Below, piece by piece: positions 1-40,491 of a DNA stretch of 40,491 bases. A model generated the notes under the pieces. That model made no database searches and had not been told where the DNA came from. It saw nothing but the letters and a program-made list of their open reading frames with translations. The stretch is from Candidatus Colwellia aromaticivorans (GTDB lineage: Bacteria; Pseudomonadota; Gammaproteobacteria; Enterobacterales; Alteromonadaceae), in NCBI RefSeq assembly GCF_003333305.1, contig NZ_QOLD01000018.1, positions 1-40,491 of the forward strand, written 5' to 3'. The number at the start of each line of letters is the position of its first letter. Positions within the stretch are counted from its first letter, which is position 1. The translations under genes were made by a program, and so were the position numbers.

Positions 1-1
1 G

Positions 2-106
2 AATGGATTAATACCATTCGACTATCTCATGCATTGCCTAGAGCAATTGACCAACTCTGCACTTGATATCGAAACATTATTGCCCTGGAATGTAAAACTT
101 AGCTAA
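2..106 (+). mobile_element. IS66-family transposase (TnpC) C-terminal remnant
   Basis: An open frame enters from the window edge and ends at TAA 104-106, giving 34 residues. It reads NGLIPFDYLMHCLEQL, then ends LLPWNVKLS. This matches the conserved C-terminal tail of IS66 TnpC transposases, where the protein typically finishes in a short segment around LLPW. Only the end of the gene is visible, so whether the IS is intact to the left cannot be seen. About 37 bases after the stop lies one copy of a 23-bp repeat (143-165) that recurs at 2819, which could be the IS right end. The family call rests on remembered motif similarity; no alignment was run. Confidence 0.72.
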
Positions 107-142
107 GTGTTTTACCCAGACCTTCACAGATTTTCTGCTCAT

Positions 143-165
143 TTGTGGGGCTGGTTTAAGCTCAA
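143..165 (+). repeat. 23-bp direct repeat, copy 1
   Basis: These 23 bases, beginning TTGTGGGGCTGG and ending TTTAAGCTCAA, recur exactly at 2819-2841 in the same orientation. The two copies bracket the block holding the 241-aa and 485-aa genes. This copy is just downstream of the IS66 transposase stop, so it may be part of an IS end or an insertion footprint. Confidence 0.85.
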
Positions 166-211
166 TATAGTTTATTTTTAACTGAAAAAGAAAGAGTAGT
201 TATCGTTTCCT

Positions 212-934
212 TTAATTTTTTAAATTTAGAAGTCGTTGGGATTCTAATAATTGTTCATGAATTAACTTAAAGCTATAATCATGCGGAAATACTCCAAGAT
301 AATATCGAATTCCATTTTTCATTCTAGTTATTAACCAGTGTCCCGTTTGTCTTCCTGCTTTATTTTTTCCAGATTTTAATATTTCACTTTCAACTTTTTT
401 CAGATCAATTTTGCCCGTCTCATCACTTAGATTATTTACAATTCGTTCTATGTTTTTGGGTTTTTCCATCATTTCCATATAAGCATTGGGAAGCATTGGT
501 GCATGGATATGTTCATAGTTTTTCAACAAGCAGCCTCCACTGAAAGATTTTGGGTTCTTTGATAGTTTTGTCGATGGAGGTACATTTTCTTCACCTTCAA
601 GCCACTTTATAACTTCAAAGACTTGTTGAGTATTTAATTGACACTCTTTATATATTGTAGCTTTTCTTAACAAAGCTAACTGTGAAAGTAATAAGGGAGA
701 TATCTGTTTTTTAAAATAAAAATTTATGAGCGAGTGATCATTTGTGATATGAGATATCCACTTTTCTTTTTTTTCAACTTGTTTATAATTTTTGTATCTT
801 TTTCCTCTTGGTAACTTATTCCCTATTTTATGCCGATAAGAATAATCTACAATCCAAGTTCTGCCTTTAAGTTTCGGAACAATACGATTTAATGTAGCTT
901 TTACTGATATGACTTTATCATTTTTACTTAACAT
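212..934 (-). CDS. hypothetical protein, 241 aa
   Basis: I do not recognise this protein. It is basic and hydrophilic, with no signal peptide or membrane segment. The N-terminal third is rich in Lys and Arg (for example KLPRGKRYKNYKQVEKKEK), and a small Gly-Cys segment, SFSGGCLL, sits near residue 135. The frame also allows a TTG start at 943, but AAAAGGGA lies about 10 bases before the ATG at 934 and almost touches the TTG, so 934 is preferred. It is transcribed divergently from the nuclease-like gene at 1207, sharing a 263-bp gap. Its place in mobile cargo with a nuclease and an NTPase suggests an accessory role, possibly defence. That is context only. Confidence 0.65.
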   Translation of the reverse strand: MLSKNDKVISVKATLNRIVPKLKGRTWIVDYSYRHKIGNKLPRGKRYKNYKQVEKKEKWISHITNDHSLINFYFKKQISPLLLSQLALLRKATIYKECQLNTQQVFEVIKWLEGEENVPPSTKLSKNPKSFSGGCLLKNYEHIHAPMLPNAYMEMMEKPKNIERIVNNLSDETGKIDLKKVESEILKSGKNKAGRQTGHWLITRMKNGIRYYLGVFPHDYSFKLIHEQLLESQRLLNLKN

Positions 935-1206
935 CTGTTTCAAATCCCTTTTAATAAATTGAGATGCATAATTACTATAACAGAATCAAAATAACCTAAT
1001 TGATGCAATGCCAATACAAATTAAAAATTTACTCTTAATTTCAGAAGTATGAACAGCCGTTATAGTTCTGGTTTAATGATTGCTATATTGGTGTTGGTTA
1101 TTTGACTTTGTATGTTAATTTAAAATATGCTGGTTTGAAGAAGATAACTAGTTTTAGGCAAAATAAAATAATTATTTAGTATTGTGGTTATTACAGGAAT
1201 TTTTTT
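935..1206. other. divergent intergenic region between two cargo genes
   Basis: This AT-rich gap separates the minus-strand 241-aa gene from the plus-strand 485-aa gene and must hold both promoters. I see no convincing -35/-10 pair. The plus-strand gene has a good ribosome site, AGGAA, about 8 bases before its ATG. No other gene is visible. Confidence 0.5.
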
Positions 1207-2664
1207 ATGAATATTTTAAATAATATATTGGATTTAAATAAAGAAAGTATTGAACTCGTAAACTCACTTATACAAAAAGAATGCCCATATCTTTTAGATA
1301 CTATTGAATTTACAGCAAGAGAATACGCACAAGTCATAGACTTAATATACAAAAATGGTCATATTGATATTTATTTGAATTTACTAAAGTCTCGACATAA
1401 TTTTAATAACTCATCATCAGCTACCCACTTTTTAAATTCATCTATTATTAAAAATCTTTTCGAATGTTCCAAAAAGCATAGCGAGGCTTTACCTTTCTTG
1501 AATGAAGTGGGGAAGGAAGTCTTAGATAAACTTTCTGAAACAACTAAAGCCTTTCTACCTACTTTACCAAGACATACGGGATTAGAAATATATGCAAAAT
1601 TTTTAATCGAACAAGATCGTATTGTTGAATTGAAAAATGTTTGTAATTTAGCTTTAGAATTAGGTTGGCGAGGAAACTGGAAGAAACTAGCAAACAAAAC
1701 CAAAGAATCAAATAAAAAAGACACATTAAAAGCTAAAAAAATTACACAAATGGGAGAGGAAGCTGAAAGTATTGCTAGGAACTGGCTAAAAGATAATGGG
1801 TTTACGATTTTGCAATTCGGGAGAAGTTATAATCAACAAAGTTCATCATTAGATATAGAACGTTTGCCTGAAATTAACGTTGGTTCATCAATTATTAATA
1901 TATGTAAAGAACTTGAAAAGACTAGAGAGATATTACCTGAAATTTCTCCTAGTGTTTTAAAAACTTCTAATTTCCCCAAAGAATTCGATTATCTAAAAAC
2001 AGAATTAATTAAATTAGCGAACATTTGTCAAACCAAATTTCCTTGTTTATTACACAAGGTTGATCCTACAAACGCTCCATGTAATTTGGGAGAAGATATG
2101 TTTAATCCAGATAAGTTGGCAACTTTAAATCCAGAATTAACTACGGGCCATAAACCTGGTTGTTTAAGTATTTCTAAATGCCAAACAAGGTTAGGATTGG
2201 TATCTGCGGTAATGAAAGACTCTAGTTTTTTAAAAAATAAATTCTTAAAAGACAATATTAAAGTTCACCGTTTTATACAACGATATATTGTTTATAAAAA
2301 TTTTTATGAGACTAACTTCAAAGAAACAAGAAAAAAATATAAATTTTCTCAACACCCTGGACGATATGATTTAGCCGCTTATAAAGGCGATAAATATTAC
2401 GCAGTAGAGGTAAAGGGAAATAGTAGTAAATTATCTCACTGGCAAGAAATTAGACTAGGGCTATTAAAGCGATTTGGCCATGAAGCCAGATTATTAAAAG
2501 TTCAATTTACATCAGATAAAAACTATCTATTGGAATTTGAAGACATAACTTCAAAAATACCGTTACCATCTGATGATGAAATTCAGGAAATATTAAACTT
2601 TGTGCATCCAAGTGAAAAAGGAAGAGAAGGTGCAATGGTAGATACGTGTATTATTCCTTTTTAA
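1207..2664 (+). CDS. PD-(D/E)XK (VRR-NUC-like) nuclease-domain protein, 485 aa
   Basis: The C-terminal part carries a PD-(D/E)XK signature: D388 (GRYDLAAYKG), then the E401-V-K403 motif (YYAVEVKG), followed by a Q and helix region (LSHWQEIRLGLLKRFGHEA). This is the order seen in VRR-NUC nucleases. Upstream at 182-205, MGEEAESIARNWLKDNGF resembles the opening helix of YraN/Mrr-type nuclease folds, so about 160 residues with six cysteines may be inserted inside the fold. Residues 1-180 look helical and unassigned. AGGAA lies 8 bases before the ATG. It sits in mobile cargo, divergent from an unknown gene and close to an NTPase gene, which fits a defence nuclease. Nuclease activity is inferred from motifs only. 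Confidence 0.72.
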   Translation: MNILNNILDLNKESIELVNSLIQKECPYLLDTIEFTAREYAQVIDLIYKNGHIDIYLNLLKSRHNFNNSSSATHFLNSSIIKNLFECSKKHSEALPFLNEVGKEVLDKLSETTKAFLPTLPRHTGLEIYAKFLIEQDRIVELKNVCNLALELGWRGNWKKLANKTKESNKKDTLKAKKITQMGEEAESIARNWLKDNGFTILQFGRSYNQQSSSLDIERLPEINVGSSIINICKELEKTREILPEISPSVLKTSNFPKEFDYLKTELIKLANICQTKFPCLLHKVDPTNAPCNLGEDMFNPDKLATLNPELTTGHKPGCLSISKCQTRLGLVSAVMKDSSFLKNKFLKDNIKVHRFIQRYIVYKNFYETNFKETRKKYKFSQHPGRYDLAAYKGDKYYAVEVKGNSSKLSHWQEIRLGLLKRFGHEARLLKVQFTSDKNYLLEFEDITSKIPLPSDDEIQEILNFVHPSEKGREGAMVDTCIIPF

Positions 2665-2678
2665 GTGAATGTCCGCTT

Positions 2679-2711
2679 GGGGAACGTCTGCTTTCGTATC
2701 TTTGTTAACAT
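2679..2711 (+). repeat. diverged 33-bp repeat, copy 1
   Basis: This stretch begins GGGGAACGTCTGCTTTCGTA and matches 28 of 33 bases at 6841-6873 in the same orientation. The pair flanks the large NTPase gene. A related short unit, GAATGTCCGCTT, precedes it at 2667-2678. Confidence 0.75.
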
Positions 2712-2818
2712 CGAACCAGTGAGAATTAGAGCATTCTTCAGTTAGCCATAAGCTGACATTAAGTTTTGATAAACCATGTTCATATTCAGGGTAAGTTTAA
2801 CTAAAATTTACTACTTGG

Positions 2819-2841
2819 TTGTGGGGCTGGTTTAAGCTCAA
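2819..2841 (+). repeat. 23-bp direct repeat, copy 2
   Basis: This is an exact copy of 143-165. Flanking bases differ on both sides, so the shared block is short and sharply bounded. It closes the 2.65-kb block containing the 241-aa and 485-aa genes. Confidence 0.85.
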
Positions 2842-2926
2842 AGCGGAAGCTGATTTTTAGGATTCCATCGTTCCTAAAAGGCAAAAAAGGCTTACTACTT
2901 TTGTGAACATCATGTGGTGGTAAGAA

Positions 2927-5900
2927 CTAAGATAGAGACCTATTTTTTATATAAAAATCTAAATTTTTAAACGATCTATCTAAGTCTTTCAACCCATTTA
3001 CAGCATTATTAAGTTTAGCCATATCCTTCCTAGTGAACATTTTCATTGCTATCTGATTTACTATATTGAAACTATTTACATCTTTTTTTGTTTCGAACCA
3101 CTTGATTACTAAATTTACTAAGTCAGAATGTTCGAATCCGCTTTCAATACAGTCTTCAAACCACTGCGTGGTGAGCCGCCATGATAACGCTTGCTCATCT
3201 GCATACTCTTTTTCTAAGGTGTCAGTGTTAATTGATGTGATTGATCTATATTTATTTTTTGAAACAGATTCATCAATATTTGTTCGTCTATATTGAAACC
3301 ACTTATTTCGATTACATACGTTCCAAAGAGAGTGAATATCACTTTCACTTAAATGCTCTTTATAACGCCATAAGGCTTCTACCTGCTTTAGCCTTGTTAT
3401 TCCTTTTCTTCCATTAGTCCTGTCACCAAACGCCATTAAAACATGTTTGAAAATATCTTGAGGTTCTGTTGAACTCTCAACCTCTTTGTGAACAAGCTCT
3501 AATAATTTAGGAAGAGAAATATATAATGCTGCTTGAATAAATCGTCTCCGACTTTTAACTTTTTCCCAATTATCTAGCAAGATCCGATTTGATGTATCTA
3601 GTTCCATCTCCATCAATAATTCAGAAAGAATATAATCTACGTCCCCCTCTTTTTCTGTGCTTATTTCGCTTATTGTTTTAGAAAAATAATCGGTAAGTTC
3701 TTTATTCCAAACATATCTACCTGTTTGCCACCAATATCTTTTATTCGAAGGGATCAACTCTATTACCGAATTGATAACAGATAAATCACCTCTCTTGGCT
3801 CTTTGAAAAATAGCCCATTCAAAAGCGTCATCTTCTTTGTAAATTGAATTTAGAAATGAGAGGTCTGTATTTTTTTCAACTGAACCATAAATTTTTGTAG
3901 CAGCTTTGACCATGGAGAGGGAAGATTGTTTATCTTTAATAATTTTTTCTAAAAGCTTTTTAGACTCATCAGACATCTTATTTTTGCGTCTATAGTGATC
4001 AGTAAATGTTGAGCTAACAAAGAAGCCATATTTTGATTTTTCATACCTTTTAGCCAAAGATTCAACTATGTGTTGTACAGCAACAGGTACTCCTAATACT
4101 CTAAACATATAAGTAATAGGCCACTCAAGTCTTTCATCCTCACTCGCCCTTTTAGCAAAGTAAGTTAGCGCATTAATAGGTACATAGGATTCAAATGCCC
4201 AAGACAAACCATCACTAGCAAAAGAGTTTAAACCACTACTTCCGTAATCATCTTCTTCAGCAGGTAAAATAGCCCATTGATCGCAAACTTCACCCAATAA
4301 TGATTCATCATTTTCATGGCAGCGAGCAGCCGCCCACATATAGCTCAAAAGGTTTTCTTTTTTGTCTTTTGACTTTCTCCAACATTTACCTATTGATGGT
4401 TCAAGTGAGGAATCACCTAGATAACCTGCCAATAATAAACCAGCATTCAGTGTATTATCGCATTTAGGGTTTGAGCCTAATAAATCACTTAGCTGCTTAC
4501 TGTAAGCCTGCCCATGTTTTGAAAAAACATGAGCTAACAACTCTTTTCTTCCACTTACTTTTATACCAAGCTCATGCCTTGAAACTAGGTTTAGACCCGC
4601 ATTCAAATCACCATTTCTAAACCTAGCCTCCAGCCAGAATTCATTTGACGAGCTGTTTGTAAATAACGTAGTCATTGGTATAACGCATTCAGAATCAATC
4701 CTTGAAAGTATGCTAATTGCTTCAAATCTTATATATTCATTCGCCAATTTATCTTTGTTAGTTTCAACAATCCACGCTTCAATTTTTTTAATCAGATAAG
4801 TCGTATCTATAAGGCTACTTGTTGTAGTCAGTTTGAATGTATGGAATAAACTTAAGGGGTTTTTTCTTAAAAGGTAGTCTATTGATTTTTGTTTAAGTAA
4901 ATTTTTTACAAGTGCTACGGCTATTGCTTCCGAATAAAATGGGTCGCATATATATTCAATTTTTTGCTGTGAATTTAAGTCTTTAGCAATAATTTTTGCA
5001 GTCATTGCTAAGCTAATTCTATCGTGACGGAAGGAAAGAGAGTTACTACCATTTTTGTTTGAAAAATAAATTGCAGAGCCTTTTTTCAATAGCTTCTTCA
5101 AACTGCCTAATTTGCTAGGTGAGTATTTGAACCATCCAGTTATTTCTTTTATGGTTGGATTGAAATTTCTATTGTTCAATAAACAGCAAACTAACTCTTC
5201 ATATAGTTCTTCAACTTCATCTTCATAAATATCATCAAAATTAGCCGAAATTTTACAAATGTCGTTGCTTATATAATTTTCAATGATATCGGCAGCGGAG
5301 GTTTCTGAACTTAAGTCACTTAAAGCTATTAATAAAGGGTCATTACCAAGTGATGAGCATATTGATGCTATTTCTACTTCTGATAGTTCGACTCCGATCT
5401 TTTCTGCTTTTACTTTGACAGCTTCGTTTGCCTCTATTTTTGAAAAATTGCTTACATATGAAGTAAATTCACTAATTTTTACTTTTTCATCATATTTTAA
5501 GCTATCGACATAATTAGGATATACAGGACATACAATTAGCCATTTATCAGATGTATTTTTTTGTATCCATTTTAATATTTTCTGTAATGTTTTTGTTGGG
5601 CTATCCGAGTTATTTATGTCTTCAATAACTATAACGAAAGGCAATTGGTGTTGACAAAGATCAAGGGCTGTTGCTCCAGCATCATCGTTTAAATTGTTTT
5701 CAAATGCGGATAATTGCTCAGTTATAGCTTGTTCTAGAGAATTTGATTTATCAATGATTCTTTCAGATAAAATGATACCTGCGCTGCCATTATCAAAATT
5801 AGCTTTAAAGAAATTAAAAGCAATAATTGATTTACCAACGCCTGACTCCCCGACTAAAAATTGATGATTACTTACTACAGGCTGATAGGTTACTCTTTGA

Positions 5901-6550
5901 ACCATTAACTGAACATCAATAAGCTTGGAATAATCATCGATTTGCTTTTCTGTAATTTCCCTCAACAATTCAAGTGATAACTTCTCTGGTTTTTCAGCCA
6001 AATATAGTTTTCTTAAATATTGACCTTTAGCTGTCGTGTCGAGGTAATTGGCTATTGTAGTACCTCCATGAATTTCTAAGTCTATATCATTTTCTTTGGC
6101 TAAAGTCTTAGCATCTAAGATCGTTTCTGGTTTAGGATCAAATGTCGATACTAAAGCGATTGTTGCTTTTTTTATATCTTGATATTTAGAACGATAACCG
6201 TTAATTTCATTAATAGCTTTTCTTAAATCCCCCTCGTTACCAGTGGGGCCTTTTGCGAGGTCTTTGGGCTTTACAGTCGATAGATCTTTAAGAAGCTTGT
6301 CATGTAGGCGACTGATATCTGTCGTTGTATGTTCTAAACCAGCTACTCCTAATTCACCATTTTCTACATAGACTGAAAACCCGTCTAATGGTGCTTTAAC
6401 CGTACTTCCTTTCGGGTTGACACCTAAATGACTTGTACTCTGATACTTATTTGGATTAAACGATCTTAAATAAGCAGTAGCTAACCTTTCAAATTTAGCT
6501 GCATCTTTAAATTCCGATAACTTTTTTACTGTTTGATTAACGTTAGACAT
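2927..6550 (-). CDS. large STAND/Avs-like P-loop NTPase with N-terminal nuclease-like domain
   Basis: This protein is about 1,207 aa. Numbering from an upstream ATG at 6610, it has three parts. Residues 30-190 resemble a restriction-endonuclease-like fold: FERLATAYLR helix, D76 in LDGF, E93 in GLEHTTT, then a GGTTIANYLD...GQYLRKLYL linker. A P-loop domain follows with Walker A GESGVGKS (Lys 260) and Walker B VIVIEDIN (E330, D331). About 700 residues of helical, TPR/HEAT-like sequence complete it. This layout is that of STAND-type signal ATPases, including Avs anti-phage sensors, where the C-terminus senses and the N-terminus attacks. The start at 6550 begins the conserved-looking part; 6610 adds 20 residues and has GGGG just upstream, so it cannot be excluded. 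The usual Lys of the nuclease triad is replaced by Thr, so catalysis is uncertain. Confidence 0.7.
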   Translation of the reverse strand: MSNVNQTVKKLSEFKDAAKFERLATAYLRSFNPNKYQSTSHLGVNPKGSTVKAPLDGFSVYVENGELGVAGLEHTTTDISRLHDKLLKDLSTVKPKDLAKGPTGNEGDLRKAINEINGYRSKYQDIKKATIALVSTFDPKPETILDAKTLAKENDIDLEIHGGTTIANYLDTTAKGQYLRKLYLAEKPEKLSLELLREITEKQIDDYSKLIDVQLMVQRVTYQPVVSNHQFLVGESGVGKSIIAFNFFKANFDNGSAGIILSERIIDKSNSLEQAITEQLSAFENNLNDDAGATALDLCQHQLPFVIVIEDINNSDSPTKTLQKILKWIQKNTSDKWLIVCPVYPNYVDSLKYDEKVKISEFTSYVSNFSKIEANEAVKVKAEKIGVELSEVEIASICSSLGNDPLLIALSDLSSETSAADIIENYISNDICKISANFDDIYEDEVEELYEELVCCLLNNRNFNPTIKEITGWFKYSPSKLGSLKKLLKKGSAIYFSNKNGSNSLSFRHDRISLAMTAKIIAKDLNSQQKIEYICDPFYSEAIAVALVKNLLKQKSIDYLLRKNPLSLFHTFKLTTTSSLIDTTYLIKKIEAWIVETNKDKLANEYIRFEAISILSRIDSECVIPMTTLFTNSSSNEFWLEARFRNGDLNAGLNLVSRHELGIKVSGRKELLAHVFSKHGQAYSKQLSDLLGSNPKCDNTLNAGLLLAGYLGDSSLEPSIGKCWRKSKDKKENLLSYMWAAARCHENDESLLGEVCDQWAILPAEEDDYGSSGLNSFASDGLSWAFESYVPINALTYFAKRASEDERLEWPITYMFRVLGVPVAVQHIVESLAKRYEKSKYGFFVSSTFTDHYRRKNKMSDESKKLLEKIIKDKQSSLSMVKAATKIYGSVEKNTDLSFLNSIYKEDDAFEWAIFQRAKRGDLSVINSVIELIPSNKRYWWQTGRYVWNKELTDYFSKTISEISTEKEGDVDYILSELLMEMELDTSNRILLDNWEKVKSRRRFIQAALYISLPKLLELVHKEVESSTEPQDIFKHVLMAFGDRTNGRKGITRLKQVEALWRYKEHLSESDIHSLWNVCNRNKWFQYRRTNIDESVSKNKYRSITSINTDTLEKEYADEQALSWRLTTQWFEDCIESGFEHSDLVNLVIKWFETKKDVNSFNIVNQIAMKMFTRKDMAKLNNAVNGLKDLDRSFKNLDFYIKNRSLS

Positions 6551-6840
6551 TAGACATTTCTTTATTGGCACATAATAAACTGAAATTATTGATAAGTTTT
6601 CACTTTTCATTCATACCCCATACTAACACTCGAATTAATTATGAATAAACACTTTCAATGCATGCAGCATTCTGAGGAATACAGATCAATAAGCAATTTT
6701 TTCGAAAAGTATGATTTTTTTGAGGCACAACTGATTATATACTGAACTTTCGAATGGCCGCTTTGGTGGCATTGTTCACACTCAGGCTGAGCGACTTACT
6801 GGCAAAAAGCCATCATCAAAAGTCCCATATACTCATCTGT

Positions 6841-6873
6841 GGGGAACGTCCGCTATCGTATCTAAGTGAACAT
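6841..6873 (+). repeat. diverged 33-bp repeat, copy 2
   Basis: It begins GGGGAACGTCCGCTATCGTA and matches 28 of 33 bases at 2679-2711. It lies upstream of the NTPase gene while the other copy lies downstream, so the two bracket that gene. Confidence 0.75.
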
Positions 6874-7018
6874 AAACTGGCCTAATTTTGAGGACTAATT
6901 TAGGTCAGTAATGTGGCATTTTTTGTCATTAGGAGATCGTCTTTTTAGTGGCAGAAGTGTGCATTAGCAGTGTTCAATATATCCAAAGATGACAGATCTA
7001 ATAAAGTCGAAATATTAT

Positions 7019-7070
7019 TGGCACAGTTAAATGTAATTGGCTGGCAAAGGTAAATGCAATTAGGTGGCAC
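7019..7070 (+). repeat. tandem 23-bp units resembling IS21-type terminal repeats
   Basis: Two adjacent 23-base units, 7019-7041 (TGGCACAGTTAAATGTAATT then GGC) and 7042-7064 (TGGCAAAGGTAAATGCAATT then AGG), match at 18 of 23 positions and are followed by a third TGGCAC. Multiple short direct repeats of this kind are typical of IS21-family and Tn7-like ends, where they bind transposase. No transposase gene is present nearby, so this would be a solo end. The assignment is tentative. Confidence 0.5.
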
Positions 7071-7153
7071 TGATGGTAGAGATTTTCCAGATGGTTCTAG
7101 GAAAACTGATTATATATACTTAGCACAAGTTGATAGCTATAAATATCCTGCTT

Positions 7154-7648
7154 TTAAATAATCCCTAGCTTTAGTTTATCTTTAATCGGCATTTTTCCTA
7201 TTAAATCGTCATAAAATTCACTCAGTTTTTTATCTTTCAATTCGTCGTATTCTTGCTGCAAGCTTTGAGCTTTCTTCACTATTGTAATTTTGTTTTTAGC
7301 AAGTAATCCACCTTTCTTCTTGATACGAGCATTCATCTTCTTTTCTAACTCATCGTTAATTTCCTTAAAATATTTTTTAAGGTCAGTAGAGTATGAGTTA
7401 CTTTGAAAAACACCTGTTCTTCCTTCCTTCATTTGGCGAACAATATCTTGTATTTTAATCTGATAATTTCCCTTCTTTCTGTAGTCTGTAACCTTACTGT
7501 GTTTCTTAATAAAGGTAAGTTTTTCAAGTTTTAACTCATTGATTATGTTATATGCTTTCAGTGATGCATTCTTTTCACTAACCCAATCAGGGACACCTTC
7601 TTTTATATTAGAGTTTACTTCTTTATTTAAAATATCTAACAAAGTCAT
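7154..7648 (-). CDS. srap: SE-associated small Lys-rich protein (Srap-like), 164 aa
   Basis: This is a short basic protein with helical, coiled-coil-like character, for example LKKYFKEINDELEKKM and QSLQQEYDELKDKKLSEFY. No catalytic motif or membrane segment is visible. An upstream start at 7678 overlaps the large recombinase gene, but the ATG at 7648 follows that gene's TAG by one base, with GGAA about 10 bases before it, and begins MTLLDILNK, so 7648 is chosen. Its position as the last gene after intA, tfp and intB is what identifies it as the srap product of SE elements, which assists recombination. Sequence alone would not have named it. Confidence 0.6.
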   Translation of the reverse strand: MTLLDILNKEVNSNIKEGVPDWVSEKNASLKAYNIINELKLEKLTFIKKHSKVTDYRKKGNYQIKIQDIVRQMKEGRTGVFQSNSYSTDLKKYFKEINDELEKKMNARIKKKGGLLAKNKITIVKKAQSLQQEYDELKDKKLSEFYDDLIGKMPIKDKLKLGII

Positions 7649-7649
7649 G

Positions 7650-10331
7650 CTAATAATTCCATTTTTTTGATATATCAATCGCTGACTGCATCTCTTCGAT
7701 ATAGCTCACATTTCTATTTGTTTTGTTGTTTTTATCTAATTGTTTCATCATTTTGATAGTTTCTGTAACAATACGTTGACTCTCAATCTTGAAAACCAGT
7801 GGCATTGGTTGTTTTAATGCTGTGACATGATTTGCAACATTTAAAACAATGAAAACAATATTCTCTTGCTCTACTAGATGATTAGTGCAGCCGATACAAA
7901 ATTCAACACCAGCTTTATCTCGTTGAGGGACACCATCTTCAGCACAGTTAGCTCTATGTCTGTTCCTCATTTTTAACATGCAAAAGCCCCAAGGGTTAGC
8001 TTTTATGTCTGCTATCTCAAGATTTGCAAATTCCATCAAGGCTTGACCATATTGCTCTGGACTAACCACTTTAGTTTGTTTAAATACCCTTCTTAAGAAA
8101 ACATCCATTTTCCCTCCAAAATCACGTCTTTCATCGAATTTCATCGCATTTAAATGTGCAGTTAAAATGGAACTTATCACTCTTCTCTTAGCTATTTCTT
8201 CCGATGTTTGCATATGCTTTTCACGCAGATATCTACGATAGAATTGCTCTCCGAAATGCTTGAAGTTTGTGCGTATTAACCAACCAACATCACCGGAATA
8301 ACGTCGATATACACATTCAGCCCAGATATGACGAAAAGCATGGGGTGTGGGGTACGCACAGTTTGATTTGATCGTATTCAAAATATCGTTAAGACTTCCT
8401 CGATCAATTTTTTCACCTGGCTCAAGTGAAGCTAAATATTCTTTATGTTCAAGTAATAGTTGTTCATCCCACACCAAACGATTTTCAATACTCATGGTAT
8501 TGTTACAATAGCTTTCGATCAAAAATGCACCTGTACACCTTTTACTTTCAGTGATAACACCGACAGCTATCAATTTTGATAAATCATCTCGTACTTTACG
8601 TCTTACATTACATACTTGTTGGGTATTACTAGAAGATGAATATCGTTCTGATAACACTAACAGAGTGGTTCTTTCTGAAATATCTAACACCCCTTTAGCT
8701 CGTTTTTCTTGCAATTTTTCTAGCATATCTAATTCAACAAAAGGCACATAATTATCATTAAAGTGTCGCCATCCCGTAACACATGCAACATTAGCCCTAT
8801 TGCGAATATCAACCGACTGACTATCTTCATCACTTTTGAACAATATAGGCTGTGTTTCATCTGAACAGTGAAGTGTTTGAAGTTGCTTTAACAAGATATA
8901 TGAATTTAACGATATCTCTCTATATATTTTAGTTTCACCCCCCATTTTTGGCACTTTCCATTTCACTTGAAAACGAACAGGGTAACGAATTTGATCTACT
9001 ACATCATGATTACGAGAGATATTAATTGCAGTTTCTGGAAATGTATATTCTGACTCACGCCAACCTAGCAAAGCCATGATATTAGTAAAACCATATCGTC
9101 CAATTGTTGTATCAAACATAAAAATTGAAGATATATTTGTATCAGGCTTAACGATTACAGTCTGCTTAACAAGTTCGTCAATCAGTTTGTTTTTTTCTAT
9201 TTTGAAATTATTAAGAGTAAGATTTGCCCCGTTCACTAGATATTCCAAGGTATCAGAAAAATCATCTATTATTTGTTGTTCTGAAATATTTGATAAGGAT
9301 ACGTCAATAGATAACAATGATTTGATAAATAATTTGTTATCTTCATTACTGGTAAGTCCAAGACGTTCGAGCAATATATCTAATGCTGTATCGCTAAATA
9401 TTGCAAATTGTTTTACTGCATCTTTGTAGTGCTTTTCATAAGCAACCATCGCTCGTTTTTTAAACGTAGTAAAAGCTTTCTTTTGTTTATTTATCATTCT
9501 TGTTTGTTCTGTAGAATGAGTTTCCAAGATTGATATCCATACTAATGAATGATTGATTCTTGTATCTTCATAACCACTAATAAGTTCTGAACTTTGATTT
9601 TTCACTTGAGCAACGGCATAAGCTGCAAAAAAGTGTTGACTAAATAATATATTCAAATGATTTATGTAGTGCTTACCTATATCGAGCGTTAAAAAATTGA
9701 ATGACCCACCCTCTGCATAATCTGTATAAGATATATCTGCAACAGACATAAGCACCTTGTTAAGTGCGCTTGTTAGTCTTTTTTTGCTCATAGCATGAAT
9801 TAAGACATTTTTCATACCCAATAATTTACATATCATTTCAATTTTAGGTGGATTAAATGCCCAAAAAAGACGTGCACCATTGACCCCTATTCTCTTTGAT
9901 ATTCCTTTCTCGTTAGCTGAACATGTCAACATGACTTCTAAGAGAGTGGTCAATGATTGTGCATTTACCGTATCTATTTTTTCTTGTGTTAAAAAGCCAA
10001 ATAGCAAAAGCAAGCCTTGAAAAACAACTTTTTTAACTTTATTACTTTTGATATCACCTACCACATCACACCAAATAATCCATGCGAGCATGGATGTTTT
10101 TATTGAAAACTGTTGTCCATCTACAATAATAAAATAGTGTGTTTCTGCCCTGTATGCTGACAGATCAAACCAACCGAAATTGAAACTGTAGCTTGTAATA
10201 TCTTTTAGCACTAAAACATCATCAAACACTTCCCCTTTCTCTGGTGTCAATCCTGCAACTTGAGTTTTTAATTTAATATAAATACTTGTTTCTTCTATTT
10301 TTTTTGTTTTTTCAACATAAGTTATAGTCAT
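7650..10331 (-). CDS. intB: large tyrosine recombinase (IntB-like), 893 aa
   Basis: The catalytic residues of a tyrosine recombinase can be traced: Arg 425 in LLGWRESE, the H664-A-F-R667-H668 box, His 692 in FKHFGEQF, and a nucleophile at Tyr 698 or Tyr 701 in YRRYL. The protein is two to three times the usual length, with a long N-terminal region and about 190 residues after the active site. That tail has cysteines 784, 796, 812 and 815 (ending FCIGC) with His 792 and 818, suggesting a zinc-binding ribbon. It begins 6 bases after the upstream gene and is presumed to be co-transcribed. Its role would be cutting and joining element ends for integration or circularization. The family call is firm; the SE assignment depends on the neighbours. 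Confidence 0.8.
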   Translation of the reverse strand: MTITYVEKTKKIEETSIYIKLKTQVAGLTPEKGEVFDDVLVLKDITSYSFNFGWFDLSAYRAETHYFIIVDGQQFSIKTSMLAWIIWCDVVGDIKSNKVKKVVFQGLLLLFGFLTQEKIDTVNAQSLTTLLEVMLTCSANEKGISKRIGVNGARLFWAFNPPKIEMICKLLGMKNVLIHAMSKKRLTSALNKVLMSVADISYTDYAEGGSFNFLTLDIGKHYINHLNILFSQHFFAAYAVAQVKNQSSELISGYEDTRINHSLVWISILETHSTEQTRMINKQKKAFTTFKKRAMVAYEKHYKDAVKQFAIFSDTALDILLERLGLTSNEDNKLFIKSLLSIDVSLSNISEQQIIDDFSDTLEYLVNGANLTLNNFKIEKNKLIDELVKQTVIVKPDTNISSIFMFDTTIGRYGFTNIMALLGWRESEYTFPETAINISRNHDVVDQIRYPVRFQVKWKVPKMGGETKIYREISLNSYILLKQLQTLHCSDETQPILFKSDEDSQSVDIRNRANVACVTGWRHFNDNYVPFVELDMLEKLQEKRAKGVLDISERTTLLVLSERYSSSSNTQQVCNVRRKVRDDLSKLIAVGVITESKRCTGAFLIESYCNNTMSIENRLVWDEQLLLEHKEYLASLEPGEKIDRGSLNDILNTIKSNCAYPTPHAFRHIWAECVYRRYSGDVGWLIRTNFKHFGEQFYRRYLREKHMQTSEEIAKRRVISSILTAHLNAMKFDERRDFGGKMDVFLRRVFKQTKVVSPEQYGQALMEFANLEIADIKANPWGFCMLKMRNRHRANCAEDGVPQRDKAGVEFCIGCTNHLVEQENIVFIVLNVANHVTALKQPMPLVFKIESQRIVTETIKMMKQLDKNNKTNRNVSYIEEMQSAIDISKKWNY

Positions 10332-10337
10332 AAATAT

Positions 10338-12527
10338 TTATACTCTAATTTGTGATAAAAATAAATTTGGTAACATAGGTTTGTACTGTTCATACGCTAC
10401 AAAACCCTTGGTTTTAATCTGTTTTGATATTAAATTATTCAGAACATATTCTTTCCATTCAGCTTCTACAAGTACATGTTTTTCCAGATAAATTGGATTG
10501 TGAGTTGCTAGTACTTTATAGTGCTTTTCAGCTTCCTTTATGTAATGCAAGAAATTAACGACTGTCTCAACACTATCTATGACTCTAATCGCATCACCTT
10601 CTATATCAGTATCTGTCGGCTCTTTATTTTTATCTATACTATCGAAGGGCTGCACATTTCCACTTGTCTCTGATATAAGTTGAGTTCTTATCTGTCTCTC
10701 TGTTATTTTTTTTTGAATTTCTTCAATATTAGGCTTAAAAGCGACGTTTTCAATATCTTCCATTACGAATCTCAATAACCTCGCTGCTGTGTTTTTATGC
10801 TCTAAATTTTGTTCAGAAAAGTAAACGTCATGCTCAGTACTACCCATGTGCGAGTTGTTATTAACCAGTGCACCAACTCTAAAATATTTACTTTTTGCAT
10901 GAACGGCAGCCGTTTTAATCATTGACCCCGTGAACCAAGTTGGGTGAATCCAATTTGCTACTAATTTTCTGTAGGTATATATACTTGTATCATCATGGCC
11001 TTGCTTTATTCTAATATTCATCCAACGTTTAAGTGTCATTTCATAATTATTAAATAGACATTGAATTAAACTTAAAAACAAGGTGGATACTTGTTGCTGT
11101 TGTAATCCTTTTTTAACACGCTGAAGACAAGTCCCCCCTGACATAAGTGTAAGCATTTTTCCAATTGAACCAGTAGAGCAAAATGGCGCTTTATTTGCAT
11201 CTGTTGATGTTATTGACATTAATTCATCGACTGACTTTCTGTTTTGTAGAAAGGTTAATAAAGCTTTACCGGCTGGTAGTTTGGTATCTAATGTGTCTGT
11301 CGTCTTAAAATCGTGTGCTCTTGATTTCCAATAATCACAACTAAGATGCGTTATTTTTTTAGCACTACCATAAAAAATATAGTCTTCGTATCTTAATTTT
11401 CTTGCATCACTAGCTTGAACAGTTTGAGAACAGTTCAGCCAATAAAAACATATTTCTTCTGCTTTACTGACGGGATACGATGTTTGCTCACCCTTCAAAA
11501 AACCATCAAGTTGATTAATAAAACTATCATCAAATATTATTGCCTTGCAAAAAGTAAATACTGTTTTTTTATCAATCAATTTTTTTAAAATTAAATTTCT
11601 ATTACTGCCCAGTGTAGTAACAACATAATTTTTATTTTCTTCGAGACAAAAATCATGTACCAACACTTCCAAAGTTTGCTTTTCAACACTATGTGTCATT
11701 CTTGTCACTGAATATAAAATTTCTTTTTGAAATTTATATTTTCTAAATGTTTTATCTTTATCAGTGATAGTTGATTTTACAATCGCCACGTTAAAGTCGT
11801 TCCGTTTTAGTGTGTCAGTTAGATCACGACTCACTTCTTGCAAAATTAACATTAACTCTGCAACTGTCTGATTGAAGGATTGCATTAGAAATCTAGCTGA
11901 ACTTAGTCGTTGAAATACATCAGATTTTCCATCTTGTGCCATTTTTGATCCTAGCCAATTAATGCTCAAAAACCAATCTACAAGGGATTTTTGTTCGGAC
12001 TCTATTGGATTTAGCTTTGTTGCACTTTCAATTGCTAATAGTATATTGGTTTGTTTTGCATTTAATGATGGTATTCTCTTAGCGTAATTAATAAAGGATA
12101 TTACGCGAGTTGCTCCCTTCCCACTAAAGCCTTTATCAACAAGGTAAGTTTCAAAATCTTTAATTATTTTGAATTTACTTTTGTTAAGTTCATATTGATT
12201 TAAAAACTCAGTTAACCTTGGAAATTGCTCTGATATTTCTTTTAATTTGGACTCTCCATACTCATTCTGATGAGCATTGACATAAGTATAATACAAAGCT
12301 ACAGATCCAAAAACCAATTGAGCTGTTTCATCGTTACTAATGCATTCAAAAGTAATTTCCTTTACTCGTGTTGGCATACCGATAGTAATGCGCTTTGGTA
12401 GCACAGGTATTGTTTTAACATTGGTCTTCTGTTCAATATCAGCATTTAATGACTTATTGAATGCTGAGCGGATTTGGTGCACTTCAGTCTCAATTTCATA
12501 GTTTGTCGTTTTTTTAATTTCATCCAT
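10338..12527 (-). CDS. tfp: degenerate tyrosine-recombinase-fold protein (Tfp-like), 729 aa
   Basis: It lies between two tyrosine recombinase genes, 10 bases after intA and 6 before intB, with AGGG ahead of its ATG. A first-Arg-like segment, ASDARKLRYEDY, occurs near residue 375, and H560-MGSTEHDV-Y569 resembles the His-to-Tyr box of recombinases. No H-x-L-R-H box is found in between, so the active site appears incomplete. This agrees with tfp of SE elements, described as a recombinase-fold protein lacking catalytic residues that is still needed for movement. It probably acts as a structural partner in the synaptic complex. Without its neighbours I would call it hypothetical. Confidence 0.65.
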   Translation of the reverse strand: MDEIKKTTNYEIETEVHQIRSAFNKSLNADIEQKTNVKTIPVLPKRITIGMPTRVKEITFECISNDETAQLVFGSVALYYTYVNAHQNEYGESKLKEISEQFPRLTEFLNQYELNKSKFKIIKDFETYLVDKGFSGKGATRVISFINYAKRIPSLNAKQTNILLAIESATKLNPIESEQKSLVDWFLSINWLGSKMAQDGKSDVFQRLSSARFLMQSFNQTVAELMLILQEVSRDLTDTLKRNDFNVAIVKSTITDKDKTFRKYKFQKEILYSVTRMTHSVEKQTLEVLVHDFCLEENKNYVVTTLGSNRNLILKKLIDKKTVFTFCKAIIFDDSFINQLDGFLKGEQTSYPVSKAEEICFYWLNCSQTVQASDARKLRYEDYIFYGSAKKITHLSCDYWKSRAHDFKTTDTLDTKLPAGKALLTFLQNRKSVDELMSITSTDANKAPFCSTGSIGKMLTLMSGGTCLQRVKKGLQQQQVSTLFLSLIQCLFNNYEMTLKRWMNIRIKQGHDDTSIYTYRKLVANWIHPTWFTGSMIKTAAVHAKSKYFRVGALVNNNSHMGSTEHDVYFSEQNLEHKNTAARLLRFVMEDIENVAFKPNIEEIQKKITERQIRTQLISETSGNVQPFDSIDKNKEPTDTDIEGDAIRVIDSVETVVNFLHYIKEAEKHYKVLATHNPIYLEKHVLVEAEWKEYVLNNLISKQIKTKGFVAYEQYKPMLPNLFLSQIRV

Positions 12528-12537
12528 TTAGATTACC

Positions 12538-13758
12538 CTAGACCTTTTCAGCTATAAGCATGAAATCAACAGAGCGTATATATCGCATAGTTACTTCCTG
12601 AGCGAATTCTTTTTTATTGATTTTATGGCCCATTAACCGCGCCATCTCACTAATTACAGCATGACCAGGGGTTATTGAATGATGAGGAGTACCACGACAA
12701 AGCACATGGAATTTTTCAGTTGCGAAACTATGACGAAGGTGGTGATATGAGTTTTCTTCATTCAAAACAATATCATCTACGCTACTACTACTGAGTAACT
12801 TATTTTTAACTTCAGTAAATATGCGAGTTGCACATTTAACAGTAATTGCATTTCCTGAGTGATTAGTTTCATAGCTAACAAATAATGAATTAGAATTAGA
12901 ATCTGGACGTTCGGTTAGATAATATTGATGACATTTTTCTAATAAAGAACGAGGAATATATATTATTCTCGCTGGAGAACCTTCGTTTCGTCTTGCTTTA
13001 GTAATTATCAATAAATACTCAAAAACTTGTTTATCTTTTTGCTTTAGCTCATCAAATAAAGTTAAAAAACCTTTAACTGGCTTTTTTGCATACGTAAAGT
13101 TTTCGAGGAATAAACTTGTATTTTCCATTGATCTAAGTCCACATTCAAAGCCAAACCTTAATAGTAGTTCATCTCTTACTGTCTTACATTCAAGTAACAT
13201 CATTGTTCTAGTACTTTTTAGAATGTACTTATAAGCTCTTTTACGTATTACATTTTTTTGAGCTTCTTTCCTAAGTTTTGGATATATATATAAATTCTTG
13301 GTATTAGTTATTTCAAAAAGTGAAAGGTAATTGTAATATGCTGTAAGGACAGATCTTACTTGAGTAGCTGTGTTGATACCTTTTTTTAGATCTGAAATCA
13401 AATAATCGTTCAAGTATGTATTTATAAATTCAGAAGTCGCATGAGTATGCATATGAACATTGGGAAGTTTAGAGTTTACTTGAGATTGTTGTTCAACATA
13501 TTGGAGGAAATGTAGAATAACCCCCTCATATTGATTAATCGTATGTTGAGATACCTCTATTTTATCGAGAATGACTTCAACTTCTCCTGTTGTTTTATTA
13601 ACTCTTTCTTTTCGCTCTGGCACATATCCCATCCTGTTCATTGAAATTGAGAACAGTGTTGGTAAAAGAACTGGTAAACCTTCAGAATCAATGAAGCTAA
13701 CAAACCTATCTACTTGAATTGATTTCATGTAGTTACTGTTATGTATAAATTTTTCCAT
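12538..13758 (-). CDS. intA: tyrosine recombinase/integrase (IntA-like), 406 aa
   Basis: A complete tyrosine recombinase active site is present. Numbering from an upstream TTG at 13773, it has Arg 214 (CGLRSMEN), a Lys candidate at 259 (ITKARRNEG), H344-H-L-R347-H348, His 383 (MGHK) and Tyr 398 (TMRYI). The N-terminal SAM-like core-binding domain spans about residues 70-165. Length is normal for the family. The ATG at 13758 is preferred to the TTG, though neither has a good ribosome site; an ATG at 13728 is also possible. It heads the four-gene module and lies next to the expected element end by hemH. It should catalyse strand exchange at the element ends. Confidence 0.82.
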   Translation of the reverse strand: MEKFIHNSNYMKSIQVDRFVSFIDSEGLPVLLPTLFSISMNRMGYVPERKERVNKTTGEVEVILDKIEVSQHTINQYEGVILHFLQYVEQQSQVNSKLPNVHMHTHATSEFINTYLNDYLISDLKKGINTATQVRSVLTAYYNYLSLFEITNTKNLYIYPKLRKEAQKNVIRKRAYKYILKSTRTMMLLECKTVRDELLLRFGFECGLRSMENTSLFLENFTYAKKPVKGFLTLFDELKQKDKQVFEYLLIITKARRNEGSPARIIYIPRSLLEKCHQYYLTERPDSNSNSLFVSYETNHSGNAITVKCATRIFTEVKNKLLSSSSVDDIVLNEENSYHHLRHSFATEKFHVLCRGTPHHSITPGHAVISEMARLMGHKINKKEFAQEVTMRYIRSVDFMLIAEKV

Positions 13759-13773
13759 TTTAGCTATTATCAA

Positions 13774-14178
13774 AAAGTGTTCATTTTAGATTGAACTATA
13801 GCGCAAACTATATCAATATAAATTTTTGATCTTTGACTAGATTAGGTATGCAATTTAGTCTTCAAGATAGCATTGGTTAAAAAAAACAATCCATGTCAAC
13901 GTGAATTATTTTTTTTACAATTGTCTTTTTTGATGATACGTTTTTCATTACAACAGTTTACTGAGTTTTTATACAGTATGTCAATGTACTAAAAAGCTTT
14001 ATGCTTTAACCAAACTGTTCACTGCCATATTAAATATAATTTCCTTAATCACTTCTCTGTGCAGCGCGCAGCGTCTCTGTGTTCTCGGTGGTTAAACATG
14101 TTACTTCAGTGATAAAGTAAAATTCACCACAGAGAACACCGAGGAACTATGTCCTCACCGAGAAAAACAACCACAAAA
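13774..14178. other. 405-bp intergenic region containing the probable right boundary of the mobile element
   Basis: The stretch is very AT-rich up to about 14040, then changes to an inverted repeat (14075-14143) that looks like host repeat DNA. The element-to-chromosome junction should lie in between, perhaps near the TATACAGTATGTCAATGTAC segment at 13970-13989. I could not find a matching inverted copy elsewhere in the window, so no boundary is claimed. No gene is visible. Confidence 0.45.
14075..14143. repeat. inverted repeat downstream of hemH
   Basis: The left arm CTCTGTGTTCTCGGTGGT (14075-14092) pairs with ACCACAGAGAACACCGAG (14126-14143) with 2 mismatches in 18, around a 33-base loop. 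Arms of the CTCTGTG/GTTCTC/GTGG type recur between genes in many bacterial genomes. It lies 3' of hemH and could help end its transcript, but no T-run follows. Confidence 0.75.
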
Positions 14179-15252
14179 TTATTTTTTATTCATCAGCGGT
14201 GTTAATATATTAACTAATGCCGAAATATGATCATCACGATCATTTAATGCGGCAATGTAATAATATTGTTCTCCACCTGCTTGTATGAACACCTCACGGT
14301 TTTCACATTCTAACTCTTCAAGGGTTTCTAAACAGTCGGCGCTAAAAGCAGGGCTTATAATAGCAAGATGTTTATTTCCTTCTTTAGCTAAAGTTGCAAG
14401 GGTTTCGTCAGTATAAGGCTGTAACCATTTTGCTTTACCAAAGCGTGATTGAAAAGTCATCACGAAAGTCTCATCAGTTAAGCCTAATGATCTTGCTAGT
14501 AACTCTTTTTTAAGTAAATCCGTGGTGATTTGGCAAAAATCAAAGTAGGGATCACCCCATTGATAAAATAACTCTGGCATACCGTGATAGGAAAGTACTA
14601 ACTTATCGGGTATGCCATGTTCAGATAAATGCTCACTGACAGAGTTTGCTAACGCTTTTATATATAAAGGGTTGTTATGGTAGCTGTTGATAAAATGAAG
14701 GCTTGGTACATATCGCCATTGCTGTAGCTCTTTACTCACTGCATCAAAAGTAGATGCTGTCGTTGGGCCTGCATATTGTGGATATAAAGGTAACACTACA
14801 AGTTGGTCTACGCCTTGTTGTTGAAATTCTTGTAATACACTGCTTATGGAGGGGTCACCATAGCGCATAGCTACATCAACAATGACATCTTCGCCAAATT
14901 GCTGTTTTATTTGTGCCGCAACTTTTTGTTGCTGAGCCTGACTAATAACCAATAATGGCGCGCCCTGCTCTGTCCAAACACTTTGGTACAATTTGGCCGA
15001 TTTTTTAGGGCGAAAACGTAGCACGATACCATGTAATATCAGCATCCAAATCACACGGGGAATTTCAACCACTCGTGGATCAGATAAAAACTCACGTAAA
15101 TAGTTGCGTACAGCAGTGGTAGTAGGCACAGCAGGTGAGCCTAAATTAGTTAATAGCACCCCAACTTTAGGCGCTGAATGACTATAATCACTACTTTGTT
15201 TTGAACTATTCTTTTTTGAACTATTCTTTTTTGCACTAAAACGTGACTTCAT
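14179..15252 (-). CDS. hemH: ferrochelatase
   Basis: Ferrochelatase inserts ferrous iron into protoporphyrin IX, the last step of haem synthesis, at the inner face of the membrane. The chain starts its conserved core at KVGVLLTNLGSP (about residue 29). It has the catalytic His 223 in LSYHGMPE, the FQSRFG segment, and Glu 309 in the SPAFSADCLETLEE box. At 357 aa it is slightly long because of a Lys/Ser-rich N-terminal extension containing two copies of KNSSK, encoded by a perfect tandem 15-bp repeat at 15201-15230. No other ATG lies before the core, so the start is kept. Its position beside the cytochrome c maturation genes makes metabolic sense. Identity is firm. Confidence 0.95.
   Translation of the reverse strand: MKSRFSAKKNSSKKNSSKQSSDYSHSAPKVGVLLTNLGSPAVPTTTAVRNYLREFLSDPRVVEIPRVIWMLILHGIVLRFRPKKSAKLYQSVWTEQGAPLLVISQAQQQKVAAQIKQQFGEDVIVDVAMRYGDPSISSVLQEFQQQGVDQLVVLPLYPQYAGPTTASTFDAVSKELQQWRYVPSLHFINSYHNNPLYIKALANSVSEHLSEHGIPDKLVLSYHGMPELFYQWGDPYFDFCQITTDLLKKELLARSLGLTDETFVMTFQSRFGKAKWLQPYTDETLATLAKEGNKHLAIISPAFSADCLETLEELECENREVFIQAGGEQYYYIAALNDRDDHISALVNILTPLMNKK
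15201..15230 (-). repeat. perfect 15-bp tandem duplication inside hemH
   Basis: TTGAACTATTCTTTT occurs twice back to back on the plus strand and encodes two KNSSK units in the variable N-terminal extension of ferrochelatase. Being a multiple of three, it keeps the reading frame. Confidence 0.9.
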
Positions 15253-15280
15253 TTATTAATTTACCTTTGTGAATTTGTAA

Positions 15281-15395
15281 CTATTCACCATACCTAGTAT
15301 TCCCGTCATTCCAGTTGTGTCTTAAGCTGGAATCTCAGTGTTTAAAATTCTAGACTCCCGATTTAAAGACCTCGGGAGTGACGATAGGTGAATAA
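15281..15395. repeat. palindromic intergenic repeat element between ccmI and hemH
   Basis: The segment begins ATTCACCATACCTAGTATTC and ends GACGATAGGTGAATAAT, with inner arms CCCGTCATTCCAG/AGCTGGAAT and ACTCCCG/CGGGAGT. These nested complementary blocks can fold into a long cruciform. The 'CCCGTCATTCCAG ... CGGGAGTGACG' pattern resembles interspersed repeats of Colwellia-like genomes. It lies upstream of hemH and downstream of ccmI, so it may end ccm transcription. Confidence 0.65.
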
Positions 15396-15454
15396 TTACG
15401 TGAATTTTTACTATTCAAAACTATTCACGCTAAAATAATCACTCAACAAAGCTA

Positions 15455-16774
15455 TTATTCAACTAGGCTATCAATAACTAGGCTGAGAGTGTCAGTATTA
15501 TCTACAGAGATATTCTGAATTTCAGCTTTAAAATCACCTGATTTTATACCTACTCCACCTTGATTAGAAACAACCGCATAAATGTGTACTTCACTAACAC
15601 TGCTTAAATTATTAGCCGGTGACATCGCATTGTCATTACTTAAGGTAATAACTTTAGGTAAATCACTGGCCATAAATTTCATTGCCGCTAACGGCATACG
15701 CTGACCATCTGTTGGAATAGCATAAACAAAAACAACCTTATCTTCACCTTGCGCCAATTGCTGAGCAACATCATCCGCTAAGCTAATACTAACGTTTAAT
15801 GTTGGGCCTGTTGCTTGAGCTTTTTCTGGTTGATTACTATTCATACTAGGCATACCAAGGCGGCTTTTTGCTTCGTTAACAGCTTCTTGTAATGCGTTTA
15901 TATTTACCCCTTGTTTTTTAGTATCAATCACTCGTTGCCAATACCCAATTGCTTGTTCGTATTCTTTAGCAATGAAGTTATGCATTCCCATCAAAATATT
16001 AGTAGAAGGATCGTTGATATCTAATGCTAATGCTCGATCAATAAAGCTTTGTACTTGTTCATCAATTTGTTGATTGTTTCTATAATAGTGGGCTTGTGCG
16101 ATTGCACCTAATAAATCAGCTTGTTCGCCTTCAATACGAATCACTTCATTAAAGGCAGTTATTGCCATGTCAAATTCACCCACGCTAACTAAGGTTTGTC
16201 CTAACTTATACCAAGCTTCACCATCATCAACATTTTTTTCTAAGTGTTGCTGTAATTGAGTAATGTATGCCAATATTTGTTCTTGTTGCTCTTGTTGCTC
16301 TTGTTGGGCTTGTGCTTGTTGATCGCCTGACATCTGTTCTTGTTGGCTTGATTGTTTCGCATTAGGTGTAGTCATTAAAGCCGTCAACGTACCTTGTTTT
16401 AAATATAGTACGATAGAAAAGGCGATAATAAATAATGATAAAGACAAGGGCCACAACACACTAAAATGTTTATTACTAACAATAACATTTGACTCTTTCT
16501 TTGCTGCCTCTATATCTTGCAACAAGCTACTATCAAGTTCAGCCAATAAATATTGGTAGTTTTCTTCGTCGATACCACCATCACTAAAATCTTTTTCTAT
16601 TTCAGCTTTATGCTCTTTATAAAGTTGAACGTTGGTTTCATCACGTATATTATTTTTAGGGTTTTCTTGAGCTGAATTATTGTTCACACCTGTGCTTGTG
16701 CCTTTAAAGAAAGGTAACCAAACGATATACAAAAGTAAGGCAATAAAAACAAGGACGATTAATGCTATTTCCAT
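15455..16774 (-). CDS. ccmI: cytochrome c maturation protein CcmI (TPR haem-lyase subunit)
   Basis: CcmI holds the C-terminus of apocytochrome c for the haem lyase CcmF-CcmH on the periplasmic side. The 439-aa chain has a first membrane helix at about 2-22, a cytoplasmic segment with DGGIDEENYQYLLAELD, and a second helix at about 106-125. A Gln/Glu-rich low-complexity linker covers 142-168. TPR repeats start near 183 (GEAWYKLGQTLVSVGEFDMA), and a C-terminal beta-rich domain contains DKVVFVYAIP. It is last in ccmFGHI, 9 bases after ccmH. The linker is encoded by short TTGTTGCTC-like repeats near 16276-16320 and is likely to vary between strains. Confidence 0.9.
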   Translation of the reverse strand: MEIALIVLVFIALLLYIVWLPFFKGTSTGVNNNSAQENPKNNIRDETNVQLYKEHKAEIEKDFSDGGIDEENYQYLLAELDSSLLQDIEAAKKESNVIVSNKHFSVLWPLSLSLFIIAFSIVLYLKQGTLTALMTTPNAKQSSQQEQMSGDQQAQAQQEQQEQQEQILAYITQLQQHLEKNVDDGEAWYKLGQTLVSVGEFDMAITAFNEVIRIEGEQADLLGAIAQAHYYRNNQQIDEQVQSFIDRALALDINDPSTNILMGMHNFIAKEYEQAIGYWQRVIDTKKQGVNINALQEAVNEAKSRLGMPSMNSNQPEKAQATGPTLNVSISLADDVAQQLAQGEDKVVFVYAIPTDGQRMPLAAMKFMASDLPKVITLSNDNAMSPANNLSSVSEVHIYAVVSNQGGVGIKSGDFKAEIQNISVDNTDTLSLVIDSLVE

Positions 16775-16783
16775 AATGGTTAA

Positions 16784-17305
16784 CTACTCTTTATCTTTTC
16801 TGTCGGTGTTTAAGTTTTGACTAGCGTGTTCTTTATTGGTTTCTAGTAACTGTTGTAATTTATCTTGCTGCTGCGAACTTAATGCTAAATCCGCTTTTAC
16901 TGCAGGTTTTTTTCGTAAGATAACAATGACTACAATAACACCTATTAAAATTAACAAGGCGGGGCCAAACCAAAGTATATAAGTGATACTTGATACACGG
17001 GGACGATATAAAACAAATTCGCCATAGCGAGAAACCATAAAGTTAACTATTTCACTATCGGCTTTACCTTGCTGTAATAATTCATAAAGCTCACGACGTA
17101 AATCTTCGGCAATAGGGGAATTAGAATCAGCTAAGTTTTGGTTTTGACACTTAGGGCAACGCAACTCTTTGCTTAACGCTTGAAAACGAACCTTTGTCAC
17201 TTCATCTCTAAATTCAAACGTTTCAACTGGACTTGCATTAGCTGTACTCGTCAGCATAAGTGCGGTAACAGTTAACACTACAATCAATAAAATTTTATTT
17301 AACAT
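16784..17305 (-). CDS. ccmH: cytochrome c maturation protein CcmH
   Basis: CcmH is the membrane-anchored thiol-disulfide protein that reduces the CXXCH site of apocytochrome c before haem attachment. The 173-aa chain has a signal peptide (about 1-24, ending in ASP after a hydrophobic run). It carries the family motif LRCPKCQNQ with C50-P-K-C53, the VSRYGEFVLYRP segment, and one membrane helix at about 107-129, followed by a charged cytoplasmic tail. It is the short single-domain form; the TPR part is the separate ccmI gene. It starts 6 bases after ccmG, with AGGG upstream. Confidence 0.93.
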   Translation of the reverse strand: MLNKILLIVVLTVTALMLTSTANASPVETFEFRDEVTKVRFQALSKELRCPKCQNQNLADSNSPIAEDLRRELYELLQQGKADSEIVNFMVSRYGEFVLYRPRVSSITYILWFGPALLILIGVIVVIVILRKKPAVKADLALSSQQQDKLQQLLETNKEHASQNLNTDRKDKE

Positions 17306-17311
17306 CGCTAT

Positions 17312-17869
17312 TTACCCTGCTGTTTTTTCAGAAATCAACTGCTTAATAAGCGGTGCAAATTCTTTACGCCAAACTCGGGTATCAATAGCCCCTGCAAAAC
17401 GTTTACGAATAACACCATGATGATCAATAACAAATGTTTCGGGAGCGCCAAACACACCTAAGTCTAAACCAAGCGTACCTTCTTCATCAAAAATTGAAAA
17501 ATGATAAGGATCTTCATAGTGAGTTAACCATTGCTGCGCGGCTAAACGCTCATCTTTATAGTTTATTCCGTACAACTTAACATAAGGTTTTAATTGCGGA
17601 TCATTAGCAAGTTCTAACAAATAAGGATGTTCATATTTACACGTTGGACACCACGTTGCCCACACATTCAATAGGACAATATCACCCACCAAATCAGCTT
17701 TGGTTACGGTTTTATTATCATCCTTTAACGTGACCAACGAAAATTCAGGCATGGTTTTACCTACAAGTGCTGACGGCATATCTTGTGGATTTAACGATAA
17801 GCCTCTATAAAGCACTACACCTAACGCTATCACTAAAATAAGTGGTAAAAAACGAATGATTTTATTCAC
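17312..17869 (-). CDS. ccmG: thiol:disulfide interchange protein CcmG (DsbE)
   Basis: CcmG is a membrane-tethered thioredoxin-like reductant in the periplasm that keeps CcmH or apocytochrome c cysteines reduced. The 185-aa chain has an N-terminal anchor helix at about 5-25. A thioredoxin fold follows with VWATWC74-P-T-C77, and a GAPETFVIDHHGVI segment contains the cis-Pro loop region. It starts with GTG, whose first G is the last base of the ccmF TAG stop, with GGAG about 8 bases upstream, so translation is probably coupled. Length and order in ccmFGHI are normal. Confidence 0.94.
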   Translation of the reverse strand: MNKIIRFLPLILVIALGVVLYRGLSLNPQDMPSALVGKTMPEFSLVTLKDDNKTVTKADLVGDIVLLNVWATWCPTCKYEHPYLLELANDPQLKPYVKLYGINYKDERLAAQQWLTHYEDPYHFSIFDEEGTLGLDLGVFGAPETFVIDHHGVIRKRFAGAIDTRVWRKEFAPLIKQLISEKTAG

Positions 17870-19926
17870 TATGACAACTCCGAAATAGGTGTGGTATTAC
17901 TGTTAGCACTATCTATGTTCTTTTGATTTTCGATGGCTGTTGCTCTTTCTGCACCCTTGTCTTTCTTAGCAACACGATAACGTTTATCCATCATGGCTAA
18001 GATGCCACCAATAGCCATAAAAATAGCGCCAAGCCAGATCCAACGAACAAAGGGTTTATAATGAACACGAATTGCCCACGCTCCACCGTCAAGTGGGTCA
18101 CCAAGGGCAACATATATATCTCTAAATAAGCCGCCATCAATACCGGCTTCGGTCATTCCCATAGATTGTACTCGATAAGAACGACGCTCTGGTTTTAATA
18201 AAGTAACAAAGTCATTTTCGCCATCAACGTTAATTTCATAGATGTTAATTTGCCCTTGTTCGGCACTATAATTAGGTCCTTCTACTGGAATAACACCCTT
18301 AAATTCTATTTGATAGCCTGATATTTCTACACTTTCATTTAGCGCCATTTTCACATTAGTTTCGCTTTCATAACTCGAAACCAATGTAACGCCAACAATA
18401 GTGACAGCAATACCTGCATGCGCTACGGTCATACCCCATTGGCCTAAACCTAATGATGACCTAATTTTAAATTGATTTATTAAATCTTTGATAACGACTA
18501 AGAAAACCCATGAGGCTAAGGTTATTCCCATCGCAACAAGCGCATTGAATTCGCCGCCATAAAAAACAGGAAATAATAAACCAAAAACAATACTAAGTAC
18601 CGACGGTTGAACTAATTGTTTACGAAGTTCCCCTTTTTTGGCTTTTTTCCAACGAATCATTGGTCCTATTCCCATGATCACAAATAACAAACTCATGATT
18701 GGAACAAAGACGGCGTTAAAATAGGGAGGGCCGACAGATATTTTTCCATACCCTAAAGCATCAACTAATAGCGGGTATAACGTACCTAACAACACGGTAG
18801 TCGCGGCAACAACTAAAATGATATTACATAAAAGTAAGGCTGTTTCACGAGAATAAAGCGCAAATCGGCTAAAGCTAGCGACATTACTCGCTCTAAACGC
18901 ATATAGAGTAAGTGAACCACCAACAGCTATCGCTAAAATAACTAGAATAAAGATACCTCGAGAGGGATCTGAAGCGAAAGAATGTACCGAGGTTATAACC
19001 CCAGAGCGTACTAAAAATGTACCTAACAAACTTAAACTAAAAGCAAATATAGCCAGCAATACGGTCCAGTTTCTAAAAGTACCTCGTTTTTCAGTTACTG
19101 CCAACGAGTGAATTAAAGCGGTACCAACAAGCCAAGGCATAAAGGATGCGTTTTCAACAGGATCCCAGAACCACCAACCGCCCCAACCAAGTTCGTAATA
19201 TGCCCACCAACTACCTAAAGCAATACCTAAGGTTAAAAACATCCAAGCGCCAACTGTCCAAGGACGAGACCAACGCGCCCAAGCAGCGTCCATTTTACCT
19301 GACATTAAAGCAGCAACAGCAAAAGCAAAAGCAACAGCAAAGCCAACATAACCTAAATACAATAATGGCGGATGAATTATTAAACCAATATCTTGTAAGA
19401 GCGGGTTTAAATCACGGCCTTCCATAGGCACATTAGGCCATAGACGTTCAAAAGGATTAGAAGTAAGCAAGGTAAAAGCGATAAAAGCAACCGCTATCAT
19501 TCCCATTACGGCCAACACACGAGCAATAAACTCTTCTTCAACGTTTTTTGAAAATGAGGCGACAGCCATTGTCCATGCAGTTAAAGAGAAAACCCATAAC
19601 AGTAACGAACCTTCATGCCCTCCCCAAACTGCACTTATTTTAAAATAGTAAGGTAAATGACTATTAGAATGACTAGCAATATACTTAATTGAAAAATCAT
19701 CAAGCACAAAGCTATAAGCTAAAATACAAATACTCATCGCAGTAAATGTAAACATTCCGAAGGTAAGAGGCTTAGCATAGCTCATTAATTTAGTTTGAGA
19801 ACTGTGTACGCCAACCAAAGGTACAATGCTCAAACATAGTGCAAAAGCAAAAGCTATCACCAAAGCAAGATGGCCAAGTTCAGGTAAAAGATGAGGTATT
19901 ATTTGGGGTACCACGTCAGGAATCAT
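17869..19926 (-). CDS. ccmF: haem lyase CcmF
   Basis: CcmF is the integral membrane haem lyase that joins haem from holo-CcmE to apocytochrome c. The 685-aa chain has about 14-15 hydrophobic segments. The WWD haem-handling motif GWGGWWFWDPVENASFMPWL lies at about 245-262, and histidines in loops (for example GGHEGSLLLWV and IHPPLLYLGYVG) fit haem ligands. A large periplasmic domain precedes the last helix, and the short tail is Asn/Ser-rich. GGAG lies 8 bases before the ATG. It heads the minus-strand ccmFGHI operon and is divergent from ccmA. Confidence 0.96.
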   Translation of the reverse strand: MIPDVVPQIIPHLLPELGHLALVIAFAFALCLSIVPLVGVHSSQTKLMSYAKPLTFGMFTFTAMSICILAYSFVLDDFSIKYIASHSNSHLPYYFKISAVWGGHEGSLLLWVFSLTAWTMAVASFSKNVEEEFIARVLAVMGMIAVAFIAFTLLTSNPFERLWPNVPMEGRDLNPLLQDIGLIIHPPLLYLGYVGFAVAFAFAVAALMSGKMDAAWARWSRPWTVGAWMFLTLGIALGSWWAYYELGWGGWWFWDPVENASFMPWLVGTALIHSLAVTEKRGTFRNWTVLLAIFAFSLSLLGTFLVRSGVITSVHSFASDPSRGIFILVILAIAVGGSLTLYAFRASNVASFSRFALYSRETALLLCNIILVVAATTVLLGTLYPLLVDALGYGKISVGPPYFNAVFVPIMSLLFVIMGIGPMIRWKKAKKGELRKQLVQPSVLSIVFGLLFPVFYGGEFNALVAMGITLASWVFLVVIKDLINQFKIRSSLGLGQWGMTVAHAGIAVTIVGVTLVSSYESETNVKMALNESVEISGYQIEFKGVIPVEGPNYSAEQGQINIYEINVDGENDFVTLLKPERRSYRVQSMGMTEAGIDGGLFRDIYVALGDPLDGGAWAIRVHYKPFVRWIWLGAIFMAIGGILAMMDKRYRVAKKDKGAERATAIENQKNIDSANSNTTPISELS

Positions 19927-20143
19927 TTATTTCTCCGGTTACTCTTTAATACGTTTTCAGCTTTGTGTTTATTTAAAATGAGCTTTAAAGTAAACAAAGT
20001 GAATATAAATACAACAAGCTAAAAATAGTGGCGCAATTCTATCACATTTTAAAATAAGTACAGGTTAAATGCCCAGTCAATTGTTTCTTAATGTTACAAT
20101 TTTGCTCTTAGTATTTATTATTCGATTTTAATAGAGCTATGGT
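19927..20143. promoter_or_regulatory. divergent ccmF / ccmA control region
   Basis: This 217-bp AT-rich region separates the two ccm operons and must hold both promoters. On the plus strand TATGAT at 20143-20148 resembles a -10 box, with TTCGAT 16 bases upstream as a weak -35, which would place the ccmA transcript start inside the longest open frame. No clear FNR or ArcA palindrome was recognised. Confidence 0.4.
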
Positions 20144-20944
20144 ATGATATTGCGCTATGTAATAACACGATCCAAATCAAAAAACGATCTGCATCAAAAT
20201 AAAGCTGATAAACATAGGTTAGACTTTGTCAGATATTTTCAACATGTTAAAGAGTGTATATTTCCCTTGTCAGCCAATTTAGCCGCCAGTTTAGCATCCA
20301 AGGATGAACCTGCTTTAATCAGTGCCTCTAACCTCACTTGTATTCGCGAAGAGCGTTTACTGTTTGATCAGTTAACGATTGAAATAAATGCGGGCGACAT
20401 TGTGCAAGTAGAAGGCCCTAACGGTTCAGGAAAAACGAGCCTGTTACGTATTTTAGCTGGGTTATCTCAACCTTATGAAGGCGAAGTCTTCTATAAGAAC
20501 CAATTAATTACTCAATCTCGTGAAGAATTTCACCAAAACTTACTTTATCTGGGGCATTTACCCGGAGTAAAGGGAGAAATGACAGCACAAGAGAATTTAA
20601 ATTTTAACCTGACATTACATGGCTTACATATTAACTCAAGTGAAATTGAAGAGACACTCGCTCTTGTGAACTTAACAGGTTTTGAAGATAGCTTGGCTTC
20701 TCATTTAAGTGCAGGACAACATAGACGAATATCGTTAGCACGATTATATAAATCAACTGCTAACATATGGATTTTAGATGAGCCTTTTACCGCCATAGAT
20801 AAACAAGGCGTTCATTCGTTAGAGCAATTATTTAAAGCGCATATAAAACAAGGCGGGTGTGTTATTTTGACCACTCATCAAGATTTGCTTACATTTTCAC
20901 CCTCGCAAATAAAGAAAATTACTTTAGACTACCTTATTGATTAG
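20144..20944 (+). CDS. ccmA: haem exporter ATP-binding protein CcmA
   Basis: CcmA is the ATPase of the CcmABCD complex that releases holo-CcmE. ABC features are clear: Walker A GPNGSGKT (91-98), signature LSAGQHRR, Walker B IWILDEP, and a switch His in TTHQD. The open frame gives 266 aa, while CcmA is usually about 205-215. The family core begins at [14 protein letters not shown] near residue 61, so the first 40-60 residues are unusual. The only in-frame ATG is at 20144; a TTG at 20267 would give about 225 aa, closer to the norm. The 20144 start overlaps a possible -10 box and lacks a clear ribosome site. Function is firm, the start is not. Confidence 0.9.
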
Positions 20945-21011
20945 AAAAGTGAATAACAAATAATGAATAACAAGTTTCAAAGATCCAATCAAGAAAAGAG
21001 TCGACTATAGA

Positions 21012-21701
21012 ATGTCTGTAGCTAATTTATCCTATCGCGCGGTTTTTTCTTTAGTACTAAAACGCGACTTAACCATTGCCATGCGTCATAAAGATGACAT
21101 TATAAATCCGTTGTTGTTTTTTGTTATCGTTGTCACTTTATTTCCTTTAGGAATAGGCCCTGAAGCACAAACATTAAGTCGCATAGCACCAGGGATAATC
21201 TGGGTGGCAGCACTGTTATCGACACTTTTATCTTTAGATAGGTTATTTAAGTCTGATCACATTGACGGTTCATTAGAGCAAATGTTACTAAGCCCACAAC
21301 CTGTTTTTATATTAGTGCTAGCAAAAATTGTAGCTCATTGGCTTATTACTGGCTTACCACTTATTTTAATTGCCCCTTTACTCGCTGTACTTTTACACCT
21401 AAACGAACAAAGCTATGAAGCACTAATATTAACGCTATTGCTTGGTACCCCGGTATTAAGTTTGCTTGGCGCAATTGGTGTAGCATTAACAGTTGGCATT
21501 AAAAAAGGTGGCGTATTACTTAGCTTATTAGTATTACCTTTATATATTCCGGTATTGATTTTTGCCACTAGCGCTATAGATACTGCTGCACTTGGCTTAC
21601 CTTATAGCGGTCAACTTGCTATAATAGCCGCGCTATTTTTTGGCTCATTAACGTTAGCACCTTTTGCTGTTGGTGCCGCGTTAAAAGTCAGTACCAATTA
21701 G
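21012..21701 (+). CDS. ccmB: haem exporter permease CcmB
   Basis: CcmB is the ABC membrane subunit that pairs with CcmA in the CcmABCD complex. The 229-aa chain has about six hydrophobic helices and the family features LKRDLTIAMRHKDDIINPLLFF at the N-terminus, LDRLFKSDHIDGSLEQMLLSP in the first cytoplasmic loop, and LPLYIPVLIFATSAI. Length is normal. It follows ccmA after 67 bases, the widest gap in the operon, and precedes ccmC by 33 bases. Nothing is unusual in the protein. Confidence 0.95.
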   Translation: MSVANLSYRAVFSLVLKRDLTIAMRHKDDIINPLLFFVIVVTLFPLGIGPEAQTLSRIAPGIIWVAALLSTLLSLDRLFKSDHIDGSLEQMLLSPQPVFILVLAKIVAHWLITGLPLILIAPLLAVLLHLNEQSYEALILTLLLGTPVLSLLGAIGVALTVGIKKGGVLLSLLVLPLYIPVLIFATSAIDTAALGLPYSGQLAIIAALFFGSLTLAPFAVGAALKVSTN

Positions 21702-21734
21702 CCACTAACTTTAAAGAAAATGAGAACATAAACT

Positions 21735-22499
21735 ATGTGGAAATGGTTACATCCCTACGCAAACCCGGAAGTGTCTTATCACTTTGCTGGTAAATTGCTT
21801 CCTTGGTTAAGTGCCTTAGCGGTACTGTTTTTATCTATTGGTCTTGTTTGGGCTTTGGCATTTGCTCCTGCCGATTATCAACAAGGCGATAGTTTTCGTA
21901 TTTTTTATATTCATGTGCCCGCAGCTTCGCTTTCTATGGGGATTTATTTTGGTATGGCAATTACTGCTTTTACCAGCCTTGTATGGCAATTTAAATTAGC
22001 CGATGCTTCTGCTGCAGCCATGGCACCTGTTGGCGCAACATTTACCGCCATAGCACTTATTACTGGTGCTGCATGGGGAAAACCTATGTGGGGAACTTGG
22101 TGGATTTGGGACGCGCGGTTAACCTCAGAGCTAATTTTATTATTTTTATATTTAGGTGTAATTGCATTACAAAGTGCTTTTGAAGATAAGAATTTAGCCG
22201 GTAAAGCCGCCGGTATATTAACCTTAGTTGGCGTGATTAATTTACCCATTATCAAATATTCAGTAGAGTGGTGGAATACTTTACACCAAGGCTCAACGGT
22301 AAGTAAGTTAGGTAAACCTTCAATGTCTGTTGACATGTTATGGCCATTCCTCTTTTGCTTTCTTGGTTTTATTTTACTTGTTAGCGTCATTATCTGCATT
22401 CGTTTTCGCAGTGAGATTTTAGCGAGAAACAGTATTCGACCTTGGGTTAGAACCTTAGTTTCAGCGCACTTAACTCAGGAGAAAACCAATGCAGTTTGA
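21735..22499 (+). CDS. ccmC: haem exporter/chaperone-loading protein CcmC
   Basis: CcmC presents haem to CcmE so that the covalent bond to the CcmE histidine forms. The 254-aa chain has six predicted helices and the WWD motif WGKPMWGTWWIWDARLTSE near residues 116-134. Histidines flank it at IYIHVPAA and WWNTLHQGS, the expected axial haem ligands. Length is typical. The end of the gene overlaps the ccmD start by 11 bases, indicating coupled translation. Confidence 0.96.
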   Translation: MWKWLHPYANPEVSYHFAGKLLPWLSALAVLFLSIGLVWALAFAPADYQQGDSFRIFYIHVPAASLSMGIYFGMAITAFTSLVWQFKLADASAAAMAPVGATFTAIALITGAAWGKPMWGTWWIWDARLTSELILLFLYLGVIALQSAFEDKNLAGKAAGILTLVGVINLPIIKYSVEWWNTLHQGSTVSKLGKPSMSVDMLWPFLFCFLGFILLVSVIICIRFRSEILARNSIRPWVRTLVSAHLTQEKTNAV

Positions 22500-22737
22500 T
22501 AGCCTTAGTGCTTTTATTGATATGGGCGGATACGGCTTTTATGTTTGGTTATCCTATGGTGTAGCCACTGCATTATTATTGATCTTAATATTGAGTTCAA
22601 TTACTGGCCATAAAAAAGTAATCAAAAATATTGCTCAACGCAAACAAAGAGAAGACAAACTTCGCCAAGTGCGCAATCAGCGACAGAAACAAGACAAACA
22701 GTTAAAATCAAAACTATCTGAAGAGGTAACAGAATGA
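22489..22737 (+). CDS. ccmD: haem exporter small subunit CcmD
   Basis: CcmD is a small single-span protein needed for release of holo-CcmE from CcmABC. The 82-aa chain begins with MGGYGFYVWLSYGVATALLL, the conserved CcmD opening, has one membrane helix at about 18-38, and ends in a Lys/Gln/Arg-rich cytoplasmic tail. Its start lies inside the ccmC end and its stop shares ATGA with ccmE. Confidence 0.93.
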   Translation: MQFDSLSAFIDMGGYGFYVWLSYGVATALLLILILSSITGHKKVIKNIAQRKQREDKLRQVRNQRQKQDKQLKSKLSEEVTE

Positions 22738-23258
22738 ATCCACGCCGTAAAAAACGCTTAACCATTGTCGGTTCAGTATTAGTTGGTATAGCGGTTGTCG
22801 CGGGTTTAGTGTTATATGCATTAAGCCAAAATATTGATTTATTTTTTACACCCGCAGAAATCACACAAGGAAAAAAAGACTCTGGCATTAAACCACAAAT
22901 TGGTCAGCGAATTCGTATCGGTGGGCTAGTAGTCCCTAATACCGTAAAACGAGATCCAAATAACCTGAAAGTATCATTTAGTTTATCTGATATGAAGATG
23001 CCAATCGTTTTTGATGAGAGTGACATTATGGTCAGTGTTCATTACGAGGGTATATTGCCTGATTTGTTTAGAGAAGCACAAGGTATTGTTGCCAATGGTA
23101 CGTTAACCCGTAGTTCATCCGGCGAACTCTATGTAGAAGCAAGTGAAGTGTTAGCGAAGCATGACGAAAATTACATGCCAGCCGAGCTTGCTGATGCAGC
23201 AGGTAAAGATTATAAAAAATTAGACTATAGCGATAAACAACTAAAGAATAATTATTAA
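22734..23258 (+). CDS. ccmE: cytochrome c maturation haem chaperone CcmE
   Basis: CcmE carries haem in the periplasm, bound covalently to a histidine. The 174-aa chain has a basic N-terminus (NPRRKKRL), one signal-anchor helix at about 9-28, a beta-barrel domain (IRIGGLVV, FSLSDMKMPIVFDESDIMV) and the HXXXY site H143-D-E-N-Y147 in LAKHDENYMP. It is the last gene of ccmABCDE and overlaps ccmD by ATGA. A terminator hairpin follows 38 bases after the stop. Confidence 0.96.
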   Translation: MNPRRKKRLTIVGSVLVGIAVVAGLVLYALSQNIDLFFTPAEITQGKKDSGIKPQIGQRIRIGGLVVPNTVKRDPNNLKVSFSLSDMKMPIVFDESDIMVSVHYEGILPDLFREAQGIVANGTLTRSSSGELYVEASEVLAKHDENYMPAELADAAGKDYKKLDYSDKQLKNNY

Positions 23259-23295
23259 TATTTATACTCATTAACATTACAAAAGATTAAAATCT

Positions 23296-23337
23296 AAAAA
23301 ACCGCAAATAAATTAATTATTTTCGGTTTTTTATTTT
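23296..23337. terminator. bidirectional rho-independent terminator between ccmE and folD
   Basis: AAAAAACCG (23296-23304) pairs exactly with CGGTTTTTT (23324-23332), and the inner AAATAA/TTATTT bases extend the stem after one mismatch. The A-run and T-run serve as tails on either strand. It lies between the convergent ccmE and folD genes. Confidence 0.8.
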
Positions 23338-23357
23338 CTAGCTTCAATATCTAAAAA

Positions 23358-24221
23358 CTAGCCGTATAACTTGGCCGCTTCAAGCGTGTTTTTAAGCAAA
23401 CAAGCAATGGTCATAGGACCTACACCACCAGGAACCGGTGTTATTGCACCACAAACATCGCTAACAGCTGCATAGTCTACATCGCCAACCAATTTCATTT
23501 TACCGGTAACGGCATCTTCAATTCGGTTAATACCCACATCAATAACCGTTGCACCTTTTTTCACCCAATCTGCTTGTACAAACTCGGCACGACCAACCGC
23601 AGCAATTAAAATATCTGCTTGTTGACATACCTGAGCAAGATTTTTAGTACGAGAGTGAGCAATAGTTACGGTACAATTTTCTTGTAATAATAATAAGGCT
23701 ACAGGTTTACCAACAATATTTGAGCGACCTATTACCACAGCATGCTTACCAGATAAATCATCACCTAGATGCTGCTTAGCAAGGATAATACAACCTTGTG
23801 GTGTACAAGGAACCAAAGCACCTGATTCACCATTAAGTAATCGTCCTGAGTTCATTGCATGAAAACCATCAACGTCTTTTTCTGGCCTTATTGCACTAAT
23901 AACAACACTTTCATCAATGTGTTTAGGTAAAGGTAATTGCACCAAAATACCATGAACACTAGGATCGTTATTTAAGCTAGATAATTGCGATAGCAGTTCA
24001 GCCTGACTGCAACTTACTGGTAAGCGAATTTCATTTGAAATCATACCAACTTCAGTTGTTTGTTTAGCTTTATTACGCACATAAACTTGGCTAGCTGGAT
24101 CTTCACCAACCAGTACAACCGTTAAACTAGGTGTAATTCCTTTTGACTCTTTAAGGGCAGTCACCCCTTGTGCAATAGCCACTCTTAATTGTGCTGCTGC
24201 CTGTTTACCATCAATTATCAT
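23358..24221 (-). CDS. folD: bifunctional methylenetetrahydrofolate dehydrogenase / methenyltetrahydrofolate cyclohydrolase
   Basis: FolD interconverts 5,10-methylene- and 10-formyl-tetrahydrofolate in the cytoplasm, using NADP. The 287-aa chain is full length. It has the YVRNKAKQ segment with the catalytic Lys, [13 protein letters not shown], the substrate-binding [13 protein letters not shown], the cofactor loop [11 protein letters not shown], and the C-terminal signature [11 protein letters not shown]. It is convergent with ccmE and lies 21 bases after the small TIGR02922-like gene, with which it may be co-transcribed. Identity is firm. Confidence 0.97.
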
Positions 24222-24242
24222 GTGAGTTTCTTTTGTATTTTA

Positions 24243-24461
24243 TTAAGTAGTATAGTTAACCGATAATATACGGTCACCTATCTTATTAAGAATTTCAATC
24301 TCGCCATCACAAACCGCGATGATAGACTTACCCTCTTTAAAAGCTTGTGGAATAACCACTCGCCCGACATCATTCTGTTCTAAGGTTTTAACTTCGTGAT
24401 GAAGCTCTAAGCCATCATCACAATAATATATAATTGTTACTTTGCGTTGTAATATACTCAT
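24243..24461 (-). CDS. small conserved protein, TIGR02922-like, 72 aa
   Basis: A compact acidic protein with the pattern KVTIIYYCDDGLELHHEV ... GRVVIPQAFKEGKSIIAVCDGEIEILNKIGDRI. It has no signal peptide or membrane segment, and a small beta-rich fold is likely. It resembles the TIGR02922 family, which I recall as small proteins of unknown function in Colwellia and Shewanella. It is upstream of folD on the same strand. The two cysteines (in YYCDD and AVCDG) are noticeable but no metal site is obvious. Function unknown. Confidence 0.75.
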   Translation of the reverse strand: MSILQRKVTIIYYCDDGLELHHEVKTLEQNDVGRVVIPQAFKEGKSIIAVCDGEIEILNKIGDRILSVNYTT

Positions 24462-24555
24462 TATAATTTACTACTTTTATTATATGAATCTTTTTATGTG
24501 TTACGAATATACACGAACCATCATAAGAGTAAATATGGCTACACATTTATTTGGT

Positions 24556-24582
24556 ATTTAGTATTACCTTTTAGTACTAAAT
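24556..24582. repeat. 8-bp inverted repeat downstream of nuoN
   Basis: ATTTAGTA (24556-24563) and TACTAAAT (24575-24582) are perfectly complementary around an 11-base loop. The site lies about 95 bases before the small TIGR02922-like gene and about 107 bases after nuoN. It could be an operator or part of a weak terminator; there is no T-run. Confidence 0.45.
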
Positions 24583-24688
24583 CCCCACTATTTTTCCATA
24601 AAGCGCTTTGCTCTTCTGAATATTCAATAACAAGCCAAGGAAAGGCAATATTTGTACGATTTTGCTAAAGTTTAAGGAGTCATTTCAC

Positions 24689-26197
24689 TTAGTTCACTGT
24701 TACGAGTAAATTTCCAAGTAAATCAGGAAAAATACCTAGTAAAACACTTAAAATAATAACAATCATTACTGAGAAGTTCACCGCTGGCGATAGTGTTAAA
24801 GAAACAGGTATTAACTCTTTGGCGATGTTTTTTTCATTAACGATAGTAAACAATACAAAAATAATACGTAAATAATAAAATAAGCCTATACCGCTACCAA
24901 TAATTAATGCGCTAATTAACCACCATTGTTGTGCTTGCACCGCAACGTTAAGTAAATAAAACTTACCAATAAAGCCCATTGTCAGCGGAATACCGGCTAA
25001 GCTCAATATAGCAACAATAATTAACACGGCTAATGAAGGGTTTTGCCAAAACATTCCCTGCCAATCATCGACATTTAGCTCGGACTTATTATGATGATAT
25101 TGGGTAAGCTGTACTGTCATGAAAATGGATATGCTTGCTAATACATAAGCCGTTAAATAAAATAATGCACTTTGCCACGCTAGAGCAACACTTTGCGGAG
25201 AAATAACAATCAAAACAATAAGTAAGTAGCCCATATGAGCAATAGAAGAGTAAGCCAATAGTCGTTTAATATTTTGTTGCTTTAACGCTAAAGCATTACC
25301 AATCAGCATGGATGCTATGGCAAATATACTCATTAAAAAAAGCATATTCTCATCACTACTTTTTGTATCTACAAAAATGGCTTGGCTAAACCAACATTTC
25401 ATCAGCACAATAAATATGGCAATTTTTGATACGGTAGCAAGTAACAAAGTAACAGGTGTTGGCGCTCCCTGATAAACATCAGGCGTCCATAAATGAAAAG
25501 GCGCGAGTGATAACTTAAAAGCGATACCAACCATGAAGAGTAAAAAACCAACACGATAGAAAAGCACATCACCATGACCATAATTACGGACTAAAATACT
25601 GAGATCACTCATGTTATCAAACATCAACTGCTCAGTAGAAAAGCTTAACGATCCACTGTAACTATAAATAAAAGCGATTCCCAATAACATAAAACTGGAG
25701 GCACAAGCACTTAACACCAGATATTTAAATGAAGTTTCAACACTAAATTCACTATCACGGCTGTAGCCAACTAAGCCCACCAGCGCAATACTGAGTAATT
25801 CAAAACCTAAAAATAGTGAAGCATAATGATCGCTTATCACTAAAATGCCTGCGCCTAATACCACCAATTGCAATAAAACAAAAAACTCGTCGTGCACTTC
25901 AGTGGTATGGGTTAACCACATTGAGCTAAGCACACTAACCGCAATACTAGCAACAAGCACAAGCATAAAGGCAAAAAGCCCGTAACTGTCAACCTTAACC
26001 AATGTGGTCACCTGTACTGCATCGGCTAAGTCAACAAATAAAGAAAAGCTAGCAAGTAAAGCAACACTAAAAATAGTTATTGTGAAAATTAATATTAGTT
26101 TTTGAGAACGACGCCACGCAATTAATAATAATGATAAAACAATACCAAAAGCGACAATCAACACTGGCAATAAACTATGCAACATAAGTTGGGTCAT
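24689..26197 (-). CDS. nuoN: NADH-quinone oxidoreductase subunit N
   Basis: NuoN is one of three antiporter-like proton-channel subunits in the membrane arm of complex I. The 502-aa chain is almost wholly hydrophobic with about 14 helices. It contains LFLGFELLSIALVGLVGYSR (the channel Glu region), FKLSLAPFHLWTPDVYQGAP, and KRLLAYSSIAHMGYLL, all family hallmarks. It is the last gene of the operon and overlaps nuoM by ATGA. No strong terminator is seen after it. Confidence 0.96.
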   Translation of the reverse strand: MTQLMLHSLLPVLIVAFGIVLSLLLIAWRRSQKLILIFTITIFSVALLASFSLFVDLADAVQVTTLVKVDSYGLFAFMLVLVASIAVSVLSSMWLTHTTEVHDEFFVLLQLVVLGAGILVISDHYASLFLGFELLSIALVGLVGYSRDSEFSVETSFKYLVLSACASSFMLLGIAFIYSYSGSLSFSTEQLMFDNMSDLSILVRNYGHGDVLFYRVGFLLFMVGIAFKLSLAPFHLWTPDVYQGAPTPVTLLLATVSKIAIFIVLMKCWFSQAIFVDTKSSDENMLFLMSIFAIASMLIGNALALKQQNIKRLLAYSSIAHMGYLLIVLIVISPQSVALAWQSALFYLTAYVLASISIFMTVQLTQYHHNKSELNVDDWQGMFWQNPSLAVLIIVAILSLAGIPLTMGFIGKFYLLNVAVQAQQWWLISALIIGSGIGLFYYLRIIFVLFTIVNEKNIAKELIPVSLTLSPAVNFSVMIVIILSVLLGIFPDLLGNLLVTVN

Positions 26198-27675
26198 TTG
26201 CTTACCCCTACCGTATTATTTATCGCGATAATAATGCTATCACTCTGAAAAAACCCCAAGATACTATTAGGATAAAATCCAATAAAAATAAGTAGCGCCA
26301 GCAAAGAGCTGAAAACCAACAACTCTCTAGATGATAAGTCATTCACAGCTTGTTGCTTAACTTGACACTTGCCATGAAATACACCTTGAAATAACACCAT
26401 GCCATAAATTGCCGAACCAATGAGCCCAAAAGCAGCAAGAATAGTTAATATAGGGTAGCGTTGATAAGCACCAACAAGTGATAAAAATTCAGCAACAAAA
26501 TTAGCAAGTCCTGGTAAGCCAAATGCTGCCGCACTAAAGGCTAAAGCAAAGCCCCCCATCCGCGGTGTATTAAGCCAAAATCCACCCATATGATTTAAAT
26601 CTCGTGAGTGAATACGGCTATAAATCATACCCGCCAGCGCAAATAAAGCCGCGCTACTTAACCCATGCGCCACCAGTGTTAATACTGCGCCTTGATAAGC
26701 AATAGCATTAAAGGAAAATAATGCCAACATAACAAATCCCATATGACTAATACTACTATACGCCACTAAACGTTTAAGATCTTGTTGAGCAAAAGCCATT
26801 TTTGCGCCATATAAAATACTCACCACACCTAACGTTGCTGCAACAGGAGCGAAGTTTACGCTAGCTTGTGGGAACAGTTGCAACACAAAACGAATAAGCC
26901 CATAGGCACCGGTTTTCAGCAGTACACCGGCAAGTAAAACACTACCGGCAGTGGGTGCTTGGGTGTGCGCATCAGGCAACCAAGAATGAACGGGTACTGA
27001 CGGCAGCTTAACGGCAAAAGCAATAAAGAATCCCAACATTAAATACTGACTTATCGATAAGGGTAAATCGAGGGTTAGCCAGTCTTGATAGAAAAAACTC
27101 AACTGCCCAACTTGTTGATAATGAATAAATGACATCGAAATAATTGCCACTAACATTAGTAAACTACTCAGTTGGGTGAAAATGAAAAATTTAATCGCGG
27201 CAAAGTGTCTATTTTCATGTCCCCAAATGGCGATTAATGCTGTTATAGGTAAAAGCATCACTTCCCAAAAAAAGAAAAACAAAAACATATCAACCGCGGT
27301 AAAAACACCGATAATTCCCGCTATTGAAGTCAATAAGTTAAAATAATAAAAACCCACCTTGTCATTAATCTCTTGCCAAGAAACCAATACGCAAATTAAC
27401 GCTAAGAATAACGTTAACAATATTAGCACTATGCTTAAGTAATCAAGTGCTAGCGCATACTCAATATGAAAACTAGAAATCCATGCAACACGTACTAAAA
27501 GCTGAAGTGTGCTAAAATCATACGCTGTGGCATTCAGTGCAATAGCAAAATATCCACCTATTACTAACACCGTTAGCAATGACACCCACCTTGCACTTTG
27601 CGCTTTTACGCCTTCTAAAAACCACGCTAAAGCGCCACCAAAAAGTAAACCACACATAAGCAATGTAATACTCAT
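26194..27675 (-). CDS. nuoM: NADH-quinone oxidoreductase subunit M
   Basis: NuoM is the central antiporter-like proton channel of complex I. The 493-aa chain has about 14 helices, FFFFWEVMLLPITALIAIWG with the channel Glu, AVKLPSVPVHSWLPDAHTQAP, and LVAYSSISHMGFVML. Its start shares TAATG with the nuoL stop and its end overlaps nuoN by ATGA, so the three large membrane subunits are translationally coupled. Confidence 0.96.
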   Translation of the reverse strand: MSITLLMCGLLFGGALAWFLEGVKAQSARWVSLLTVLVIGGYFAIALNATAYDFSTLQLLVRVAWISSFHIEYALALDYLSIVLILLTLFLALICVLVSWQEINDKVGFYYFNLLTSIAGIIGVFTAVDMFLFFFFWEVMLLPITALIAIWGHENRHFAAIKFFIFTQLSSLLMLVAIISMSFIHYQQVGQLSFFYQDWLTLDLPLSISQYLMLGFFIAFAVKLPSVPVHSWLPDAHTQAPTAGSVLLAGVLLKTGAYGLIRFVLQLFPQASVNFAPVAATLGVVSILYGAKMAFAQQDLKRLVAYSSISHMGFVMLALFSFNAIAYQGAVLTLVAHGLSSAALFALAGMIYSRIHSRDLNHMGGFWLNTPRMGGFALAFSAAAFGLPGLANFVAEFLSLVGAYQRYPILTILAAFGLIGSAIYGMVLFQGVFHGKCQVKQQAVNDLSSRELLVFSSLLALLIFIGFYPNSILGFFQSDSIIIAINNTVGVSK

Positions 27676-29609
27676 TAGCTTGCCTCCGTTGAAATAACAT
27701 CAACACTCAAGACTAACAACAATAAAAAAGTTGCCAAGCCAATGGCAGCGGCATACCAACGTAACTTTCCGGTTTGACTACTTTTAAGTACGTCATGAAG
27801 TAAAGCAACATACCAAGCATTCAACATGATCAATTGATCAAAAATGTCGCGACGATTTAATTTAGCCAACGAACAATAAGGCTTCACTAATAACCAATGA
27901 TAAAGGCAATCAAAGCCCAAACCTTGGCGGCAAAAATTAGCTAGCCCGCTAGTGCTTTCAATAAAGATATTTTTATTCAAACCCGCACTGTCTTTACTGC
28001 GGTATGAAGCAAAATAGAACCAAGAAAAGATAATACCAACAAAGGGCGTAGCAATAGCAACACTATGTAGCCAATTAGGTTCATTTAAAGCCGAGCGAGT
28101 AACAAGGGGAAATACTTGAGCCAAACTCGTTTCAATAATATTGCCGAACATGCCGCCAACAAGAGATAATACCGCCAGCGCTATTAAGGAATATTTTACT
28201 AATTTACTTGAAGAGGGTTGTAAACTTTGCTCAAAACGACTTTCTCCCATAAAGGCAAGAAAGAACAATCGACAACTATAAATACTGGTAAGTAATGCAC
28301 CGAATATCGCACAAGTCCAAAGTAGAGGGCCAGCAGTATTTGATGACCAAAGTTGCGCTATAATCGCTTCTTTAGAGAAAAAGCCAGAGCTTCCCGGTAA
28401 TGCTATCAAACACACTAAGCCAACAGCAAACAAAGCCGTTTCAAAAGGTAACCGTTTTAATAAGCCCCCCATTTTAAACAGATTTTGCTGATGGTGTAGA
28501 GCAAGAATAATTGCCCCTGCCGTTAAAAACAGTAACGCTTTAAAAAAAGCATGGGTCATTAAATGAAATACACCCGCAGAAAATGCCCCTGCCCCTAAGG
28601 ACAACATCATATAACCAATTTGACTCATGGTTGAATAGGCCAAAACTCGTTTAATATCGCTTTGTGCTAAGGCAGCAATACCAGCAAGTATTAATGTTGC
28701 AGCGCCAAGCCAAGCAACATACGTCATCACCTGTGGTGCAAGTAAAAACACACTGTTCATACGGGCAATTAAGTACACACCAGCAGTCACCATAGTAGCA
28801 GCATGAATAAGCGCACTAACCGGCGTAGGTCCTGCCATGGCATCAGGTAACCATGTTTGCAATGGTAACTGAGCTGATTTTCCAACCGCACCACCTAATA
28901 GTAATAAAGCGATCCAATAGGCCTTATCATCACCTGTTGTCCATAAGGTTTGCGCACTTTGGGTTATATCAACAATTGTTAACTGCCCTAACTCTTTAAA
29001 CAGCATAAATAAACCAATCGCCATGGCAGTATCACCAACACGGGTAACAATAAATGCTTTTCTTGCTGCCATTACATTGGCTTTTTCATGATACCAAAAA
29101 CCAATGAGCAAAAAGCTACATAAGCCAACTCCTTCCCAACCTAAATACAGCAAGACTAAATTGTCTGCTAACACTAAAATTAGCATCGCAACAATAAATA
29201 AATTCATATAAGCCATAAAACGGCTAAAGTTTTCATCTTCTTTCATATAAGCTGCGGCAAAAATATGAATCAATAAACCGATACCAGTAACGACTGAAAT
29301 CATCACCGCAGATAAACCATCAAGATAAAATTTGATATTAATACTCGTGGTCGTTTGATTCACTTCCTCAGCCAACGTAAACCAAGTCCATAAGTGACTC
29401 GTAATTACCGGAACATCTATAGAAAGTTGTTGAATAACAAAGAGGCTAGATAAGGCACTGAACACCATAGCACCAACACTAAGGCCTGCTGCAACACGCC
29501 AAGATAAGTGTTTGCCAAAACTAATTAACAGTACAAAACTGATTAATGGATAAAAGGGCAAACAGGCTAAAACGGTTTCTGTTATTAAAGGGAGCATAGC
29601 GTCATTCAT
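27675..29609 (-). CDS. nuoL: NADH-quinone oxidoreductase subunit L
   Basis: NuoL is the distal antiporter-like subunit, with a long lateral helix running along the membrane arm. The 644-aa chain contains LYLGWEGVGLCSFLLIGFWY, KSAQLPLQTWLPDAMAGPTP and RVLAYSTMSQIGYMMLSLG, plus a hydrophobic C-terminus fitting the anchor of the lateral helix. The length fits the family. It starts 3 bases after nuoK. Confidence 0.96.
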   Translation of the reverse strand: MNDAMLPLITETVLACLPFYPLISFVLLISFGKHLSWRVAAGLSVGAMVFSALSSLFVIQQLSIDVPVITSHLWTWFTLAEEVNQTTTSINIKFYLDGLSAVMISVVTGIGLLIHIFAAAYMKEDENFSRFMAYMNLFIVAMLILVLADNLVLLYLGWEGVGLCSFLLIGFWYHEKANVMAARKAFIVTRVGDTAMAIGLFMLFKELGQLTIVDITQSAQTLWTTGDDKAYWIALLLLGGAVGKSAQLPLQTWLPDAMAGPTPVSALIHAATMVTAGVYLIARMNSVFLLAPQVMTYVAWLGAATLILAGIAALAQSDIKRVLAYSTMSQIGYMMLSLGAGAFSAGVFHLMTHAFFKALLFLTAGAIILALHHQQNLFKMGGLLKRLPFETALFAVGLVCLIALPGSSGFFSKEAIIAQLWSSNTAGPLLWTCAIFGALLTSIYSCRLFFLAFMGESRFEQSLQPSSSKLVKYSLIALAVLSLVGGMFGNIIETSLAQVFPLVTRSALNEPNWLHSVAIATPFVGIIFSWFYFASYRSKDSAGLNKNIFIESTSGLANFCRQGLGFDCLYHWLLVKPYCSLAKLNRRDIFDQLIMLNAWYVALLHDVLKSSQTGKLRWYAAAIGLATFLLLLVLSVDVISTEAS

Positions 29610-29612
29610 TCA

Positions 29613-29921
29613 TCACCCCTTTAATTTGCTAAGGTTGTCAATATCAAGCGACTTAAAACGACGCTGCATTTGAATTAACAAGGCCAAGCCCAAGGCAACT
29701 TCTGCTGCAGCTAACGTCAAAATAAGTATAAACATCACTTGACCATCAGCTTGCTGCCAAGCACTACCCGCACCAATAAAGGCAACACCAACCGCGTTAA
29801 GCATCACCTCTAAACTCATCAGAATAAATAAGGTATTTTTGCGGGTAATAACACCGATAAAACCGATAACAAAGAGAATACTTGCCAATATAAGTATATG
29901 ACTCAGAGGGATAGCAATCAT
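29613..29921 (-). CDS. nuoK: NADH-quinone oxidoreductase subunit K
   Basis: NuoK is a small three-helix membrane subunit of complex I carrying conserved glutamates in the proton path. The 102-aa chain shows [18 protein letters not shown] and [21 protein letters not shown], both with the key Glu residues. Length is typical. It overlaps the nuoJ end by ATGA. Confidence 0.96.
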
Positions 29922-30496
29922 CCGTGCTCTCCTAGGTCTTTTTTTCGATCTAAGCCAACGCCTTCAGGTTTAGCAAAATGATAACCCCCGATTAACCCTG
30001 CTAATAGTAAAAAAGACGCTATTTCAACCGCAAGTAAATAAGGTCCATAAAGCAACATCCCTACTTGCTTAGCATCAATAGTATTGGAGGTAAGCTTCGC
30101 TTGAACTTCGCCACTGTTAATGGCATAAACTAATTCGATCAACAAGAGTAGCGCCAACAAAAAAGGCCCAAACCAAAGGTTAAATTTATTTACCTTACTA
30201 CCATCAATGTTAGGCGCATGTAGCGTTTCATCTTGTCCAAGACCAAACATCATAATGGCAAAAACAAACAAGATTAAAATAGCACCTGCATAAACAATCA
30301 CTTCTAAACCAGCAGCAAATGGCGCACCCATTAAATAAAAACACACCGCCACCGCTAACAATGACACCACTAAATACAGCAGCGCATGTACGGTGTTTTT
30401 ACCCGTAATCACTTTTAAACTAGCGACAATGGCTAAAAGTGCGGCAGAGTAAAAGGTTAATTGTAAAGGGTTTAGTTGTATAAAAGTGCTAATCAC
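29918..30496 (-). CDS. nuoJ: NADH-quinone oxidoreductase subunit J
   Basis: NuoJ is a five-helix membrane subunit linking the peripheral and membrane arms. The 192-aa chain has [20 protein letters not shown] and [20 protein letters not shown], the conserved third helix. It starts with GTG, sharing GTGA with the nuoI stop, and its end overlaps nuoK by ATGA. The C-terminal tail is charged. Confidence 0.95.
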
Positions 30497-31068
30497 GGCA
30501 TCAACCCCTTAATATCAACAGGTGGTTTTTCTTGTTGCGCATCGCCCTTCGCTTTACGTTCACCATTAATGTCTACTGCTATACCGCTATGACGATAAAA
30601 ACTATAGTCGTGATACTTGCCTACGCCATTAATCAACAAGTGTTCTTTTTCATACACTAGGTTTTGCCTGTCGTATTCAGCCAGTTCAACATCGGGCGTT
30701 AATTGAATAGCATAAGTAGGACAAGCTTCCTCACAAAAACCACAAAGAATACAGCGTGAAAAGTTGATACGGAAAAAATCTGCTCGTTTTCGACCATCGT
30801 CATCTATCGTTTGTTGTAGGGCGATACAATCTACAGGGCATGCTGCTGCACATAAATTACAACCAACACAACGCTCTTCACCATCGGGATCACGCGTTAA
30901 GACAATACGCCCACGATAACGCGGTGCTAAATAAGGTTTTTGCTCAGGGTATTCAACCGTATCAGCTTTGGTAAAAGTATGTTTTAACACCAAGCCCATC
31001 GTTCTTAGTTGGCTAAAGATCATATCGAATGCAGCACTAACTGTGTTTTGTTTTTTATCTTTATCCAT
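30493..31068 (-). CDS. nuoI: NADH-quinone oxidoreductase subunit I (2x 4Fe-4S)
   Basis: NuoI carries clusters N6a and N6b that pass electrons toward quinone. The 191-aa chain has two ferredoxin motifs, [15 protein letters not shown] and [15 protein letters not shown]. An N-terminal amphipathic part ([16 protein letters not shown]) should lie on the membrane. The C-terminus is a variable charged tail with [11 protein letters not shown]. It overlaps nuoH by 8 bases. Confidence 0.97.
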
Positions 31069-32035
31069 AAAAGCCTCCCAATTTAAAGGCGGCAGTTACC
31101 AGTAAATTGATCAACGCCAATGGCAGCATATATTTCCAGCCAAAGCTCAGTAACTGGTCAAAACGAGGACGTGGCAAGGAAGTCCTCAGTAAAATAAAGA
31201 ACATCACAAAGATGAGTATTTTTAAAATAAACCACACCAAGGGGGGCAACCATGATGCGAATGGCTCTGGCATCAACCAACCACCGAAAAATAACACCAC
31301 TGACATCGCTGAAATCAGGGTGACACTTAAATATTCACCCAAAAAGAATAACGCAAACTTCAAACCAGAATATTCAGTATGAAACCCTGCAGTAAGCTCC
31401 GTTTCTGCTTCGGGTAAATCAAAAGGTAAACGGTGACTTTCAGCAATACCTGCAATAAGAAAAATAATAAAACCTAAAAACTGTGTTTGAATAAGCCAAC
31501 CGCTCTCTTGAGCCAGTACTATTTCTCGTAAATTAAAACTTCCTGTGAGCAAAACCACTCCCATCACAGATAGTCCCATAAACACTTCATAACTAACCGT
31601 TTGAGCGGCTGCTCGCATACTGCCTAACAATGCATACTTAGAATTAGAAGCCCAGCCAGCTAACACCACGCTATAAACAGAGAGTGATGCCATCGCAAGA
31701 AAAAACAATAAGCCAATATTTAAGTCTGATACGCCGATACTTGGTGAAAAAGGAATAACGGCAAAACTCATGAGCACACAAACCGCACCTATTACCGGAG
31801 CAATAGTAAACACTAAGCGATCACTAAATGGGGGGATCCAATCTTCTTTACCCAAAATTTTTAACAAGTCCGCTAATGATTGTAAAATGCCAAAAGGGCC
31901 AACTCTATTTGGGCCTAAACGGTCTTGCCAAATGCCTATCATCCGTCGTTCGACCCATACCAACATAGCCGCAATAGGAATTAATAATGCGATAATCACC
32001 GTTATTTCAAGCAGTTTAAATAAAAGTTCAAGCAT
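31061..32035 (-). CDS. nuoH: NADH-quinone oxidoreductase subunit H
   Basis: NuoH is the eight-helix membrane subunit that forms the quinone entry chamber with NuoB and NuoD. The 324-aa chain has [55 protein letters not shown] and [18 protein letters not shown], all signature loops. The frame runs further back to 32077 inside nuoG, but the ATG at 32035 begins [11 protein letters not shown], has AGAGGGGA upstream and gives the usual length. It overlaps the nuoG stop as ATGCTTGA. Confidence 0.95.
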
Positions 32036-35000
32036 TGGGTTTCCCCTCTGCTTCACTTGCATCAGCTTTACTTTCATCGATAATGAAAGAAATGGGAACG
32101 ATTTGATCTTGTTTTTTAAGTCTCGTTAAAATATCAGCCTTTTCTTGTTGCGCAGTTTGCTTACGATTGTGTTCTATTTGTTGAAATTCAGTCACTTCTT
32201 CAGTCGTTGCTTTACTCATGTTTTTAGCGGTAATAACCACATTGTTTATCGACATTGGTAGGTCAAATAAACTCACTAACACCACAGTTCGAGGCTGTTT
32301 TTCATTCACCTTCACTTTGCCAAATAGTTGCTGACCATCAATAACTAACTTTAGAACATCACCACTACAGTGACCATTTTGTGTGGCTAGTTCTGTCGAC
32401 ATTTCAATGCTGTTGCCAACAAACATCAGTATAAACTCAGGTAGATTACGGGTTTGTTGTTCAGCTAAAAACCAAGGGATATTTTGAATAAGTGTTAAAT
32501 CGCCATCTCGTTTGAACACTTTACATGGCCACAATTTTTCCAGTTTCTCATCGACATTTTCTTCTTTTGTGTCATCAAAAAAGACAGACAAACTCAAATT
32601 GAGTAAATTCTCATTACCTTGATGATTCAGTTCACCATTTACTTCTTGTTGATATTGAAAAATTGATTGATTTGAATTCCATGCAGGAGCCCAAGCATAA
32701 GGCATATTAGGACTGCTATTGGCATTATCACCTTCCATTGAATAACGGAAATCCTCCTGGTTATTACCGTTTTCTAAAAAGGTTTTACATTCATGTACCG
32801 ATTGATTTGCCGTCATCGCTGTACGGCCACTGGCTCGATGAGTTTGTCGAGCTACGTGGCGATTATATTGCTGACAAGTCAGTACTTGCAGCGCCCATGG
32901 CTCTCCGTCTTCAGCAAAAAATGATTGAAGCTGCGTTAAACTCGAAAAATTCACTTCTTGATGGACAAATAAATGTTTAGCTAATAAACCAAGCCAATAC
33001 CAATTTTCCATAATCGGTTTAACGGCTATATGTGCTGAACTAAAACGTTGTAACCTACCTTGGTAATTAACAAAATGACCATTACTTTCACTTACCGCAG
33101 CGACAGGTAAAACAATATCAGCCATTTTTGTCAATTTATTTTTGGTGTGATCCAGCACTATCATGGTTTTACAGTGCTGGCGCAACTGCTGTAATTGTTG
33201 ATGACTTAACTGTGCTAAATCTTGCTCAAGAATCAACAAGCTTGTAGACGCAGCTTTATTTTCAGCAGAGCTAGCTGAGCAGCGTTTAATTATTTGCTCT
33301 ATCGATAAATTATGCTCGTCTAAAAAGTGTAGATTGCCAACACTATTACATTCTGGTGCTACCACGGTAAGTTCAGGAGAAAAAACATGAGACTTTTGCG
33401 ATAAACAAGCCATCAAATTATCTATTGCGCTTAATAACTTGGGCGACTTTAAACTCAGCCCAGTAACAATAAGTGGCATTTTTGCTTGTGACAAAGCATT
33501 AGCAAGTAATAAGAGAAACTCACTTTCTTGATCAGACAGATCTTTACCGACACTTTCTTGGCTAGAGCATCCTTGGTTGGCTCTTTCAGTAGCGTTACTT
33601 TCAGGGTTACTTTGCTGCGTTTTCAGTGGCACTACGATATGACTGATAAACTCCGCTTTTAGCATTTGCGTTAAATGCTCAACACAGGTAATAATTTGTT
33701 GTACCGATAAAACCAAGGCACCATTTGCTTGTTGAACAAATTCACTTTGCTGTGCTTGTAGCGAAAATAATGGCGTTGTAGTGTTTCCGGCATAAGTACG
33801 TACTGCTGAATCTTGCCAGTGTTTCACCCCGATACTATCGGCTTTTTCACGCGCCGAATTTCTTAATACTTGTTTAATTGTTAACGCCAAACGTGGTGCA
33901 GTTTGTTCAATGTTTTCACCAATAAGTACAACCAAATCATGTTCTTTAGCTTCACTTCCCTGATGAACTCTATGCTCCATTCCGGTTAAACTCTGTTGTG
34001 GATATTGCACTAATAATTGCTTGTGTCGCAATGCTAATTGCATTTCTTGATTGGTATAACCTAAGGAGAAATTTTCTCTACCAACTAAATACTTTACTAA
34101 ACGGTTGGCTTCAAAGGAAGCTCTCGAAGAGCCAATACCAATAAAGCTTTCGCTGCTGTGCTTGTTGATTTCTTTAGCAAATTTTTTTTCATTAAATAAG
34201 CCAACACTTAACTCGTCTACCGTACTATTTACTCCTTTAATAGTACGAATGCGCGCCATTGAGTTGACAAAACCAATACCAAAGCGACCACGATCACATA
34301 AAAAATAACCATTAAGCTCATGATTGTAGCGATTCATCACTCGTCTAACTGAGCCGTAGCGTTCACCTATACTAGTATTACACCCTATTGAACAATGAGC
34401 ACACACCGAAGGGGCTGATTGTAAATCCCACTTGCGGGTATAATGAGCAGAAAAAAGCTTATTAGTAAAAACCCCCGTGGGACAAACTTCCACTAAATTA
34501 CCGCTAAAGGCACTTTCTAAAACGCCGTCTTTTTGTCTGCCAAAATACACCTGATTTCGTGAACCAAAAACATCAAAATCTTTACCTCCCGCATAATCTT
34601 TATAAAATCGCACACAACGATAACAAGTAATGCAGCGATTCATTTCATGCCCAACTAACTCGCCTAAATATTGGTTAGTAAAGGTTCGCTTTTCACCACG
34701 ATATTGACGAGCACTATGTCCAGTCATCACCGTCATATCTTGCAAGTGACATTCACCGCCTTCTGCGCAAACAGGACAGTCATGGGGATGATTTGTCATC
34801 ATGGCGGCAATAACTTGCTCACGAAACTTAGCTGAAGCCTTGTCCGTTAAACCAATCCGCATGCCATCAACAACAGGTGTCATACATGACATCACCAGTC
34901 GACCACGCGTATCATTTTCATCCATGTACTGAGTCACTGCACATTGACGGCAAGCTCCTACTGAGCCCATAGAAGGATGCCAACAAAAATAAGGGAGTTT

Positions 35001-35120
35001 TAACTTGTTGGATAACACGCCAGCAAGCAAGTTATTATCAGGCGATACTTGATAAGGCACATCATCAACATAAATGGTGATTTTTATATTTTGTGTTTTG
35101 CCGTTAACATCATCACTCAT
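32028..35120 (-). CDS. nuoG: NADH-quinone oxidoreductase subunit G
   Basis: NuoG is the largest peripheral subunit, holding several iron-sulfur clusters. The 1,030-aa chain has an N-terminal 2Fe-2S domain (FCWHPSMGSVGACRQC with a following CMTP), a His-Cys cluster motif (HPHDCPVCAEGGECHL), a 4Fe-4S motif (CITCYRCVRF) and a cluster-N7 motif C-x2-C-x3-C-x27-C (CAHCSIGC to FLCDRG). A degenerate molybdopterin-oxidoreductase domain follows. It is about 120 aa longer than the E. coli protein (about 908). Extra length lies in the poorly conserved middle and in a charged tail of about 60 residues after residue 970. It overlaps nuoF by 8 bases and nuoH by 8. Confidence 0.94.
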   Translation of the reverse strand: MSDDVNGKTQNIKITIYVDDVPYQVSPDNNLLAGVLSNKLKLPYFCWHPSMGSVGACRQCAVTQYMDENDTRGRLVMSCMTPVVDGMRIGLTDKASAKFREQVIAAMMTNHPHDCPVCAEGGECHLQDMTVMTGHSARQYRGEKRTFTNQYLGELVGHEMNRCITCYRCVRFYKDYAGGKDFDVFGSRNQVYFGRQKDGVLESAFSGNLVEVCPTGVFTNKLFSAHYTRKWDLQSAPSVCAHCSIGCNTSIGERYGSVRRVMNRYNHELNGYFLCDRGRFGIGFVNSMARIRTIKGVNSTVDELSVGLFNEKKFAKEINKHSSESFIGIGSSRASFEANRLVKYLVGRENFSLGYTNQEMQLALRHKQLLVQYPQQSLTGMEHRVHQGSEAKEHDLVVLIGENIEQTAPRLALTIKQVLRNSAREKADSIGVKHWQDSAVRTYAGNTTTPLFSLQAQQSEFVQQANGALVLSVQQIITCVEHLTQMLKAEFISHIVVPLKTQQSNPESNATERANQGCSSQESVGKDLSDQESEFLLLLANALSQAKMPLIVTGLSLKSPKLLSAIDNLMACLSQKSHVFSPELTVVAPECNSVGNLHFLDEHNLSIEQIIKRCSASSAENKAASTSLLILEQDLAQLSHQQLQQLRQHCKTMIVLDHTKNKLTKMADIVLPVAAVSESNGHFVNYQGRLQRFSSAHIAVKPIMENWYWLGLLAKHLFVHQEVNFSSLTQLQSFFAEDGEPWALQVLTCQQYNRHVARQTHRASGRTAMTANQSVHECKTFLENGNNQEDFRYSMEGDNANSSPNMPYAWAPAWNSNQSIFQYQQEVNGELNHQGNENLLNLSLSVFFDDTKEENVDEKLEKLWPCKVFKRDGDLTLIQNIPWFLAEQQTRNLPEFILMFVGNSIEMSTELATQNGHCSGDVLKLVIDGQQLFGKVKVNEKQPRTVVLVSLFDLPMSINNVVITAKNMSKATTEEVTEFQQIEHNRKQTAQQEKADILTRLKKQDQIVPISFIIDESKADASEAEGKPNA

Positions 35121-36558
35121 CGCTGTCCCTCTCTTGGTTTATGCCCTCTAGGTTTAAGCCCTCTTGATTTGTACCCTCTCTTACTAAATGTTCTGACTCT
35201 ATTTGTTCTTCTTTCTGCGCCTGTTCATTGCTATTAGATTGATAAGGGCAGCAACCTTGTTCGATATGTTGTTCAAAATCATCTTTAAAATAACGCATGG
35301 CACTTTTTAGCGGCTCTACTGCCCCAGGTGCTAAAGCACAATGGGTTTTGCCTAACCACATAAAATCACATAAATCTTCTAGCTGCGTCATATCGGAAAG
35401 CGACCCTTTCCCTTGCTCAATACGCGTTAATATTTCTACCGCCCACGGAGTTCCATCTCGACAAGGTGTACACCAACCACAAGACTCTTGTGCAAAAAAA
35501 CGTAATAAATTAAGCACCATCGCTACAGGACAATGTTTGTCACCTAACACAATTAAACCACCTGTACCTAAACGACTACCCGCTTTACCAATAGAATCAA
35601 AATCCATCGGGGTATCAAGATGTTGTTCAACGAGAAAATCAGTAGAGGCGCCACCCGGTAATAAACCTTTTAGCTTTACATCATCTTTCATGCCGCCAGC
35701 ATAGTCATACAATAACTCCCGAATGGTTACCCCCATAGGCAACTCCCACACGCCGGGATTTTTTACCTGCCCACAGGCAGCATACAGTTTTGTGCCGGGA
35801 TCACTATTAGGCGATAAGTCTTTAAACCACTGACTTCCATGCTTGAGAATATGAGGTAAATTACTTAAGGTTTCGACATTATTAACTACCGTTGGCTTGC
35901 CAAATAAACCACTTACTTGTGGAAATGGCGGCTTAGCTCTAGGAATAGCTCGTTTGCCTTCTAAGGCATTAATCAGTGCAGTTTCTTCACCGCAAATATA
36001 ACGACCTGCACTAGTATGCAGGTATAAATCTAATTGGTAATTAGTGCCTTGAATGTTTTCACCTAGCCAGTTATTTTCATAAGCTTGGTCAATCGCTTGT
36101 TGTAAGCGAGTTGCCGCTAAGTGATATTCACCTCGTAAAAATAAAAACGCTTTATCAGCATTGATGGTATAACTAGCAATAATCATCGCTTCAATAAGTT
36201 GGTGAGGAACGCCTTCAAGTAAGTATCGGTCTTTAAAGGTTCCTGGCTCCATTTCATCGCCATTGCAAATTAAATAGCTCGGTGGTGCCTGCCTACTTTC
36301 ATCTTGCAATGCAGGTATACAACCCCATTTCATTCCTGTGGGAAAGCCCGCACCGCCACGTCCCTTCAACCCTGAATCACTGACAATATCGAGCACTTCT
36401 TTAGGAGTTAATTGAGTTAATGCTTTTGTTGCCCCAATATAACCGCCAGCTTGAACATAACTTTGAAGATCAAGCGGCTGCTCTAAGTTAACCAAGTGCG
36501 TTAATGGTCTAGTTAGTGCTTGAGATAATGCTTGTTCTAGCCAGCTTTCACTCGTCAT
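35113..36558 (-). CDS. nuoF: NADH-quinone oxidoreductase subunit F (NADH- and FMN-binding)
   Basis: NuoF oxidises NADH through FMN and passes electrons to cluster N3. The 481-aa chain has the glycine-rich GLKGRGGAGFPTGMKWG, the NADH/FMN region CNGDEMEPGTFKDR, and the N3 ligands ESCGWCTPCRDG plus a later Cys in KTHCALAPG. After about residue 437 it bears an unusual hydrophilic tail with Gln/Glu runs and three imperfect E-G-x-N-x repeats, encoded by 15-bp units at 35129-35188. Its start overlaps the nuoE stop by ATGA. Confidence 0.95.
   Translation of the reverse strand: MTSESWLEQALSQALTRPLTHLVNLEQPLDLQSYVQAGGYIGATKALTQLTPKEVLDIVSDSGLKGRGGAGFPTGMKWGCIPALQDESRQAPPSYLICNGDEMEPGTFKDRYLLEGVPHQLIEAMIIASYTINADKAFLFLRGEYHLAATRLQQAIDQAYENNWLGENIQGTNYQLDLYLHTSAGRYICGEETALINALEGKRAIPRAKPPFPQVSGLFGKPTVVNNVETLSNLPHILKHGSQWFKDLSPNSDPGTKLYAACGQVKNPGVWELPMGVTIRELLYDYAGGMKDDVKLKGLLPGGASTDFLVEQHLDTPMDFDSIGKAGSRLGTGGLIVLGDKHCPVAMVLNLLRFFAQESCGWCTPCRDGTPWAVEILTRIEQGKGSLSDMTQLEDLCDFMWLGKTHCALAPGAVEPLKSAMRYFKDDFEQHIEQGCCPYQSNSNEQAQKEEQIESEHLVREGTNQEGLNLEGINQERDSDE
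35129..35188 (-). repeat. 15-bp degenerate tandem repeat in the nuoF 3' end
   Basis: Four consecutive 15-base units, such as CCCTCTAGGTTTAAG (35144-35158) and CCCTCTTGATTTGTA (35159-35173), encode the E-G-x-N-x repeats of the NuoF tail. The period keeps frame. The repeats end just before the nuoG start. Confidence 0.75.
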
Positions 36559-37109
36559 ACATTCTCTCCCGCATTTTGGCTAAGCCCATTTAAAATACTG
36601 ACAACAGACTCATTAGTAAGCGAATGATAGTGCTGGCCATTAATCATCATTGCCGGTGATTTATCACAGCTGCCTAAACAAACATTGGACAGCAGGGTAA
36701 ATTCACCGTCAGGAGTAGTTTGGCCATAACCAATGCCGAGATAGGTTTGAATAACTTTTAGAATTTCATCATAACCGGTTAAATGGCAGCTAATACTGTC
36801 GCAAAGATGAATGACGTAATGTCCGACTTTTTGTCGGTAAATAAGGTTATAAAAAGTCGCTACGCCTTCTAACTGTGCACTCGATATTTGCAAACATTGA
36901 GCAATGGCAATTAAGCTATTATCGCTGATCCAGCCTCGATGTTTTTGCACTACTTTAAGCGCTTCAATTCCTGCGGCTTCGCGTGTTTCCATAATAGACA
37001 CTTCATGTTCAATAACAGATAATTCTTCCGAGCTAAGATACTGACGAAAATCGATTTCTTCATCAGTGATCATCATGCTAGGTATAATTTCAGTGTTATT
37101 GTTATTCAT
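36555..37109 (-). CDS. nuoE: NADH-quinone oxidoreductase subunit E (2Fe-2S)
   Basis: NuoE is a thioredoxin-like 2Fe-2S subunit (cluster N1a) next to NuoF. The 184-aa chain has the C-x4-C and C-x3-C ligand pairs in HLCDSISCHLTG and NVCLGSCDKSPAMMING, plus EGVATFYNLIYRQKVG before them. The N-terminal 25 residues are variable and acidic. It lies 60 bases after nuoCD; that gap contains a perfect 11-bp tandem duplication (CTTAATTTATG, 37121-37142). Confidence 0.95.
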   Translation of the reverse strand: MNNNNTEIIPSMMITDEEIDFRQYLSSEELSVIEHEVSIMETREAAGIEALKVVQKHRGWISDNSLIAIAQCLQISSAQLEGVATFYNLIYRQKVGHYVIHLCDSISCHLTGYDEILKVIQTYLGIGYGQTTPDGEFTLLSNVCLGSCDKSPAMMINGQHYHSLTNESVVSILNGLSQNAGENV

Positions 37110-37169
37110 AAATGCCTAACCTTAATTTATGCTTAATTTATGTTTAACTTGCTTTTCGCAACTGACTTT

Positions 37170-38993
37170 TTATCTATCTACATCTGCCATAACGTAATCA
37201 ATACTGCCAAGCGTAGCGATTAAATCTGCCACCATTTGCCCTTTTGAAATTAACGGTAGCATTTGTAAATGAGCAAAACTTGGCGTACGAATTCTAGTGC
37301 GATAACTCATGGTGCTACCATCACTAATCAGGTGATAACCCATAATGCCTTTAGTGGCTTCAACAAACATTGATACCTCACCCACAGGAATAACCGGCCC
37401 CCAAGTAACATTGACAAAATGAGGAATTAAAGTGTCAATATCTTGCATAGTGCGTGCTTTATCTGGTGGCGTAGTTTGTGGATGTTCTGCTTTGTATGGC
37501 CCAGCAGGCATATTATTTAAACATTGTTCAATAATACGAATGCTTTGGCGCATTTCTTCCACGCGCACTTTACATCGGTCATAACAATCACCTTTATGAC
37601 CCAGTGGCACTTCAAAATCGAATTGATCATAACCGCCATACGGTCGTTGTTTACGTAAATCCCACGCATAACCTGTGGCGCGCAAACCGGGCCCAGTAAC
37701 CCCCCATTCCAACGCTTCTTTACTGGAGTAAGCCCCAATATCAACGGTACGTCTTTTCAATAAAGCATTTTGCATCACCATTTTTTCATATTCATCAAGA
37801 CGCTTTGGCAAGTAGTCAACATAATCACGTACCAACTTATCCCAACCTTGAGGTAAGTCTTGCGCAACACCACCAATTCGAAACCAGCTAGGGTGCATAC
37901 GAGCGCCAGTAAAGGCTTCAATAATGCCAAAGAGTTTTTCACGGTCAATAAACATATAAAAAATAGGTGACAGCGCGCCAATATCTTGTGCAAAAGTACC
38001 GTAAAACAGTAAATGGGATAAAATACGAAACATTTCTGCGGTCATAATTCGAATGACTTTGGCTCTGTCTGGTACTGTTATGCCTGCCAATTTCTCAACT
38101 GCCATCACATAAGGGAAGTTATTCATTACGCCACCGAGATAATCAATTCTATCGGTATAAGGAATATAGCTATGCCAAGATTGACGCTCGCCCATTTTTT
38201 CTGCGCCGCGATGGTGATAACCAATATCAGGCACACAATCGACAATTTCTTCACCGTCCATTTGCAACACAATTCGAAATGCACCGTGAACACTGGGGTG
38301 ATTGGGCCCAAGGTTTAAAAACATAAAGTCGTTATCTTCGCCATTAACACCACTTTGACGTTTCATGCCCCATGCTTGCGGGTCGAATTTTAATGCTTGT
38401 TGCTCTTTATCTTGTACATCTGGCGGTAACGTAAAGGGTGCCATTTCTGTAGCGCGCGCCGGATGGGTTTTTAATAACGGGTGTCCTTGCCAAGTGTTTG
38501 GCATTAAAATACGGCAAAGGTAGGGATGACCTATAAAATTGATGCCAAACATATCCCAAACTTCACGTTCATACCAATTCGCATTGAGCCAAATACGACT
38601 AATACTATCAATATTTTTATCATGGCGCGCCAGTGCTACTTTTAAGCGAATATCTTGATTTCGTTGATGAGAACGTAAGTGATAGCTAACCGTAAAATCG
38701 CCAACATAATCAGCTTTGTGCTGACGCTCAGTTTCATCAATGGCACTTAAATCAAAACACATATCGAAAGGTTTAGATAAATTATTTTTTAACGTGTCCA
38801 TCAACTTGTAAATATTCGATTTATCAAGCCAAAAGCTAGGAATGTCATCAACAATATTTTCAACTGCGGTAACTGGGGTTAATTTTACTTCTGGCACAAG
38901 CGTGGTAATTTCATCAAATATGCTAATAACATTGGCTTGCTGCCAATCCTTACTGGCAGTTAAGTCAATGGAATCAACTGCATTAGCTATCAT
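37170..38993 (-). CDS. nuoC: NADH-quinone oxidoreductase fused subunits C/D
   Basis: This fusion joins the 30-kDa subunit (NuoC, about residues 1-190, with [18 protein letters not shown] and RILMP) to the 49-kDa subunit (NuoD, with [32 protein letters not shown] and a C-terminal [13 protein letters not shown]). NuoD lines the quinone cavity. The fusion is normal in E. coli-type operons. The frame extends to a TTG at 39020, but the ATG at 38993 has GGGGGA six bases upstream and begins MIANAVDS, so it is chosen, giving 607 aa. The start region overlaps the end of a small frame coming from nuoB. Confidence 0.95.
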
Positions 38994-39093
38994 TACATCC
39001 CCCAATGCTAACAGCCGCAATTAATACCCCTATTAAGCCCTTCATTAATTTATCTATTAACCTTTCCATTAATCTATTCATTAAGCTTTCCAT
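38983..39093 (-). CDS. candidate small protein of 36 aa between nuoB and nuoCD, built on a 12-bp repeat
   Basis: An unbroken frame starts with an ATG that shares TAATG with the nuoB stop and ends at TAA 38983-38985, 8 bases inside the nuoCD start. It begins [19 protein letters not shown], then [13 protein letters not shown], and finishes CNDS. Leu recurs at 4, 8, 12, 16, 20 and 24, preceded or followed by Met/Ile, so a strongly amphipathic helix leading into a hydrophobic segment is predicted. The ending before Cys is loosely lipobox-like. The same TAATG coupling joins nuoA to nuoB and nuoL to nuoM. No homologue is known to me. It may be a real small protein, a ribosome hand-over device, or chance from slippage. 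Confidence 0.4.
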
Positions 39094-39103
39094 TAAGATA
39101 AGT
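39020..39103 (-). repeat. seven-unit 12-bp degenerate tandem repeat at the nuoB/nuoCD junction
   Basis: On the plus strand seven consecutive 12-base units each begin ATTAA, for example ATTAACCTTTCC (39056-39067) and ATTAAGCTTTCC (39080-39091). The period is exact from 39020 to 39103, and the last unit includes the nuoB stop. Four units carry TAATG on the coding strand. Confidence 0.85.
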
Positions 39104-39731
39104 CCGGTGAATCTAGATTAGTGACCTGTATTCGACTTTCATGCTTAATATCTCGAAGTGAGGGTTTGGCAATTTGTGATACTGACTGCTCACCCACTAC
39201 CCAACTTAGCGGCCTAGGTTGATGCTGAATTTGATTTTGTAATAAAAGTAAACCTTCTAGTAAGGCTTCTGGACGAGGAGGACAACCTGGAACATAAACA
39301 TCAACAGGAATAAATTTATCAACCCCCTGCACTACCGAATAAATATCGTACATGCCGCCAGAGTTAGCACAAGAACCCATAGAAATTATCCAACGTGGCT
39401 CTAATAATTGCTCGTATAAATGTTGAATAACCGGTGCCATTTTACGAAAACAAGTGCCTGAAATCACCATTAAATCAGCTTGTCTTGGCGTAGCACGAAT
39501 TACCTCTGCTCCAAAACGGGCAATGTCATGGCGAGAGGTAAAACTAGTTGCCATTTCCACATAACAACAACTTAGTCCAAAGTTAAACGGCCAAATAGAG
39601 TTTTTTCGCCCCCAATTAATCATGTCATCAAGCCTAGCCATGAAGACACTACGTTGTAGCTCCTCCTCGGTTACCGAACTAGCTTGGCTCATTTGTTCAT
39701 CAAGCTTAGCTTTTGTTAACGACCATTCCAT
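39093..39731 (-). CDS. nuoB: NADH-quinone oxidoreductase subunit B (cluster N2)
   Basis: NuoB holds cluster N2, which delivers electrons to quinone. The 212-aa chain has the tandem cysteines C55-C56 in [31 protein letters not shown] and [15 protein letters not shown], the complete ligand set. Its start shares TAATG with the nuoA stop. The C-terminal 35 residues are a variable hydrophilic tail. The stop codon lies in the last unit of a 12-bp tandem array. Confidence 0.97.
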
Positions 39732-40159
39732 TAAAATCGCTCCTTATTACTGATATTGAGCTGTTGAACACGAAGTGGTTGATGGCGTTTATTAAGTTCT
39801 AATGCACCTATTCTAATGAGGTAAACTAAAGCGGCCAATAACACTAAAATAAAAATGCTCGCCTCAATAAATCCTAACCAACCCACTTCATCGAAGGCAA
39901 TAACCCAAGCAAAAAGAAAGATTGTTTCTAGATCGAAAATGACAAAGAAAATAGCGTACAAAAAGAAGTGATTACCAAAGCGAGTTTTATTGTTATCAAT
40001 AGAAACTATGCCTGATTCATAAGGCGTATTTTTAGCACGGGAGGCAGTTTTCGGTCCTAAGAAATAAGACAAAACCATCATGAAAATTAGCATCGCGACG
40101 AGAATGATAAAATACGCCGCTATTGGCCAAATTTCATTAACTTGACTAGTTAATTCCAC
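39731..40159 (-). CDS. nuoA: NADH-quinone oxidoreductase subunit A
   Basis: NuoA is a three-helix membrane subunit at the joint of complex I. The 142-aa chain has a first helix at about 12-34, the loop [16 protein letters not shown], helices at about 64-90 and 93-115, and [20 protein letters not shown] with the conserved Asp-Leu-Glu. It is the first gene of the operon, with GGGGGC about 4 bases before its ATG. A TATAAT box lies about 108 bases upstream. Confidence 0.95.
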
Positions 40160-40266
40160 TACGCCCCCAATTCCTATGTTTATTGTTATTATTTATAAAC
40201 AACTAGGATAAATATTATTTTTATTGGTTTATTTTTAAGACAACTAGCGAACTGCCAAACTGTTGC

Positions 40267-40272
40267 ATTATA
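40267..40272 (-). promoter_or_regulatory. possible -10 box of the nuo operon
   Basis: A perfect TATAAT is read on the minus strand, followed by GCAACAG. The best-spaced -35 (TTTTTG, 16 bases upstream) is weak, which would fit control by an activator at the neighbouring inverted repeat. No other credible promoter is seen before nuoA. Confidence 0.35.
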
Positions 40273-40368
40273 ACTATTAATTTTTCAGCAAAAAAATTGT
40301 CTACAAAATAAGCATAGTAGACATTTATTAAATAAAAAGTAGAAAGTGAGTTTTTTATTTGCGTCGAA

Positions 40369-40446
40369 TTGACTCACATTAAATGTAACCCTAGCTGTTT
40401 CAAGGTCAGTCCTAAAAACTATCGTTGACTCATAATTAATGTAACC
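40369..40446 (+). repeat. pair of 22-bp direct repeats before the divergent gene
   Basis: TTGACTCACATTAAATGTAA plus CC (40369-40390) and TTGACTCATAATTAATGTAA plus CC (40425-40446) agree at 19 of 22 positions, with starts 56 bases apart. They lie just upstream of the plus-strand gene and may be binding sites for a regulator, a duplicated promoter, or part of an insertion-sequence end. Confidence 0.7.
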
Positions 40447-40466
40447 GAACTTTCGGGAGCTGCAAT

Positions 40467-40491
40467 ATGAGTCTAAGTGAACGCAAAAGCT
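40467..40491 (+). CDS. partial CDS at the window edge (first 8 codons)
   Basis: An ATG preceded by GGGAG with 7 bases spacing opens a frame reading MSLSERKS and runs off the window. The ribosome site is strong, so a real gene is likely. Eight residues are too few to identify it; a transposase or a regulator are both possible. It is divergent from nuoA. Confidence 0.45.

Follow-up and report, generated by a model that had tools for sequence, protein, structure and literature searches.

The window analysed here is a complete contig (C69) of 40,491 bp from the assembly of Candidatus Colwellia aromaticivorans. An operon in it had been likened by the initial annotation to the core of a strand-biased circularizing integrative element (SE). 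The features discussed below are the following.

1..106, plus strand: IS66-type transposase at the contig edge, C-terminal end (PF13817, E 8.6e-7, 29.5 bits against a cut-off of 30)
212..943, minus strand: cargo-side ORF, 243 aa, no assigned function
1207..2664, plus strand: cargo-side ORF, 485 aa, with a weak, sub-cut-off match to VRR_NUC
2927..6610, minus strand: cargo-side ORF, 1227 aa, with a weak, sub-cut-off match to AAA_16
7154..7648, minus strand: srap-like gene, small Lys-rich protein, 164 aa
7650..10331, minus strand: intB, large tyrosine recombinase, 893 aa
10338..12527, minus strand: tfp-like gene, recombinase-fold protein of 729 aa with an altered active site
12538..13758, minus strand: intA, tyrosine recombinase, 406 aa
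13855..13880, minus strand: left end of the element, at the putative position of SE motif C, the right end with its inverted partner not being on the contig
13877..13948, minus strand: interrupted dinB, a 23-codon frame MKNVSSKKTIVKKIIHVDMDCFF that ends in TAA
13881..13886, minus strand: 6-bp spacer TTTTTT at attL, compatible with dinB codons
13887..13903, minus strand: conserved left target core of attL, dinB codons HVDMDC, the same motif being broken in 10 other loci
13955..13984, minus strand: candidate dinB promoter (TTGACA, 18 nt, TAAACT)
13978-13959, minus strand: LexA-type box TACTGTATAAAAACTCAGTA inside the candidate dinB promoter
14179..15252, minus strand: hemH (ferrochelatase; TIGR00109, 306.2 bits against a cut-off of 124.6), left flank of the insertion

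The four-gene operon described by the initial annotation is confirmed as a real observation. The genes intA, tfp, intB and srap follow each other head to tail on the minus strand with intergenic gaps of 10, 6 and 1 bp, all four are open in the window, and the catalytic residues are intact. Both recombinases that had been called complete, IntA and IntB, possess the full RHRY catalytic set; that of IntA is made up of R209, K254, H339, R342, H378 and Y393, and in NCBIfam this protein gives XerA/XerC-type matches below the cut-off. The C-terminal part of IntB contains a cluster of cysteines (C784, C796, C812 and C815). The recombinase-fold partner and the small partner protein were also correctly recognised. 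The active-site residues of the former, the Tfp-like protein, are Q371, K401, R403, K538, H560 and Y569, and the srap-like protein is 174 aa long if its start is the TTG at 7678.

A comparison of the four core proteins with Pfam, NCBIfam, PHROGs and PADLOC-DB returned weak or generic matches only, and the Tfp-like protein had no match at E 0.01 in Pfam, NCBIfam or PHROGs. The matches to TCTP and PbeC (small protein), TPR (IntA) and Csm2 (Tfp) are all weak and are disbelieved. Foldseek alone gave no significant match for either of two models, and a second look with VIA-align was informative. Neither the Rfam scan nor the tRNA scan of the window gave a match, so a tRNA as the insertion target is not supported.

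The dinB gene as insertion target

The order of genes in the window is hemH, then a dinB stub, then intA, and since hemH is followed by this stub, dinB is taken as the insertion target. The stub comprises about 22 codons of the host dinB, the remainder of its frame extending into the element, and in a tblastn search with a congeneric DinB residues 1-23 align at 13948-13880. The interruption falls in the codons for the DNA polymerase IV motif HVDMDCF, and intA begins approximately 120 bp inside. The location downstream of hemH given in the initial annotation is right as regards the flank; the dinB stub in between was missed, and dinB is the target.

In relatives, too, hemH is the gene upstream of dinB. 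A hemH match was present in 38 congeneric genomes (own genome included), of which six were fetched. In five of these six, an uninterrupted dinB lies downstream of hemH in the same orientation, at a distance of 9-135 bp in four of them and 1.5 kb in L077; in L078, no dinB was seen in the stretch downstream of hemH. The product of the intact gene is DNA polymerase IV according to both NCBIfam and Pfam. The comparison with genomes lacking the insert, which had been suggested earlier as a check, located the left boundary of the insertion, the right end being off the contig.

The same dinB codons are broken in ten other loci (L012, L013, L014, L029, L034, L035, L037, L038, L040 and L041). This count excludes L031, which is grouped with a dinB clade and has no stub, and the scan for stubs was not valid for L001 and L011, which lie on the other strand. 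The dinB-inserted loci belong to two fully supported IntB clades, one consisting of the window, L012, L013 and L014, and the other of loci from Vibrio, Photobacterium, Thalassotalea, Psychrosphaera and Colwellia. On the midpoint-rooted IntB tree, with 11 rows without an assigned target left uncounted, at least two changes of the dinB label are forced by the starred branches, and a single change suffices in 0% of the bootstrap trees. Other clades appear to interrupt other genes, namely a GmrSD_C/HNH gene (L003, L025 and L026), a dUTPase_2 gene (L027, L028 and L039) and, in L024, a gene with a Pfam Mg_chelatase match, which we take to be comM/YifB. The gene apparently interrupted in L017, L019 and L021 has no Pfam match and presumably encodes a flavodoxin-like motif. 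Among 14 loci with unmapped right ends, no second copy of the target gene was found in the same locus.

The copy in the window is an incomplete or truncated example. The right end of the element is beyond the IS66 tail at the contig edge or lost, and neither a spare dinB nor the remainder of dinB was found in the assembly. The search of this assembly with two polymerase families yielded one gene, of 417 aa, which is presumably of the UmuC type and located behind a umuD-like gene. The genes that follow dinB in a relative were found on contigs C97 and C51 of the same assembly, which end 165 bp past the last alignable base, at about the expected stop of dinB; the assembly is imperfect there, because C51 duplicates part of C97. 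The right part of the element is missing either through an IS-rich gap or through a deletion. Since the mapped right end, the spare dinB and the dinB remainder are all missing, the window copy may be dead.

The defence-like cargo that the initial annotation had assigned to the window is unproven, none of the three cargo-side ORFs having a match in PADLOC-DB at E 0.01. These ORFs have no relatives among the loci compared. On the cargo side of the relatives, ten of the listed ORFs were scanned, which revealed type I restriction-modification genes in L013, L014 and L029, a RecD-like helicase and a PDC-M68B-like protein in L012, and an S-type pyocin/cytotoxic-domain protein in L034.

Relatives of the operon and the described SEs

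Counterparts of all four genes are arranged in the same order on three plasmids, of Shewanella xiamenensis, Marinobacter sp. SBY-1 and Methylobacter sp. YRD-M1, where the annotation lists those of Tfp, IntB and Srap as hypothetical proteins. The gene order intA-tfp-intB-srap, as stated by the initial annotation, holds for the window and for 29 of 31 further loci found in GTDB genomes by means of an IntB alignment. These 29 ordered loci are taken to belong to Gammaproteobacteria, many of them marine. The exceptions are L018, a 3.2-kb contig of a MAG labelled Dokdonia with only intB and srap, and L042, where the end of intB lies at the contig edge and no srap match is present. Homologues of srap stand behind intB in all loci compared, the exceptions being L042 and two short loci, L001 and L011. 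The core genes are split across more than one frame in L012, L030 and L032, and L025 and L026 are near copies of L003 (core 98.5-98.6% identical).

The family is sparse. The Tfp profile detected it in two of 148 genomes of the order, own genome included; at the level of the genus, matches were obtained in five of 39 genomes at E 0.001, three of them strong (G000, G185 and G164, the last being the genome of L014, Colwellia sp. 75C3), and in a sample of the phylum in four of 398 genomes, two of them strong. The window Tfp as a lone query had no match in the genome contigs, where the IntB alignment did find relatives, and no relative was found in viral contigs. In 72,556 plasmid records, tblastn with Tfp at an E limit of 1 and with IntA at an E limit of 0.01 led to Shewanella, Marinobacter and Methylobacter only, with an additional single weak Metabacillus match for IntA.

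The SE was named in 2022 (PMC9345347), and the survey of Idola et al. 2023, which used Tfp and Srap, gives a frequency of 17.6% of Alteromonadales replicons (PMC10214605). At this frequency, the extension of the host range put forward by the initial annotation carries little weight. In the present study, the proteins of SE-6283 and SE-6945 from pSEA1, which are merely 20.5-26.6% identical to each other, and further SE-type members from plasmids served as references. In pairwise comparisons, made with a small database and the composition correction off, the matches of the window proteins to those of the three plasmids ranged from E 1e-21 to 1e-98. Against the two SE references, IntA was marginal (E 0.05 and 0.4), and Tfp, IntB and Srap gave E >1 or no match.

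Profiles were then compared, with 30-31 family rows against 7-8 SE rows, SE-6283 and SE-6945 included and the duplicates L001, L025 and L026 and rows below a length limit left out. As revealed by hhalign, IntA aligns with a probability of 98.6% (E 5.8e-16) and IntB in its C-terminal part, comprising the catalytic and Cys region, with 93.5% (E 2.3e-7), and there was no convincing match for Tfp and Srap (1.6% and 2.1%, single-comparison E 0.032 and 0.023). The hmmsearch between the two sets gave a best E of 0.84 for Tfp and 0.2 for Srap; SE profiles detect the family IntA (best E 2.3e-17) and, weakly, the family IntB (best E 2.9e-4). Each of the four genes of a cluster from P. aeruginosa, L044, is matched by the SE profiles (E 5e-38, 1.8e-11, 5e-32 and 1.7e-6), so the test is able to detect remote SE-like kin. 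The IntB proteins of the window and the three plasmid loci have a size of 893-926 aa against 693-731 aa in eight SE members, six of which also possess the C-terminal CxxC. The plasmid records found by tblastn with the window Tfp (3) and with the SE-6283 Tfp (37) do not overlap.

Profile searches against the SE core had been proposed as a check of the initial annotation; IntA and the C-terminal part of IntB agree with it, and Tfp and Srap do not, so that membership of the described SE family is not upheld. The alignment of IntA and IntB, but not of Tfp and Srap, in a test that detects remote kin argues for a sister family. Judged from sequence, the family is a sister of the SEs, apparently SE-like in its working, and not a member. 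Three weak IntB matches in the congeneric genomes G149 and G181 have open frames of 653-677 aa, which is the SE size, so both kinds of element may coexist in this genus.

Element ends, spare dinB genes and the dinB promoter

The far side of dinB was located in the host genome for all ten relatives and lies on the same contig in nine of them, the elements of these nine being 13.8-35.8 kb in length. In L041, the far side with the spare dinB and the remainder is outside the locus stretch of the operon, so that the linkage of both to this operon is only putative. When the left flank with its 6 bp is joined to the right flank, the sequence HI/VDMDC[FY][FY]AAVEMR is read in frame in 10 of 10 cases; by the strict pattern, the join counts nine, the tenth (L038) being in frame but reading VEMRE, not VEMRD. 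With the codons C-[FY]-[FY]-A allowed, no register shift is needed in the window clade. The 6 bp of the left end fit dinB codons in all 11 loci (window and ten relatives), whereas those of the right end fit in none of the ten relatives, six extra foreign bases being present at the right edge only. In the window, the left end alone is readable for the 6-bp rule.

According to the accounts of Nonaka 2022 (PMC9345347) and Idola 2023 (PMC10214605), in SEs the target bases remain on the intA side and the donor fingerprint lands on the other side. The 6-bp asymmetry may be regarded as the main, indirect, sequence evidence for a strand-biased mechanism. What remains of the SE-like nature claimed by the initial annotation is the att behaviour in the relatives (left 6 bp target-like and right 6 bp foreign, 10/10), and not membership of the SE family. 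The inverted terminal repeat of the Vibrio-type clade shows 7-15 identical bases of 20, the SE repeats C/C' being imperfect and 13-19 bp long. In the window clade the repeat is hardly visible, with 6 (L012), 3 (L013) and 2 (L014) identities over the ungapped first 20 bases, and the search of the window for a C' partner of the left end gave loose matches only.

At least two dinB-like matches were found in all 11 host genomes searched. The stub-bearing hosts (10/10) contain a 5'-truncated dinB remainder and a second, divergent full-length DinB, whose match lies 184-292 bp from that of the remainder in eight of the ten; in L037 and L038, the spare is located deeper inside the element, in the orientation opposite to that of the remainder. 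Identity between the spares and the host remainder amounts to 47.6-60.2%, and the spares possess the motif DMDAF[FY]VSVE, DLDSYY[AV]SVE or DLDCYYAA[VI]E instead of the host DMDC[FY][FY]AAVE. The target core GAYATGGAYTG is absent from all ten spares and present in 10/10 occupied and 5/5 empty sites. Polymerase domains were found in both spares scanned (L086 and L097).

A LexA-type box of the pattern CTG-N10-CAG with perfect arms is located upstream of the stub in 11/11 dinB-inserted loci, whereas 500 base shuffles gave 0.24 of 11 on average and at most 3 of 11. It is also found upstream in three of 20 family loci without a dinB stub, this control leaving out L001, L011, L018, L026, L031 and L042. 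Both empty dinB promoters examined (L073 and L076) have the box as well, which indicates that the element found the box and did not bring it. Since such boxes are expected before dinB anyway, and empty sites have them, the presence of the box does not show its use by the element. No terminator-like site separates the stub from intA, and the four core genes continue in the same direction as the dinB promoter. A weak promoter-like site, TTTATA-TATAGT, is located before intA at 13822-13795; the number of promoter-like matches in this stretch, 3 against 2.5 in shuffles, is close to that expected by chance.

Proposed mechanism, alternatives and known systems

As a whole, the observations are best explained by an integrative element that is inserted in dinB, has the operon as its left end and likely moves in the manner of SEs, a reading to which we assign a probability of about 0.75. 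Two active recombinases, together with an altered third one and a small helper, would generate a circular copy of one strand, which would insert into another dinB. The LexA-type dinB promoter of the host may read into intA-tfp-intB-srap, in which case DNA damage would switch the recombinases on. The target-free divergent DinB would replace the broken gene and escape re-targeting, and the Tfp-like protein may bind core DNA and hold the complex while cleaving DNA little or not at all. The element would move upon DNA damage yet leave the host with a working dinB. A more far-reaching version is tentative, and we regard it as possible rather than probable. It holds that the family is a separate class of four-protein tyrosine-recombinase transposons parasitising the SOS response, which would break dinB at its active-site codons, take over the LexA promoter, use damage as the trigger of copy-out and repay the host with a target-proof foreign DinB. 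This 'cut and rescue' would have been reached twice independently, and the Tfp-like protein would be a third recombinase with an altered chemistry (Q, K, K, H, Y) and not a dead one.

Two alternatives concern only a part of this scheme, and both come within reach of an even chance. The window copy could be a dead remnant, an IS66-type insertion or deletion having removed the right end, with the leftover operon keeping dinB broken. The IS66 transposase tail at the contig end, the lack of any dinB other than the stub in the assembly searched and the termination of C97 and C51 about where dinB would stop all point to this; the four open core genes with intact catalytic residues point away from it, and an assembly gap at a repeated IS66 copy would explain the missing right end equally well; C51 duplicates part of C97, so the assembly is imperfect there. 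The link to LexA, for its part, could be incidental, with the conserved dinB codons selected as a target and the genes driven by an internal promoter. The family does not need a box, as it is found in just 3/20 loci without a stub, and conserved codons for catalytic residues make a suitable target whatever the gene; the occurrence of the dinB label in two separate clades and the uninterrupted path from the stub to intA, where no terminator-like site was found, argue for a genuine link.

The other two alternatives assign the element to a described class. It is unlikely that it is a distant member of the SE family with Tfp and Srap diverged beyond recognition. The gene order and the att asymmetry are the same, IntA and the C-terminal IntB are aligned by hhalign and detected by SE profiles, CxxC is shared with 6/8 SE IntB, and identity between the two reference SEs is itself as low as 20.5-26.6%. 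However, Tfp and Srap stay at 1.6% and 2.1% whereas L044 matches in all four genes, IntB exceeds the 693-731 aa of the eight SE members, and the plasmid records found by the two Tfp queries are disjoint. Very improbable is an assignment to GInts (ginABCD) or to another named multi-recombinase element. GInts are site-specific, putatively non-mobilizable islands with four essential genes, three of them of recombinase type, and are reported on 5.2% of Enterobacterales replicons. The composition of three recombinase-type genes and a small one is common to both; but by description the catalytic proteins of GInts are those of ginA and ginB, and the first Arg is missing from that of ginC, while here the altered protein is the second, and the tblastn matches of the family Tfp and IntA are confined to Shewanella, Marinobacter, Methylobacter and a weak Metabacillus match.

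The integrative element in dinB is of interest in several respects. For the one-strand copy-out of SEs, a diverged sister with the same att asymmetry can show which features are essential and which are dispensable. If the dinB promoter drives the recombinases, island movement would be tied directly to DNA damage, without a regulator of its own. The accompanying target-free DinB suggests a managed cost of gene breakage and immunity to re-insertion, with a parallel in the bcp copy that SE-6283 carries. Among Gammaproteobacteria, the cargo of the family appears to include genes for type I restriction-modification and genes of the bacteriocin type.

Among other multi-recombinase systems, GInts resemble the family in having four genes, three of recombinase type, and differ in the position of the Arg-less protein (GinC, the third, by description only) and in distribution. 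Tn554 (tnpABC) also combines an ordinary and a large recombinase with a small protein, leaves a 6-bp footprint and has its target in a conserved gene, which we take to be radC; it has three genes without a Tfp counterpart, against four in the window and 29/31 loci. RIT elements (recombinase in trio) likewise have three adjacent recombinase genes, but in their archetype these encode proteins of 315-410 aa, all with the catalytic Tyr, compared with 406, 729 and 893 aa here; the archetype has terminal repeats of 34 bp and lacks a fourth gene. The Gamma-mobile-trio (GMT) elements are multi-recombinase islands of Gammaproteobacteria with defence and offence cargo and are similar in this respect, differing in that they have three genes, for GmtY, GmtZ and GmtX. 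The four core proteins gave no match of the GMT kind in NCBIfam, which presumably holds such models.

The likeness to SEs is the closest. The order intA-tfp-intB-srap at one element end is common to both, as are two RHRY recombinases, with an unusually long IntB, a recombinase-fold Tfp without the RHRY set, the 6-bp target sequence at the intA end with foreign 6 bp at the other end, and the insertion into a conserved gene. SE-6283 sits in bcp and carries a bcp copy, just as the relatives insert in dinB and come with a spare dinB. In contrast, the family Tfp and Srap are not recognisably homologous to those of SEs in profile tests, the family IntB is about 160-230 aa longer, and the family Tfp retains an invariant Lys, His and Tyr. 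The literature titles and abstracts searched contain no description of such elements in dinB, and dinB, SOS and LexA are not mentioned in the main texts of the two SE papers (PMC9345347, PMC10214605). SEs, their 6-bp rule and the carried target gene are already known. As far as the literature searches show, the new points are a protein family of its own, the recurrent insertion into dinB downstream of a LexA-type promoter, and a spare DinB without the target in 10/10 cases with a located far end.

Short repeats of the window and its assembly

Two pairs of short direct repeats, the pairs being 85–86% identical, bracket the cargo-side ORFs of the window:

2678–2711 and 6840–6873, direct repeat pair 1
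130–165 and 2806–2841, direct repeat pair 2

These repeats are possibly the leftovers of small repeats or of IS ends. In the assembly of the same strain, the 4,805 bp fetched from contig C51 (1500–6304, L117) are identical to the end of contig C97 (14000–18811, L116), and tandem repeats of about 337 bp are present on both stretches. The identity is a duplication by assembly, close to the dinB region.

Family members with altered genes

In Colwellia sp. 1_MG-2023 (L031, 4864–6420; L081, L091, L101), a DinB of the spare type with an altered N-terminus is located immediately 5′ of intA, and the genome contains three strong dinB-like matches. It looks as if two elements were inserted in tandem at dinB. 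The Paraglaciecola arctica element (L012) seems to be decaying, because intA is broken over two frames (6636–7788) and the dinB remainder (L083) contains one in-frame TGA. Another member of the family, only distantly related to this one, is present in that strain as well (L023, same species record set).

Clusters adjoining resistance genes

On the conjugative plasmid of Marinobacter SBY-1 (L003, 13373–18655), the four-gene family core is immediately adjoined by an integron integrase and by cassette-type bla and qnrVC1 genes. In P. aeruginosa pNK546-KPC (L044, 6722–11765), a cluster of four genes adjoins mer genes. Its products comprise 385, 528, 599 and 117 aa, the second protein (528 aa) lacking the box motifs, and the profiles of strand-biased circularizing integrative elements (SEs) match all four genes. 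This cluster could be another SE, or else an element of the Tn6571 type.
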